A DNA stretch of 64,000 nucleotides from NCBI RefSeq assembly GCF_000192795.1, contig NW_007360615.1:62001-126000 (forward strand), given 5' to 3'. Below, piece after piece: positions 1 to 64,000 of the stretch. The DNA is from Vavraia culicis subsp. floridensis. Its lineage: Eukaryota; Microsporidia; Pleistophoridae. Both the position numbers and the translations under genes were made by a program. Position 1 is the first letter of the stretch, and the number at the start of each line of letters is the position of its first letter. The notes beneath the pieces are model-generated. The model saw nothing but the letters and a program-made list of their open reading frames with translations. It did no database searches and was not told where the DNA came from.

Positions 1-179
1 TAACGGTACAGCCTGTTGTTCCATTTATCCCCAGTCCTGTGAAAGACAGGTTCCTTATTTCGATAAGGTCTCCCAACACGATCATTCAATCGCCACTCAG
101 CCCCTTCATTCTGATACTGCCCCATCACATACCACTTATTTCACTCGAACCGTTTTTTCTTGCACCCATTTACACACCC

Positions 180-1184
180 ATGTCTGCTCCTTTCAGCTGG
201 GAGAAACAGTACAAAAGAACATGGGAAAACCTCAACGAGGACGAAGAAAAAAACGTATCACTCGAGAAGAAACTTCATCACACGTATGCACCGTACAAAA
301 AGGGCATAATAAGGCATTTTCACATCATCATAGATTCATCTGCATCGATCGAGCTGAACGATTTTCTTCCCTCATTCCGGTACCACGTAACGACCAAGCT
401 GAACCATTTTATCAAAAAGTTTTACGATGAAAATCCGATTTCTATTCTCAGCTTACTCATATATCGGAACAACAGATGCGAAAATTACATCGTGCTGGAC
501 AGGATGTCTGAAACTGAGAACTTTTTTGGCGTGGCAGGGACAGGTGAGTTTTCGCTGATGAACAGCTTGAATGTTTCGCTTGATTTTCTCAGCAGGGACG
601 ACCATATAAAAGAAATTTTGGTAGTTACCGGCTCGTTATATACGATAGACTTCGAAGAGATGCGTGCATTTAGAGATATAAAGGTACATTTTATAGCACT
701 TAGGGCAGAGGTGTACTTTTTTAAGAATATTGCACAGAAGACACACGGCAAGTACTACGTGCCCGTTGAAGTATCTGATATTTCCCTTTTTCTTGAGTCG
801 TTTTGCATGCCCAATTCGATTAACTCTAGTTCGGCACTCAACCTGCTCAAGCTCGGGTTTCCACAGGCTTTAACGGGCGATTTGGTCTGTGCGTGCTGTT
901 TCAGGTGCAGCAAAAAAGGCTATGAATGCCCGGTGTGCCACACTAAGGTATGCAACCTGCCCATCAAATGCCCTATTTGTAAGACACAGCTGGTCACGTC
1001 GAATATTCTCTCACAATCGCTATACTACTGTTATCCCCTAGAAGACTTCGAGAAAAGCAACGGGGTGTGCAGGGTATGCGGTGGTGATGGGAGCGACCAA
1101 TGTAAAAAGTGTATGAGTGTTTATTGCGAGGGCTGTTGCTATTTCATACACAATGATCTCTACTTTTGCATTTATTGTGATTGA
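180..1184 (+). CDS. SSL1: TFIIH core subunit Ssl1/p44
   Basis: This is the Ssl1/p44 subunit of the TFIIH core, which supports the XPD helicase in transcription initiation and nucleotide excision repair in the nucleus. The protein is 334 residues, somewhat shorter than the human and yeast versions. It opens with the family's FSWEKQYKRTWE block. A von Willebrand A-like domain follows, with DSSAS near residue 52. A cysteine-rich zinc finger and a C-terminal C4C4 RING-like domain (CRVC, CKKC, CEGC, CIYC) close the protein. The frame is open upstream to position 39, but I start at 180 because that Met precedes the conserved N-terminal block and is directly preceded by CCC (177-179). No truncation is visible. 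Confidence 0.93.
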   Translation: MSAPFSWEKQYKRTWENLNEDEEKNVSLEKKLHHTYAPYKKGIIRHFHIIIDSSASIELNDFLPSFRYHVTTKLNHFIKKFYDENPISILSLLIYRNNRCENYIVLDRMSETENFFGVAGTGEFSLMNSLNVSLDFLSRDDHIKEILVVTGSLYTIDFEEMRAFRDIKVHFIALRAEVYFFKNIAQKTHGKYYVPVEVSDISLFLESFCMPNSINSSSALNLLKLGFPQALTGDLVCACCFRCSKKGYECPVCHTKVCNLPIKCPICKTQLVTSNILSQSLYYCYPLEDFEKSNGVCRVCGGDGSDQCKKCMSVYCEGCCYFIHNDLYFCIYCD

Positions 1185-1913
1185 TAATAATAAATGTGAT
1201 TTTATAGCACTGAGCAAGCACGGTATACGTTCTAACATAGTTGAGAAATGCCATGGAGCGGTAGGCATATCGATAACGGTGCGGCACTCATCTGCACACA
1301 AACACTTAATAATGAGTGTTAATGATCAAAAATGGATAAAACGGGGTTCTCCTACTTCACAGTTGCTGAAATAGTTGCCCTGTCTCTTTGAGGGTGATAC
1401 TGGAGATATTTTATTATTGCCGTTCACTTATTTAATGGCAGTTTTTGCAGTGAGAAGCTTACCGGTGTCGGGGTTCATGAATTACAACGCCTTATGATCG
1501 GTCTCAGAACACCAAAAAGTGTGTTTTTTGAATGGTATGGTGCGCAAAGAAGTAAATGAATGTACGTTTTGTGGAAGAAAATGCCTGAGGAGTTGCTTTT
1601 AAGTAGTTTTAATATGCTGCACGTAACACAACGCTGCTACTAATTACTTAGTAACCCGGTTGCATTTGCATATTTTATGATTGTATCCGCTCTTGTGCAT
1701 GCTAAAAGCACGCTTTTTCGCTATTTTCATGGATGCAAATCTTTTCTACCACATATTCCGTATTACTGCATCCGATCCAAATACCACATCATGATAGCTT
1801 AAGGGAGAGGTGCTGTGAAAATCACACTCACCAAAAACACCATTCCCTGTCCTAGCACGTAAAATTCCCTCATTTACACCGACTAAAATTTGCGTCAATT
1901 TCGCAACCCCTCG
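1185..1913. other. Intergenic region, SSL1 to PRE1
   Basis: This stretch holds no convincing gene; the open frames are short and unlike any family I know. The last 50 bases are AT-rich and end in a CCCC run before the PRE1 start, so they probably act as the PRE1 promoter. Confidence 0.6.
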
Positions 1914-2495
1914 ATGGACAACCTAGTAGGAATAAAAACAAAAAATTTCGTTTTAATAGCCAGCGATATGATAGTGCCAGCATCTATCCTGTGCGTAAAG
2001 TCAGACGAGTCCAAATTCTCAAACATCTATGACACCGTTGTTTTGGCACACTGTGGCTCATTTCAGCAGTGCTGCGGCCTGCGCAATCTTTTCACCGAGA
2101 GTGTAAAACTACAGGCACTTGACGGGCAGGTGCCGCTCTGCTCGCAGACAACAGCCTTTTTTGTCCAGAATTACATTCACAGCAGGCTGCGCCAACAGCC
2201 CATGGAGTCAACATTTATGATAATGGACAAGAACAGGTCGTTGTACAGTGTTGATCAGTACGGTGCCATGTCATCCAGCAATTACATATGCATGGGATAT
2301 TCGCGGTTCTTTCTTTATGGTTTGTTGGACAGGGAGTACCGTGAGGACATGACGGCTGATGAGGCCATTGGTCTCCTGCAGAAGTGCGTTGATCTGATGA
2401 AGAACAGATTTTTGTTGAACTACCAGCGCTACATGGTTAAGATATTTGAGAATGACCAGCTGAGGAGCGTTGAGTTGAAGCCTAGTGTTAATTAA
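1914..2495 (+). CDS. PRE1: 20S proteasome subunit beta-4 (PSMB2/Pre1 type)
   Basis: This is a non-catalytic beta subunit of the 20S proteasome core, most like beta-4 (Pre1/PSMB2). The protein is 193 residues, close to the family length. It begins MDNLVGIKTKNFVLIASD, matching the family pattern of Met-x-x-(I/L)-x-GI followed by VxLASD. It lacks a propeptide and the catalytic N-terminal Thr, as expected for beta-4. Later landmarks are SVDQYGAMSSSNYICMGYS and a LLDREYREDMTADEAIGLL helix. I start at 1914 rather than at 1890 because it gives the canonical N-terminus and has CCCC four bases upstream. It lies 716 bases upstream of RPN1 on the same strand, but each has its own start motif, so co-transcription is not implied. 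Confidence 0.9.
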   Translation: MDNLVGIKTKNFVLIASDMIVPASILCVKSDESKFSNIYDTVVLAHCGSFQQCCGLRNLFTESVKLQALDGQVPLCSQTTAFFVQNYIHSRLRQQPMESTFMIMDKNRSLYSVDQYGAMSSSNYICMGYSRFFLYGLLDREYREDMTADEAIGLLQKCVDLMKNRFLLNYQRYMVKIFENDQLRSVELKPSVN

Positions 2496-2635
2496 AATTT
2501 GATTGGCTGTTAGTACGCGTGGGGAGACGTCCACCATACGTGGGAGTAAGGAGAAATGCGCTAAGAGCTATCACGGGCAAGGTTAACAGTTGCGTGTGCA
2601 TAAGTGGTAAAACTTGGCGAACAAAGCAAATCGTA

Positions 2636-2747
2636 TGAGTACCGCTCATGCTAGCACAATCCTAATATTTATGAGGCAACGATCTTAAGGCAAATCGTAT
2701 GAGTACCGCTCATGCTAGCACAATCCTAATATTTATGAGGTAACGAT
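2636..2747. repeat. 54-bp direct repeat, two copies
   Basis: Two adjacent copies (2636-2689 and 2690 to about 2747) differ by about one base. Each copy contains a small palindrome, ATGAG-TACCG-CTCAT. The repeat sits just downstream of PRE1. Confidence 0.9.
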
Positions 2748-2867
2748 CTCTTGATCGATCTACCGAAGGTCTATCCCTCCAATATTTGATTTTTTGGTCA
2801 TCTGCAACACCTCGCATTTCCAAAGACTAGCACCATACATCCCACATGAATTTAATGTTTGCTGTGA

Positions 2868-3113
2868 TCAGCAAACAAACGTGTTAAGACTGCCCCACAC
2901 CAAAATTGGTGGTTCGTCCTCCTCATCCAACATTCGTAATAAATTTTCGCCTACCATTGCGCACTTTTTCTCGTCGTACAGGGCATTTTTCACTTCGGCC
3001 TGTCCAAAACATTTCTTATCTTGTAATTGAAGCGTGTTCAAAATTACTTCCCTGCTTTTTGCAATACGTGAACCACATATTCTTCCCTCCTTACAAAAGA
3101 AGGTCTCCCACAT
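2868..3113 (-). CDS. Possible small hypothetical protein (81-99 aa)
   Basis: An open frame on the minus strand lies between PRE1 and RPN1. It codes for 81 residues from 3113, or 99 from an upstream ATG at 3167. The product is charged with several Cys (CKEGRIC near the start, an LDEEDEPPILVW stretch near the end). I do not recognise a family. No CCC motif lies directly upstream, and the frame would diverge from RPN1 with a short shared promoter. The gap and sensible composition favour a real gene, but chance cannot be excluded. Confidence 0.3.
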   Translation of the reverse strand: MWETFFCKEGRICGSRIAKSREVILNTLQLQDKKCFGQAEVKNALYDEKKCAMVGENLLRMLDEEDEPPILVWGSLNTFVC

Positions 3114-3180
3114 CGTATCGTTGCACTCGGCCTGGTACACCCCTCCTTGGAGAGCCCTCACAGGCATGCCATCAGTCGTA

Positions 3181-3211
3181 ATAAATTTATTTTTAAATTG
3201 TTCGACCCCTC
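3181..3211 (+). promoter_or_regulatory. RPN1 leader: AT-rich box plus CCCC start motif
   Basis: An AT-rich box (ATAAATTTATTTTTAAATTG) is followed by CCCC at 3206-3209, two bases before the RPN1 ATG. This is the clearest example of the AT-box plus CCC arrangement seen before most genes here. It implies an extremely short 5' leader. Confidence 0.6.
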
Positions 3212-5737
3212 ATGCAAACAGAACTGCAAAACACGGACCTTGTTTTGATACTGGAACGGCTAAACGATGGGGATGAGGGTGTGCAACAGTCTGCGATACA
3301 GACACTCATTGTGTTTCTCAAGGATCACAAAAATACGCTCAAGCTCAGGGAGCACATCGGCAGCTTGGAGGACACATACATGCGCATGCAGGAGAGTGAG
3401 AACAAGAAGATGATGGCAGACATTCTCTCAGTCATAAAGAACAGCCTGGACCTGAGGGTGCACGGCAACGTCATTCCGCTCAAGGAGTGGGGCCACCAGT
3501 ACGTAAAGGAAATGCTCAAGCAGCTGCTTGAGATGTACTTTGAGAACTTGAAGTGTTACAAAGAGCTCGGCAAACCGGGGATTGAGAGCGATATGGTCCG
3601 GGCGTACGAGGTGATGGAGAACGAATGCATACGCTTCTTGTTCGACACAAATTCTGAGATCGATGCAATCGATTACCTGATCGAGATTCACAAGGAGCAC
3701 AAGATCCTGGAGTACACCGACCAGCACAACAAGAAGAGAATCCTGACCTACCTGGAAGGTCTAAACAGGATGGGAGATGCTTTAGACGACGTAATCTTCA
3801 AGATATACGAGAAGCACGGCATGCTTATTGATCAGCTCATCAACTACCTCTCGCGGGGCATGGTCACAGAGGCCTTTCTTTTCTGTGAGAAACTGCCGCC
3901 CGCGCTCAAGCTGCAGGCCAATTTTATTTTCCACAAGCTGCGCCTCAGAAAGTTTAGAAATTCGCTGTTCAGCTACGCGCTCAAGGATTTTAAACTGAAC
4001 AGAAAGGAAATCAACGCGACAAAGATAATGGGCTTGCTTGGACAGTGCATGGCGAATTACGGCATTGGCGACTTTGGTGCTGATGAGGAGCAGCTCGCTG
4101 AGAATGATAGGGATCTGAACGCGAGTATCAGCGACTGCTACCTTTATGGTCTCGTGTACTGCAATACTACGCTTGATTTCTCCATGTTCACGAATAAGGT
4201 GAACGGGCTGCTGGCATTCAGCATGAACAGGGTTGAGGAGGAGGAGGTGGTGATGGCACTTATACGCGAAGGACTGGAAGAGAATCCGTGCAACGAACTG
4301 CTGCTTGCAACGTTTCTTGTGGAGACGTATGGTAAGGAGATACTTCCTGTGGAGCTGCTCATTAACATTCTCAACGACATTCCGCCTGAGAAGAGCACGC
4401 CCAGCACGATCGACTACCGTGCAATTGCCGCGTTTGTGCTTGCAGCCAGCCCGGCCTACATCTCGTCAAGGGATGAGGTGCTCACTGAGACATTCATCAA
4501 CCTCATCGAGCAGAACAAGGGGAGCAATGTGGAGAGTCTGATCTACATCCTTGCGCTCACCATTTTGTACTACAAGAACACCAACAATCCTGAGGCACTG
4601 ATAAAACGGCTCGACACGATGGGCATGCACGGCAAGCAGGTGTTAGTGCTGCTGCTCGGCATGATGTACCAGGGAACAGGTGATACGTCGATCATCGAGG
4701 AAGTGCTCACCATCTGCTTTGGTGAGCAGGAGGTGTCCAGAACAATGGAGGAGAATGAGGGGGAGGAAGGCGACAAAGGCCGAGCAGAGAAGAAGACAGG
4801 CATTAGGATTACCAAGTCGGATGACGAAGAGGCGCCAGGAAAAGGATCGGTCAACAGCGAGAGGGGCGAAAAAGCACAGAATGATGACGGGCAGAAGGGA
4901 ACGTTGACAACGCTAAAGACGGATGTCCCTAAAAACGATGGTATCAGCGACATGGACAGCTCAAACAACACGGAGGGTTTTGCACAAAATGGACATTTAG
5001 AGCAGCTGGGCCTGATCGCCATTGCGCTGATTTCGATGGGAGATCCGCTCACGTGCGTGATGGGCGCACGGATTGTCAACGCATCGTCACTTCTCGACAA
5101 CGTTTTTTTGAAACGTGCAATTCCGCTGTGTCTAGGGTTGCTGTTCAATGGGACAAACAACAACGTTGTGCTTGATGACCTTCTTCGGGGCATTACCGGA
5201 TCGGATCATGGTATCCTCATTTCCAAGCTGTTGGGCATCGGCCTGGTGTGCTCGGGCAGCAACAATTCGACCGTTCTTAATGCTTTGAAACTGGTCAAGC
5301 GGTGCAATATAAGGCACTTGGCAATGGGGATGACCAATCTAGGGCTGGGCACGTGCACCACCGACCTGTACAACTACAAGAACAAGTTGCTCAACGCAAA
5401 AGGCCTGTGCGGCGTTCTGTTCCTCATGATAATGTTGCTAGACGGTGAGGAAAGCGCCATTTTCAAAGAGCCGTACTTCTTCCTTACGATGCTGCCGGCC
5501 ATAAAAACAAAAATAGTGGCGACAGCTAAGTTTGTGAGTGAGACTGAGTATGAGTTTGTTGAACGGGAGGTGAATGTTGGCAAGCGGATGGATGTTACGG
5601 GAATGAAGGGCACACCGCGGGAGATAACCGGGATTTATAAGATGCACACGCCTTTTACGTTGAAATGGGATGAGAGTGGAGAGAATGAGACAGGATTGAT
5701 GGACTTCTTTGAGGATGTGATTGTGGTGAATGAATAA
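3212..5737 (+). CDS. RPN1: 26S proteasome base subunit Rpn1 (PSMD2)
   Basis: Rpn1 is the scaffold of the 19S regulatory particle base; it binds ubiquitin, ubiquitin-like shuttle factors and the Rpt ring. The product is 841 residues, slightly shorter than yeast or human. The proteasome/cyclosome repeats are visible as alternating small hydrophobic helices, for example the stretch around LISKLLGIGLVCSGSNN. The C-terminus has the Rpn1 signature: VGKRMDVTGMKGTPREITG, then an HTPFTLKW segment and a VIVVNE end. That separates it from Rpn2. A charged low-complexity insertion of about 85 residues (roughly 506-593, rich in Glu, Lys, Asp, Gly) interrupts the repeat region. CCCC lies just before the ATG. 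Codon use is strongly G/C-ending, unlike genes at the right end of the window. Confidence 0.93.
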   Translation: MQTELQNTDLVLILERLNDGDEGVQQSAIQTLIVFLKDHKNTLKLREHIGSLEDTYMRMQESENKKMMADILSVIKNSLDLRVHGNVIPLKEWGHQYVKEMLKQLLEMYFENLKCYKELGKPGIESDMVRAYEVMENECIRFLFDTNSEIDAIDYLIEIHKEHKILEYTDQHNKKRILTYLEGLNRMGDALDDVIFKIYEKHGMLIDQLINYLSRGMVTEAFLFCEKLPPALKLQANFIFHKLRLRKFRNSLFSYALKDFKLNRKEINATKIMGLLGQCMANYGIGDFGADEEQLAENDRDLNASISDCYLYGLVYCNTTLDFSMFTNKVNGLLAFSMNRVEEEEVVMALIREGLEENPCNELLLATFLVETYGKEILPVELLINILNDIPPEKSTPSTIDYRAIAAFVLAASPAYISSRDEVLTETFINLIEQNKGSNVESLIYILALTILYYKNTNNPEALIKRLDTMGMHGKQVLVLLLGMMYQGTGDTSIIEEVLTICFGEQEVSRTMEENEGEEGDKGRAEKKTGIRITKSDDEEAPGKGSVNSERGEKAQNDDGQKGTLTTLKTDVPKNDGISDMDSSNNTEGFAQNGHLEQLGLIAIALISMGDPLTCVMGARIVNASSLLDNVFLKRAIPLCLGLLFNGTNNNVVLDDLLRGITGSDHGILISKLLGIGLVCSGSNNSTVLNALKLVKRCNIRHLAMGMTNLGLGTCTTDLYNYKNKLLNAKGLCGVLFLMIMLLDGEESAIFKEPYFFLTMLPAIKTKIVATAKFVSETEYEFVEREVNVGKRMDVTGMKGTPREITGIYKMHTPFTLKWDESGENETGLMDFFEDVIVVNE

Positions 5738-8210
5738 AACATGGTTGTGATTATTCCTTGTTTGCGCCATGAGGTGCGTTGTGTTGGCATGCCGTTTATT
5801 CGGCACTGTACGAACGGCTTTTTCCGATGGTGGAGTGTTGCTGCTGTTAAGTGCACTTCTTATGCACAGCTCTACCAAAATGAACGTATTCGGTTAATTA
5901 CTTGGATAAACCGTGGTGCATTGTAAACTTCTCCTACATAACAAATCTGCTTCAAGGTTGGTTACATCATGGCAAATTGCGTATTACAAACGGACGTGGT
6001 AGTACGGAGCAGAAGTTTATAGGCTCTTTGGCGAGAAGAGGTGTGCAAACCACTCTTGTTGCAGAATCCTGCACGAAAACCAAGCAGGAAGATTTGGTAT
6101 AAATGGTCTAGGTTATGAATGCATACGAGAAGAGGTATCTGAGCAGTAGAATCTGGCAAGTTGTGCGTGTCAAGGATACCGCGCGAAGAGAATGGATGAC
6201 AGACCAGTCTATGCTTGGTCTCTGATTGATCAAGGACCAGTGCCACGTTCGGTCTCGGTATACCAAAAAAGCGTATTTGTCAGGATGTTCCAAGTGTGTG
6301 AGAACATAAATTTACTTACCGATCTGTTACACATCACGTGGACAAGTGGCATACCTTGAACTGCAATATCAGTTTTTATTTAAAAAAATTTATTTGCTAT
6401 CACCTCAGCACCGCACAACAGTCAAATTTTCATTTCGTTGATTGTTTTTGTTGAAAGTACTCCTCAATGTCAAAAATACATTTATAAAGCATCAATTGCT
6501 CTATTTACGTTTATAAAACGCAACAGTATGTGATAATGGTAATCTGCCATTCCTTTGGATTTGTTTTTTTACCTTTTTTTCTCGATCGCTTTCTCTTCGT
6601 AAAGGTTAAATATTGGTTTTCATATGCAACCGTGCTTTCATCCACTATTCGTAGAAATGGCAGAAAACATTTTAAAAAACGAATTAAACACCAATTTAAA
6701 ATTTTTAATTTGGTGCAAAGATGCGAATAATGCAATTCGCTCTTTTTGGAGGGATCAATACATCAAAACGAGTAAACCAATTAAATATTGAAATGCATTT
6801 TTGTTATATCAAGAGATTGACTGTAACCATACATTGGTTGATACGGAAAGGTGAGTGGTCATAGGAATAGTGTTTGATACCAGCATAGGAGCACGTATGA
6901 TCAAAAAGATCACGCTTGGTTTTAATCTCGTTCTGCAATAAACTAGAATGCGCAATTTATCATCCGATCTTTTTTGATCGTAGTGTTTGGAAGGGGTCTC
7001 AAGGCACGAGCAAATTACTAATGGATGCGTACAAATAGAATTACGGGCATGTGGTGGTTGTAATACGTGTATAATAGGGAAAAGGATGGGGCGAGTGAAG
7101 CGTTTCTTTTAATTAACCAAAAGTAACGATGAATATACCGAAAATAATGAAATGAAGGAAAAAAAGGAAAGTGGCAGCACTCTAACGGAAATCGATAATT
7201 TAGCACATTAATGGTGATTAACTGTGTGATTCATCCTAAAAGTGTTAATTTAAGCGACATCACTTTTTACGTTTTTGTTAATTCTGTGCGTGTTGCTTCT
7301 TGAGATATATTTGGATCTAAAATAGAAATGTTTTGTATGGCGGTGTAACTTACGATTATAAGTGATCTGAAATGAAATTGATCACTGATTGGGGAACCGT
7401 TGATCCGATGTTAATAGCACGGCAACTTTTTATTTTGTCACCGAAACGAAATCTGCACCGATATGGCCAGCGGATGTGCGCTAAAGGGAATGTCATTCGT
7501 TGTGTTAAAGAAAAGCGCTGTTTATAGTGGAAATTCCTATAAAGGATAGTAGCTCTCCATCGAGGAGTGTTCTAAAAGGCATTATTATGAGATATGCCAT
7601 TTGGGTGAAGAGCTGCGAACCGATCTGTACGTGGTGTATCTGTGATTCCGTTCGGTCCGCACACCAAAAACAAGCAAATGGTTTCGAGTGATCTTCCTCT
7701 GACATTTCATCACAATTTATTTTGCGGTCATGGCCCGATTTGTGCATTACGTTTTTCCGCTGATTGAATGGCAATTTCATCAGCACAAACAGGCGAATTT
7801 GCTTACCACCTCGTTTGCTTGCCACTTCAATTGCACATCACTACTTCGTTGGCACTTACCTACCGTTCCGTGGTGTGAACAAGCGTGTTCATCACCCGTA
7901 GCATGAACAATTCATCATTATTGGCCGTATCTCAGCTGTTTTGCGATGATAGCTAAGTACACTCTTCGCGAACGGCTATATTCACCATTCATGAGAAGAA
8001 CCTTTGTTCAAAGGCCCTGTCATCCTTGCAATTTCTCACCTTAAAATTTTTTATTAAGATTATGAAAAAGGAAAATACTCGAGCACATAAACATTCCCTT
8101 AAATAATATACAGTAAATCTTTAATAACTGGTGCACCGGTTATCGGTGCACCTCTGTGGCATTATTTAACATAAAACTATGATTTGTAAATTAAGCATCG
8201 CCACTGCGCT
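5738..8210. other. Gene-free 2.5-kb region
   Basis: I see no gene with a recognisable product here. Open frames are at most about 106 codons and look random. From about 6350 the sequence becomes AT-rich with homopolymer runs. There is no tandem array of note. Confidence 0.55.
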
Positions 8211-9587
8211 TCACATCCTTCTAAACCGCTTGAGCTCTTCATATTCTATGTCATACACACTTTTTCGCCGTTCGTTGACGCTATCGTCGAGTGCCCTGCC
8301 GCTCCATCCGACAAAATCGGTGTCGATGACATCTTCCTTGATCTTTCTGTCGAAATACGCGCCGTACTTCTCCTTGTTATAGTTCATGAGGCACCTGTCA
8401 AACAAATCCTTATCTATTACCATGATGCTGTTGATGATCTCGTACAACACGCCTCTCTCCTCCACGTTCCAGTAGGTCTTCGATGTTTTGTACAGGTTCT
8501 TGAAGATCAGCGGCAGGATGTGCGAAATGTTCCGCCGGAAAGAGAGAAAAAGCACAGGAAGGGAAAAAAGCAGCTTTGTGATGGATATGAGCGCGGAGTT
8601 CTGCTCTTTGAGTGCAAAATTGAGAAAATCACAGATCATCGGTATGTACGGGTACATGTCTCGGCACTTCTCGTTGAGCACTCGGAGCGTAACCTCCATT
8701 ATGAGTGTTCGCGTGGGCGTGTTCGCCTCAAAAAATATTTTGCTGAAATGGACGAACACCATGTCCATGAAGCCGTCACTGCAGTAGCATATGCTGGTGA
8801 AGAGCAGAAGAACGTCATCGCGGTAGCAGAATGCGTTCGAATTCGTGAACAGCGGCAGTACGTAGTTGATGAGAAAGTGCTTGAGCTCGTGCAGATCGTG
8901 GTAGATGTCCTTGAGCACGTAGAACGAGCATATGTCCAGCAGCACATCTATGCACTTCAGATTCCTTCCGTTCTCTATGTAGTACACGAGTTCGTTGTAG
9001 ATGCAGTTTTTTAGCAGATGGCGGTACTCGACCGCCTTCAGGAGCAGGATCTGCACGCATCTGACGATCATTACGCGTGCCTTCACCGTTACCGTCCTTA
9101 TTTTTGCAAAGAAATTTTCAATTTCCCTCTCTTCGAATGCGCTCTTGAGCACTGTGATCGAGCACTTCGGCGAGCTGAGATACTTCTTGAATATATCGAT
9201 GGCGTACTCGAACAGGCTTTGCTGGCTGTACTGGTTGTGCTCGTGCTCGCCGGTGAACGGCTTCATCTCGATGGTGCGTTTTCTCTCCTCGCCCGAGTAC
9301 AGAAACACCTCTTTTAGCCTGTACACGATCGATTTCTCGTCCTCCAACACCGTGCTGTCCTGAAATAGCATGGTTTCAAGCGATTTCAGGTACACAAAGG
9401 TGCAATTGGATGGCATGTCCTCGTCTCTAACCGTTTTTTTCGTGCCAACACCCGTTCTCCCGCTTCTATCCGCACCAAACACTTTTCTGCCCTGTTTCCT
9501 CCTCAATTCCTGCTTTGTCTTCGTTTCGTGTTTCGTTGCGCCGCTATTTCCTCTCGTCTTTTTCCTTTCAAGTCTCTTGCAGCTCAT
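8211..9587 (-). CDS. RTS1: PP2A regulatory subunit B56 (B'/Rts1 type)
   Basis: This is the B56 (B') regulatory subunit that directs protein phosphatase 2A to its substrates. The C-terminal half carries the family hallmark: an LPLIFKNLYKTSKTYWN stretch (about residues 358-374) followed by LFDRCLMNYNKEK, as in B56 proteins from fungi to human. The rest is helical HEAT-like sequence. The N-terminal 57 residues are basic and Lys/Arg-rich, probably disordered. The start is uncertain: 9587 gives 458 residues, while an internal Met at 9416 gives 401 and removes the basic tail. Neither has a CCC motif. The frame is open upstream to 9713. The core is short compared with yeast Rts1, as is usual for reduced genomes. 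Confidence 0.85.
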   Translation of the reverse strand: MSCKRLERKKTRGNSGATKHETKTKQELRRKQGRKVFGADRSGRTGVGTKKTVRDEDMPSNCTFVYLKSLETMLFQDSTVLEDEKSIVYRLKEVFLYSGEERKRTIEMKPFTGEHEHNQYSQQSLFEYAIDIFKKYLSSPKCSITVLKSAFEEREIENFFAKIRTVTVKARVMIVRCVQILLLKAVEYRHLLKNCIYNELVYYIENGRNLKCIDVLLDICSFYVLKDIYHDLHELKHFLINYVLPLFTNSNAFCYRDDVLLLFTSICYCSDGFMDMVFVHFSKIFFEANTPTRTLIMEVTLRVLNEKCRDMYPYIPMICDFLNFALKEQNSALISITKLLFSLPVLFLSFRRNISHILPLIFKNLYKTSKTYWNVEERGVLYEIINSIMVIDKDLFDRCLMNYNKEKYGAYFDRKIKEDVIDTDFVGWSGRALDDSVNERRKSVYDIEYEELKRFRRM

Positions 9588-12500
9588 GAAACAATGCAGG
9601 TGTCTTTTTATCGTGTTTATTAATTCCTTTTTAATCCCAAAATGGCATATATTACTTATGTTTATATTCACTGTTGCTGGTGTTTCTGATGCACAGAACT
9701 GTGCTTCCCACACGAGCGCGCCTCAGCTTCACGATACGTTCGTCGTCCTGTTTCCTTCCGTTTTGTTGTTCTGGATCGTGGTGAGTTTGTGGCACCCATG
9801 CACATGAAATGCGTGTTGCCAAGCAATTTGAGTGCTCAAAGAGGAATTTTCATGCACGTCACTGCGTAAGTACTTGGGCCAATTTACTTTTTTTAAAAAA
9901 TTTCTGTAATAAATAAATCGCCATTTTAATTCAAAGAAATGAAATATCCAAGTAAAATTAAGGTTTCTCTGACATACGATCAAAAATTGCTGATATTCCC
10001 CTCCCCAGCAGTATTCCTGCTGTCCTGTGTCCATGCTCCTTCCAATTTTTGTGCTCGCACAGAAATGCGTGTTACTACCTGATTAAAAGCCTATTTATTT
10101 GAACTGCTGTACGTGGTGCGATTCAGCACGCCGAAATCAACTAAAATCAAGTTTTGATATCAATGATCAATTTTTGTGCACACGATTAAACTAAAAGATA
10201 AAAAACATTTTTTGGAAATTGAAATAATAAGAGCAAATCAGCACAAACCATTTGCAAGACGTGTTTGCTCCCGAACACACACCGCGTGCAGGAATGGCGT
10301 ATTTTGGACGACTGCCCACGCCACATTCTGATCATTTGATAGTTTGCAACGGAATTAAACAAATTCGCATGAAATTGTATGTTTGGACCGTTCAACAGAT
10401 GAGAGCAAAAAACGTATCGTTTTTACGCCCGGTGCAGCCGGTTGCACGCCAGATACTACAGAACCATCCGTAATGCAAGTTTAGCACCAGAATCACAGGC
10501 ATTCATGCAAAAAAAAAGAAAAACGTGCACAGCACGTGGTATGTGTCATTTGTAGCAATACACATTTTTGAAATGTCATTTCCTATTTCGCCGGATTGCA
10601 CAAAAATATTTCTACTCTGAAATAAATTATAAGTGATGAATTAGGAATGAGAAATATTTTGGTAACATGGCTAAAGTTAAAGATGGAGCTGCAGATTGTG
10701 GCATGAAATGGACAGAAGCACCTTCTGAGGGTTTGAGGCTGAAGCTGTTTGGGAAGTGGTGATTGTAGCGATGATTGGTGTTTTGACGGCTCAAATGGTA
10801 AAAAATGGATATTGAATGTGTCCGTAACTGGACAAAAACAATGGCAGCTCGGCACAGACAGCTGGGCGCATTGGTGCTAATTATGAAGTAATTTCTCATA
10901 ATAACACAAGCTATTGGTTTTACCTACCGTTCCGGTTATATTCTACATCACAGAACCATTTGCTGTTTTTGCAGGCATGCAATTGTTCTGCAACACGTTT
11001 TGCTCGCCATTTGTATTTTTGCCGGAACTTGAAAAATTCTGAATGCTCCGCACCCTCCCCATCATGAGAGCAGCGCGTAACATCACCCTCTAAGAACCAT
11101 CTTTACCCACCAAACAGGTTGCTGCGCCAAAAGGTACTTCGGTCAACCAGGCGTGGCAGGTCAGCAACGACTTGTAAATAAAAAAATTGCAAAAAGCGTA
11201 AACGTTGTGACAGGTCAACTTTAAATAAAAGAATATGACACTTAGTTTATTTTACGAAACGTGGTACCGCAGCTGTGTGAGTAGCGCTGTCTTTTCTTTG
11301 TGATCGCACGGTGCCGTTGCGCGATAGCAGTTTTTTGCGGCATCAAAATGAACTGGGATAAAGCGGCCCAGCCTTGTGGATTGGTACAAGTGCTTTTGCA
11401 GGAGGGTAAGCGATTTGGCATCACATGCGATAAGAATTGTGTGAATGGATGAGAAGTACCACAACGATTGTTTTGATGCTCTTTATTAGCACTTATTCAT
11501 CTAACATGGGTGACCGGTAGGTACTTTACCGGGACTAGGGCGTGCTTACCTGCGCGGTGTTGCTGCCACAATTAAGACCAGGGACACCATTTGATTGGAA
11601 ATAACCGCTGTTTAAGCAGAATTGTTAGATTTTGGTTTTAGTTCTGATGGCAACAGGTCATCGCTTATCGTATGAAACTGCAAGAATAATTGATGTAGCA
11701 TTCGTGTGGTTGAGGTATTTGCTTAACAGGCAGTGCCCCTCTTCTGTGCACTCATCCCTGCACGGCATCGGATAGAACGTGGTGTAGATGCATTTTATTG
11801 CCTGAGAGATGCTTTGTTTGTTAAAGTTAGCGTTGTGGAGGTGCTAAACAGCTTTATATTGTGGCGCGGTCTAACCGGTAATACCATATGAACGTGCTTA
11901 TCGTTTTAAAGAGGTGTAAATAGCGATAGATGAATTTGCTCATCTGGTGTAACGAAAATGTGCGCAAAAATTGCCTTGCAACCGCAGATTGTGTGCTTTG
12001 TTGCCGTTCTGATCCTAATTAGGTCATGACAACCATTGTTAACGCATTCATTGAGTGCTATCGATCCAACGATTTATCAAGCACAGGTCGGTATGTGGTA
12101 GAAGAATAAAATTTGGCAATTTCCTTATTGAATATGAGACTGATCTGCGGACAGTGCATCGCATCTAACACCTTCTTAAATGCTTTACTCCCTTCATATT
12201 TCTATGTTGAGCGCTTGTAAGGAATATTAAGCGATTGAACCAAGAATTGTCTAAGCCTATCAAAAGTTTTGAACAAGGAAAACGTATCAGCTTAACTTCA
12301 AAAAAAGAAGCGGTAATAAAAAAGGGCAGGACACCAGAAGTTGTTTGGAGGGCAGTTCCTAGGCACAGATTATTTCGTTTATGGAAAGATCATGTACTAT
12401 AAAATGACCAATGAACAAAATGAAGAGAAATAACCAAAATTGACCGCTTTTACCCTGTACGATACTTCCAAACCATCACATTTCTTCTATTTTTCATTAA

Positions 12501-14002
12501 AAGTATGTTTATTTATCTCCTCATACCACAACATGCGAACAACATGCTTTCCTGCCCGTTCTATGTCAAAAGTGTTTTTACAATTTTGTACCGATCAAAG
12601 ATCCCAAACCAAGGAATAAGACATTGCAAGGTTTAGGGCGTGTTTTTAATCCCCAGGCAAGAAATGAATGCGTTGGTACGAAGAGATGTGTTTCCGAAGG
12701 ACTCGGCAATTAATTAGGATCTCGTGAAATAAAAACCTTCGAAGCCATGGTAGGCGCTTAGCGCGCCTAGAGAGTTCGTGCGAAAGATGGCAGCTGAACA
12801 GGCTGTTAAGAATAAAATATCAGATTAAAACTACAGTTGGCAGTGAATAAACAACGAAATGATGTGCTCGTACCATTTGGTCATCAACTCTGCGGTATCT
12901 CACCAAGAATGTATTTATTTATCACCTCACATAACCGTACACGGTCAAATTTTGTGCGTTTCTTCACCTTCCGATCTGGCAGCAGGAAATACGCGTTTTA
13001 AGATCATTCTTTTGATCGAACAAGGCTGCCATTTAGTGCTTGGTAAATACATTTTGGGCAAAAATCGTGTTGGTGCACCGAGACATGTGCTGTACACAGT
13101 AGCGATGTGGCGCAGCGAATTTATTGTTGTGTCTGAGCCGGTTGGTCATTCTCATGCCACTCATGAATTACTGCACTGGCAGATTAACGGATTGCTCACA
13201 GCATTGCCGCACATGGCTCCGTCCCAGTGTGTTAAGACACTTAAAATGTCGTAGAGACTGGTTCTACCAATGTGAGCAATTGCAGGTTCTGTTGCACCAC
13301 GCTACGCCACTGTATGCACCCTCAATTTGCTCATTTTTGGATACGCCCACAGAAACCGTACACCACCACGCTACGCCACTGTATGCACCCTCAATTTGCT
13401 CATCTACCCCAGTTTTGCAGCCCAAAGCGTTGCACGATCAACGCAACCGGTGCAAGTAACGCATGTGATACGGTTGTTCAAGCGTTACAGGCAATATTCA
13501 AAATTTGTATTTTTGCCACGAAATATTTGCTTTAAAACCACAAAATAAACCTTTTATCATAATTTGCACATTATTCAGAGCATCTGTCCGCCTTCGCGGC
13601 AGTATACCTCTTTTCTGGTCCGCTGAGCATCCCTACCGTGACCACACAGCCCTTGGTTGTCCGTACCAATGAAGCAATTTTACTTAAAAATCCATAAACT
13701 CATCCTTTTCCCATCATAAGCTGGTTTACCGCTAAATTCGCACTCAAATTGAACGGTATCCCTGGAATGGAGTAGACACAAGCTGAACGGTAAATATGCG
13801 TTGCCATGACTCCTACGTACTTCTTTGTCAGTTCATATCGGTCCGCTTCAACGCAGCTCATCTCCAAGGAATGCTCCCTTTTACAAAATAATTTGTTCGC
13901 ACTCATGCCGTTCAACGCAGGTGCCACCATGAGAACGGCACCATACCATGCGCAGTTCATTGATCAAACACTTTTTAATCAACGTATAGCTGCTATCCCG
14001 CA
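9588..14002. other. Gene-free 4.4-kb region
   Basis: This is the longest stretch without a supportable gene. Its open frames (the longest is 131 codons at 12859-13254 on the plus strand) have no family resemblance and no upstream start motif. It contains one 40-bp direct repeat (13295-13403) and no transposase or reverse transcriptase signature that I can see. Confidence 0.55.
13295..13403. repeat. 40-bp direct repeat, two copies
   Basis: Identical 40-bp copies lie at 13295-13334 and 13364-13403, separated by 29 bp of unrelated sequence. Confidence 0.9.
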
Positions 14003-14332
14003 TTAAATACCTAAATGCTCCTTTAACGCACTTTTCACGTCCTCAATTGCTACTACTCGCCCCGTGATATGCACACACTCGGTGTACCGGTCGTGATTGC
14101 GTATTTCCATGGCAACGCCGTGCTTTCTTGCCAATCGATCGGTAAGCGGTGCCAACCTATTCTTATAGGAAGTATGGAAGAACACTCTCTCGCTGCGAAT
14201 GCTGTCATCCAAGTGGGCGTGCTTATGTTCATCAATGCGCAATACCTGCGAACGAACGTACTCCTTGCACTCATTCCTGAGGTACTCCGCGAATTCGTCC
14301 GTGGTAAGGTTTAAATTGTCTGGCGGTCTCAT
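14003..14332 (-). CDS. Hypothetical protein, 109 aa, KH-like C-terminus
   Basis: This minus-strand frame codes for 109 residues from the ATG at 14332. I do not recognise the family. The first half is helical and charged (TTDEFAEYLRNECKEYVRSQ). The second half has alternating strand and helix, ending ECVHITGRVVAIEDVKSALKE, which resembles the G-x-x-x-A-x-x-x-A pattern at the end of KH or ferredoxin-like folds; that is only a visual impression. The composition looks coding and the gene sits tail-on to a large empty region. No CCC motif precedes the ATG. Confidence 0.55.
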   Translation of the reverse strand: MRPPDNLNLTTDEFAEYLRNECKEYVRSQVLRIDEHKHAHLDDSIRSERVFFHTSYKNRLAPLTDRLARKHGVAMEIRNHDRYTECVHITGRVVAIEDVKSALKEHLGI

Positions 14333-14457
14333 TGCTGTGAAGGTGTACACCAAAATTTTGGTAAAAACTTTTACAAAACGCGGGCAGACATCCCAAAGGG
14401 ACCGAAATGCTGCGAACAGCTAGGCGATGCGCACTCGTTTGTAAAAGGACACCGTAT

Positions 14458-14660
14458 GGAGCACAAAACAGTGCATGTAGGTGCTAAAACCGTGCGTGTA
14501 CGCTCCAAAGCAGTGCGTGTAGGCACCGAAACAGTGCGTGTAGGTGTTAAAACAGCACACATACAATCCAAAACAGTACACGCTCCAGAACAGCTCACGT
14601 ACACTCCAAAACAGTACACACTCCAGAACAGCTCACGTACACTCCAAAACTACTCCGTAC
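14458..14660. repeat. Degenerate ~24-bp minisatellite between two genes
   Basis: The sequence alternates AAAACAGTGCGTGTAGG-like and CCAAAACAGTACACACTCC-like blocks, about 24 bp apart at the left and longer at the right. It fills the gap between the 5' end of the 109-residue gene and the 3' end of the L27e gene. One frame stays open (79 codons) only because the units repeat in phase. Confidence 0.75.
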
Positions 14661-14702
14661 ACTCCAAAACAAAAGACAGCCCCATCATAAAATGAACCAC
14701 TT

Positions 14703-15077
14703 TTAATCCATCACCAGTCTCTTTCTCATCCACTGCACATTCCGGTCCTCTGCACGCTTCTCAATCACCTGCTCAATCGTTTTCAAGGTGTCCCTCTTGT
14801 ATTTCATATCAGCAAAAACCTTCTCAACATCCTCAACCCTAGCATCTACGTTTGCAATGTATTCGGTAGCAAGCACATGCATGGGATTCATCCTCTTGAT
14901 GAACATCGTGGCACTTTTAGTGCTTAAATTCTTGTTGCGTCTCCTGTTGGTGAAGCCTGTAACTAAAAGCCGCTCGTCACTGAGCACATCGAGCACGATT
15001 GCCTTTCTGGATGCCTGCCTGCCCCTCGTTAGGATGACCAGCATGTTCTTTTTGAAGATCGTTTTTTTCTCTTCCAT
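14703..15077 (-). CDS. RPL27: 60S ribosomal protein L27e (eL27)
   Basis: This codes for eL27 of the large cytosolic ribosomal subunit. The KOW-like N-terminal region reads NMLVILTRGRQASRKAIVLD, equivalent to the family pattern VVLVLxGRYxGRKAV, and is followed by a basic RRRNKNLSTKSA stretch and the FIKRMNPMHVLATEY block that matches the conserved NYNHLMPTRY region. The product is 124 residues. I start at 15077 instead of 15092 because the plus-strand GGG at 15083-15085 provides CCC just upstream and the shorter form fits the family. There is no sign of the short 5' intron found in some microsporidian ribosomal genes. Confidence 0.88.
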   Translation of the reverse strand: MEEKKTIFKKNMLVILTRGRQASRKAIVLDVLSDERLLVTGFTNRRRNKNLSTKSATMFIKRMNPMHVLATEYIANVDARVEDVEKVFADMKYKRDTLKTIEQVIEKRAEDRNVQWMRKRLVMD

Positions 15078-16208
15078 ACCAAGGGAGCGCAAAAAATATT
15101 TTTTTTATGCGGTGCGATGCGGCCGAACATGCTGAGGAGGGGTGACGAGGAAATGTACGAGAGGGTGAATAACGTGCTTTGACCAAAAAGTAATGGAAAG
15201 TGTTTGGTGATGCTGCTCTGCAGGATGATTAAGAAATATTTTTAGTAAAAAGCGGAGGATGAACAGCAATTTCAAGAGCGTGCTGGTCATCGTTTTGGGC
15301 ATGTTTTTGCTTCTACGCCTGATAATTTTATACCTATGGCAATGAATGGCGTGTTCACTGAAAATACGCCTTTCATTCCACACAACAACATCGAAGCGCG
15401 TTCTTTAGAACTGCCATAACGAGGCACCCAAGACATAGCAAAGCAGAAAAAGCTTTTCTTCCCAAGTTATTTGGAAATTATCTTTGGTCCATAGGCGGCA
15501 CGCTGTGCAGTTATGGTGCAGTACCGAGCGTATTTACTGCACCTTTCCAGCCGTTCATAACGCAATAGCTGAACAAAGAGCGTGACGGTGTAGCGTGATG
15601 TGACAGTGCAAGGCGTGATTCGATCGGCACGCAAATTTACTATTTGAGGATCTGAGACACTTCGTAAGGCATTGCTGGATGTGCTCGTTACTTAAAAATT
15701 AATTTCGTGTTTACTTGGTTCTCTATGAAGGCCAACTGTGCGTATTGCCTGGTTACGCGCATTACCTCTTCAACCGTGTACGCGGTGGTGCGGAGAGACG
15801 ATGAAACGATTTTTAGCAGAGTGTGCCGTGGTGAACCGTTTTTGGAATTGCTGTTGATTCTTACGGTGAAGACAGCAGAGCAGGCATGGCACAGGGGACT
15901 GCTGCAATGGCGCACCAATGCTTATGAGTGCAATATCCGAAGTGATGAGCATGCAATGGCGCACCAATGCTTATGAGTGCAATATTCGAAGTGATGAGCA
16001 TGCAATGGCGCACCAATGCTTATGAGTGCAATATTCGAAGTGATGAGCATGCAATGGCGTACACACCGATACAGTGTTCATCGGTACCACACCCGCTATT
16101 ATACGGGCACACTCATCGGAGTGTAACGCGCTTTCACCACAACCGCAAAGATCCCACAGCAAAGGATCAGCACCTGCCATCAACAAATACCACAAACAAA
16201 TCAATTTA
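15078..16208. other. Intergenic region between L27e and TFIIS genes
   Basis: No gene is supported. Two short frames (15105-15383 minus and 15707-15976 plus) lack any family match. The right part holds the 49-bp tandem array described separately. Confidence 0.5.
15904..16059. repeat. 49-bp tandem repeat, 3.2 copies
   Basis: Copies start at 15904, 15953, 16002 and 16051, with one substitution (ATCCGAA versus ATTCGAA). The array lies about 150 bp beyond the 3' end of the TFIIS gene. Confidence 0.93.
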
Positions 16209-16754
16209 TTAAAACTTCCAGGTATTCCCACACTTACAGAACACGTAGGTGGTCATCGGCTCATCAGCACTCCTCGTCTGTATCTGTCTATACCTGCACT
16301 TCCTCTGTTTGCACTTAAAACAGAAGAAAATGTCTGTCTCAACCTCCATCTGTGCGATCTGCGAGCCCTCAATGCTACGCTCGATCAGATCATTATCGCT
16401 GCTCCGCCGTGCCTTGCTCTTCATCTCATCCATGCTCATCAAAAGAAACTCGTGAACGCCTATCCTTCCCTCATAGATGCCTGTGCACAGATCGTTGCTC
16501 GTATCCTTGAGATTTAAGTACTTGCTCCGGATTTGTTGGGGCGCGATTTTGTTGTCGTAAATTTCTCGTTCTAGCTCTGATGCTAGCTGGGCAGCACGCA
16601 GCCTATCTACATCGTGGATTATTGAGAGGAACACATCGTTGAACAGCGAAATTGTCCTGTCGCGCGAGCTGTTGCCCGTCGAGAATCGGCTGAGTGCCTC
16701 TTGTGTGGTTATGTCATCGCTGTTGGTGTTTCCTTTTGGAGAGACCTGTGCCAT
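16209..16754 (-). CDS. DST1: Transcription elongation factor TFIIS
   Basis: TFIIS rescues backtracked RNA polymerase II by stimulating transcript cleavage. The product is 181 residues. It keeps the central helical domain (about 30-125) and the C-terminal zinc ribbon with the acidic catalytic hairpin RSADEPMTTYVF (Asp164, Glu165) and the GNTWKF end. The N-terminal LW domain of fungal and animal TFIIS is missing. The second zinc-ligand pair reads FCKCGN, that is C-x-C instead of the usual C-x2-C; the first pair (Cys145, Cys148) is normal. I start at 16754 because CCC lies a few bases upstream; the frame is open to 16808. Confidence 0.92.
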   Translation of the reverse strand: MAQVSPKGNTNSDDITTQEALSRFSTGNSSRDRTISLFNDVFLSIIHDVDRLRAAQLASELEREIYDNKIAPQQIRSKYLNLKDTSNDLCTGIYEGRIGVHEFLLMSMDEMKSKARRSSDNDLIERSIEGSQIAQMEVETDIFFCFKCKQRKCRYRQIQTRSADEPMTTYVFCKCGNTWKF

Positions 16755-18625
16755 CGGAGGGTGCCCGATCCTCGATTTAGTAAGCCGGAATGTGCAAGGA
16801 CCCACCACTGGAACGGCAAGTACCGCGCGGTAGGTAGCAGCAACTGTGGGGTTGGCGTAGCTTTTTCGCCACGGCTTACGTCCGCCTTCAGCGATAAAAG
16901 CACGCTGAACAAGAAATGATGTTTAGCCGTTTTTTGTAGAAATGCTGTCATCGCTTATGTCCGCTTACGGTAACAAGGAGGTAACCGTGCTCCATTGCGT
17001 ACACCTCACTGTGCAACTACTAAAAAATACTTTTTTGTCTTTTTTACACCATTTTTGAGTAAGAGGCCTCTCCCATCCAGGCAATTTCCGGTAATTGGAA
17101 ACAAAAATTTATGCCAGCGTTACAGACTCAGAGATAAACATGCATTGCGCATCCAACGTCTCGTTCATCGTGCGATGTACACCGGATCTACGACTTGTTG
17201 TACCGTATCGGTTGTTATCGCTTCGACAACTCTCTGCGATTACTTGGTGCGCAAATCGTTCGTACTGAAGTGAGAAAGGCGTGGCAGAAGTGAGAAATGC
17301 GTGGCAGAAGTGAGAAAGGCGTGGCAGAAGTGAGAAAGGCGTGGCAGAAGTGAGAAAGGCGTGGCAGAAGTGAGAAAGGCGTGGCAGAAGTGAGAAATGC
17401 ATGGCAGAAGTGAGAAAGGCGTGGCAGAAGTGAGAAAGGCGTGGCAGTTACGATTGAAGGTGTGTGCAACGAATGGTCTGACGAGTTACCGCACACCATT
17501 TGATCTGCTCCGTACTCCTGGCGTTGTCCCTTTCAGAGCTGGCAGAGAAACTGTTTGAATGTCCAGAAGGTGTGTTTTTGGCTAATACCGGTGTACGGAA
17601 AGATAAGTAAACGTGTTTTGGCAGAAAAAGAAGAATTTTGGCACGTGCACTCCTATGAACATGTTTCTAAACGAAAAGAGCGCATCACAGTCTTCTGTTG
17701 TAAATTTATTTGGTACACGTGCAACCGAATTTATCTCAAATACTCCTCATATCACTAAATTTGACGTGTGTGCCGCTTTTTTGTGCTTGGTTGACCAAAG
17801 TTAATGATTCACCGATTTGCTGCGTGCAGCACTTCGTTGAGTTGAGCCTTGATCGACAGTTCATCGCTTTGCCGAGCAAGGCTCTCAGAATGGCGCGTTC
17901 AGTGCCGTGAGGAATGACCGAAGTGATAAGCAAATTCAGTTCATAGCAACGCGTCAACCAAGAACTTACCGCTGATAAACATACCTATTTGTATGGCACT
18001 ACGTTTCATGTTCTTTTATTCATATCAATTCGTTATTCGCTACGATATGTGCCACAGCACTGGCACAATGCAAGATTCGTTCCTCAGCACGTTGCACTGA
18101 GTGGTATGTGCTCATACGTGCGGTACATTCTATGAAATGGGGAGCTTTGCTAACATTTCACGTGCAAACCTTTAAAACGCTCATTTGTTGGTATTTTTCG
18201 CCGTGCACGGATCCGTGCCAAACCACTTGTCAAATGTGTAGGAGAACACAGATAAATTCACGATTTCCGGTTAAGAATACGTTCATTTACTGCACACGCT
18301 TCACCCACCCGAATAGGTACGTCTTTACTCTTCCATTGAGTAAATTTCAGAGTATTTGTTCACGGTGAACAGGCGTGTACATGAATTGCAGGTGCGCCTG
18401 TGATAGAACAGGCAAAGATGATCAAACACACCACATGACACACTTGGTTGGTTTCGATCCCTGCTACAGCCTGTACATTCCCGCTGTGGGTACAAAGACA
18501 TGTTACTTCCAATAAAACTCGTTTCTTTACCACTCACACCACCTAGACAAGCACATCCTTCCTGTCAGATACGTCTCAACTCTATTCGTCTGGTCATTTC
18601 ACACCAATTCAATTCGCCCTTCAAA
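16755..18625. other. Intergenic 1.9 kb with a 20-bp array
   Basis: No gene is supported. The notable content is the nine-copy 20-bp array at 17265-17448. Frames crossing that array exist only because of its repetition. An AT box and CCC motif before 18626 probably serve the next gene. Confidence 0.55.
17265..17448. repeat. 20-bp tandem repeat, about nine copies
   Basis: The unit is GTGGCAGAAGTGAGAAAGGC, nearly perfect, with scattered G-to-T and G-to-A changes. A 20-bp unit is not divisible by three, so each frame reads a 20-residue repeat over three units; I do not take it as coding. Confidence 0.95.
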
Positions 18626-18946
18626 ATGACAGAATGTCATATCCTGCCGTTCTACACCGCAAAAAATGGACGTGCCGATGAGCTGCCGGCACTCGACCTC
18701 AACAGCCACGAAATGGTGTTCAGAGGAACACTGCTGGTCAGAACCGAGCTGAAGGCCATCAACGCATACATAAACGGAGAGCAAATGGTGAGTGTGGTTT
18801 TATGGCGGCCTAAATTTGCGCAAAGCGTGTTGGAGAAAGAGTTAGAGGTCATTGATGAGCACACTGCTATGGTGGATACAAAGTGCAAAAAGACGGGCAC
18901 CCGGTGCAAAGACCTGAGAGAACTTTTTGGAACAAAGCGGAAATAA
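18626..18946 (+). CDS. Probable ribonuclease H2 non-catalytic subunit C
   Basis: The 106-residue product has an N-terminal block, CHILPFYTAKNGRADELP followed by HEMVFRGTLL, that resembles RNase H2 subunit C (Rnh203/RNASEH2C), whose hallmark is HLLPCxxxxxGxAxV followed by VSFRGRxL. That subunit scaffolds the heterotrimer removing ribonucleotides from DNA. The remainder is charged and not diagnostic, and the protein is short for the family. The frame is open from 18500; I start at 18626 because CCC lies at 18617-18619 and the shorter form starts just before the motif. The assignment rests on one motif, so another small beta-barrel protein is possible. Confidence 0.5.
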   Translation: MTECHILPFYTAKNGRADELPALDLNSHEMVFRGTLLVRTELKAINAYINGEQMVSVVLWRPKFAQSVLEKELEVIDEHTAMVDTKCKKTGTRCKDLRELFGTKRK

Positions 18947-20010
18947 CACGGGGTGTGCATTTGGGATGACCAGCGGAAATAGGCCTGTCGAAAGCACGCA
19001 GCAACATTTATCCATTCATTAAAAGTACACTTAACCACCCTACCTGATTATTTTCATCAAAATATTTTTATCTCCTCCGTGTAACATGCCCAGCAATGAA
19101 ATACGTTGAAATGAAGTAAAAAATGGGAAGCGCAACGAGCGATGTGAAGTTAGCGGAAATGAACCGCAAAGCTAAAACGATGTTTTAGTTGGATGAACAC
19201 GTTGGTGAAGATGAACGGTATTGATGAGAAGCTGTTCCGCGTAAAATGCAGTTTTATTTGTGTTATTTGCAGGAAGAGAATTCGGCTATCGTTGATACGA
19301 AGGAGCCATCGTTTGACATTGACAGCGAACATGTTTGATGGCCTTAAGCACGATCAGGAAATGTGATGCGGCACCGTACTCTATTTTATGCGAGTGAAGA
19401 ACGGAAAATATTGTGAGCAAGCACGGTACACTGCGATAGAACTTGCATTTTCTGTTATTGAACATACTTTTACTCATTTTCAGGATACGTGCGCTCATGC
19501 GGTATTTGAGGAGGGTGCATTTAACCTTGCATGGCAGATCATCTTTCGATTTCCCTATGTAACGGTTACACGGCACGCTACAACACTTGCAGGTCATATT
19601 ATTGCAAATTATTGTTGTGCTTTACGTTGCTACGGCCGTTATAAATGGTATCATCGATCACTTTCCACTTCTCCTCCAATTTACTGCGCTTGCCTGATAA
19701 GAACGGCATTCTTTGTCGGGTACCGCTGCTGTGGCGACCATAGAACAGTGCAACCGTCCAGGGAACGAAACATTACGAGTTGTCCCTATCAACGATTGTT
19801 CCACCATACTTTGTTATTTTACCTTCTCCAGTCCTAGGAATAGAAGTACCAGTTTGCCGGTACTATGGAAAGAATGATTGTTTTCTTGGCGTGTTCTCAC
19901 GTACATCCAAGGTGATACCGTGATACAGTACCTCCCTGCACAAATTTAACACTTTCTTAACAAATCAAAGCCTCAGGCCGTTCTCCTGGTCCATGTCTTA
20001 TCCCAACGCC
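18947..20010. other. Intergenic 1.1 kb
   Basis: No gene is supported. A 149-codon frame at 19388-19837 has random-looking composition and no start motif. No tandem array is visible. Confidence 0.5.
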
Positions 20011-20325
20011 CTAATAAATCAGTGATCCCCTTATCAACTTCCTGTCCCTAATCCTTATCCTACTCCACACTCCTCCCCCAACACTCCTAACAAGCCCACC
20101 GCCCATTAACCCAGCACACACCACACCTCCACACAGCATCCAATATCCCACCCCACTCTTTCTAACCGGTCTCATAGTTACCAAATTATCGAATTCCATA
20201 ATTGAACCGGTGTAGAACAGTGAGAATGTTCCGAGAGCGCCTATTATCAACGGTTTTGATGGTTCTTGTGGCAATGTGGATGTTAATATACCGGTAGTGA
20301 GGCTTAGAAAGGTTGAGATTGTCAT
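20011..20325 (-). CDS. Possible small membrane protein, 104 aa
   Basis: The minus-strand frame from the ATG at 20325 codes for 104 residues with two hydrophobic segments (around PLIIGALGTFSLFYTG and YWMLCGGVVCAGLMGGGLV) and a basic C-terminus (SRIRIRDRKLIRG). I do not recognise it. The strand is G-rich, as in neighbouring coding regions, and an AT-rich box lies about 30 bases upstream, but there is no CCC motif. C/T-rich low-complexity DNA nearby could equally create such a frame by chance. Confidence 0.35.
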   Translation of the reverse strand: MTISTFLSLTTGILTSTLPQEPSKPLIIGALGTFSLFYTGSIMEFDNLVTMRPVRKSGVGYWMLCGGVVCAGLMGGGLVRSVGGGVWSRIRIRDRKLIRGSLIY

Positions 20326-21605
20326 GTGCGTTCGTTTTGAAGAATGTTTAAATGTTTGTATGTGAAACTGTGTGAGCTGATGGTGCGCGTTTTGATTGGA
20401 GTGGTAAGGTACGGCAGTGTTCCTGCTAGTCCTTTGCAGCTTGTGGTGCATTTCCGATACTTACCGTGTTCGTTAGTACACCCCACAAATCGTACTGTAC
20501 TTGTCAGTACGGGCTGCATCCCATCGTTAGTGTATCTCTCAATCCATCCTTGGTACGATTAATATCTCACTCCGTTACCAATCACCATCTTTTCACTTCA
20601 TGTTTTCACTTCATCTTTCCTCCTCATGTTTTCACTTCATCTTTCCTCCTCATCTTTTCACTTCTTCTTTCCTCCTCATCTTTCCTCCTCATCTTTTCAC
20701 TTCTTCTTTCCTCCTCATCTTTTCACTTCATCTTTTCACTTCATCTTTCCTCCTCATCTTTTCACTCCATCTTTTCACTCCATCAATACCACATAAATTC
20801 ATTCTCTTACCCACATCATGTTCAATTCAGCAACCTAACTACATTTGGTACACTCGTACAGGTATTTTAATGTTTTTGCTGTCAATCCCTTACGTGTTCA
20901 CAATAAACCAATAGCAGCACAGCAATAGTGAAAAATTAACGAGGTAATAGGCTGTGTGGACAAGCCTTGGCCCCTTGTGCCACAATCAAATCAATGAATA
21001 GCACAGAACAATGCGCTATTTGATCCGAATATAAAGAACAACTATTAAAATATTACCATTCATTTATGCAACACTCCACTCTTCACATATTTTACCTTCC
21101 TACATCACGCCCGCTAAAACATTACGGTCATCCGTACGATATGCCCTTGCCAGCCAATACGCTTCAAATCAAACAACTATCAATTAACATTCTTTAACAC
21201 GCGTGTTATAACCGACCAACCGGCATGCGCACGTAAAATGAACGAGCAGTACCATTTACTTCCATGTATGGTTAATATTAATTAATTTGTTGGGGCAGTG
21301 GCAAATTAAGAAAATAATACCTATCAAGCAAAGTGGAAGGGGGGGAAGAATGAGATGGACAGGAATTGGAAATTATGAATGACGCGGTAGAATGAATGGA
21401 TTAAATGTTACGGATGGCAGAGAATTGAACACGCTAATAAATAATTTAATGTACACCACGCTAAACACTCTCTAACACAAACTGATCTTCTCCAACGCAA
21501 TAATAGCACTCTCCACCCCATCCCCTAATCCTGTCTCTCAGTACATCCCCCTACTACAAACCAATACAACACCAACTAAACATTTTGTAAACTAACTTTT
21601 ACTTT
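20326..21605. other. Intergenic 1.3 kb with a pyrimidine-rich array
   Basis: No gene is supported. The C/T-rich array at 20583-20790 dominates the left half. The right half is AT-rich and C-rich DNA beyond the 3' end of the histone H3 gene. Confidence 0.5.
20583..20790. repeat. Degenerate pyrimidine-rich minisatellite
   Basis: The array is built from blocks such as TTTTCACTTC, ATCTTTCCTCCTCA and TCTTTCCTCC in variable order, with almost no purines except the A of CA and AT steps on the plus strand. A long one-strand pyrimidine tract could form unusual DNA structures. Confidence 0.85.
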
Positions 21606-22025
21606 TTATGAGAAACCAAATCTTCCTCTCAACTTACCAACCAGATTTATGTCCCTCGGCATAACGGTGACCCGCTTGGCATGGTTAGCCGCAAGCAGTC
21701 CATCCTCAAACAAGCCCACCAAATAATTCTCAAACGCTTCGTGCAGCGCAGACAGACACTGTGCCTGGTACCTCATGTCATCACGTATTTTAGACGTTAT
21801 GTCCCTCACCATTCTCTGGAACGGCGCCTTCCTCACCACCGTTTCCGTACTCTTCTGGTACCTACGAATCTCCTTCAGCGCAACCATTCCGCTCTTGTAC
21901 CTGAGCTTCTTTACACCCTGCGAGGATGTCTGCATCGCACTCTTACGCGCCGCCTTCGTTGCCAACTGCTTGCGCGGCGCTTTGCCGCCCGTGCTTTTTC
22001 TTGCTGTTTGTTTTGTTCTTGCCAT
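21606..22025 (-). CDS. HHT1: Histone H3
   Basis: This is core histone H3, 139 residues with the initiator Met. The N-terminal tail is identical to canonical H3 through Ala29, keeping T3, K4, K9, S10, K14, K18, K23, K27 and S28. After Ala29 the sequence departs: the K36 region reads [16 protein letters not shown], two residues longer than canonical, and the usual Pro-His after the KK is gone. The histone fold is recognisable ([32 protein letters not shown]) but divergent and ends in GRFGFS instead of RGERA. The nearest CCC motif is 17 bases upstream and touches an out-of-frame ATG. Confidence 0.96.
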
Positions 22026-22041
22026 CTCTCTTTTTTACCAT
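21943..22041 (-). other. Upstream ATG overlapping the H3 start
   Basis: An ATG at 22041, directly preceded by CCC, opens a 32-codon frame that is out of phase with H3 and ends inside the H3 tail coding region. I do not propose that it codes for a functional peptide. It matters because the CCC motif elsewhere marks the used start codon. Confidence 0.4.
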
Positions 22042-22424
22042 GGGTAAAAAACAAAAATAGTTTTATACGAAAAAAGGAGTAAATCAACTGTGCCAAAGAT
22101 TTGTTTCAGAATGTGAGCGATTCGTACCGCTGTCCTGATTCGTTGGTTTGCACGGTCTTAACGTGATGTGCAATGGGTGCATATCCGGTCCGTTCAATAC
22201 CTATCGATAGGTGCACCGGCACATCAAACACAGAATAAGTTGGTGAGAAAGGAAATATGAGCGGTAAAAATGTACATAGTGTAAAACAGACATGAGATGA
22301 GGTGGAGATGAGCACAGCAGCGAGCACGGTGATAGCACGTTCTTATCGCTTTGATTACCTCTCCAATTAATACCATTTTTGTTTTATATTGCATATTGGT
22401 GGGAATATGGCACGGTTGAGAGCG

Positions 22425-22664
22425 TGTGATGAGGATGGAAGCGTAACACAGACATGAGATGAGGTAGGTGCGTAAAACAGACATGAGATGAGGATGGAAG
22501 CGTAACACAGACATGTGATGAGGATAGAAGCGTAACACAGACATGTGATGAGGATAGAAGCGTAACACAGACATGTGATGAGGATAGAAGCGTAACACAG
22601 ACATGTGATGAGGATGGAAGCGTAAAACAGACATGTGATGAGGATGGAAGCGTAACACAGACAT
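22425..22664. repeat. 30-bp tandem repeat, about eight copies
   Basis: The unit contains CGTAACACAGACATGTGATG followed by AGGATAGAAG, with small variations (AACACAG/AAAACAG, GTGATG/GAGATG). A detached copy lies at about 22270-22300. The long minus-strand frames here are a by-product of a repeat divisible by three. Confidence 0.95.
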
Positions 22665-23566
22665 GAGTAGAATAAACGCAGCGGTGCACCGCTCAGCTGT
22701 TCATAGTAGCCCAAACCTAAATTATTTCATTACCCGTCCTGTCAATGCTTCTTTCGTACATTATTATGCGTTTTTATATTTACCAGTCTCTTCCCCTACA
22801 CGTTTTGGTATTTCATACCTTGCTACACTTCTCATGCCCAGTTTCATCACCATTTTATGTTATGCACCGTTTTTGAGAGCATGCCTCATTATTACCTTTT
22901 ACCTCACAGCAACATGCACCGTTCATTTCACCTTTACTTCCTTATAAAGGTGTGCACCACTTATTTATGCAACTTACTCCTCTTTTATCCCGCCAAATAT
23001 TTTTTTATGCACCGCAAATCATAATCATTGTTACACTTGAGATGGGCACCGCAATATGATAGCGCTCTAACGCACAAAACTGCTTATACACCACTTTCGC
23101 AGTGCTGCTCGCTTGCAAAACACTTTTGCTCTTACCGTTCTACCGCTGTGCTTTTAGTGCCTGCAAAATTGCTCTACTACCTCTTCTTCAACAGACAATC
23201 CTTCATTTTTGCTGGAGGTTTTTTCTTCATCGCATTAGCTGTTCACAGCTCAAGTGCTCGCTTAACTGCCTGCCACCACCGTGGTAATTTACCTCCTATC
23301 TCCATTACTTTGCTAATTATGCAGTCTGGAAATAAAAGAGCGTTTATAGCAAGGCAATAAGCATGAAAATAGCGATTTATGGCGCAGCAGTGTGTGAAGC
23401 GCTGTATGGCAGTGAAAATACGTAGATAATGCATGAATGGTAATTTAGAAATATTTACACGGTAAGAGCGTAGTATTATGCATTATTAGCGTTTTACACG
23501 AAAGAGCGTTTTTGTTTGCAATTTATGCATTGATGAAACGATAAATATCAGAAGCTTTGTGCCTGA

Positions 23567-23725
23567 AGCACGAAAGAGAGCTAGAGGGTAAATGAGGTGA
23601 AATTGGTGCAATGATGAGCACGAAAGAGAGCTCGAGGGTAAATGAGGTGAAATTGGTGCAATGATGAGCACGAAAGAGAGCTCGAGGGTAAATGAGGTGA
23701 AATTGGTGCAATGATGAGCACGAAA
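23567..23725. repeat. 50-bp tandem repeat, 3.2 copies
   Basis: Copies start at 23567, 23617, 23667 and 23717 (partial). The first carries CTAGAGG where the others have CTCGAGG. The unit includes AGCACGAAAGAGAGCT and AAATTGGTGCAATGATG. Confidence 0.95.
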
Positions 23726-25025
23726 CAATAGCCTGATCGATTAGAGAACTGGTAAAGTAAAATGAGAGAAGACCAGCAGATGACTTTTGGAGAGCATGGT
23801 AAAAATAGGAACAGAAATGAAAATAGAACAACATTACAATACGAGTTATCATGATGGTGCAATTTAAGCGGCACATGCATTACCAAATAAAGAACGGCTT
23901 AAAGACTGATTGGTTAGTTTGAAAAGTACAAATTTTTGTTTCACACTTCGTTCAGAGTTGAAAATAAAGTATCGCTACAGTACATTCTTTCTGAAACACG
24001 CTCAGCCACTTTTTACAAGCAATACGTGGAGTACATGCTTTTAATTAAAAATTAATTCGGCCATTCTTACCAAAAATGGCAAAATAAATTAATGCAGCTG
24101 TAAAAAAGTAAAACGCTTACTTCAAAAGTATAAAATATACTCAGCAGATGACCGTGCTGTTTCCGTATAAACAGATATTCAGCAGTAGAACATTGGGCGG
24201 TACATTTATAGAAATATTGCATGATAGAACGAATCTACAGACATGGCGTAGGGAGCACTTTCTAATGCCTGTACATGCGTGGTAATGTTGCAAATCTATT
24301 TTTTGTGCTTGCTATGAAGGAATGCTTTGCTATTGGCAGTGGTACGCATTATCGGTACGAGTGGTGGCACGTGTTGGTATATTACCAATTATTGCGCAGC
24401 ATGATGTGCTATGGTAGTACGTGTTATTGCAGGGAGTACTTATGAGATATTTTTGTTGGCTTGCCACCAATCATACGGTGGTGAAATGGGGAAGATGGCC
24501 AAATCATAACGCATAATCGTAAATTTATTAATTTTTATGTACTTACAGTCACGGCATGGCATAATGAACGGTGTACGGTATAAAAACGTGCGCAGCATTT
24601 ATGTGCATGATCGTTTTGATATGGAATACCTTTGGAGCAGCAGCTCGTACAGAGCAGTATGGAATGATCGTGCACACGAAGTAATGGTACGGTGATGAGG
24701 TGATAATGGTTAATTTACCATATTGCGCTCTGTTCATACGTAGTGCCACGTACTAAGGGCATTTTTTGATTGAGGGACAGGAGCATTACTGTTTTGGATT
24801 ATTCCCTGCCCTGGAAAAGGTCATTCCTGCGATATGCTCGCTCCTATGGAACCAAAATTTATTTCTGTGAAAGCACGAATCATTGAATGTGCAGCAGAAT
24901 ATCATTGGTACGTTATTACTTAGTTGATTGTTTTGCATTTGTGGTAGAAAGTGGGCATTTACTGATGTTTACATGGTTTAATCATTTGATGCTCTTTACT
25001 GTTATCTTTGCACGTTCTCTACTCC

Positions 25026-25137
25026 TCAACTATTCTATGCAACTTTGGCACCAATTCTTCAACCAACTATTCTATGCAACTTTGGCACCAATTCTTCAAC
25101 CAACTATTCTATGCAACTTTGGCACCAGTTCTTCAAC
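25026..25137. repeat. 37-bp tandem repeat, three copies, upstream of CCA1
   Basis: Copies start near 25027, 25064 and 25101. The unit contains CAACTATTCTATGCAACTTT and GGCACCAATTCTTCAAC. It ends about 95 bp before the CCA1 start, so it lies in the probable promoter. Confidence 0.95.
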
Positions 25138-25232
25138 TACCATCTTCTACACCCATCATGCCATGTGGTCAACCTCGCACTCAAATCAGTATCTCCTGCT
25201 TTACCCTGATCAAAACATTTCTGTACCCTTTC

Positions 25233-27167
25233 ATGTCCCTGCACGAAATAAAACTGGCACCAACCGAAGAAAAGATCATAACCAAGATCAAAACATACGC
25301 ACATACACTGCAGGGGATAGTGCCACGTGTTGCTGGCGGATGGGTACGTGATAAGCTGCTGGGCAAGGTGAGCAATGACATCGACATTACGATCAACAGA
25401 ATCAGCGGATATGCATTCGCACATGGAATGCAAGAGTACTACGGTATTACCGGCAGTATCGGACAGATCAAGGCTAATCCCGACAAGTCCAAGCATCTGG
25501 AGACCGCTGTGATGCGTATCGAGGGCGTGTTCGTGGACTTCTTGTCGTTACGAACTGAAGAGTACTTTGATACGCGTATACCGGTGGTAAAGAGCTGCAG
25601 TGCACAGGAAGATGCGTTCAGAAGGGATTTAACCATCAATGCGCTGTTCTACAACATTATGGAGCAGTGCATCGAAGACTTTACGGGCAGGGGACTGTCA
25701 GACCTTGAGCACGGTGTTATACGAACACCCATGGACCCATTAAAAACGCTCATCGATGATCCGCTGCGCATACTCAGAATAATCCGCTTTAGCGTGCGCT
25801 TCAAGTTCAAAATTGCAGACGGGCTGTTCGTAGCATTTCAGAACGAGCACGTGCGCACAAATCTGCACAAGAAGATCAGCAACGAGCGCATAGGTCAGGA
25901 AATGTACAAAATTCTTGGGTACGAGCACTTCATACACGCATTTAGAGTTATGGTTGGCTGTGCGCTTGTGCCTGCCATCTTCAAAAGACGTATACCGATC
26001 GATCAGCACGATCTCATGCACGTGTACCGCAACTACGTCCGGCTGCAGAGGTACTTTGTGTTTGATGAGCGGCTTGCCAGGCTGTACATCATGCTGCTGC
26101 ACAATGCGTGTGTTAGCGTAGAAAATACGTTCAGTAACTTTTTGATTGTTAAGAACTGCCTGTGCTACGGTAAAAGGGAATTTGGGAAAGTTAAGGTGGT
26201 GGAGAAGAATTTATGTTTGCTAAGGAAGGTGAATGAGCGTATGAGTGCTGAGGATGCGGTGTTTTTGGTTAGGCATATGAAAGAAGAGTATGAGCTGTCG
26301 TTTTTTGTGTATTTGATGGTGGCAGATTATGGGGACGATGAGGTGTTATGTAGCTATGAGGGAGTTGTTGGGATGCATGGTGGTGATGAGAAGGGAATTA
26401 GTGAGGAAGGGAATGAAGAGCAAAGGAATGAAGAGCAAAGGAATGAAGAGCAAAGGAATGAAGAGCAAAGGAATGAAGAGCAAAGGAATGAAGAGCAAGG
26501 CAATGAAGAGATAACGCTCAGTACCAGGAAGAACAGACTTGAAAGTGAAAAATCCATGAAGAGAAAACAAAGCACCAAAAAGGATATGAATGAGATGCAG
26601 TACGATCAACAATACGAGAGATGTGAAGAAAGGGTTATGCACGAGGAGAACGCGGCAGAAAAGATGCTCACACATGAACGCGTTCATAACATTACGATGG
26701 AAGAACATGAGCGCACCGGAGGATCCTTAACAAGAGAAATGGAGCATTTGCACATTCACGAGGACACTAACACCACGTTAATGAGTGATAAACAAGGCAA
26801 TTCACAGGAGGCGTCCTCAGCAAGCACAAATGATAAACTGAACAGACCATCAACAGGCACAAACACCGTGCACGAATCGCTCAGGCAGTACGCAAACGCG
26901 AACAAACACCTGATCCTCCACATCCTCAGAACAATTCGTCCGTATAAAAAACTGCTGTTTACCAAAACATTCACCTTCAACGGCCGCACAATCTTTGATT
27001 CGCTCGGCATCGACCAGAACGAAATATCGTTTTATCTTGAGATGGCCAAGGTGCAACAAATCGTGCATGGTGTTGCGGATGGTGACATTATGGACAGGTT
27101 GAAGGTGATCAAAGAGCAGCAACGCATAAAAGGGTTTAGAACGTTCTATTTGACAAATATCTTCTGA
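25233..27167 (+). CDS. CCA1: CCA-adding enzyme (tRNA nucleotidyltransferase)
   Basis: This enzyme adds or repairs the 3' CCA of tRNAs. It is a class II nucleotidyltransferase: motif A is GGWVRDK (35-41) followed by the metal-binding DID (49-51); RRDLTINAL lies at about 130-138 and DDPLRILRIIRF at about 175-186. At 644 residues it is longer than usual, because a hydrophilic insertion of roughly 150 residues (about 390-540) separates the neck region from the C-terminal helices. The insertion contains a perfect pentapeptide array, NEEQR. The frame is open further upstream, through the 37-bp array, but CCC at 25226-25228 and the enzyme's N-terminus support 25233. One gene probably serves the single cytosolic tRNA pool, as microsporidia lack a mitochondrial genome. 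Confidence 0.92.
   Translation: MSLHEIKLAPTEEKIITKIKTYAHTLQGIVPRVAGGWVRDKLLGKVSNDIDITINRISGYAFAHGMQEYYGITGSIGQIKANPDKSKHLETAVMRIEGVFVDFLSLRTEEYFDTRIPVVKSCSAQEDAFRRDLTINALFYNIMEQCIEDFTGRGLSDLEHGVIRTPMDPLKTLIDDPLRILRIIRFSVRFKFKIADGLFVAFQNEHVRTNLHKKISNERIGQEMYKILGYEHFIHAFRVMVGCALVPAIFKRRIPIDQHDLMHVYRNYVRLQRYFVFDERLARLYIMLLHNACVSVENTFSNFLIVKNCLCYGKREFGKVKVVEKNLCLLRKVNERMSAEDAVFLVRHMKEEYELSFFVYLMVADYGDDEVLCSYEGVVGMHGGDEKGISEEGNEEQRNEEQRNEEQRNEEQRNEEQRNEEQGNEEITLSTRKNRLESEKSMKRKQSTKKDMNEMQYDQQYERCEERVMHEENAAEKMLTHERVHNITMEEHERTGGSLTREMEHLHIHEDTNTTLMSDKQGNSQEASSASTNDKLNRPSTGTNTVHESLRQYANANKHLILHILRTIRPYKKLLFTKTFTFNGRTIFDSLGIDQNEISFYLEMAKVQQIVHGVADGDIMDRLKVIKEQQRIKGFRTFYLTNIF
26411..26510 (+). repeat. 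15-bp in-frame repeat inside CCA1
   Basis: The unit GAATGAAGAGCAAAG occurs almost seven times and codes for NEEQR repeats in the linker of the CCA enzyme. The last copies carry AAGG and CAATG changes. Confidence 0.97.
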
Positions 27168-28701
27168 ATGGCGTTGCAAGAGCACGTGCTGCGGTGTGGT
27201 TATTAGCGTGCTATACGTGCCCGTGTTGTTACGATGCCTGTTCGGGGGAAGTACCAAACAAGCTCTTGATAAAAACTGTGCTTTTAATTTCGTTCTAAAG
27301 ATTTGTTGGTGTTTGCGGGTTGATCTGAACCGTAGTACACGTTAATTAAGTTATTGATAATTTATTTTGAAAAATTGCCTTCCGCTCGATGTCTACGGAA
27401 CAAGCAATGATTATCCCCTAACCATTACTTCCTCGTATAAACAGCAAATGAAGTATTCCCCTTAATTTTGTTTACCAAACGCATTTTTATTTATTCCTCT
27501 ATGCACCTGAAAAGTGTGTTTTTAGGTGTTGCTGTATGAGAAGGTAAAAAAGTGGTGTAAGGCAATTTATCAAAATATTTTGAAGGTGTTACTGCGTCCC
27601 TTTCACCTTTGAAGGATGCTCAATTCGTTTTTAGACCAGGGGTTAGAAACGGTGTTTTGGTGAAACAATGGAGGTAAAGGTAATAATTTAATTTATTTTT
27701 ACTAAAAGTACGTTCAGTCATTTCCTCACGCCACAGCATGAAAAACACTTTTTTGAGCTTCTTCATCACAAACATGAACAATAAAAAGCTGATTGGTGAT
27801 TTCAGTACGAATGAATAAATTGCCTCTTCAAAAGGTGCACAGCAATAGAAAACGAATCGGCAGTGTTAAGCAGAGCACAAAAAGTGCCTGATGCAACAAC
27901 ACGTTTCGTTTTGTAAACGGAAGTAGTGCAGCTCGTCAAGAAGCAGAAGTAGAAAACTTCTAATTGCATGCTTAGCACGACACTGTGTTTGCAACGTATC
28001 GTGTGCTACGCCCTGTCCTGCGGTGTATGCACCGGTAGTGCTGCTACCAATTTGCAGAGGTGTGCCGCTGTGCTCAAAAAGATGCAAATTTTTTACCCCC
28101 GTGAAAATGATGAAACCGTTTTTCCAGTTATCCCTGTCTGAGCGGTGACGAAGTAACGTTCTGATTCACCGTAATTAAATCTTATTTTGGTGTTATTTGC
28201 GGTTTTGTGGGCGGTAGAGCGGATCTATCATGCTGTAACCAGGTATGTGCCTGAAAGGTAGTGCATCGTTGGTGTGCTTATCCGTGTTGCGATTATTTTA
28301 TGAGCAGTGTACACGTCCTGACGTGGTGTGTGTTCCACGATGAGCAATGTAAATGCTTTAAATGACGAGCCCTTTTATAAAAATGAGTGGTTTGTACCGT
28401 ACAAATATTTTTTTGCTTCACTTGTATTGCAAGGAAGGATCTTTTACTCCGTGGTAGCAGGATGATGCCATTTAAAAGACTGTGAACCGCTCTACGCACG
28501 ATTTTGTACTTTATCTGGCAGTTACGAGAAACGGAACGTGTGAGAAAGATGATTTTCTATTCGATGTGCTATTTACGATGATGCAATGCTCAGCTTAGCG
28601 TGGTCTAAGGAAATGCTGAAGACCTTCCACGCCATAAAACGTACTTAAATGTTAAAATCAACGTTGCTTTATTACGTGTCGCACACCCCGCTGATGCTCC
28701 A
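27168..28701. other. Intergenic 1.5 kb
   Basis: I see no gene and no tandem array here. The DNA is AT-rich with short random frames. Confidence 0.55.
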
Positions 28702-31293
28702 CTAGAAGCACACCAGGATCACAAACACAATGCCGAAGGAGGTCAGCGCGAACGCAAGCTCCTCATAGTCCTTCTTCGCCTTACAAATCTTCTTGATCTT
28801 CTTCTTGCACTTCTCATTTGCCTTCTCCTCCTTCCGCTTCGTGTTCAGTCGCAAGAAGTTGTTCACCCTGTTCTTTACGCTGCCTTTTTCTTGCTCAAAG
28901 AAAATCGCGCATTCCAGAAAGTCTCTGTAGATGGGAAAGAGTGCGGTGTACGATATCTCGACGAGCTGCTGCTGCAGATCTTCAAGGAACCTTTTCATGG
29001 CATACACAGGCACGTACAGCCGGTTAGGCTGCGAGAAATGTGTCTCAATAAACAGCAGCTTGTTGATAAGATTCTTAAACACATCTATTTTGTGGGTTAC
29101 CTTGCTGTCACTGCCCTCCATGTACTTCTGCAGCTGTGCGACCACCACGCTCAGCTGCTCATAGTTCTCCTCAAATTTACGCTCTATGAATGAAAGAGCA
29201 TCGTGCTTGTCCGTCTCCTGCTGCTCATTCAGGATGTCTACAACCTCTTCCACATCAAAAAGATTCTTTTTGTTGCAGTTCGGCACATCCATGAGCACAC
29301 ACTTCTTGGCGAGTGCCTGTGCATACACCATGCTCACAATGCCTATGAAAATGTTGCCGATCAGAATCACCAACAGGATCAGCTTGAAAATTGGAATTAT
29401 GTCGAGCAGATTGCAAATCATAAAGATGAAGATTGTCAGGCATATCAGGCCTTGTAGTATCATAAATACCTGTATTTTTACGAGATTTTGTGTTTCTTGC
29501 AGATCAAACGGTGACTTATGTTCTGTCCGCTTTTCCGCCTCAAACTTTTCATTATTAAGTCCTGCAAATTTTACGTCTTCTGCTTTTAAAGGCTCATAGA
29601 TTGCGCTGTTGCCGGTTCCTGTGCCAAGCAGGGCACTGAAAAATCCACCATTTGGTCTCCTGTCCGTGGTTGATGGGCCAGGTAACAAATTCAGCGCGTT
29701 AACCTTGGTGCTAGAGCTGGGCATTCCTAGTGCAATGCCCTTGTGGCCTAAACCGGGCAACAGATTCACAGCGCTGTCCTTAACCGTGTCCAGCGCATTT
29801 ACCACGTTGTTCGCAGTCCCTGTGCCTGCTACCAAATTCGCAGCGCTGTCCTTAAGACCGATGTCAAAAACACTCGGTCTACCGTTCACACCATATCCCT
29901 CTTGTAAACGATCCCCGTTCCCCAGATAAAATTTGATACTGCCCGTTGAACCGTCTCCCGAAATGTTTTTCTGCCCTTTTGTGATCCTTAAGAAGCCTTC
30001 CAACACGTCCACAATACCAATACGCTCCCCCACATCTTTCTTCAGCTCTTGCATATCTATTTTGTACAGATCTGCGCTAATATCTGCATTAGAGAGCACA
30101 TCACCCACATCAGCGCTCGCCCTCAGGAAATTCTCGAAATTGTCCTCGAACAGCCTCAAATCCTCCGCCACGTACTTTTTTGTTTTCTTGAGCGATGCGA
30201 GCAGCGATTTGGTGCGATTGACTGCGTTCTCTTTGCGAAGCATCGTCTGTTTGAGTGATATTATGAATGATTTCTGTTCAAATGTGTCGTTGTACATCGT
30301 CTTTGTGTTTGCTAGTGCCTCTGACACCTCCCGTGGGGTGCTCTCGTCTTTCAATACGCCGTTTTCTGTTCCTTTCGGCCTATCCGTGTCATTGATCGGT
30401 GTGTCCTGTGCCGGAGTATCAGAGCTATTCGGCGGTGAGTTGTTTGCGGGCACACCATTTCCACTTTTTTTACCCACCTTTTTTATCACGACCTGTCTAC
30501 TTACCACATTTTTTCTTTCTTTGGCATCCTTTCCTTCCCTTATTGCATCCGTTCTTTGGCCACTTGCCTTATCTGCCATCGCTAGTCCGCCATCATTCAG
30601 CATCTTGCTGCCTATTCGTGTGCTCTCCTTCATGTTCTGGCTATATTCCATTTCATTTTCGTGGTTATCATCTTCGTCATTGTCATTCGTTCCTGTTCCA
30701 TTATCCGTTCCCATCTTAGCATTTGTTTCGTTCGCTGCTCTAGCACCATTTACGCTCTCACTTGCTGCTTTAGCACCATTTACGTTCTCACTTGCTGCTC
30801 TAGCACCATTTACGTTCTCATTTGCTGCTCTAGCATCGTCTCCAACTCGTCCTTCACTCAGTTCATCTTTAACCGCCTTGCCCTCGCCCATTTCACCGCT
30901 TCCCACCTTTCCATTATCATCCTTAGGCCGTCTAAACAAGTAAAGAATCTTTTCCTTCACATAGCTGTTCCTGATACCGCCCACTCCAATCACATCTCTC
31001 CATTTATTCCCACTCACGTCCATCAGCATCCCAACCCGAAAACTCCTCTCCAAACAAAAACCCGAGTAAATCAAAATACCGCCCATCACGAACGGCAACA
31101 GCCCGGTCTGTCTCTTCAACCTTATAACACGCACAACAAGTGCAAAGAATGAAATAAGTGTAACGATGACCACCAGCCTGAAGAAGCGTGGATTGTTGAG
31201 CTGGTTGTACAGCGTAGACATGATCGTCTTTTGGTGGTGGAAGGTGAGTGCAGGACCTAGAAAGTATTCTCTGAGTGATGATGGTATGGTCAT
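28702..31293 (-). CDS. Large multi-pass membrane protein, function unknown
   Basis: The 863-residue product has five probable membrane segments: two near the N-terminus (about 39-57 and 65-79), two close together in the middle (around FMILQGLICLTIFIFMICNL and FKLILLVILIGNIFIGIVSM) and one at the extreme C-terminus (ALTSFGIVFVILVCF). The first large loop is Asn/Gly/Asp-rich and holds a 10-residue repeat (NVNGARAASE-like). The second loop is charged and probably coiled coil, with several Cys (CVLMDVPNC, LECAIFF, CKKKIKKIC). I do not recognise the family; the five-segment, two-loop plan is reminiscent of prominin or Prm1, but I see no shared motif. The start is uncertain between 31293 (863 aa) and 31221 (839 aa); the frame is open to 31479. 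Confidence 0.75.
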   Translation of the reverse strand: MTIPSSLREYFLGPALTFHHQKTIMSTLYNQLNNPRFFRLVVIVTLISFFALVVRVIRLKRQTGLLPFVMGGILIYSGFCLERSFRVGMLMDVSGNKWRDVIGVGGIRNSYVKEKILYLFRRPKDDNGKVGSGEMGEGKAVKDELSEGRVGDDARAANENVNGARAASENVNGAKAASESVNGARAANETNAKMGTDNGTGTNDNDEDDNHENEMEYSQNMKESTRIGSKMLNDGGLAMADKASGQRTDAIREGKDAKERKNVVSRQVVIKKVGKKSGNGVPANNSPPNSSDTPAQDTPINDTDRPKGTENGVLKDESTPREVSEALANTKTMYNDTFEQKSFIISLKQTMLRKENAVNRTKSLLASLKKTKKYVAEDLRLFEDNFENFLRASADVGDVLSNADISADLYKIDMQELKKDVGERIGIVDVLEGFLRITKGQKNISGDGSTGSIKFYLGNGDRLQEGYGVNGRPSVFDIGLKDSAANLVAGTGTANNVVNALDTVKDSAVNLLPGLGHKGIALGMPSSSTKVNALNLLPGPSTTDRRPNGGFFSALLGTGTGNSAIYEPLKAEDVKFAGLNNEKFEAEKRTEHKSPFDLQETQNLVKIQVFMILQGLICLTIFIFMICNLLDIIPIFKLILLVILIGNIFIGIVSMVYAQALAKKCVLMDVPNCNKKNLFDVEEVVDILNEQQETDKHDALSFIERKFEENYEQLSVVVAQLQKYMEGSDSKVTHKIDVFKNLINKLLFIETHFSQPNRLYVPVYAMKRFLEDLQQQLVEISYTALFPIYRDFLECAIFFEQEKGSVKNRVNNFLRLNTKRKEEKANEKCKKKIKKICKAKKDYEELAFALTSFGIVFVILVCF
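30734..30835 (-). repeat. 30-bp in-frame repeat in membrane protein gene
   Basis: Units start at 30734, 30764, 30794 and 30824 and code for ten-residue ARAANENVNG-type repeats in the first large loop. The unit length preserves the frame. Confidence 0.93.
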
Positions 31294-32381
31294 GGTGCAG
31301 GATTGTGTGAGCGTTAATATTTGGACGATGAAACGGAAGTGTTTTGTTTTTGATCGGGTGGCGATGAATGGAACAGTTTGGCAGACAAGGAAAGGCAAAA
31401 CGATGGCGAGTACGTTAGAAAATGACGGGCATTGAAAATAGGAGCATAGCGTGCTGTTGCGTGCATCGTAATGCGACACGTAGACACCCGCAGCAGTACG
31501 GTGCTACTCGCTCTTCCGGTTACCGAAGAGTGTGCAGCTGCGCGTAACACAGCAAATTACTTGGAGTAGAAATAAATGTGCACACCAATCCTCCTGCAAA
31601 AAATTGCCTGACCGTTCGATCCTTTTCATCCAATGCCACAGCCATGACCGTGTGGTAATGCCACAAAGGCGCTCTTCGATCGCAACATGGCTGTAGCACT
31701 CGATCACCCTTCATTCACAGCTACCTGTCACACATGCATCAACCGTTGATCAGCCCAGTACTATTATAAAGCATTTTATACGTTCGTTTACGCAATTCCT
31801 CCAAATATGCGATTTGATTCGCACGTAAAATCAGGAAGATGCCTCAACAACATAGGAGCGCTTTAAAATATCTGTTAGTGCACCTTGGACCCGGTAATAT
31901 TTTTAAAATGCCACGTATTGAACAGGTAACCCTCTAACCCTTTTAAACACATGAGAAGCAGCCCTGATGCACAATACTTTACGTAAACCACTTTTCCATA
32001 ATTACGTCCTATCCCCGGCACAACTCTTAGTACCATTTTCTTTTCGTCCCGTCTCATACTCTTGTTCGTATTCTAATGGATTATTAACACCTGCATCACC
32101 GATTCATTATGTTCTACGTATTTCTACCCTACGATGTATTTACTCGGTTTTAATTGGTTTTATGCTGCACTTTTTCTTTTACCCTCTAACTCTTCTCTTT
32201 ACCCTCTAACCTAACCTCTCTTTACCCTCTAACCCTTCTCTTTACCCTCTAACCTAACTTCTCTTTACCCTCTAAATCTTACCTTCTAACCCTATCTCTT
32301 CTAAGTTACCGCTCATAACACCAACCCTAAAAAACCGGCTCGTCCTTCCCAAACATTTTTTACGCGAACCCTTGAATCGCA
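31294..32381. other. Intergenic 1.1 kb
   Basis: This divergent interval lies between the membrane-protein gene and the coiled-coil gene. No gene is supported. The right end carries the CCCTCTAA-type array at 32178-32293. Confidence 0.5.
32178..32293. repeat. Degenerate TTTACCCTCTAAC array before coiled-coil gene
   Basis: The block TTTACCCTCTAACC recurs five to six times with variable spacers (CTTCTC, TAACCTCTC). It ends about 90 bp upstream of the start codon at 32382. Confidence 0.88.
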
Positions 32382-34046
32382 ATGTCCTCAAAAAGAAGAA
32401 AACTAAGAAAAATCAAAAAGATTACCATCAGGAGAAATACAAGTTTATTTGCCGATAGCATGGTTGATGATAATGGGAGTGGTGGTAAGAAATGTGATTC
32501 GTTGTGTGTGGGTGGTGATGGATCGAAAGGAGATGATGCGGTTGATGGTGGGAAAAATGGTGTTAACGAACGTATGAGCGGTACTGATGAGTGTGTAACG
32601 TACGGTGTGGATGAGGGAGTAGAACGAAACGAGATGCATGGCATTGTCACGTACGGTGTGGATGAGGGAGTAAAGAAGGATTGCTTGGCGACCGGTAGCG
32701 TTGCGAAATATGAAAAGAACAGTTTGATGAGTGGTACCGCGGCAGACGGGGTATTGCGGAGGGAAATGGACTTGAACGCGGTTACTGAACAGGACATGGA
32801 CGATTCGTCTAAAGGAGGAATAAAAGCGGAACTACCAAATGCGTACACCCCGCAGAACGCGGGAGTAGAGATGGACACACCGGTTACGACCAGGGCAGTG
32901 GTGAACCAAACAGGAAACGGTACTTTAATCAGCACATCTGACTGCTTGTGGAGTGACCAGGCACTGCCGGGCTGTAACTCTGCTTTTTCCAGGGCTGAGA
33001 TTGATCACATCAACCGATCAATCCAGTCACACACATTAACTCAATCACAGTGTGCCACCGATAGGACCGTTCCATGTGGTCAAAAGGAGCAATTAAATGG
33101 CCCGGTGCACGTGATGGTTGAAAAGAGAGAAATTCCATTTTCGGGTGAAAATGGTGCTTTGATTGGGTGCAAGGCGGTTGACACTCAGGAACAATCACAC
33201 GATGTGACAGGCACTGACGGGCAGTCACTTATGACGCACGAGTTGAACGGACACGACACGTTTATGAGGCCAATTTTGTGTTCAGGTGATTTCGTGTGTG
33301 CAGATCAAGGCCAAAAAGGAGAACAGGGCGCTCAAAATTTAAAGGAGCAAACAAATAAAACCGTGCAAATAAAGGAGCACATGAAAAAAGAGAACGACTA
33401 CGTGCAGGAGGATGCGTATGATGACGGTGGGCTGATCACGCAGTGTGAGGCAAGTGAAGTTTTGCTGAGGCTGAGCGAGGGAAGAAGTGAGCACTGCCGC
33501 TCGGATGGTGCACAGCAGGGCACGAGCAATGAGAACGGGGCACAAGACATGGGGGACTACAGGGAGAGCACGAGCAACGAAAATGACGGTGGGTACAAGG
33601 ATAAAGCGAACGAGTACAGCACAGGCCTGGTGGGCACCGAGCGACACTTTGCTCATGAGGACGAGAAGAAGGTACTGAGCGTTATTGCGCACGAAAAGCT
33701 GCGGAATGAGACGCTTAGAGAGGAGAACGCACATCTGAAAGCGATCATTTGCGAGATAAAGGCGCTCATCAAAATGAAGAACCAGAATATAAGTGCGCTG
33801 GAGCAGCGCGTTAATTTCTTGGAGTGTGAGAAAAAGCTGAGGGACACCGACCGTGGCGTGATAGAGAACGGTCTTGAGCTGGTTGACAAGCTGAAGGTGG
33901 TGTACCAAGATGAAGTGCGCATGTTCTGCAGGAAGATGGAAAAAGTGAGGAGAGAGAATACGGTGCTGAAGGGGAACTATGACATGCTCAAAAAGACGGT
34001 CGCCGAGCTGCTCAAGGAGCGGAGGGACGCGAAAGAGGAGTACTGA
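32382..34046 (+). CDS. Coiled-coil protein of unknown function, 554 aa
   Basis: The product begins with a strongly basic patch (KRRKLRKIKKITIRR), continues as about 390 residues of low-complexity acidic and Gly/Asp/Asn-rich sequence, and ends in a roughly 130-residue coiled coil (heptad-like runs such as NETLREENAHLKAIICEIKAL and ELLKERRDAKEEY). A short internal duplication gives two copies of TYGVDEGV. I do not recognise a family. CCC lies 11 bases upstream of the ATG. The basic start could be a nuclear signal and the C-terminus a dimerisation region; both are inference. It is convergent with the Aurora kinase gene, which implies no functional link. Confidence 0.7.
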   Translation: MSSKRRKLRKIKKITIRRNTSLFADSMVDDNGSGGKKCDSLCVGGDGSKGDDAVDGGKNGVNERMSGTDECVTYGVDEGVERNEMHGIVTYGVDEGVKKDCLATGSVAKYEKNSLMSGTAADGVLRREMDLNAVTEQDMDDSSKGGIKAELPNAYTPQNAGVEMDTPVTTRAVVNQTGNGTLISTSDCLWSDQALPGCNSAFSRAEIDHINRSIQSHTLTQSQCATDRTVPCGQKEQLNGPVHVMVEKREIPFSGENGALIGCKAVDTQEQSHDVTGTDGQSLMTHELNGHDTFMRPILCSGDFVCADQGQKGEQGAQNLKEQTNKTVQIKEHMKKENDYVQEDAYDDGGLITQCEASEVLLRLSEGRSEHCRSDGAQQGTSNENGAQDMGDYRESTSNENDGGYKDKANEYSTGLVGTERHFAHEDEKKVLSVIAHEKLRNETLREENAHLKAIICEIKALIKMKNQNISALEQRVNFLECEKKLRDTDRGVIENGLELVDKLKVVYQDEVRMFCRKMEKVRRENTVLKGNYDMLKKTVAELLKERRDAKEEY

Positions 34047-34552
34047 GATGATCGGCTTTTGTTGTAATTAAATCACTTAATATGAAAAGTGGGAAGGCCG
34101 GTTTTGTTTGCGCGTGGTCGTGCGTAAAGTGTTGCCTGCTGGGAATACAAACATGGTGTTACCACGTTTGTTTCCGGTGTTGTGCACAGGGCTGCTGATT
34201 TAAGCGAAAGACAGGGCATTTGATCGACCATCTTTGTGTTACAGAAGCGAAAAACCTTCGCATCGTATTATTATCTCTGTTTTGGTACGAACCGCTGCGC
34301 TGTATGCTCAAACAACGCGGTGGCGAGAATTTGAGGTTAGGGCCTGTGGTAAACGAATGAGAATTAAATACCGGCAGAGCGCTACGCTTAGGTGCTGTAC
34401 GAAGTGGAAAATTGATTTTGGGCGAAAAAGATGAATAAATCAATCAAACGCATTTCTGGTACAAGGGATAGCGCTTAACACAACTTAGCAGGGAGTACCG
34501 CGCGAACATAACCACGTAACCTTTAATAATACACTCTCCGCAGCACTCCTCC
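34047..34552. other. Intergenic, convergent 3' ends
   Basis: About 500 bp lie between the convergent coiled-coil and Aurora genes. I see no gene or array. Confidence 0.55.
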
Positions 34553-35365
34553 TTATGCACCGTTTACGCATATATTCCCTGTAATCCATGGATCATTCAG
34601 CATTTCGTTCACATCCGGCCGTTTTTCACTCTCAACAACCAGCAGTCTCTCGATGAACCGCCGCGCACTTTCGCTGAGAAACTTTGGCAGATCGTACTCC
34701 AGGTTTCTAATCTTTCTGTACGCGTCCCGGGTTGTCCTATCGGGTGCCTCAAACGGTGTGTTCCCCACCAACAACTCGTATGTAAGAATACCGATGCACC
34801 ACATGTCCACCTTGTCGCTGTACTGGTTCTTGTTAATTATCTCTGGGCACAGGTACTCCTGTGTACCACAAAACGTACCTCTTTTCTGGTCTATGTTGCA
34901 CACCGACCATCCAAAATCTGCTATTCGTAGTTTGTTGTCGCATCCTATGAGTATGTTCTCCGGTTTAAGATCCCTGTGAATCACTTTCTGCAAATGCATC
35001 GTTCTCACAGCGTGCAACACCTGGTATACGTAATTTGCAGCCGTTTTCTCGTCAAATTTGCCCTTCTCCACCAAATGGTGGAATAGTTCACCGTTGTTCG
35101 CGTACTCCAGGACCAAATAAATGTTGTTTTTGTCGTGGAAGTGTCCGTAGCACCGTAGTATGTATGGCGAGCGTAGTTTCGTGTGTATTTCCAATTCTCT
35201 TCTCAGTTGCCGGTAGCTGTCCGTCTTTTCAACGATTGACTTAGGAATTATTTTCAGTGCTAGAAGATAGTTGCGCACTTTTTCACGTACCAGCCATACC
35301 TGTCCAAACTGACCAGCACCTAACGGTGCACCTAGTTCGAAGTCATCGAGTGTCCAATTCTTCAT
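34553..35365 (-). CDS. IPL1: Aurora-family Ser/Thr protein kinase
   Basis: Aurora kinase controls chromosome bi-orientation and cytokinesis. The product is a bare kinase domain of 270 residues. Visible elements are the glycine loop GAGQFGQVW (about 16-24), Lys38 in ALKII, the helix-C Glu57 in RRELEI, HRDLKPEN (130-137), DFGWSV (150-155; the GWSV is typical of Aurora) and the activation-loop KRGTFCGTQEY with Thr164 at the position of the activating phosphothreonine. There is essentially no N-terminal extension, unlike yeast Ipl1. The frame is open to 35434, but 35365 precedes the canonical W-x-L-x-D-F start and CCC lies a few bases upstream. Confidence 0.93.
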   Translation of the reverse strand: MKNWTLDDFELGAPLGAGQFGQVWLVREKVRNYLLALKIIPKSIVEKTDSYRQLRRELEIHTKLRSPYILRCYGHFHDKNNIYLVLEYANNGELFHHLVEKGKFDEKTAANYVYQVLHAVRTMHLQKVIHRDLKPENILIGCDNKLRIADFGWSVCNIDQKRGTFCGTQEYLCPEIINKNQYSDKVDMWCIGILTYELLVGNTPFEAPDRTTRDAYRKIRNLEYDLPKFLSESARRFIERLLVVESEKRPDVNEMLNDPWITGNICVNGA

Positions 35366-36768
35366 TTTAAGGGCACCCCCATCGCACAGCAGTTTAGTAC
35401 CTGGGGGGTGGTTCAGATGCATACGTGTTGGCATGAGAGGATAGAATGATTTTAGATGATAGTGCCTTCATCACAGGGCTGAACAGTGTTTTACACCGTG
35501 GTGCCGTCTACACAGGGCTGAACAGTGTTTTACACCGTGGTGCCGTCTACACAGGGCTGAACAGTGTTTTACACCGTGGTGCCTTCATCACAGGGCTGAA
35601 CAGTGTTTTACACCGTAGTGCACCGAACAGCGTAAATAATCCTCCAACATGATCCATAAGTGCTATTTTTCATAAATCATTACGGCAGTACTTCTAAGAA
35701 CAGTCTCTAATACCGTTCTAACTCGCCAAGTGTACGCACGCCACGGCAGTACGTTTGAACCGCTCTCCCCGTGATGCAGCACCAAAACGTGTACCACAAT
35801 AACGGTGCATGTTTTGTATCTGTGATCGTAATCGTACGCTGTAAATTTTAAAATTCTTCATGTCAGCATTAAATAAAATATCCTTCTACAGCACTCACGA
35901 GCACCTTTCCACCGTGTACTGAACAACTACCAATGCTTACACCTCTTCCGTTTAAGACCGTGTCTTAAAACAAAATTGGTAGCTTTTTGCTGATTATGCA
36001 CGGTGCACACGGCAATAAAGTTCGCATAAAATAAGGCAGGTGTAAGCACGGTGCATAAACAGTTTACCATGGTTGGGCACGGATGAACGATTGATTGCTA
36101 CGGTGCTAAACGTGATGTAAGAGATCACGATCATGCGTGAAGTGCTTTTCTCCTTTCACGATCGTGTCATCGTGGTCTAAAAACTTTATTTAGTCTTTCT
36201 ACCATTTAAAGGGTTCTTATCTGGTTGGATGATTATGCGTGAAAGGGACGTGACAAGTTCGAAGCGGTGAGAAGCGCTTTGCGATATACTTAGCTATATT
36301 TTTGGAGAAATGCATTAATTTACTCTTTATGCAATGAAATGTTCGAAAGAAGTCAATTATTCGTAATGGTGCAGTTTATTGCCATATTTACATTTTTATG
36401 CCATTTATGCGAATTATTGCGTACATGTTAATTCACTGCGATGCATAACACTTCTACCGTATCGTGCTTATCAGCGGCGCACCGATTGCATCTCGTAATG
36501 CACGGCGGCAAAGCAATTCAACCACACGGAAAGATTTCACAATGATACGCTAAAACCGTACTTCTTCATGGACAGAACAACTCTCCGCTACACAAGCAGC
36601 TCTGCCATAGACCGTGCCAACCATATCTGCCAAATGCCCATCGCCGATCTGCTTACCCCTCCGTTTCTCATTGATCAATCACCACGTTTTAGAGCACACC
36701 AATGACGGCACATCAATTAAAAATAAAAAAAATAAAAAAAGGGTAAACAAACACAGCACGTACCAAGG
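35366..36768. other. Intergenic 1.4 kb with a 39-bp array
   Basis: This divergent interval between the Aurora and RING genes holds the 39-bp array next to Aurora. The rest is AT-rich with no supported gene. Confidence 0.55.
35462..35617. repeat. 39-bp tandem repeat, four copies, upstream of Aurora
   Basis: Copies start at 35462, 35501, 35540 and 35579. The inner two share GTCTACAC where the outer two have TTCATCAC, so the array looks like a nested duplication. It lies 97-252 bp upstream of the Aurora start. Confidence 0.96.
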
Positions 36769-37494
36769 ATGGACAGCCCACTGCAAAGATCTCAAACGCA
36801 GCGTATCACACGCTTTATGGAGCGCCTTAGCGCTCTGCAATGCATAAAATGGTTCGTGGTCGTCGTACTCATTTTCAAGTCGTTACAGGTTATTTTCAAC
36901 ACGAGCGTTCTTGTTGTAACGATGAACCAGCACAGCAAGGCACCTTTCAAGCTGTTTATCAGCGTGTACAACGTGCTCGTACTCGTGCAGCTCATACTGT
37001 TCTTCCTGCGGCACCGGGAGTATTTTAGGGTGGCGAGGCTGCCTGATATCCAGGATAACAACGAACTCAGTCTTTTCAGCAACTTCGTTGATGCGTTCTC
37101 CCTGTTTTGGTGCCTTACCGGCTTTCATTGGACACAGGAGTGCAAGACATGCAAGATCAGTGCACCGCTCCTGTACTATACCACACTTACGTGGTCATAC
37201 CTCGGCATATTTGTGGTAGTTTCACCGCTCATTGCGATCGTTCTGCTCATCTTCATCATTGCGTACTTCAAGCCCAACCTGCCCGTGATCGAGTACAAGA
37301 ACACCGGTGAGATAAACAAGGAAAACGCTAACTGTTCGATCTGTCTTGCGGAGTACAACGTGAATGATAAGATAAAAATACTTCCGTGCAATCACCACTT
37401 TCATCTCAACTGTATTGATGAGTGGTTTAATATCGATGATATATGCCCGCTGTGTAAGAAGCCGATCAATATTTTGTACGATTTGATAGACTGA
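36769..37494 (+). CDS. Membrane RING-H2 E3 ubiquitin ligase
   Basis: The 241-residue product has three or four membrane segments (about 26-48, 62-80, a possible one near 108-117, and 143-168) and a C-terminal cytosolic RING-H2 finger. The ligands are Cys189, Cys192, Cys207, His209, His212, Cys215, Cys226 and Cys229 in CSICLAEY, PCNHHFH and CPLC. It should transfer ubiquitin at the ER or Golgi membrane, and the UBE2G-type E2 encoded at 49.6 kb is a conceivable partner. The RING follows the last membrane segment, as in several animal and fungal secretory-membrane ligases; I cannot name the orthologue. No CCC precedes the ATG. Met17 is an alternative start. Confidence 0.88.
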   Translation: MDSPLQRSQTQRITRFMERLSALQCIKWFVVVVLIFKSLQVIFNTSVLVVTMNQHSKAPFKLFISVYNVLVLVQLILFFLRHREYFRVARLPDIQDNNELSLFSNFVDAFSLFWCLTGFHWTQECKTCKISAPLLYYTTLTWSYLGIFVVVSPLIAIVLLIFIIAYFKPNLPVIEYKNTGEINKENANCSICLAEYNVNDKIKILPCNHHFHLNCIDEWFNIDDICPLCKKPINILYDLID

Positions 37495-37614
37495 GAAGGT
37501 TGATGAGTGGAACAGAGATGTGAATTAGAGCACGGTAATGAATGCGGTGTATGGGGGGGTAGTATGGAGAATTGGGGGGTAATAGAGGGAATAAAGTAAG
37601 GGAATGGGAGTAGA

Positions 37615-37701
37615 AATAAGAATGGAGTAGAAATAATAGGGTAGGAATAAGAATGGAGTAGAAATAAGAATGGAGTAGAAATAAGAATGGAGTAGAAATA
37701 A
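37615..37701. repeat. 17-bp imperfect tandem repeat
   Basis: AGAATGGAGTAGAAATA recurs about five times, with one divergent copy (TAGGGTAGGAATA). It runs straight into the 12-bp array. Confidence 0.88.
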
Positions 37702-37881
37702 GACAAGGTACAAGACAAGGAATAAGACAAGGAATAAGACAAGGAATAAGACAAGGTACAAGACAAGGAATAAGACAAGGAATAAGACAAGGAATAAGAC
37801 AAGGTACAAGACAAGGAATAAGACAAGGAATAAGACAAGGAATAAGACAAGGAATAAGACAAGGAATAAGACAAAGTACAG
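37702..37881. repeat. 12-bp tandem repeat with higher-order period
   Basis: Fifteen 12-bp units are either GACAAGGAATAA or the variant GACAAGGTACAA. Units 1, 5 and 9 are the TAC variant, so the first part has a 48-bp higher-order period; five AAT units follow and a diverged TAC unit ends the array. The minus-strand frame stays open because 12 is divisible by three. Confidence 0.97.
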
Positions 37882-38297
37882 GATAAAAACGGTACGGTAC
37901 ATCATATAGACTAGTATGGACAGGTAGTATATATGAATAGATGGGTAAGACATGCCTGATATGGGAGCAGAGCGCTGTATGAATGATAAATCTGGGGTGC
38001 GTATAAAAATAATGGAAATGGTTGCGAATAGGAAAAGATACCTGTTCAGGATTTGATCGAGGTACAACAGGTATAATTTTAAATGACAAGAAGTTTTGAT
38101 ACGATGCACTAACGAATTGATGACGAGAAATAAAGAGGAGAAACAATTACGCAAGAGTTACAGGTGGTTGGAGGGTAAAGAAAGATAATATTGAGAAAGG
38201 AGAGAATTGATATTGGGTTGTGGTAGTAAGAAAAGCGCTATACGTGGAAAGATTAAAATAATGGTAACTATGTAATAAGCACGAATTGCTATAACAC

Positions 38298-38372
38298 ACC
38301 GTAATAATCTATCAAAGTGGTGATACAAGGTAAAATACGTGTTGTAGTGCCACTTTGATAGATTATTACGGT
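38298..38372. repeat. Perfect 23-bp inverted repeat with 29-nt loop
   Basis: The left arm is 38298-38320 and the right arm 38350-38372; they are exact reverse complements. The inner sequence CTATCAAAGTGG pairs with CCACTTTGATAG. The hairpin lies in the non-coding interval between the RING and HDAC genes. No flanking target-site duplication is obvious. Confidence 0.93.
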
Positions 38373-39255
38373 TCTTGATCAAGAAAATAGTTGTAAAACA
38401 TTGTGTAGCCCTCCGTAGGTGAACGATCAGTACAGCAGTTTGATACACCGTAGCATAAAATAAACAGGGATAGAACAGTACATGCAAACGAAGAATGGCT
38501 TGAAAGATGATCTGTTGTAAATATTGTAGGTAATTGATCGTACATCAGAACGGAGGAAGCACGTGTTGCTTTAGGTTGAATATATTTTTTAGTTTGCGCT
38601 TCCGTAGAAATATGTGATTTTGAAGTTTGAGTAGCTATTCGTAGAAGTGCATGTACTGTAGAATACGTGGCATGCGCAGCGATCAATCTGAATGAACCTA
38701 TCAGCATGGAAGTACGATAAATAAATTTATTATTAAAAATAGAATTTGTTGATACTTAACATGGTGGCTAAGCCTGATCATGTACCGCTGTGTAACCTTT
38801 AAATGTGCTTACTCGGTTGAATTGGTATGGGGTGGATTGATGCATGGTAATTGGGGACTGCGCTGTACGTGTGAAGGTGGTGTAGAAGTAAATAAAGCTG
38901 TTGAAGAAAAGATGAGAATACACTGTTCGGTGCTGGCACAGAAGGGTAATAAACGTAATTTTGATAGAAAGGGTGTTAAGGCGGATCAGTGAGCATTCGT
39001 ACGGTGAACTAGTGGGTACCTTGCAATTGGTACACCGGCCTATTTTACGGATACGCTCCGTTCAACAGCGCAAAATCATTCATAGCAATCCGTTTTTTAA
39101 TCATTTATAGTTCTTACACTTCTCAGCCTTACCCTACGATAGCAGATATCATCATCCCGCACCATCCAAGCGCACTCTTCACCCACCATCCAAGCGCACT
39201 CTTCACCCCACACATCCCACCCAATAAACCACATCATTAACCACATCGTACCATC

Positions 39256-40506
39256 CTACCCCTCAACCGCTACTTCCTCCTCATTCGCACTCTCCTCACT
39301 CTTAATGAAATACTCGTCCTTAAACTTGGACCATATCACGTCCTCATCCTCCATCGTTACAAACGAATCAGGAATGTCCATCATCTGCACACTCGGACAG
39401 GCCGTAACATTCCTCAGGTTCTCATAAACCGTTTGTACAATCGATTGCAAGAAATCTGCAGTGTTGTGATTCTCCATATTGCTGGGCAATACGTGTATCT
39501 TGTATTCCGGCCCAAAGTGCTCCATGTACTCGTTGTACGGCAGGTCCTCAGCTATCTGTACATCACATATTATGGCTGTCTCGTACGTCCACGTACGTGA
39601 TACATTCTTTATGGTATATCCACCGCCACCAAGTACAAGCAGAGGTATCTGCAGGTTCTTGACGTATCGCACGCATTCCGCATGTCCTTTGCTCGTGAGA
39701 TTGAAACAGCCCAGACGGTCTCCTGCAAGTGAGTCCGCACCGCACTGCAGGACGATGGCAGACGGCCTGAACATCTCAACCGCTCGAGATACGATGGGCC
39801 CGAAGATGCTTTGGTACGAAAAATCATCAATACCGTCCCTCAACGGCACGTTGATCGCGTAGTTCTTGCCTCTGAGCAGCCCCGTGTCCTTGAGTGCACC
39901 GGTGCCTGGGAAGTATTCGCCGTACTTGTGGAACGAGACCGTCATCACACGGTCTGTGGTATAGAACGCCTCTTCGACACCGTCACCGTGGTGGCAGTCG
40001 ATATCAATGTACATTACGCGCTCGTTGTACTTGAGCAGCTCGAGTATGCCCAGCACGATGTCGTTCACATAGCAGAAACCACTCGCCTCGCCTCGTTTCG
40101 CGTGATGCAGCCCACCTGACCAGTTGATCGCAATGTCAGCCTCTCTCGTGTTCAGCTTGTATGTTGCACACAGCGATGAACCAGCGGTCGACCGGCAGTA
40201 GTCGTACAGCCCCCTGAAGATGGGGCAGTCATCGCCCACATTGAATTTCTGCAGGTCCTTGATCATATCATCCATATTGGACTGACTCACGCTCTGTAAG
40301 AAGTTTATGTAGTCAATCGAATGAAAATTTGTCAAATTCTCAAAGCTTGCCATCGTAGGCTTGTACACGTTCATGTGCTTGTACAGCGAGTAGTTCACGA
40401 GCAGAGAATGCGTCATGCGCACCCTGTGCGGCTTCATAGGGTGCCCCTCTGAGTAGTGGTAGTTTCCGATGTTTGAATCGTAGAAATACGCGATACGATT
40501 TTTCAT
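39256..40506 (-). CDS. RPD3: Class I histone deacetylase (Rpd3/HDAC1 type)
   Basis: This zinc-dependent enzyme removes acetyl groups from histone tails in nuclear corepressor complexes. The product is 416 residues. Catalytic features are intact: the HH pair (His134, His135) in [29 protein letters not shown] (metal ligands Asp168 or Asp170 region and His172), Asp258 in QCGADSL and Tyr297 in LGGGGYTI. Small departures from consensus include Cys in IDIDCHHG, usually Val. I start at 40506 instead of 40554 because it is preceded by a run of seven C and matches the family N-terminus ([20 protein letters not shown]). The acidic tail after the domain is short. Confidence 0.95.
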
Positions 40507-40530
40507 GGGGGGGTAGAGTAAATATGCATT
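40507..40530 (-). promoter_or_regulatory. HDAC start motif
   Basis: Seven consecutive C residues on the coding strand (plus-strand G at 40507-40513) abut the ATG, with an AT-rich stretch just upstream. It is the longest version of the CCC start motif in the window. Confidence 0.6.
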
Positions 40531-40811
40531 TTTTATGAACAGGGTGTGTAACAAACGTAGGGCTGTGTATGTGGTGGTTGAAGAAGCATTGTGTGGCTAT
40601 ACCAAAGACAATACGTATTGGTGGCAATGAAAATAATAAAGACAGCGATAGCAGTAACTGATAATTCCTACCAGGAGTGTTACCGCAGAACATCTCCTAC
40701 GGCACCGGTATTTGCATGTTGCACGTTATCACACCACTTTACAATTACCGTACTTCTTATCGCACATTCTTTGCCTTGTTCCCGCTCTATTGCCGTCATA
40801 CCGCAATGTTC

Positions 40812-42299
40812 TCAAAATGTGGTACGTCTGAATACGAAGGACCGTCTTGCCCGCTCATAAAAATCTTCAATACGTGCGTTAATACGCAACAATTGCCAGG
40901 GTGCCACAAAGGGCGCTGCGCACTCACGAAGCACCATCACGATCCTACGCTTCATCATGGCACGGATGAGAACATGTGATGATCTGTTGTATCGATACGC
41001 GCTGGTCTTGAGAGCGTTTGTCCATTTCTTAAACGACCTCTTGGTGCTGTACGTTCTATCGGTACACACATTAATGCTGTTCTTGATGTAGAATAGGAAG
41101 CCTATGATGTAAATGATATCGATGAGCCTGAGGACAAGGGTGGTGTGGCGGGTGATCTGCAGTTCAAGACGGTATTGGATGAGCTCAAGGTTGAGGAGGC
41201 CTCTCTGGTACACAAACATTTTGAGGAGCACGAGCACAAGCACGAAGATGGTGGTGGAGCACACAATCAGCACACATTTCATGAGAACGCGCGCAATGCC
41301 GTGCTCGTTCGTGCGTAGCATGCGTAGCGCGTGTTTGTAGCTGCGGTGTACCGCGGCCTTGTACACGTGCGGTAGCACGCCGTACCGCCTCAGACGCACG
41401 ATGCTCAGCGGAGAGTAGTCGTAAGCGAGAACGTGTGCGAGACTGCTGCCCGTACTGATCATATCAACGGTGCGTGAGATGAGCAGCAGCGTACATAGAA
41501 TGGGCGAGCACAGCACAAGGCCTGCGATCACGAGATAATTCTTTCTCTTCATGTGGGTGTGCTCGGTGCGTGTGATCGTGTTCTGGTCCAGCGGAAAGAG
41601 GTACCGTACAAGCCGCTCAAGGAGCGTGGTGTAGAACACATTTGTGACTGTCTCTTTGCGCACGAGGTGTGCGTAGAGATCGTCCTCGAACGAAATTATG
41701 CGTTTTATGCGCTTTCTCGTTATTTTAACGTCATAGTGCCGGCTAAACACCGCTTTTATGCATCGGAGGATGCGTGCGAATTTAACCTGTGGCTGAAAGC
41801 GGTACACGTACTTGAAAATGAGGTACCCCTTGTAACGATGGCGTACAGCGCCCACGAAGAACACGGTCTGGTACACCAGCATAACTGCGATGAGCACCGC
41901 CATCCACCGGGATACAAGCACCACCCTGAACACCTTCTTGTTGAAGTTCTGCAGGTAGTTGAGAATGATGGAGAACACCGTGATGAACAGCACCATGGTC
42001 AGGATTTTGTTCATCTTAGTGAACAAGTACACACGCAACGGGCACGTGTAGTAGCTGTACGTCAATTTGATGAACTGGGTAAAAGGCATTCTTCCCACAA
42101 ACTGCCGTATGCATACATGCGTGTTGCGCTCGATCTTGCCCAGCTTCTCGCTCAGGTAGTACACCTCGGAAGACTCGGTATCAAAGTATGATTTCTTTAG
42201 GCGCATGTTCATTTGTTCCTTCTCTTTGATGTGCGCACGTTTCCTCTGGTCGTGTTTATGCGAATGCTCACTTTGTTTTTGTTTGTGCATGAAACGCAT
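40812..42299 (-). CDS. ATG9: Atg9-like autophagy lipid scramblase
   Basis: Atg9 is the only core autophagy protein with several membrane segments; it scrambles lipids and seeds the autophagosome membrane. The 495-residue product reproduces the Atg9 core in order: two N-terminal membrane segments (about 97-115, 133-151); a cytosolic part with FEDDLYAHLVRKE where Atg9 has a lDIxxRIxRKEN-like motif; a segment at about 255-275; the LPHVYKAAVHRSYKHA motif (309-324), matching NEL-(P/E)-H-x-x-x-x-R-L-x-R-x-YK-x-A; two further hydrophobic segments (338-360, 384-405); and a C-terminal APFVAPW...IEDFYE block matching SPxxxPxxL...IxDFFRNF. The start is uncertain: 42299 is the first Met after the 58-bp array; 42212 is also possible. 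No CCC motif is present. Disordered tails of fungal Atg9 are missing. Confidence 0.75.
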   Translation of the reverse strand: MRFMHKQKQSEHSHKHDQRKRAHIKEKEQMNMRLKKSYFDTESSEVYYLSEKLGKIERNTHVCIRQFVGRMPFTQFIKLTYSYYTCPLRVYLFTKMNKILTMVLFITVFSIILNYLQNFNKKVFRVVLVSRWMAVLIAVMLVYQTVFFVGAVRHRYKGYLIFKYVYRFQPQVKFARILRCIKAVFSRHYDVKITRKRIKRIISFEDDLYAHLVRKETVTNVFYTTLLERLVRYLFPLDQNTITRTEHTHMKRKNYLVIAGLVLCSPILCTLLLISRTVDMISTGSSLAHVLAYDYSPLSIVRLRRYGVLPHVYKAAVHRSYKHALRMLRTNEHGIARVLMKCVLIVCSTTIFVLVLVLLKMFVYQRGLLNLELIQYRLELQITRHTTLVLRLIDIIYIIGFLFYIKNSINVCTDRTYSTKRSFKKWTNALKTSAYRYNRSSHVLIRAMMKRRIVMVLRECAAPFVAPWQLLRINARIEDFYERARRSFVFRRTTF

Positions 42300-42360
42300 T
42301 GATCGTGGATTTGTAAAGGAAGTGCATTTATCAATGCATGGGCACGGATGGAAAATGTGT

Positions 42361-42562
42361 GATCCGGGGTTGAAGAACGCGGCAATCATAAAACGGTCCT
42401 TTACCACGGTTTGTCTGTGATCCTGGGTTGAAGAACGCGGCAATCATAAAACGGTCCTTTACCACGGTTTGTCTGTGATCCTGGGTTGAAGAACGCGGCA
42501 ATCATAAAACGGTCCTTTACCACGGTTTCTCTGTGATCCGGGGTTGAAGAACGCGGCAATCG
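42361..42562. repeat. 58-bp tandem repeat, 3.5 copies, upstream of ATG9
   Basis: Copies start at 42361, 42419, 42477 and 42535, differing at one or two sites (GATCCGGGG/GATCCTGGG, TTTGTC/TTTCTC). The unit includes TTGAAGAACGCGGCAATC and AAACGGTCCTTTACCACGG. The Atg9 frame stays open through part of it, which would add a repeat-coded N-terminus if an upstream start were used. Confidence 0.96.
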
Positions 42563-42931
42563 CAGTGTAAGCAGTGTTTGTGCTCTTACGCTATGCCAAC
42601 TGCTATATACGATCAAATACACCGCACCACCAAGTAACAAAAAGAGCTACTTCGCATATCAAAACGAGAGGTAAGCAACAAAATGCGATAAATAAACGTA
42701 TATTGGGTAAAAAACAATGTAACGCATTCTTCTGTGATAGAATACTTCAAAATAATTTACGTGACGTGAGCAGCAATGTACCCGATTTTTGTTCGTTACC
42801 ACAAACAATCGACCAGCTGCAAATCTAATTTTGTGTTGGAAGGCACCAAAGAACGGTGCTCGTGCGATTGGTATGGGAGTTAGCAAACGTGCACCTATTG
42901 ATTACCACGTTTGCTCGGGAAGAGTACGATG

Positions 42932-43059
42932 TAATGCTGGGATGGAGAGAAGTATTCCTAACAAACCGTGTACATGGCTAAATACGAGGTACTTGATTTA
43001 ATGCTGGGATGGAGAGAAGTATTCCTAACAAACCGTGTACATGGCTAAATACGAGGTAC
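42932..43059. repeat. 67-bp direct repeat, two copies
   Basis: Copies begin at 42932 and 42999 with almost no differences (TAATGCTGGGATGGAGAGAA start). They lie 260-390 bp upstream of the TPR gene. Confidence 0.93.
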
Positions 43060-43319
43060 CTGGCAATTGCATACGGTATTGTGCAGCGGGCGTACCTGAA
43101 AGAGGAGCGCATGCTGCATTTTCATGGCATGTTGAAATGTAAATACGAAGGAGAGGCGTTTTGTCGTGAAGAGGAGGAAGTAGGTACGTGCGATAAACTG
43201 TTCTGTAGTACGTGTACGCACAGAGCATAAAAATTCGCTTCTATGCCGTAGGCGCACGTCACACCGTTGGTTAGAAGATTCTTTTTATTGCGTGCTCCGC
43301 TACACCCTTTAACTGCGAG

Positions 43320-45293
43320 ATGGGCACATTGAACAAATTCATCCTTGAGAACTTTAAAGGCATCAAACAGCAAAATAATCCGGTTTATAGGCCTGGTATA
43401 ATACGCGCCGATTTACTGGAGGAAGTGAACTGCGATGGCGTTGATTTCATCAGGCATTTGTTCATTCTTTACAAGTGCTCGGTCGAGAACGAGAGGTACA
43501 AGAACTTGATCATAGAAAATATCGGCAAGGTGGAGAATCTGCTTGAGAAAGCTAACATCCTCATTGAACTGAACATGTTGAACGCGGCCGAAGAGTGTTT
43601 GGAGAAGTACAAGCGGATGATCGGCGTTTCGTTGGACGTGATTGGTGCGGAGGCGGTGTTTAAGCAACACAACTGCATTGAGAACGTGACATACGTGCTG
43701 GATGTGACGTGTCACAGCGGTTGCACACAACGAGGAGGGGACAATACGGTTGAAGTGTGCGGTGGCAACGTTGAGGTGGTGGGTGATGAGCGGAGCAAAG
43801 GAGAGGTACAGGACAGAACAGGTGCGGAACATGCAGGGCTAGAGCAAAAAAATGAGGAGAATGAAACGAGAAGCAGTGCGATTGTGCACCAAGAAACGAT
43901 CATCTCGGGAACGATGGAACGCAACGGGATACACGAAACAGAGGAGAACGGCAAAGCTGTGCCGATCACGGACAAAAGGATCATGAACATGCACAGTGAT
44001 GGTGTACATGGGCTTGGGATGAATTGCGTGAGCGGATGTGAATCAGAGCATCAGAAAGCGGAACGCCCTGTAAATACGGGTAAACCACGCATGAGAAGCC
44101 ACGGGAAAAGAAAACTTTACAAGTTTGAGACACGAGACCATGTATTTAAGGATTACAAGGTGTTCTCACTCTGCGTGAACGAGCAGTACTTGCTCTTAAC
44201 GATCATACGGCTGCTTCTGAAGTCGCAGGGACCTGAGTGCTTGGAGTATGCACGCGCATACCTCGACAGACTCCTCTTCAACAGAAATGAAGACCACGAC
44301 ATGAAGGACTACGTGTTAAGTCACTACAAGAATGTCCTTTATGACGAGACCAATGAGCCGTGCTTCGTCAGATCGTTCTGTTTTGAGGCACCCTTGATAT
44401 TTGGTTTTGAGTACGCACAGGTGTTGGGCAACAATCTTTTCAAGAAATATTTTTTTGAAAGCGCCTTGCAGATTTTTGCCTGCCTGGGTAGACATGAAAA
44501 GATGGCGAAATGTTACCTGGGAATGGGAAAGGAACAGGAAATGATAAAGGAATTGCAGGGTATGAAAGAAAAAATGGAGATAAAAGTGTTTGGTAAACGT
44601 ATGAATGTGTGTGACGCAGAAGCAATGAAGGAGAGTACCGTGCAAACGGGTGATACGGGCGCAAACGAACAGACAATACCAACCGATAGCGTAACACGCA
44701 ATGCTGCTGACGGCTTGGCAGAACTAGACGGATGCATGAAGAGCAACGCAACCGACGTATTTGATCTCGTGAATACGTACAATCTGCTCGCAGAGCTCAC
44801 CAACAATACGTACTATTACACACTTTCATACCGGGCGTATAAGACGTACACGCCGCTCAAGCTTGAAGCAATTCATCGAATACGAAATAAACAATACGAA
44901 AAAGCACTTTCGTTGCTCAAACAAGCACTGGATCACTCTCCGTACAACATAACACTGCTGCACATGGTGGGATGCCTTGAAACGGCCATTCATGGCAACG
45001 GTATTTCGTATTTTCTACGAATACTCTCCATTGACAGCAACAACTATGAAACACTCATCAACGTGGGAAATTTCTACACAGAGAAAGAGAAATACGAGGA
45101 ATCCGTCTATTTTTACACAAGAGCCTACAAAATCAACAAGTCGGCCAGGCTTTTGAAACAGTTGGGCGCCATTCTCGAGATCACCGGCAAGTATGACGAA
45201 ATCAAATGCATGCTGAGGAGGGAAGACAAGAAAAACGTGCTGTTCGCCAGAGATAAAGAGTTAATCGCCATGTTTGATAGGTATTCTAAGTAA
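43320..45293 (+). CDS. TPR protein, probably TTC27/Emw1 homologue
   Basis: The 657-residue product has C-terminal tetratricopeptide repeats (helix pairs such as YEKALSLLKQALDHSPYN, NYETLINVGNFYTEKEKYEESVYFYTRAYKI). A block in the middle, SALQIFACLGRHEKMAKCYLGMGKEQE, resembles the SALEIFERLxxWExVxxCYxxLGxxxKAEE signature of TTC27/Emw1, an essential protein linked to cell-wall integrity in yeast and to chaperone-assisted assembly in other eukaryotes. Two low-complexity insertions (about residues 135-265 and 425-480) break up the domain. CCC lies 12 bases upstream of the ATG. Other TPR families such as Cdc27 or Ctr9 are less likely, given the single-block signature and length. Confidence 0.6.
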   Translation: MGTLNKFILENFKGIKQQNNPVYRPGIIRADLLEEVNCDGVDFIRHLFILYKCSVENERYKNLIIENIGKVENLLEKANILIELNMLNAAEECLEKYKRMIGVSLDVIGAEAVFKQHNCIENVTYVLDVTCHSGCTQRGGDNTVEVCGGNVEVVGDERSKGEVQDRTGAEHAGLEQKNEENETRSSAIVHQETIISGTMERNGIHETEENGKAVPITDKRIMNMHSDGVHGLGMNCVSGCESEHQKAERPVNTGKPRMRSHGKRKLYKFETRDHVFKDYKVFSLCVNEQYLLLTIIRLLLKSQGPECLEYARAYLDRLLFNRNEDHDMKDYVLSHYKNVLYDETNEPCFVRSFCFEAPLIFGFEYAQVLGNNLFKKYFFESALQIFACLGRHEKMAKCYLGMGKEQEMIKELQGMKEKMEIKVFGKRMNVCDAEAMKESTVQTGDTGANEQTIPTDSVTRNAADGLAELDGCMKSNATDVFDLVNTYNLLAELTNNTYYYTLSYRAYKTYTPLKLEAIHRIRNKQYEKALSLLKQALDHSPYNITLLHMVGCLETAIHGNGISYFLRILSIDSNNYETLINVGNFYTEKEKYEESVYFYTRAYKINKSARLLKQLGAILEITGKYDEIKCMLRREDKKNVLFARDKELIAMFDRYSK

Positions 45294-46050
45294 AATAGAG
45301 CTAGTGAGCATTTGAAGGGTGCGGGTACTTCGTTGATACTGTTATTCTTTCGTATCAGGACAAGCATCTTCTTAGACCAGCAGTAGATCGCTTACCGGTT
45401 CAGGTGTTTGCAAAAAATAATTTTGACCGAATGCTTCCTGACCTAGGTAAAACGGGGGTACGGATCACCGAGCCCAGCTCTTTAACACGTATTAATGCAT
45501 CAAAACAATTCTTTCGGATGAACAAATGGTTTAATTAGCGTTGACCGACAGGTTCACTGCTAACAGCGCTGGATGGCAGGTAAAAATGCGATATCTGAGA
45601 TGCTTCTCGCTGCAAAGGCGCATAAGCTGCGCCATACGGGAAGAGCGGTGAAGTGTTAGGCTCATCATAAAAAAGAATTTACAGCAAATATTATTAGGCG
45701 GTGCTGAACCGGTCTTTTGAACGGTTCTGGCACGCCTACATTTCTATCGATGCAACATTCTCACGGAGAAAACTACGCACCAGTTATTGTACCAATGCCA
45801 CGCCTACATTCTATCGATGCAACATTCTCACGAAGAAAACTACGCACCAGTTATTGTACCAATGCCACGCCGAAGTGTAAAGGGCTCTTCAAATGATGGC
45901 CAGAAGCTGCCCTATCCCCAGCTAAAATACCTCCCAAGATAACACGCGTGCTATGCTTCGGCTTAGAGATGAACCTGTACCGTTATTACGTATTTCCCAG
46001 AACTCACTAAAGACACACGAACTGCCAAAGACCAATAAAATAGAAATTTA
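45294..46050. other. Intergenic 0.76 kb
   Basis: This convergent interval has no supported gene. It contains a 67-68-bp duplication at 45731-45871. Confidence 0.55.
45731..45871. repeat. 67-68-bp direct repeat, two copies plus a stub
   Basis: Copies begin at 45731 and 45799, with a third CACGCC stub at 45866. They differ by one T insertion and one G/A change. Confidence 0.92.
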
Positions 46051-46650
46051 TCAACAGCATCTTCGCTTTCTCTCCTGTATTTTAATATCGGCAAACTCGT
46101 TCTCGTTCTCCGCATCATCCATTTTATGTCTTTCGATGAGTTTGTCAACAATGCTCTCGAACACGGCCATAATATCGGTGTTCTCTTTTGCACTTATGTA
46201 TTTGAACAGGGACTTGTCCAAGCGATGCATTTCGATCATCTTCATCACGTCACCGTCCTTCACCGCTATGTTCTCCTTGTCATCGATCTTGTTGCCCAAA
46301 AGGACTATCAGTGTGTCGTTTACCTTGTGCTTTTCGACCTCAGCTATCCATGATGCTACGTCGCTGAACGACTCCTCCTCTGTAACATCAAACACTACGA
46401 TGATGCAGTGTGCTCCTCTATAGTACGAGCTTGTTATCGTGCGGAACCGTTCCTGTCCTGCCGTGTCCCATATCTGCAGCTTGACCGTCTTTCCGTGCCG
46501 CACAATTGTCTTGATCTTAAAGTCCACACCTATCGTGCTTATGTAGTTCTTCGTGTATGTTTCGTCCACGTAACGGTTTATAATGCTTGTCTTGCCCACG
46601 CCGCTGTTCCCTATGAGGATGGTTTTGAAGAGGAAATCGTAGTCGTGCAT
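46051..46650 (-). CDS. YPT1: Rab GTPase, Ypt1/Rab1 type
   Basis: Ypt1/Rab1 controls ER-to-Golgi vesicle traffic. The 199-residue protein has all GTPase motifs: P-loop GNSGVGKT (14-21), Thr39 in the effector switch [19 protein letters not shown] (61-67), NKID (120-123) and SAK, and it ends in CC for geranylgeranylation. The switch I segment [13 protein letters not shown] and the stretch [12 protein letters not shown] are typical of Ypt1/Rab1 and its neighbours Sec4/Rab8. Ypt1 fits best on the [16 protein letters not shown] sequence. CCC lies seven bases upstream of the ATG. Confidence 0.9.
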
Positions 46651-47235
46651 GTTTGATGGGATAAAATTAAAAAAATGATTTTCTCATTTACTGTGCCATC
46701 AAAACAGAGGATGACCTGCAACACGTGCACGTGCTTGATCGGTAGTGGATACGTAGCAGTTCACGTGCTTGATCGGTGATATATGCATTGCACATGCTGG
46801 TCCTTCCTAATATCGCACAGCATCCTTAGCCAATGAACAAGAATCTTACGCTAATTTTCCTCGTACCATTTGTGTGATATTACAAGGCATTCTCTGCAGG
46901 GACAGGTAAGTGAAGTGTACGGAACAGCGCATGAAAATAAAAAAATACTTTTTTAACGATAAAATGCATAGCGTACTTAACGAGATGGCACACTGCTGAT
47001 AAGCAGACGAGTTTTAGCGCATATGTGAATGAGAAGGCATACCAACGATTTATATCGCTTCTATCCGATCCTGGGCAAAAGATGGGCGGAAATTGCAATT
47101 ACTAAGCACGCTATATCTGAAAGAGTGTTCCATCGCAAATGGGACATAGCATATACGTGAGGAGTACCAGATGCGAATTTTATGCCCTCTCACCACTTTG
47201 AACACGGTAAAAAAGTTGTGCCGGTGCTGCACCCC
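46651..47235. other. Intergenic 0.58 kb
   Basis: This divergent interval between Ypt1 and Trm5 shows no gene. It includes a short duplication of GTGCTTGATCGGT near 46730 and 46760. Confidence 0.5.
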
Positions 47236-48864
47236 ATGCACAAATTATTTGCTGTTTACCTCGAAACCGGGCAAATCGGAAGTGCTATGCTCAAATACGG
47301 GCAAATCATGTTTAAACAGAAAGGTGTGCCAAGAATAATAGACATGGAGAAAGAGTACAGAGAGTTTACTGTTGAGATTGATGGCGGGGAGAAAAAGAAC
47401 GGGAAGTACCTGCTCATCAGTGAATATGTGGAGGGAAGTGTTTGTGTAACACTGGTTATCAAGGCTGAGGAGGCTTTTGACCGCTTTTCTTTAAAAGTGC
47501 TAGAAAAAAGGAAAAATGAAAATAAAGCACGGTTTGTAGACAGCGCAGATATTATCAGCAGAATGTGCGATTGTTCGAGCAAACACGGGGCGAATAGTGA
47601 GCGTGGCTTGGCTGAAGACCGCTTTTGCGAAGAAACGCGGGAGTGTGAGGAACCTGGAAGTGAAGAATATCGTGTGATATGCAAAGAAAAAGGATGGTCG
47701 CGTAAAAAAGACGAAGAGACGGGTGTAAAACAAATCACCGAAAATAACGAGAGATTGAACAGCGAGGATAAATGCACAGCGATCAAGCGAACGAAGATGA
47801 ACAGCGAGGATAAATGCACAGCGATCAAGCGAACGAAGATGAACAGCTCACCTTCTGATCAGTTCTGTACTGTTTCTGGTAAAATTGGAGATGCTAAATT
47901 TACCGGAGAAGACCGCTTCAGCGGAGAAAACGTGAAAAAGGCACCTTCGTGTTTGGAAGAGGAAGGAAACGGTGCGTTGCAGCAGGTTGATGGTGATTCT
48001 CACGTATACTCTGATATTAACGCATATCATTCATCTGATTGTTTCAAAACATACTTACGTGATTTGCTGCCTCGTTCGTTTGAGGTTCTCGGCAGAACAA
48101 TGATCCTCAATCTCAGCAACGAGCAGAGAAAGTACAAAAAGGAAATCGCAGAATATTTTTTTGAGCTGAAGAGCTGTAAAACGATTTTTTTGAAGAATGA
48201 CGTTGTGAAGGAAACGTACAGGACCACTGAGTACGAATTATTGCTGGGCGAGGATAAGAAAGATGTTGTATACACAGAAAACGCTATACGATTCGAGTTC
48301 AATATCTGTGATGTCTATTTTAACAGCAAGCTGAGCGGTGCGCGTGAACAGTTAGTGGCAAAGTTCAGGAAAAACGATGTCGTTGCCGATCTGTTCTGCG
48401 GGATCGGCCCTATAAGCACGCAAGCACTCAAAAAGGGATGTTATGTCATTGCCAACGACATTAACCCTAAAGCGATCGAATACTTCAAGAACATCGTAAA
48501 GATTAATGGAATTGCAGCGAATTACGAGGTGTACAACGAGGATGCCAAGGACGTAATTTCAAACCTAGTGAACCGGGAGATAAACCATTTTGTCTTTAAT
48601 CTGCCCGAGCTGAGCATTTACTTCATCGAGCACGTGAAAGTATTTGCAAAGAGCGAGCTGCACTGCTATTTTTTTTGCAGAAAGAACCGCGATGTGATTG
48701 CGTACTTGCAGGAGGAGATCGGGCTGGTGGTACCGAGGGGGTGTATCAAGGAATGCAGGAATGTGGCACCGTCCAAGTTGTACTACTACATGAACGTTAA
48801 GGTCAAGGATTTGCAATGGCTGGACAGTGATCCGCACCCAACTGATAAGTCGATGGAAGCGTAA
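47236..48864 (+). CDS. TRM5: tRNA (guanine37-N1)-methyltransferase Trm5
   Basis: Trm5 methylates G37 next to the anticodon, preventing frameshifting. The class I methyltransferase core is at the C-terminus: VYFNSKLSGAREQLV before the domain, SAM motif I DLFCGIGP (385-392), ANDINP (406-411) and the active-site NLPE motif (455-458), all as in Trm5. At 542 residues it is longer than yeast Trm5, because a hydrophilic stretch of about 160 residues (roughly 110-270) is inserted after the N-terminal domain. It includes two adjacent copies of NSEDKCTAIKRTKM. I start at 47236 because CCCC directly precedes it; the frame is open to 47182. Confidence 0.9.
   Translation: MHKLFAVYLETGQIGSAMLKYGQIMFKQKGVPRIIDMEKEYREFTVEIDGGEKKNGKYLLISEYVEGSVCVTLVIKAEEAFDRFSLKVLEKRKNENKARFVDSADIISRMCDCSSKHGANSERGLAEDRFCEETRECEEPGSEEYRVICKEKGWSRKKDEETGVKQITENNERLNSEDKCTAIKRTKMNSEDKCTAIKRTKMNSSPSDQFCTVSGKIGDAKFTGEDRFSGENVKKAPSCLEEEGNGALQQVDGDSHVYSDINAYHSSDCFKTYLRDLLPRSFEVLGRTMILNLSNEQRKYKKEIAEYFFELKSCKTIFLKNDVVKETYRTTEYELLLGEDKKDVVYTENAIRFEFNICDVYFNSKLSGAREQLVAKFRKNDVVADLFCGIGPISTQALKKGCYVIANDINPKAIEYFKNIVKINGIAANYEVYNEDAKDVISNLVNREINHFVFNLPELSIYFIEHVKVFAKSELHCYFFCRKNRDVIAYLQEEIGLVVPRGCIKECRNVAPSKLYYYMNVKVKDLQWLDSDPHPTDKSMEA
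47758..47846 (+). repeat. 42-bp in-frame duplication inside TRM5
   Basis: Two perfect 42-bp copies start at 47758 and 47800, giving a duplicated 14-residue segment in the low-complexity insertion. Confidence 0.95.
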
Positions 48865-49552
48865 GCATGTAATTTTTGCTCGAGCACTCATGGCATTGTC
48901 AGGAATGCGTGGTTTGTCACCCCGCACAACAACAGCTAAAAAACGTTTATATCATATGTGAAAGGAACGTATGAAACGATTCAAAAGCGTGCCAATTGGA
49001 TGGTTCAGCGATGGAGAGAGAACTAAATTTTGAGCAGAGATTGCACCATCAGTGAATGTAGATGTTCATCGTACAGTTCGCAATCTTTGGTTTTTTAACT
49101 GATTTAAAAGTTAAATGGTGTGCTATGACCCTATGATTAACGTTTCGTGATGTGTTTCCAGTGTTGCACGCCAAAACGTGAAACAGAGCAGTGGACCGAT
49201 CATTGCATTCGTTTACAGAGATTACAAATATTTTCTGGATTTAAGCACAATCCGTGTTCCATTTGGATAAAAAGTATAAAATATGCTATATGCGACGGTT
49301 TCAGGCCGGTTCTATTAAAATTGTTGCTGCATGTTAATGTTGAACCACGCAGTAGATGCGATTTAAGCTCCTGATAAAGAAAACTTTGAGATAAATAAAC
49401 ACGCTTCTGGTATAAAATAAAAGAATGCGCAGCCCTTTCTATTTGTGAGTGCAGCCACGTACGAGCTGCATACATAGCCAAACCATAAATAAACGGAATG
49501 TGCATGATGCGCCAAGATGAAAAAAGGATGGCCCCATAGTTAATTATTTTAT
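48865..49552. other. Intergenic 0.69 kb
   Basis: This convergent interval shows no gene or array. Confidence 0.55.
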
Positions 49553-50038
49553 TCATTCTAGTGTTTTTTGTGTCAGTCTTAGCACCTTCTTATCGTAAAG
49601 AATCTTGTCCTCTCTAAATTCTCGTGCCGCATCCAGATTTGCTGGGCTGTCCGAATTCGGCCAGTTAAGAAGCGCAACGATGCTGAGAATAACACTCTCA
49701 GGATTTCTTACGGGCATCCATCGCTCGGCAACGCACTCGTATTCGTACATATCGTCGCCCGGCTCGTGCAAAATAGAGATGCACACGTTGCCGTCCTTGT
49801 CAATGTTGGGATGCCACATGTCTGAGACAAATCGAAATTTTGGCGGTGAATCGGGGTAATTCTCTGGAAACTGCATTATCGCCTTGAATATTCCATTTTC
49901 ATACAACGTGTTCGAAGGACCAAGTATTATCACCTCCCACGTATAAATACTGCCTTCCACCAATCCTATGGAAAAGGATGGATTGTCTTTCGTTCTTTTG
50001 AATTCCTTGTGTAGGAAAGCGGATGATCGTGTGAGCAT
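49553..50038 (-). CDS. UBC7: E2 ubiquitin-conjugating enzyme, UBE2G/Ubc7 type
   Basis: This E2 transfers ubiquitin to substrates with E3 ligases, in this family typically for ER-associated degradation. The 161-residue product is a single UBC fold with HPN (76-78), catalytic Cys86 in GNVCISIL, and the acidic-loop insertion after the active site (HEPGDDMYEYECVAE) that defines the Ubc7/UBE2G/Cdc34 group. SDSPANLDAAREFRED matches UBE2G1 closely. There is no C-terminal extension as in Cdc34. CCCC lies 13 bases upstream of the ATG. Confidence 0.93.
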   Translation of the reverse strand: MLTRSSAFLHKEFKRTKDNPSFSIGLVEGSIYTWEVIILGPSNTLYENGIFKAIMQFPENYPDSPPKFRFVSDMWHPNIDKDGNVCISILHEPGDDMYEYECVAERWMPVRNPESVILSIVALLNWPNSDSPANLDAAREFREDKILYDKKVLRLTQKTLE

Positions 50039-51785
50039 CGGTTCTGCTCACGGGGCTAAAACAATTTATTTATGGCCGATCTGTAACAGATTCGGTGAAA
50101 CACGCCGAAATGAGGTAAATAAGCGGACCAGTCGGCTGATACAGCTAAAACAAGCATGGAATAAACATAGAAACACACTTTTACGCGGTATAATAGATCA
50201 ATAAGCAGTAGCGAATCCTTTTAGCATACCAATAACTATGTTATGTGAGGCAGTGCACGTATCAGTGCAGGGACCCTTATTTTGAGTGGCCATCAGTAAT
50301 TTCACCGCAAAAGTAACAAATAGCGCACACCACCGGGAAGTGTTACACCAAACGGTCAGAAATCCGCCTAAAGTATTTTTCTGCGGCAACGGAGGTGATC
50401 GCAGTTTTTATACCCCATCCAATTCATGGATAATATCTTAGCGGCACTTCTTAGGCCTGTAGCAAGCCCTGCATCGTTTAGGTCATGCACGGCGAATGAG
50501 TTGAACAAGAAGGGGCTTACTGAGCATGTAGCCGTGTAAATTATGTGAACGTAGATTTATCGCAGCTTTCAAGTGATTAGGCCTCCTCAGAAATTTTGAT
50601 GAACAATTTAGGCGAAGCGCGTTTTGTGAAGGTAGCCATGGGAAGAGAAAGAAGGGTATGCTACATGTAATACGGGGTTTGTGGTGACAGAATGAAACGC
50701 AAATATCGGGGCAAACAAGCTCTGCAATGAAGAGCATGAGAAGCGATTGTTTTGATCATCAAAATGATAATGGATGCAACAGTTCTAGACAAAAAGATGA
50801 ACGCAATAAATTTTTGACACTTTTATCGTTTATTGTGGATGTTTTATACAAAAGCATATTTTTTGTTGGGTGTTTGAAACGAAGAAATTTTGCCGTTGAA
50901 ATGTGTTTTACAGCATGTTGGGATGAGAAGGCATGGATTTGGTTGATCATTGTTATCACATGTGGTAATCTACAGCATGTTGAGATGAGAAGGCATGGAT
51001 TTGGTTGATTCGGTGCGGTAAATCACCCATGCTTACCATGGTCATGCTTGGCACGAATAGAATGATAAATTATTACAGAATATAACAACGATGTTGCATC
51101 AAACCCGATAGTGAAACCGCTTCTATTTGAAATATACGTTGCTCACGTGTAAAAAGTTGTATTCTCGCAGTTCAGAGGTGTTAGGAGCGAGAAAATATCA
51201 ACGGCATGCCAAAGAAACATTCAAAACTGACTTTCAAACAAAAGGAAAGAGGCTATGCACCGGCAAAAATCAGGTTTGTGCAGAGTTTTCAATTAATTAT
51301 GATAGGCTGTAGAAATATAGAAAGAGTGTTTGTGAACATTCGACCTAGGGATCCGCGAGTAAAGTTGGCCGTAATCAAATTATACTATCGGACGAAGGAA
51401 CATTCTTAGGTCGCAACAAGCAAGGACAGTTCTCACAAATCATCCGGTTTGTTCAGTTTTTGAGGAATGGTGCCGATCACCTGATGAAGTCTTTTTTAGA
51501 AGGTCTTTGATTTATTTTCTATTGGTGCAGTATTTACTCACAGCCTTATTACACACCGAAAATATCGATTGTACTTGTATGCTAATATAGATTTATATTG
51601 TGGCTTCAGAGCTTGGTAAAATGTTACAAAGTATCTATAGGTGCACCACGTGACATGTTGCCATGGTTTATTTTTGCAGTGATGATGACCAAGTACGCTT
51701 TTAGTGAAAAAAATATTTTTTTCAAGTCGTGGGAGCACACGATTTGAAGAAATGAAAATTTTAAAAATTTTTGCAGACCCTTCCA
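50039..51785. other. Intergenic 1.7 kb
   Basis: No gene is supported. A 38-bp direct duplication with a spacer lies at 50910-51009. A 67-codon basic frame at 51206-51409 is noted but not accepted. Confidence 0.5.
50910..51009. repeat. 38-bp direct repeat with spacer
   Basis: Copies at 50910-50947 and 50971-51009 share TACAGCATGTTG and AAGGCATGGATTTGGTTGAT, with a 23-bp spacer. Confidence 0.88.
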
Positions 51786-52253
51786 ATGGTCGAGACACTC
51801 ACAAAATTCAAGATCTACCCGCAACAGCCGCAGATATACAACAACCCAAAAAACACTGAGAAGAAGAGGTACTTCAAGAAGGTTGGGTATGGCATCACGG
51901 TGCCTGAGACCGCCATAAACGGCACCTATATCGACAAGAACTGCCCATTCACAGGAAGCGTAAGACTATACGGCAAATTCGTCAAGGCTGAGGTGCTGAA
52001 GATGAAGCAGATACGAACGATCATCTGCATAAAAAAGTACTTTTTCTACGTAAAGAAGTATAAGAGATATGAGAGGAGACAGAAGAAGTTTGCCGTGCAT
52101 CTGCCACCGTGCTTTGAGGGTCTTGTGAACGTGGGTGACATTGTGAACTGTGCACTTGTCAGGCCATTGTCTAAGACAAAGCGATTTGTGGTGGTGGGCG
52201 TTGAGAACAAGATAGTACCGGAGAAAAAATATAAAACATTGGAGGATCTTTAA
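51786..52253 (+). CDS. RPS11: 40S ribosomal protein S11 (uS17)
   Basis: This codes for uS17 of the small cytosolic subunit, 155 residues. Landmarks are INGTYIDKNCPFTGSV, KMKQIRTIICIKKYFFYVKKY, VHLPPCFEGLVNVGDIV and CALVRPLSKTKRFVV, all matching the family in order. I start at 51786 because CCC lies at 51778-51780 and the N-terminus then has normal length. An AT-rich run (ATTTTAAAAATTT) about 20 bases upstream is the likely promoter box. No intron is visible. Confidence 0.95.
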   Translation: MVETLTKFKIYPQQPQIYNNPKNTEKKRYFKKVGYGITVPETAINGTYIDKNCPFTGSVRLYGKFVKAEVLKMKQIRTIICIKKYFFYVKKYKRYERRQKKFAVHLPPCFEGLVNVGDIVNCALVRPLSKTKRFVVVGVENKIVPEKKYKTLEDL

Positions 52254-52658
52254 TTAAAAATTGAGTTTAACGAATTGTTATTGGTGGTGTGTGTAAGAAG
52301 TACGGTCCTTATTCGCCAATTTTGTCGTAAATGTTAAATCACTCCGGTACTTTTGTAAGTTTGAGATCCTTGTTTTGAGAAATAAGAAAGTAGGGCATGT
52401 ACACAAGGTGCATGTTCTTTATTGTTTGGGTTAGAGTACGTTTGTTTATCTCCTATATCATCGAAATAAGAAAGTAGGGCATGTTGAGACCAGCCGTGGC
52501 CACAGGGTTTTGGTTCACAGAGCTGCTCTAGGCTTCTGCCAGCTGAGCATACTTGGTGTATGATTATTAGCATGTCAACAAACAGAGAGGTGGTAAAAAA
52601 TGTCATTACTTGCTGAGGACGTATCAAAATTGCGCGAATAGAGTGAGAAGCAAAAGAT
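52254..52658. other. Intergenic 0.4 kb between S11 and tRNA-Lys
   Basis: No gene is supported. A 20-bp sequence, AATAAGAAAGTAGGGCATGT, occurs twice, at 52381 and 52465. Confidence 0.55.
52652..52655 (-). terminator. Pol III terminator of tRNA-Lys
   Basis: Four T residues on the coding strand (AAAA on the plus strand) lie three bases beyond the tRNA 3' end, as expected for RNA polymerase III termination. Confidence 0.75.
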
Positions 52659-52731
52659 CGCCCCGATAGGGACTCGAACCCTAGACCCTCAGATTAAAAG
52701 TCTGATGCTCTACCGACTGAGCTACCAGGGC
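52659..52731 (-). tRNA. tRNA-Lys (anticodon UUU)
   Basis: The 73-nt minus-strand gene folds as a cloverleaf. The acceptor GCCCTGG pairs with TCGGGGC using two G-U pairs, the D-arm contains TAGCTCAGTCGGTAGAGC, the anticodon stem TCAGA/TCTGA encloses the loop CTTTTAA (anticodon TTT), and the T-arm is AGGGTTCGAGTCCCT. It has no intron and no encoded CCA. A- and B-box promoters are internal. Confidence 0.97.
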
Positions 52732-53183
52732 TGGCACGTACAACTTACGTGCATCATGAACACCACGGAATGCGGCAAACAATTTCTGATACGGTAGCGT
52801 GTTCCAATACGCTTTTCACGTTTTTTTAGAGCACTAAACCAGAAAAATGTGTTTGTTCGACTGTTGCTATTGTGTTAGCAAACAAATATATTTTAGAAAC
52901 AAAAAGTGGGAAGTAAAAACACTTTGTGGTATTTTTAAGCATTTGAATCTTGAAGCAATTCAGCAAAATAATATTTTGTCTTCGTAAAGCTCTCTACCCT
53001 GTTAAATTGAGAAGAGTTCCACACAGCGCTACTCTCACAGTAAGATCACCTTGTATCACAGCAGGAACAAAAGATGTTCGCTCTATTCCAAACTACATGG
53101 ATCTGCGCCTCAGGATTTAGTTCTACCTTATGGTGTTTTCGTTCACCAATCCCGTTTTAAACATTCCTAGAAACTATTACCCC
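52732..53183. other. Intergenic 0.45 kb
   Basis: No gene is seen. This is the divergent region upstream of tRNA-Lys and of the dolichol kinase gene. Confidence 0.55.
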
Positions 53184-54107
53184 ATGCCTTTTAAAATTTT
53201 TCCAAATTTTTTCGATGTATCGGTCACGTACATTATTTTCTTTTGGAGTGATTTTCACTTCGTAGAAACGGCGGTATACTATTACTACCTGATGGTTAAC
53301 ATAAAGAGCTTCAACACGAAGGAAAACGTACTTATAAGCCTGTGTATCCCTTTCATCCGTGAGAATATAGAGGATCAGAGCTTGTTCAACTCGGTTTTCT
53401 ACTACTACATAATAAATCCGGAGGGCAAATGGATGATAGGACAGCTATTTGAGCTAGTTGCCATGTTCAGGATTGACGTGTCGAGGGTGCTGATCGATTA
53501 CCTGTTGTATTTCTTATTCTACTACAAATTGTTCGTTTTCTGGATCATTATGATCATACTGCTCTTCATCGTGCAGCTAAGCATTTTCCGATGCAACAAG
53601 AACTGGAAACGAAAGGCGATACACTTTTTCATGCTGCCGTGTATATCCAACATGAACTACTTCACGCGCTACAACCTGGATATAATCATTCTCCTCAACG
53701 TTTTTCTGAGCGTGAATTTTAAGCGGTCTGCGTTGTTCAAGCATTTCACAAGTAGCAAGGATCATGGAAATATTCCGGTATCAAATGTTTTGATTCTTTG
53801 CTCTACGTACTACCCGTACTATTTTCTTGAAAAGTGTGAGGATTTTATCGCGTTGCTGATAACGGTCTTCATGCTTGACAGCATGGCGTCAATCATAGGT
53901 ACATATCTCGAAAAGAAGGATAAAAGTGTGCAGGGCATGCTTTCTGGTGTTCTTTCCGCAATTGTTTTGCACTACCTTTTATTTAGAAATTTTAACTATG
54001 TATTTTACTATTTCATGATGGGAATTGTGGAATATATCGTCTCATGCAACGATAACCTCATACTGCCCTTAATTTCCGTGCTTTTTTTTAAGTTTCAATC
54101 CTCGTGA
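53184..54107 (+). CDS. SEC59: Dolichol kinase (Sec59)
   Basis: Dolichol kinase uses CTP to phosphorylate dolichol in the ER membrane, supplying dolichyl phosphate for N-glycosylation, O-mannosylation and GPI anchors. The 307-residue protein is almost wholly hydrophobic. Family motifs are WKRKAIHFF (about 141-149), LDSMASIIG (231-239, matching GDSMASIVG, with Leu for Gly), the following Lys-Ser-Val-Gln-Gly segment (247-251, matching KTVEG) and NDNLILPL near the C-terminus (matching DNLVLPL). It is shorter than yeast Sec59 and lacks N-terminal membrane segments. I start at 53184 because CCCC directly precedes the ATG; the frame is open to 53130. It may contribute to the reduced glycosylation pathway reported for microsporidia. 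Confidence 0.82.
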   Translation: MPFKIFPNFFDVSVTYIIFFWSDFHFVETAVYYYYLMVNIKSFNTKENVLISLCIPFIRENIEDQSLFNSVFYYYIINPEGKWMIGQLFELVAMFRIDVSRVLIDYLLYFLFYYKLFVFWIIMIILLFIVQLSIFRCNKNWKRKAIHFFMLPCISNMNYFTRYNLDIIILLNVFLSVNFKRSALFKHFTSSKDHGNIPVSNVLILCSTYYPYYFLEKCEDFIALLITVFMLDSMASIIGTYLEKKDKSVQGMLSGVLSAIVLHYLLFRNFNYVFYYFMMGIVEYIVSCNDNLILPLISVLFFKFQSS

Positions 54108-55016
54108 TCATCCTCTCCCAGGATGTTGTAATGCTGTTTTGCAGCCGCCCACAGCGTAATTTTCAGTTGAGGAAATGTGCGCTTGTGAAGCCCATGTTAT
54201 TGTGTCCATGCGATTTTTAGTGGTGTAACGAACGAGTGGGGTATAGCGCCAGGCTAATAGGCGAAAAATGAGTTTTTAACATGGTCAAGGCAAGTTTACG
54301 GCCGAGCATTCTTTTTGATACGAAGCCATACATAGAGTGCCTTGAGTGTAGTGGTGATCTTTGCAAGCGTAGATGCAAAATATGTGATTGAGAGATACCT
54401 ATTTGTACCCATCCTGATGAGATAAAGGAATTAAAATGTATTTATTGCATTCTCATACCGGAGTACTCGACGAACGGTTTCTGGTTAAAGATGTACATGG
54501 GCCGCACTTTTGTCCGCTCCGCTACCAAAAGGCGATTGAAAGCGCGGATCAGCAGCATTTTGTTGTGTCGGTGGAGATGAACAAGTCATCCACACTTTTC
54601 TATACAAAATGTTATTTATAGCTGTTACTAAGGGGACATCGACAGCGTAGGTAAACTTGATAGGATCAGTTAATGATGCATCGTGTTGTTTATTTATCTG
54701 TGCCATGGTGGGATTGTTTGGCAAATTTGATCGGCACGGTTGATAAAAATACTTCTTTTCACATATGAATTGTGTTACTGTACAGTATTTGGTTAGTGTG
54801 GATTTGCACAAACGCGTAAAGTTGTGATAATAGTGCACCTCCAATTCATCTGCACCAAGCTGTTTGATAAAACGCTATCGCGCGACATTGGAGCAAATTC
54901 TGACACTCGATTTTTACACTGCAGTGCTCTGCTCGTGTGAATCGACGATGAAACACTTTTAAAACAAAGTTGCGAGAACTTAAAAAAGAATTCAAAACAA
55001 AGAGACAGAGATTAAA
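54108..55016. other. Intergenic 0.9 kb
   Basis: No gene is supported and no tandem array is visible. The last 60 bases before Rab11 are A-rich and probably its promoter. Confidence 0.55.
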
Positions 55017-55640
55017 ATGGAGAGCTACGACTACCTTTTTAAAATAGTACTGATTGGCGACTCGGGTGTGGGAAAAACCAACTTGCTGTCTCAGCTCACA
55101 AGGGGAGAGTTCTCAGCCGAGACGAAGGCCACTATTGGTGTGGAATTCGCGACTAGAACATTCAAAATCGATAATTTGGTGATCAAAGCACAGATCTGGG
55201 ATACAGCTGGACAGGAAAGATACAGAGCTATCACCTCGGCCTACTACAGGGGCACTCTGGGCGCCCTGATAGTCTACGATATTACCCGAAAATCAACATT
55301 AAGCAACGCTACCAAGCACTGGCTCACGCAGCTGAAGGAATATTCTGGTGAGGAAATAGAGATAATGATGGTTGGTAATAAAACAGACTTGGAAGACGAG
55401 AGGACTGTCACCGTGGCATGCGGGAATGATGCAGCTAAGTCAAATAACCTTAATTTTTTGGAGACCTCTGCGTTAGACGGCAGCAATGTTGAGAAGGCGT
55501 TTGATGAGCTGATAAAAGCGGTATATAGGAGACGAAAGACCCTGGATCCCGAGTTCAAAGAGGCGCTTTCAAGAACCGAACCTGCGAAAAATAAGAAGAT
55601 AATACAAATAAAGAAGAAAAAAAAGAAAAGCTGTTGTTAA
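55017..55640 (+). CDS. YPT31: Rab GTPase, Rab11/Ypt31 type
   Basis: Rab11/Ypt31 directs recycling and post-Golgi traffic. The 207-residue protein has GDSGVGKT (14-21), [11 protein letters not shown] (the VEFATR stretch is typical of Rab11), [19 protein letters not shown] ([10 protein letters not shown] is also Rab11-type), NKTD (121-124) and SAL, then a very basic tail ending CC. The run of six Lys before SCC is unusual but consistent with a membrane-attracting hypervariable region. Unlike Ypt1, no CCC motif precedes the ATG; the leader is A-rich. Confidence 0.92.
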
Positions 55641-56461
55641 ATAAATTGCCGATTAATTAAAAGTATAAACCAACTTATTCTGCTGTGCTTGAACCGAGCA
55701 CGAAGGTCTTAAGAGGTCGGATGTGTTGTATGTGAGTAAACAGCCCAGTATTTCGTATTTTAATGTTTCTGCAATCCAATGTGTAGATGGCACAGTGAGT
55801 CTTTCTATGCAAGGCTTTCTTAACAACCAGAAAAATATTCACGAGTAGGTGTGGAGTGGTTACAAATCCGGTCCAACAGCCACTGAACGGCCGTCATGTG
55901 CAATATCTAACAAGTTGTTGGCTAACAATCGAAGTTTAGTGAATATTGCAGTAATTCAGATGTCAGTCAAAGACTATATCTCTACTTGTCAGAATCCTTT
56001 CCAAATTGACATAGCAAGCATACAGAAGCAATTATGGTAGAATTAACCATGAATGCGATTTGCAACCAAGCAACATGTCATAGCGATGTAGAAATGCATT
56101 TTTTACCTAGAATAGGTAACAAGTGCGATCATTCAATGACAAAGATGCATTTGTGCATCGCTATCAATCGTCCCTTTTCGGATAAGCCAATTGAACTATA
56201 ACAAATCCTTGGGATGAGATGTTAAGAAAAGCATGTTAGATAACTGTATATCTGGCTTATTTCGGGGAATGCTAACGCTCAAATTATTCGCCCATACGTC
56301 GATATCAAATCAAGTACCTGTTAACTCACACTATTGCACAAGCTGTTGTATTGTTACGACTGAAATTAGAGAATTATGAATTTTTAATTTACCCAAACAT
56401 TTGTAGTTTTTATAATCAGGGACCTGATAGGGCCATTATATGCCGTCTTCTGGCATATTTT
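55641..56461. other. Intergenic 0.8 kb
   Basis: This convergent interval between Rab11 and the syntaxin gene shows no gene or array. Confidence 0.55.
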
Positions 56462-57346
56462 TTAACCTGCGGTGTTGTTCTGTGTGCTGTTGTCATTGGT
56501 ATTGTTTAATTTATTGTCATTCTTGTTTTTATCCTGCCAGCTGCTAAAAAAGAGCTTGGCTAGCCCGAAAAGAATGGCACCAATTATAAGAAATGAAATA
56601 CCAAGTGCAAAAATGAAAAGAATAACATACTTAATGTACATAGCTGCTTTCTGGTAGTTTCTTGCCTTTTCAAGATCCTTTTTGGCTTCTTTCACTGTCT
56701 TCTTGGTCACGTCGATTTCTATTTCAATGTTATCAACAATTTTGCGCGAGCTCATCACCATTTCGTGCAATTCGTCGATGAGTGACACCAATTCGTTGAT
56801 TGAGGCCACGATTTTTTTGATATTTTTATTTCTCTCGCCAGCCTTCTTCAGGATACCCTTCGATGAGCAGGCGCCTGGTCTAAACTCTTTCTCCAACAGC
56901 TTGTGTCCCTCAGAAGAATTGACTAATTCGTGCAGCTCCTCCTCCGAGGCATCAGGCTTGGCAATAAGAAACTGCGATTTTAGTCGCTCCTTCTCCTCTT
57001 TTGTGTGGTTGAGCTGTTCAGTTCGGTATAATTCAATCGTTTCGGCTAAATAATTAGTCAGCACCTGCCACCTGTTGTTTCTCGTATCGGCTTCGAATTC
57101 TTCGTCCTCAGGGTTTAGCTGGTTGTTTTCTTCTTGCATAGCCTTTAACCTTTCCTTTACCTGCTTAGAATTCTCTTTAAACAGGTTGTTAAGGACAGAA
57201 ATCCTATTGTCCAGTTCGGTTTCTTCATGGTCTGAAAGGATGGAGTTTGCCTTCTTATTTGAGATGCTTTTCAATTTGTGGATGTACACTCTAAGCTTGT
57301 CTATTTTGTCCTCTATCTTTTTACATCTGCCGAGAAATTCATCCAT
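56462..57346 (-). CDS. Syntaxin-like Qa-SNARE
   Basis: Syntaxins are the Qa-SNAREs that form the fusion core with partner SNAREs. The 294-residue protein has an N-terminal helical region (about 1-150), a SNARE motif (about 173-235, INELVSLIDELHEMV... EKARNYQKAA) and a membrane anchor at about 239-267. The motif aligns without gaps to animal syntaxin 1, and the position of the ionic zero-layer Gln is Ser200 (VMSSRKIVDNIE versus VESQGEMIDRIE). Beyond the anchor is an unusual Asn-rich tail of about 27 residues that would lie in the lumen or outside the cell. It looks like the plasma-membrane (Sso/Syn1) type. No CCC precedes the ATG. Confidence 0.87.
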   Translation of the reverse strand: MDEFLGRCKKIEDKIDKLRVYIHKLKSISNKKANSILSDHEETELDNRISVLNNLFKENSKQVKERLKAMQEENNQLNPEDEEFEADTRNNRWQVLTNYLAETIELYRTEQLNHTKEEKERLKSQFLIAKPDASEEELHELVNSSEGHKLLEKEFRPGACSSKGILKKAGERNKNIKKIVASINELVSLIDELHEMVMSSRKIVDNIEIEIDVTKKTVKEAKKDLEKARNYQKAAMYIKYVILFIFALGISFLIIGAILFGLAKLFFSSWQDKNKNDNKLNNTNDNSTQNNTAG

Positions 57347-58143
57347 TCAACGCGAAACAAAAATGAAAGAAAACAAACAAAAGATTAAAAAATATGAAAT
57401 GATGAAAAGAAAATAATCAGCGGCAAGTTTGATATTTTGATGAATATGGATAATGTAAAAAGCTCTTAGTATGTAATAAATGCAGATATTGGTGTTGGAA
57501 CATATGCATTCGATCTGTGGTTATCAAGTCATGAAAACGGCGCAAAGTCTTCCTTTAAATGTGTGAGATCACGCAAAGAACGTGAACATGACTTTGTTCA
57601 ACCAAGGGGTAGTGTTTAGGGTTGTATCTGATGGAAGAAATATTTTGACTAAATAATAAAACAGCTCGCTCACATTTTGTGATGGGTCGGGCTTCATGCT
57701 TCCCATCTCAAGGTCGTATTATTCCTGTTTGAATGTACAATTAACTTGTTAAAAGTCACAGATGTGGTACTCGCCATCGCATTTACTTGAGGATAGGCTA
57801 CCACGTGCTATATTGATCTACAGATGTGGTACTCGCCATCGCATTTACTTGAGGATAGGCTACCACGTGCTATATTGATCTACAGATGAAAAATCTCAGC
57901 AATCAAGCACTCTCGTTTTCGTTTATAAACGAAAAAAGCACATTCTAACGAATTGTTTTGATAATATGTTGTGAACGCCCTACGGATCATTTGTCGATAA
58001 AACATGGTAAATTTTCGTAATACGTGTCATGAAAATGAAAAGCGCAAAAAACGGTACGAATTTGAAGAAACCTATTACTCGTTACACCGCGCCAACAACG
58101 CAATTTCTGCAAATTAATGGTTTAATCAAAATATAAATATTGA
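57347..58143. other. Intergenic 0.8 kb with a 62-bp duplication
   Basis: No gene is supported. The 62-bp direct repeat at 57758-57888 is the only structure seen. Confidence 0.55.
57758..57888. repeat. 62-bp tandem repeat, 2.1 copies
   Basis: Copies start at 57758 and 57820 and look identical, followed by an ACAGATG stub. The unit includes TGGTACTCGCCATCGCATTT. Confidence 0.95.
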
Positions 58144-59550
58144 TCATGAAGCCTCTGCGCACGTTCCTTCATTGTCTTTGAGATCAGGGCCTCCTAATTT
58201 TCCAACCACTTTCTCGTATCTTAGAGCATACACTTTCTCATTCTTTTTGTAGGCTTTCATAAACTTGTTCTTCAAAACTTCAAACTTGTGTGCGTCTATC
58301 AGTTTTAACAGAAATAGATCAAAATTATCTGTGTTCAGGAATACGTCCATGCCGGTTTTTATCGGCTTCAGTATGTATCTTAGCACGTATTTGTCATCTC
58401 CATTTTGTATCAATTCTAGCAGAACATCGTGCACAAAGGCGTTTTCGACCATTTTCGAGATGTATTCTCCCGTTTTCTTAAATATTTTTTTCTTGTTCTC
58501 GCTCGTCCTCAGCAGTTCAAAAGCAATCGATTTTCCTCTTTGAGTGTGCAACAGATCAACAAAAAACAATGAAAGCCCCTTCATAAACACCCTGCGCTCA
58601 TCAGCATCATTAAAATGCATCAAGTGATAGTAAATCAAATCATGCATTATTTCCAAGTTCGTTAGGCCTTTGTCCATCATTTTCTGCAGAATAGCTTCAA
58701 AATTGAACTTCTCTTTTGGTATGTCTTCCAACGGTTTACCACCATAGAATATTTTAGCCTCGCTCCCCATGATCTCCTTTATCATTTCTCCCTTCTGGAC
58801 AACTTTCATTCTTTGATACACCTCATCAAAATAGAATGCACCAACTCGACTTGTCAGTATTTTTCGGTGTTCCTTCTTTAACATTTCAAATACTTTTCCA
58901 AGGTACTTCGAGTCCACCAATTTCTGCAAAAAAAAGATGCTGAATGAACATTGGCATAGTTCGGGTATGTACCTGTAGATTTCATCAAAAATTTGGTCTT
59001 TCAACGTGGCATTACCGTATTTGAAAAGGGTCTGCACTATTTTTGACCCCGTCCGCTTTCTCAGCACTTGGTAAAAATGTCCTTTCAAAATTTTAACAAT
59101 CCGTTTGTTAGCGTCTTCCCTTTCACTCTTCGCTACCTTCTTTCTCCTGGAAATTTCCCAGTCCTTTTTACACTGATCGATTAGTTCATTCGTCTTGCTT
59201 TTCTGCATACTTTTAGATTCTGTATATTTCTTGGTCTTTTTCGTGCATTCGCTGTACGAGTCGTCGTGTGCATCGTTTTCCTGACAACTCCCTCGAATGT
59301 CGTTCTCTTTACACGATCTACTGACATAACCCTTCTTGCACCGCACAACCTCATTCGTTCTCGCTCCACCCTTGTAGCACTCTTTCGTATTACGCTTTTT
59401 CGTAGTACCGGCTCCAACCCTGGTAGACATGCCATCACATGAACTTGCTTCACCAACATGATCCATCTTTTTTGAGTCTGCTCCTCTCTCATTAAATCGC
59501 CCTCTTTTGTGGTTTCTCGCACCGCTTCTTTTGTTGCTCGTTCCTGCCAT
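58144..59550 (-). CDS. PUF6: Puf6-type Pumilio-repeat protein
   Basis: Puf6 (human PUM3) acts in 60S ribosome biogenesis and mRNA binding in the nucleolus. The 468-residue product has a basic low-complexity N-terminus (1-140), then helical repeats with the Puf6 pattern: LRKRTGSKIVQTLFKYGNA, CSFSIFFLQKLVDS, RVGAFYFDEVYQRM, FFVDLLHTQRGKSIAFELL and MVENAFVHDVLLELI. The order and the HTQRGKSIA segment match the Puf6 family rather than cytoplasmic Pumilios. It is shorter than yeast Puf6 at the C-terminus. CCCC directly precedes the ATG. Confidence 0.85.
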   Translation of the reverse strand: MAGTSNKRSGARNHKRGRFNERGADSKKMDHVGEASSCDGMSTRVGAGTTKKRNTKECYKGGARTNEVVRCKKGYVSRSCKENDIRGSCQENDAHDDSYSECTKKTKKYTESKSMQKSKTNELIDQCKKDWEISRRKKVAKSEREDANKRIVKILKGHFYQVLRKRTGSKIVQTLFKYGNATLKDQIFDEIYRYIPELCQCSFSIFFLQKLVDSKYLGKVFEMLKKEHRKILTSRVGAFYFDEVYQRMKVVQKGEMIKEIMGSEAKIFYGGKPLEDIPKEKFNFEAILQKMMDKGLTNLEIMHDLIYYHLMHFNDADERRVFMKGLSLFFVDLLHTQRGKSIAFELLRTSENKKKIFKKTGEYISKMVENAFVHDVLLELIQNGDDKYVLRYILKPIKTGMDVFLNTDNFDLFLLKLIDAHKFEVLKNKFMKAYKKNEKVYALRYEKVVGKLGGPDLKDNEGTCAEAS

Positions 59551-59580
59551 GGGGAATAAAAATTTTGGTGAATTATTTTA
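59551..59580 (-). promoter_or_regulatory. PUF6 leader with CCCC start motif
   Basis: Plus-strand GGGG at 59551-59554 gives CCCC touching the ATG, preceded by an AT-rich box. The arrangement matches that before RPN1. Confidence 0.55.
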
Positions 59581-60116
59581 AGAGAAAGATTTGTTGAACC
59601 GCCTTGAGCAATTTTCTTGTAATACAGCGTTTCAAATATGTGAAAGTACATATTTACCGCTAAAAACATGTTTATTTTTCATCTCATACAGCAACTTTTT
59701 TCACGACCAATCGTTTACTTATTCACCTTTCTGTTGCAAGTGGACGAAAATTTCGCGCTATATTACATCCATGTTATAGTGTGAGACGATAAGTAAACGG
59801 TTAGTGGTAAAAGAAGGTAGCGAAAGAGTAAAACATGGGATAAACTGTGGTGGATAGACCAAGGTTCACTAGCGCAAAGCTCGCATGGGTAACGGTGATG
59901 AAAACAAAACGGCTGACTACTAACAAAACGGTACTATTTATTTCGATACCTACCCATATCACATTGCTTAGCAGTGCTACACCCGTGAATGATTTTGCAT
60001 CAAGTGGACATCCGTCAAGCTCTTATGTGTGCACTGCAGAAGCATTTTGATATCCATCTTCTCAATTTTTACTTGAATGTCTTTGTAAAAATAAGTGTGT
60101 AGAAATCATTGGAAGA

Positions 60117-60347
60117 TTTAAAAACGCTGACTCAACGAACTGAGACAGTATCCTGAATGATTTAGAAACGCTGACTCAATGAACTGAGACAGTATTCTGA
60201 ATGATTTAGAAACGCTGACTCAATGAACTGAGACAGTATCCTGAATGATTTAGAAACGCTGACTCAACGAACTGAGACAGTATCCTGAATGATTTAGAAA
60301 CGCTGACTCAACGAACTGAGACAGCATCCTGAATGATTTAGAAACGC
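60117..60347. repeat. 44-bp tandem repeat, 5.2 copies
   Basis: Copies begin at about 60122, 60166, 60210, 60254 and 60298, with a sixth stub. The unit includes AAACGCTGACTCAACGAACT and GAGACAGTATCCTGAATGAT, with C/T changes at a few sites. Confidence 0.96.
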
Positions 60348-60608
60348 GTTCAGATGGGACTAACTCAGCCATCATGCATATATTTCTAGGCATATTGGAT
60401 GTAATACTTCATAATTATGCTGTGCTAACGATAGATGCACCTCAGGAATCCGGTCAAGAAATTAAAGAATATAGAATTATTTGTATTTTATGTTCCTAGC
60501 CTCGCTGATTCAGCGTAGATATGGCCACGCAGCATCGACATCTGTCAAAATTTATACAGCGGCTAGATCTTTTTTAGTTATATGTTGCACACTACGTGGC
60601 TTGTCTCT

Positions 60609-61199
60609 TCACTTTCCTCTAAAAAAAGGAAAAATTGGCTTCTTCTCTATCAGATCTTTATCAAAATCCATTACAAACATTCTGTCTAAGTTGCTGTCTA
60701 GGTAGAAATTCACAAAATCGTTATAATCAAGGAATTCCTTATGCTTCCTGTCATAAAACAAAAGCAGCTCGTTCACCTCTCTGGCACACACTTCTCTTGA
60801 GAAATCATTTCCATGTAATATTTCATATATTTTAGATAGCACTGCAGAGCACAGTCTTCCGTCCTCGTTCAGATCAAACACACCAAAAACAAATTTCATA
60901 CGAAGATGTATGTTGGACTTGGGCGAAAAAATGCTCATGATCTCTAGGAAAAAAGGAAATGTCATGTTCTCGTACTCAATTACTTTTTCCATCGCATTTA
61001 TAATCCGGTTGTTAAAGGGGTTAGCACAGAACTCTGGTATGAGCATGATATCGCTGTAGGTAAGATAGCCATTTGCTTGCCTGTCCAACATTTTGAATCG
61101 CTCATAGAGCAATTCTAGTTCCTTCTGATTGAAAATTGTGTTATTCATGAGATCCTCAATCTCCTCTTCGCACAACATGCTGTCGCTAAATATTCCCAT
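60609..61199 (-). CDS. CNB1: Calcineurin B-like EF-hand protein
   Basis: Calcineurin B is the calcium-sensing regulatory subunit of protein phosphatase 2B. The 196-residue protein starts MGIFSDS, a good N-myristoylation site, as in calcineurin B. PEFCANPFNNRIINAME matches the family's PELQxNPLVxRVI, and FVFGVFDLNEDGRL matches FAFRIYDMDKDGYI. The EF-hand loops are degenerate: loop 1 (39-50) ends in Asp, loop 3 (109-120) has Val at position 12 instead of Glu, and loops 2 and 4 lack several ligands. A C-terminal extension of about 20 residues is present. I start at 61199 because of CCCC 11 bases upstream and the myristoylation motif. A related EF-hand protein (CHP or CIB) is the alternative. Confidence 0.7.
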   Translation of the reverse strand: MGIFSDSMLCEEEIEDLMNNTIFNQKELELLYERFKMLDRQANGYLTYSDIMLIPEFCANPFNNRIINAMEKVIEYENMTFPFFLEIMSIFSPKSNIHLRMKFVFGVFDLNEDGRLCSAVLSKIYEILHGNDFSREVCAREVNELLLFYDRKHKEFLDYNDFVNFYLDSNLDRMFVMDFDKDLIEKKPIFPFFRGK

Positions 61200-61761
61200 C
61201 TCTGCTAAAGGGGTAGTTCGTTTATGACAATTAACTGAAACATTGTATGACATGGTTGCAGAGACATGCGGTGAATACCCAAGAAAGGATTCTGTACGGC
61301 GAATCTCCGGATGGTTTAGTCAATATCCATATGGTCCCACGAAAAAGTAATTTTGTGAACAATGTGGAGATACATTCTGTGCCAAGGAACACAGTGTTAT
61401 GTGACTATATCAATGTTATTGAAGGCCATATTTGTGGTGAAAAACTCCGTAACATTACGGCAGGTCTGATAAATCTTTGATTAACAATATAAAACGTGCC
61501 GCTCATTACAGCTCAATAAAGAGTCTTTAAAATCACACCATTTTAACGGAAATATTTAATAAATTAGATATGAATACAAGCGATCATCGAAGTATGGTAT
61601 GAACAGCCAAAACCCGCTGCCTGACCGAGTTGGTACTAGAGATCTGATTCCCACAGAAACACAGAGATAAACAGCCAAAACCCGCTGCCTGACTAATCAG
61701 ACAAAATTTTTGACCAAAACAACTTTTACAGAACAGATGGCACTAAACAAATCGGCGTCCT
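61200..61761. other. Intergenic 0.56 kb
   Basis: No gene is supported. A 23-bp sequence beginning AACAGCCAAAACCCGCTGCC occurs at 61602 and 61670. Confidence 0.55.
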
Positions 61762-62832
61762 TTATTTTTTAGCTATTCTGTTGATTTTAAATAAAATTAT
61801 GTTACCATCCTGCACCACATAATCGCGTCCCTTGTGAAGATATCTTCCGGCCTTCTTAACTCCCTGCTCATTCCCGTGCAATTTAATATCATTGTACTCC
61901 ATAACCTCGGCCATTATGAAGTTTTTTTCAAAATCAGAGTGAATCACAGCAGCGGCCTGTGGCGCTTTGGTTCCCTCACGCACGGTCCATGATTTAACCT
62001 CTGGCGCACCCGCAGTAAAAAAATTGATTAATTTTAGCGCCTCGTACCCTTTCCAAAGCAACTTCCTGACAAAAGCATCGCTTAAATTTGTCGCGCTGAA
62101 AGGGAAAACGTTCCGCTCCGCTTTGATAAGAGCTCGCAAATGCTTATTGACAAGCTTGTTGTCATACTCATCCTCTGATATATTAGCTAAATATACAACT
62201 TCTTTTGTTGTCAGCAGGTTTAGCGTGTTGAGATACTCGACCTCATCTGGTGTCCACTCCGCTTCGTTGGTCCATTTTATTTCGAGAATTTCCCTAAGCT
62301 TGTCAAGCGTTTGTGTTTCAAACTTCTTTTTTTTAGCATCCACAACCGTTTCTCTCTTCTGTTTTTCTATCCGCTTCGTGATGATCTGCAGATCTTTTAG
62401 CCGCAGTTCGTCTTTTATAGTTTTAACATCCCTTAGTGGGTCTATGTCCTCGTCAACATGCACTATATTTTCATCCTCAAAGCAACGCACCACTTGGAAT
62501 ATACCATCTGTCCGTCGTATGTTCTCCAAAAATTCGTTTCCTAGACCAAGCCCTTGGCTGGCACCCTTTATGAGGCCTGCAATATCAATAATACTCAAAT
62601 AGGCTGGCACCACGCTTTTCGGTTTGTATAAATTGACCAAATAGTCAAATCTTTCATCGGGAATCTCGATGCGTCCTTCCTCGGGTGTAATTGTGCAGAA
62701 AGGATAGTTCGCAGCTGGAACAGATCTTTTTGTTAGGGCGTTAAACAGCGTGCTCTTTCCTACATTAGGCAATCCAACGATTCCCATTGATAAATTGTGT
62801 GACTTGCCGGGGCGTGAAAACATTACAGTCAT
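61762..62832 (-). CDS. OLA1: Obg-like ATPase Ola1 (YchF family)
   Basis: Ola1/YchF is a ribosome-associated P-loop enzyme that prefers ATP to GTP and acts in translation and stress responses. The 356-residue protein has P-loop GLPNVGKS (20-27), the DIAGLIKGASQGLGLGN motif, YLANISEDE in place of NKxD (the family's altered specificity motif), and a C-terminal TGS domain with KSWTVREGTKAPQAAAVIHSDFEKNFIMAEV. It is only slightly shorter than human OLA1. I start at 62832 because CCCC lies eight bases upstream; the frame is open to 62853. Confidence 0.95.
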   Translation of the reverse strand: MTVMFSRPGKSHNLSMGIVGLPNVGKSTLFNALTKRSVPAANYPFCTITPEEGRIEIPDERFDYLVNLYKPKSVVPAYLSIIDIAGLIKGASQGLGLGNEFLENIRRTDGIFQVVRCFEDENIVHVDEDIDPLRDVKTIKDELRLKDLQIITKRIEKQKRETVVDAKKKKFETQTLDKLREILEIKWTNEAEWTPDEVEYLNTLNLLTTKEVVYLANISEDEYDNKLVNKHLRALIKAERNVFPFSATNLSDAFVRKLLWKGYEALKLINFFTAGAPEVKSWTVREGTKAPQAAAVIHSDFEKNFIMAEVMEYNDIKLHGNEQGVKKAGRYLHKGRDYVVQDGNIILFKINRIAKK

Positions 62833-64000
62833 TCTGCTAAGGGGTAAAAACACAGCAAATATTTGTAAAGAGGAAAGCGATCGACTTGCCAGTATATTCG
62901 GTTATTTATGTTAAATAGATATACAAAATATAAATTCTTTATGAACTATGTATTATAAACTGCTGAGGACTTTTTTCGGCACGAAAATATTCCATTATCA
63001 GAATATCGAGTTGTTTTCCTTTGAAAGTAGTTCAATTATCATATATCACATTCTATATCCTTGAACAAACAAACTCTTAAAATTATAGAAATGTCTTGCG
63101 TAATATCTCATCGACATAACGACCAATCATGACGGTCATATTTTGACTTCTATAAACAGTTTATTTGCTAACAATGATTAGCTTAGCAGCGGGTTAACTC
63201 GTTTGATATCCCATAACGAAAAAATAGGCAAAAAATGCATGTTTATGAACTCTCGCAAGCAAAAATTTTTCACCAATCGCACATAACACTGAAGTTCACC
63301 GCTGATCAAAAGTAGTTTACACGTAAGTATGTTATTTTCTATCAGTAATAAGAACTACATCGTTTGAAATAGTCCAAAAACGCTATTGGTCATCGTACTT
63401 TTTAGGCTTGTGGTGTCTATAGGATGCCATAATCGCCACTATCATTTGGTAATGAACGAACATTATCTATGCAAAACCATAACATTGGCATTTTGGCAAG
63501 AATAGAAAATTTGAGAAGATACATTTGAAGATGTGATACATGACATTTTCTAGCTATATACAGTATTTGTAGTGTCCAAAACCAATTTCGATAAAGAAAC
63601 TGTGTAGACTATTCCTTGCAGTTCTTTCTTTTCACCTATAATTAGTTTATTTGTCAGCATACGAAATCGTCATAACATCCATGCATCAAAAGACAGAATT
63701 ACATGTACTAAATTTACTGCACTAACATTTCTTCCCAATCGATTCGTTGCCAGCAAAGGACAGACTGGTAGATGGACCTAGCATTGATCACATGGCAGCT
63801 AGCTTAACCGTAATGCAACACACCATCACAGCCAATATTAACAATAACATGGCAACTGCACCATTGTAAAAGAGCAGGTCATGTTAGCCAATGTGAGCAT
63901 AGCCATATATATTATTGCTAGGCGGTTCTTGCGTGAACGAGCGGTTAAACAAAATCAGTTACTGCATTCTTCTTGCCAGGAGCTCACTGTTGAGAATCAC
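62833..64000. other. AT-rich terminal 1.2 kb without genes
   Basis: There is no open frame of 60 codons or more and no tandem array. The DNA is clearly more AT-rich than the left half of the window. Confidence 0.6.

Follow-up and report, generated by a model that had tools for sequence, protein, structure and literature searches.

The locus described here raises a question with two parts: can a genome of microsporidian type encode an Atg9-like protein and, if so, what would such a protein be kept for? Atg9 scrambles lipids and Atg9 vesicles seed autophagosomes, according to the part of PMC8161075 that was available. The available sections of three papers describe the loss in microsporidia of the majority of the autophagy machinery (PMC12239571), of much of autophagy (PMC3486916) and of key autophagy machinery (PMC8615682); in those of a fourth, the conserved autophagy sets have exceptions, microsporidia included, and the ATG domains named there omit ATG9 (PMC7539657). 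In the accessible text of PMC3879972, mention of autophagy was not found. Judged by titles and the starts of abstracts, none of the listed matches in the open-access literature (a scope outside which most subscription literature falls) reports a microsporidian Atg9; judged in the same manner, none of the matches there is on the subject of a microsporidian scramblase.

The gene and its genomic setting

The DNA analyzed, henceforth the window, is a 64-kb stretch (positions 62001-126000 of contig C12 of the assembly). A preliminary description of it had placed an Atg9-like protein at 40812-42299. A stop-free frame of 495 aa (ORF translation) does occupy these positions; it lies on the minus strand, which the description had left unstated, and its start probably needs correction. 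The same frame reaches an upstream ATG at 42389, so that the longest ATG ORF in the ORF listing (40812..42389, minus strand) encodes 525 aa, with Met31 at 42299; residues are numbered below along this long ORF. The upstream ATG, which is the first in frame, is held within a tandem array of 58-bp units (3.5 copies; 42358..42561, found by repeat analysis) located immediately upstream of the gene. Codon scores are low for 42300-42389 (−0.095) and for the following 29 codons (−0.062), compared with −0.041 to 0.110 in 14 Pfam-supported genes and 0.088 in the ORF at 40812-42299. Codon evidence on the start is weak because the stretches are short and the scores of the controls, five antisense or overlapping ORFs (−0.087 to 0.023), overlap the range of real genes. 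Alignment with P0004, a related protein considered below, begins around residue 54. Given an upstream ATG within the tandem array, low codon scores (if weak as evidence) and the point at which the P0004 alignment begins, Met60 (42212) appears a likelier start than 42299. With this inferred start codon, the likeliest coding extent is 40812..42212 on the minus strand (466 aa), for which the evidence is the Pfam ATG9 match, the weak codon scores and the P0004 alignment. The possibility of a pseudogene was rejected, as the frame is intact and has relatives at 41-47%.

Minisatellite-like tandem arrays are frequent in the window, where Tandem Repeats Finder reports 31 rows, some of them overlapping. 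Two other ORFs deserve mention in their own right. One, at 47182-48864, encodes a TYW2-type tRNA methyltransferase (matches to the TRM5-TYW2 and TYW2 N-terminal families), found here in a microsporidian genome; the other, an 863-aa ORF at 28702-31293 on the minus strand, matches no Pfam family over its cut-off.

The microsporidian character of the genome, also put forward in the preliminary description, was borne out. TLC/NTT nucleotide transporters are found at two places in the assembly (E 4.6e-55 and 2.9e-48), and NTT genes have been reported for all microsporidian genomes and Rozella, as stated in the accessible part of PMC5923384. The best PDB matches of ribosomal protein uS17, encoded in the window at 51786-52253, are 7qca (180 bits), 6zu5 (165), 7qep (133), 8g5z (133) and 6rm3 (127), the rest scoring 124 or less. 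We take 7qca, 6zu5, 7qep and 6rm3 to be the ribosomes of Spraguea, Paranosema, Encephalitozoon and Vairimorpha. Since two NTT places are present and uS17 is closest to these microsporidian ribosomes, the genome is, as far as its sequences tell, that of a canonical microsporidian. An Rfam model of microsporidian SSU rRNA had no match in the assembly, from which the rRNA may be missing. Contamination was considered and rejected, as the 126-kb contig also carries the microsporidian-like uS17.

Relationship of the protein to Atg9

The preliminary description had proposed two checks of the Atg9 assignment: a search with the APG9 profile and a comparison of predicted folds. In the former, the Pfam ATG9 profile (PF04109; curated cut-off, 27 bits) matched the long ORF with 29.5 bits (E 4.8e-7) and the ORF trimmed to Met60 with 30.5 bits (E 2.4e-7). 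The matching stretch (residues 277-500; 40890..41561, minus strand) corresponds to positions 230-443 of the 478 in the profile and is confined to the second half of the protein. No other of the 26 window ORFs scanned (61 are listed) matches ATG9, and the profile finds a single place in the 5.63 Mb assembly and none in 14 prokaryote control genomes. Two additional matches of the long ORF were under their respective cut-offs: SMP (E 0.0095), which is not listed when the start is trimmed, and AAA_lid (E 0.054), which is beyond the threshold used for the trimmed ORF.

When relatives of the window protein (P0002) were searched among 5.77 billion proteins, three were found at E ≤ 1: P0003 (99%), P0004 (47%) and P0005 (41%). 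P0005 is above the Pfam ATG9 cut-off (31.2 bits) and P0004 under it (17.7 bits, E 0.0019). Wider searches, either with an alignment as query (E ≤ 10) or with S. pombe Atg9 added (E ≤ 0.001), returned the same three proteins only, from 7103 candidates each. No fungal Atg9 came back in these searches; hence the database says little on the distribution of the protein. Viral contigs yielded 96 pattern-matching stretches and no relatives.

Comparison with known Atg9 proteins relied on three solved cores, those of S. pombe Atg9, human ATG9A and human ATG9B, to which identity is 15-21%. A PDB search with the single sequence returned only human ATG9B (E 0.19), in an alignment that takes in the LPH block, and a search with the profile of the three relatives returned no chain at E ≤ 10. 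When three relatives were compared with the three solved cores using hhalign, 288 columns were aligned with an E of 0.0011 (for a single comparison) and a probability of 20.9%, both profiles being shallow. In a five-protein alignment (P0002, P0004, P0005, S. pombe Atg9 and human ATG9A), 20 columns are invariant. Of the 146 columns in which S. pombe Atg9 and human ATG9A agree, 33 are also identical in P0002, versus 15 in the best of 112 slid registers, a comparison that favors the figure of 33 because the alignment is optimized in register.

Class-preserving shuffles, 2000 per sequence, gave the same picture as an earlier run with 1000. Against the relatives' profile, S. pombe Atg9 scores 16.6 bits, which no shuffle reaches (0/2000; 1916 listed). 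Human ATG9B exceeds all shuffles by whole score and all but one by best stretch, and human ATG9A is no better than its shuffles (1323 of the 1867 listed reach its score). In the opposite direction, the best stretch of P0002 against the ATG9-core profile scores 14.0 bits, above all 2000 shuffles (the highest of the 1957 listed has 13.4); its whole score of 7.2 is reached by three of the 2000, and had been reached by none of the 1000 (982 listed) in the earlier run. The best stretch of P0005 exceeds all but two shuffles, and its whole score is reached by 90 of the 1974 listed. P0004 does not stand out: 1802 of the 1945 listed shuffles reach its whole score.

The fold comparison was less informative. 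AlphaFold models built with P0002 and two relatives (pLDDT 38.3) and with P0004 and three (pLDDT 40.3) are of very low confidence, too low for comparing folds. For the first of them, the top Foldseek match was S. pombe Atg9 (E 0.58) and the third, out of 11, was human ATG9B (E 5.9), neither being significant; for the second, no ATG9 was found among 37 matches.

The low score of the Pfam match, the fact that P0004 alone would not be called and AlphaFold models too poor to give a structure might be taken to mean that an unrelated multi-pass membrane protein of microsporidia resembles Atg9 by chance. This reading is very improbable given that two of the three distinct relatives are over the Pfam cut-off, that the search of the genome returned a single place and that S. 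pombe Atg9 scores above all of its shuffles. Altogether, the Pfam match, the order and spacing of segments described below, the hhalign comparison and the shuffle tests uphold the original assignment, and homology of the protein to Atg9 appears well supported, a conclusion in which our confidence is high.

Membrane segments and conserved blocks

Membrane segments were called by hydropathy and compared with those of the three solved cores. All coordinates in this section refer to the minus strand. Hydrophobic segments 1 (residues 129-147; 41949..42005) and 2 (residues 164-182; 41844..41900) are, by hydropathy and alignment, the counterparts of Atg9 TM1 and TM2; between their hydropathy windows lie 16 residues, versus 35 in S. 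pombe Atg9 and 46 in human ATG9A. Segment 3 (residues 286-304; 41478..41534), identified in the same manner, is the counterpart of TM3, and segment 4 (residues 371-389; 41223..41279; hydropathy) that of TM4. The start-to-start spacing of segments 3 and 4 is 85 residues, versus 84 in human ATG9A, 88 in S. pombe Atg9 and 92 in human ATG9B. Segment 5 (residues 417-435; 41085..41141; hydropathy), which is under the threshold in P0004, stands in place of the re-entrant segment of Atg9.

Two blocks were delimited by alignment. The first, LPHVYKAAVHRSYKHA (residues 339-354; 41328..41375), lies between segments 3 and 4, and its L339, H341 and A354 are identical in the five aligned proteins. The second is the C-terminal IVMVLRECAAPFVAPW...IEDFYE block (residues 483-512; 40854..40943), in which L487, E489, P497 and I507 are identical in the same five proteins; it constitutes a further hydrophobic segment above threshold in P0004 and P0005, not in P0002. 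Hence, the features listed in the preliminary description (two hydrophobic segments, the LPHVYKAAVHRSYKHA signature, further hydrophobic segments and an APFVAPW...IEDFYE end, at residue 512) are all present. The one that fails is an 'RKE motif': the letters are there, and we reject them as a motif because P0004 and P0005 do not keep them.

The protein stops 13 residues past IEDFYE and is thus without a long C-terminal tail. About 70 residues separate Met60 from segment 1, compared with about 60 in human ATG9A and about 200 in S. pombe. Since this N-terminus has about the same length as the one in human ATG9A, the predicted protein is 'reduced' in a limited manner: in its C-terminal tail relative to human and in its N-terminal region relative to S. 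pombe. A V-x-G-V-G-x-x-C-S-F/Y-A segment common to S. pombe and human is absent from P0002, P0004 and P0005; it is known here from the three solved sequences and may not define the family.

Some of these features admit a second reading, in which a descendant of Atg9 no longer scrambles lipids and serves as a structural or vesicle-sorting protein. In its favor are the strong divergence of the sequence, a short first lumenal loop, the missing shared C-terminal segment and a Pfam match that spans only half of the protein. Against it, the three relatives retain the LPH and C-terminal blocks and the majority of the membrane segments with their spacing, as fits a preserved core. We consider this reading distinctly unlikely. 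The KRE residues of human ATG9A, which we assume to be important for scrambling, correspond to GSS, GSS and GND in the relatives and to HKN in S. pombe, a pattern because of which these positions decide nothing. No paper on the importance of these residues for scrambling was found in the open-access literature.

Autophagy partners and the possible role of the protein

The preliminary description had stated that microsporidia are generally described as having lost most of the autophagy machinery, and had suggested a search for Atg2, Atg8 and Atg18 in the same genome. Profiles for ATG8 and ATG3/10 found nothing in the assembly, nor did ATG2_CAD, PROPPIN and VPS13_N at E 0.001, one VPS13_N candidate having been scored under the threshold. 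These five profiles are also silent in the prokaryote controls, so that a null result does not show absence. Rad60-SLD, a ubiquitin-like family used as positive control, detected four small ubiquitin-like places. The profile of ribosomal protein uL3 (L3) found no match in the assembly. Because uL3 was missed as well, the absence of the rest of the autophagy machinery, which was not detected by these profiles, must be considered provisional, and the described loss is supported to that extent.

Kinases were also surveyed. PI3/PI4 kinases are found at four places, whose best matches are ATR/MEC1, PI4KA, PI4KB and yeast VPS34, one place each; the last three mark genes for both PI4-kinases and for Vps34. 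The Vps34 (L012:1273-3000, minus strand) is short, with an ORF of 575 aa in which the kinase domain is the only Pfam entry at E ≤ 0.01; its best PDB match is yeast VPS34 (E 2.8e-18). The sole PIKK found (L009:143-7015, minus strand), a protein of 2290 aa with FATC, has its nearest matches in ATR and MEC1. TOR was considered and rejected, as none is found among the four matches and the PIKK is nearest ATR/MEC1. Encephalitozoon intestinalis is described, in the available part of PMC5745459, as an exception to TOR conservation.

A residual, working autophagy pathway, whose remaining parts diverged past the profiles or are hidden by gaps in either the assembly or the search, would account for an Atg9 in such a genome, and the presence of Vps34 might be invoked in its favor. 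Fourteen proteasome subunits are expected. Because 13 rather than 14 proteasome places were found and uL3 was missed, the search or the assembly does have gaps; furthermore, since the Atg9-like protein barely passes its cut-off, autophagy partners may have diverged equally far. We nevertheless regard a residual pathway as rather unlikely. The five profiles find nothing while 13 proteasome, four ubiquitin-like and four PI3/PI4-kinase places are detected, and no TOR is found among the four kinases, the one PIKK being nearest ATR/MEC1. In addition, autophagy does not follow from the mere presence of a PtdIns3K complex, as Giardia possibly keeps one for non-autophagy processes (PMC10104450, in the part available), and much of autophagy is described as lost in microsporidia in the accessible parts of the literature cited at the outset (PMC12239571, PMC3486916, PMC7539657, PMC8615682).

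Because the core autophagy-tagging genes were not found, the protein may have been retained for a different task in membranes. The explanation that we prefer, with about an even chance of being right, is that it is a divergent, reduced Atg9 orthologue of a canonical microsporidian, in which it is retained as a scramblase or a factor of membrane supply although no Atg8 system is detected. The Atg8-free membrane-supply role, taken by itself, is a prediction that we hold to be evenly balanced. By analogy with Atg9, the protein would assemble into a trimer on vesicles derived from the Golgi or from endosomes, and the trimer would equilibrate phospholipids between the two leaflets; such equilibration may let a membrane grow when vesicles or a lipid-transfer protein feed it. 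The long cytosolic tails of Atg9 bind autophagy-initiation factors and differ between species. Because the microsporidian protein has neither a long C-terminal tail of the human type nor a long N-terminal region of the S. pombe type, it probably works without the usual initiation partners, and probably without Atg8 conjugation as well. Its membrane core would thus be kept for lipid redistribution, in the supply of membranes that the parasite itself is growing. As to the destination, the membranes of the spore or polar tube, which the preliminary description mentioned as an example, are one guess among several.

A tentative evolutionary scenario, to which we give somewhat less credit, is that the lineage lost both Atg8 conjugation and Atg2-Atg18 and kept the membrane core of Atg9 as a free-standing scramblase feeding its own internal membranes. 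If this were true, the most basic job of Atg9 would be membrane supply and not autophagy. An Atg9 kept in such a genome would allow what Atg9 does as a membrane protein to be told apart from its part in Atg8-dependent autophagy. It would also provide both a naturally reduced Atg9 core and a means of marking the vesicle system, still poorly known, by which microsporidian membranes are built.

Compared with Atg9, ATG9A and ATG9B (PF04109), the protein shares the order of hydrophobic segments, the spacing of segments 3 and 4, the LPH block, the C-terminal E...P...I-x-D-F block and a Pfam match over the cut-off. Unlike human ATG9A, whose chain runs about 300 residues past the core, it has about 466 aa and no long C-terminal tail; unlike S. 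pombe Atg9, it has a shorter N-terminal region; and it differs from both in its first lumenal loop, most of which is missing, and in the lack of a VGVG..CS(F/Y)A end. Its setting is also unlike that of the Atg9 family, as it is found in a genome where ATG8, ATG3/10, ATG2 and PROPPIN are undetected. A parasite with a reduced ATG set does have parallels among parasitic protists, such as Toxoplasma with its TgATG9 and others. Ciliates seem to be without ATG9, and Plasmodium has no ATG9 homologue and keeps the apicomplexan ATG8, which is critical, according to the available part of a review (PMC8161075); the microsporidian would present the opposite arrangement, with ATG9 kept and ATG8 not found.
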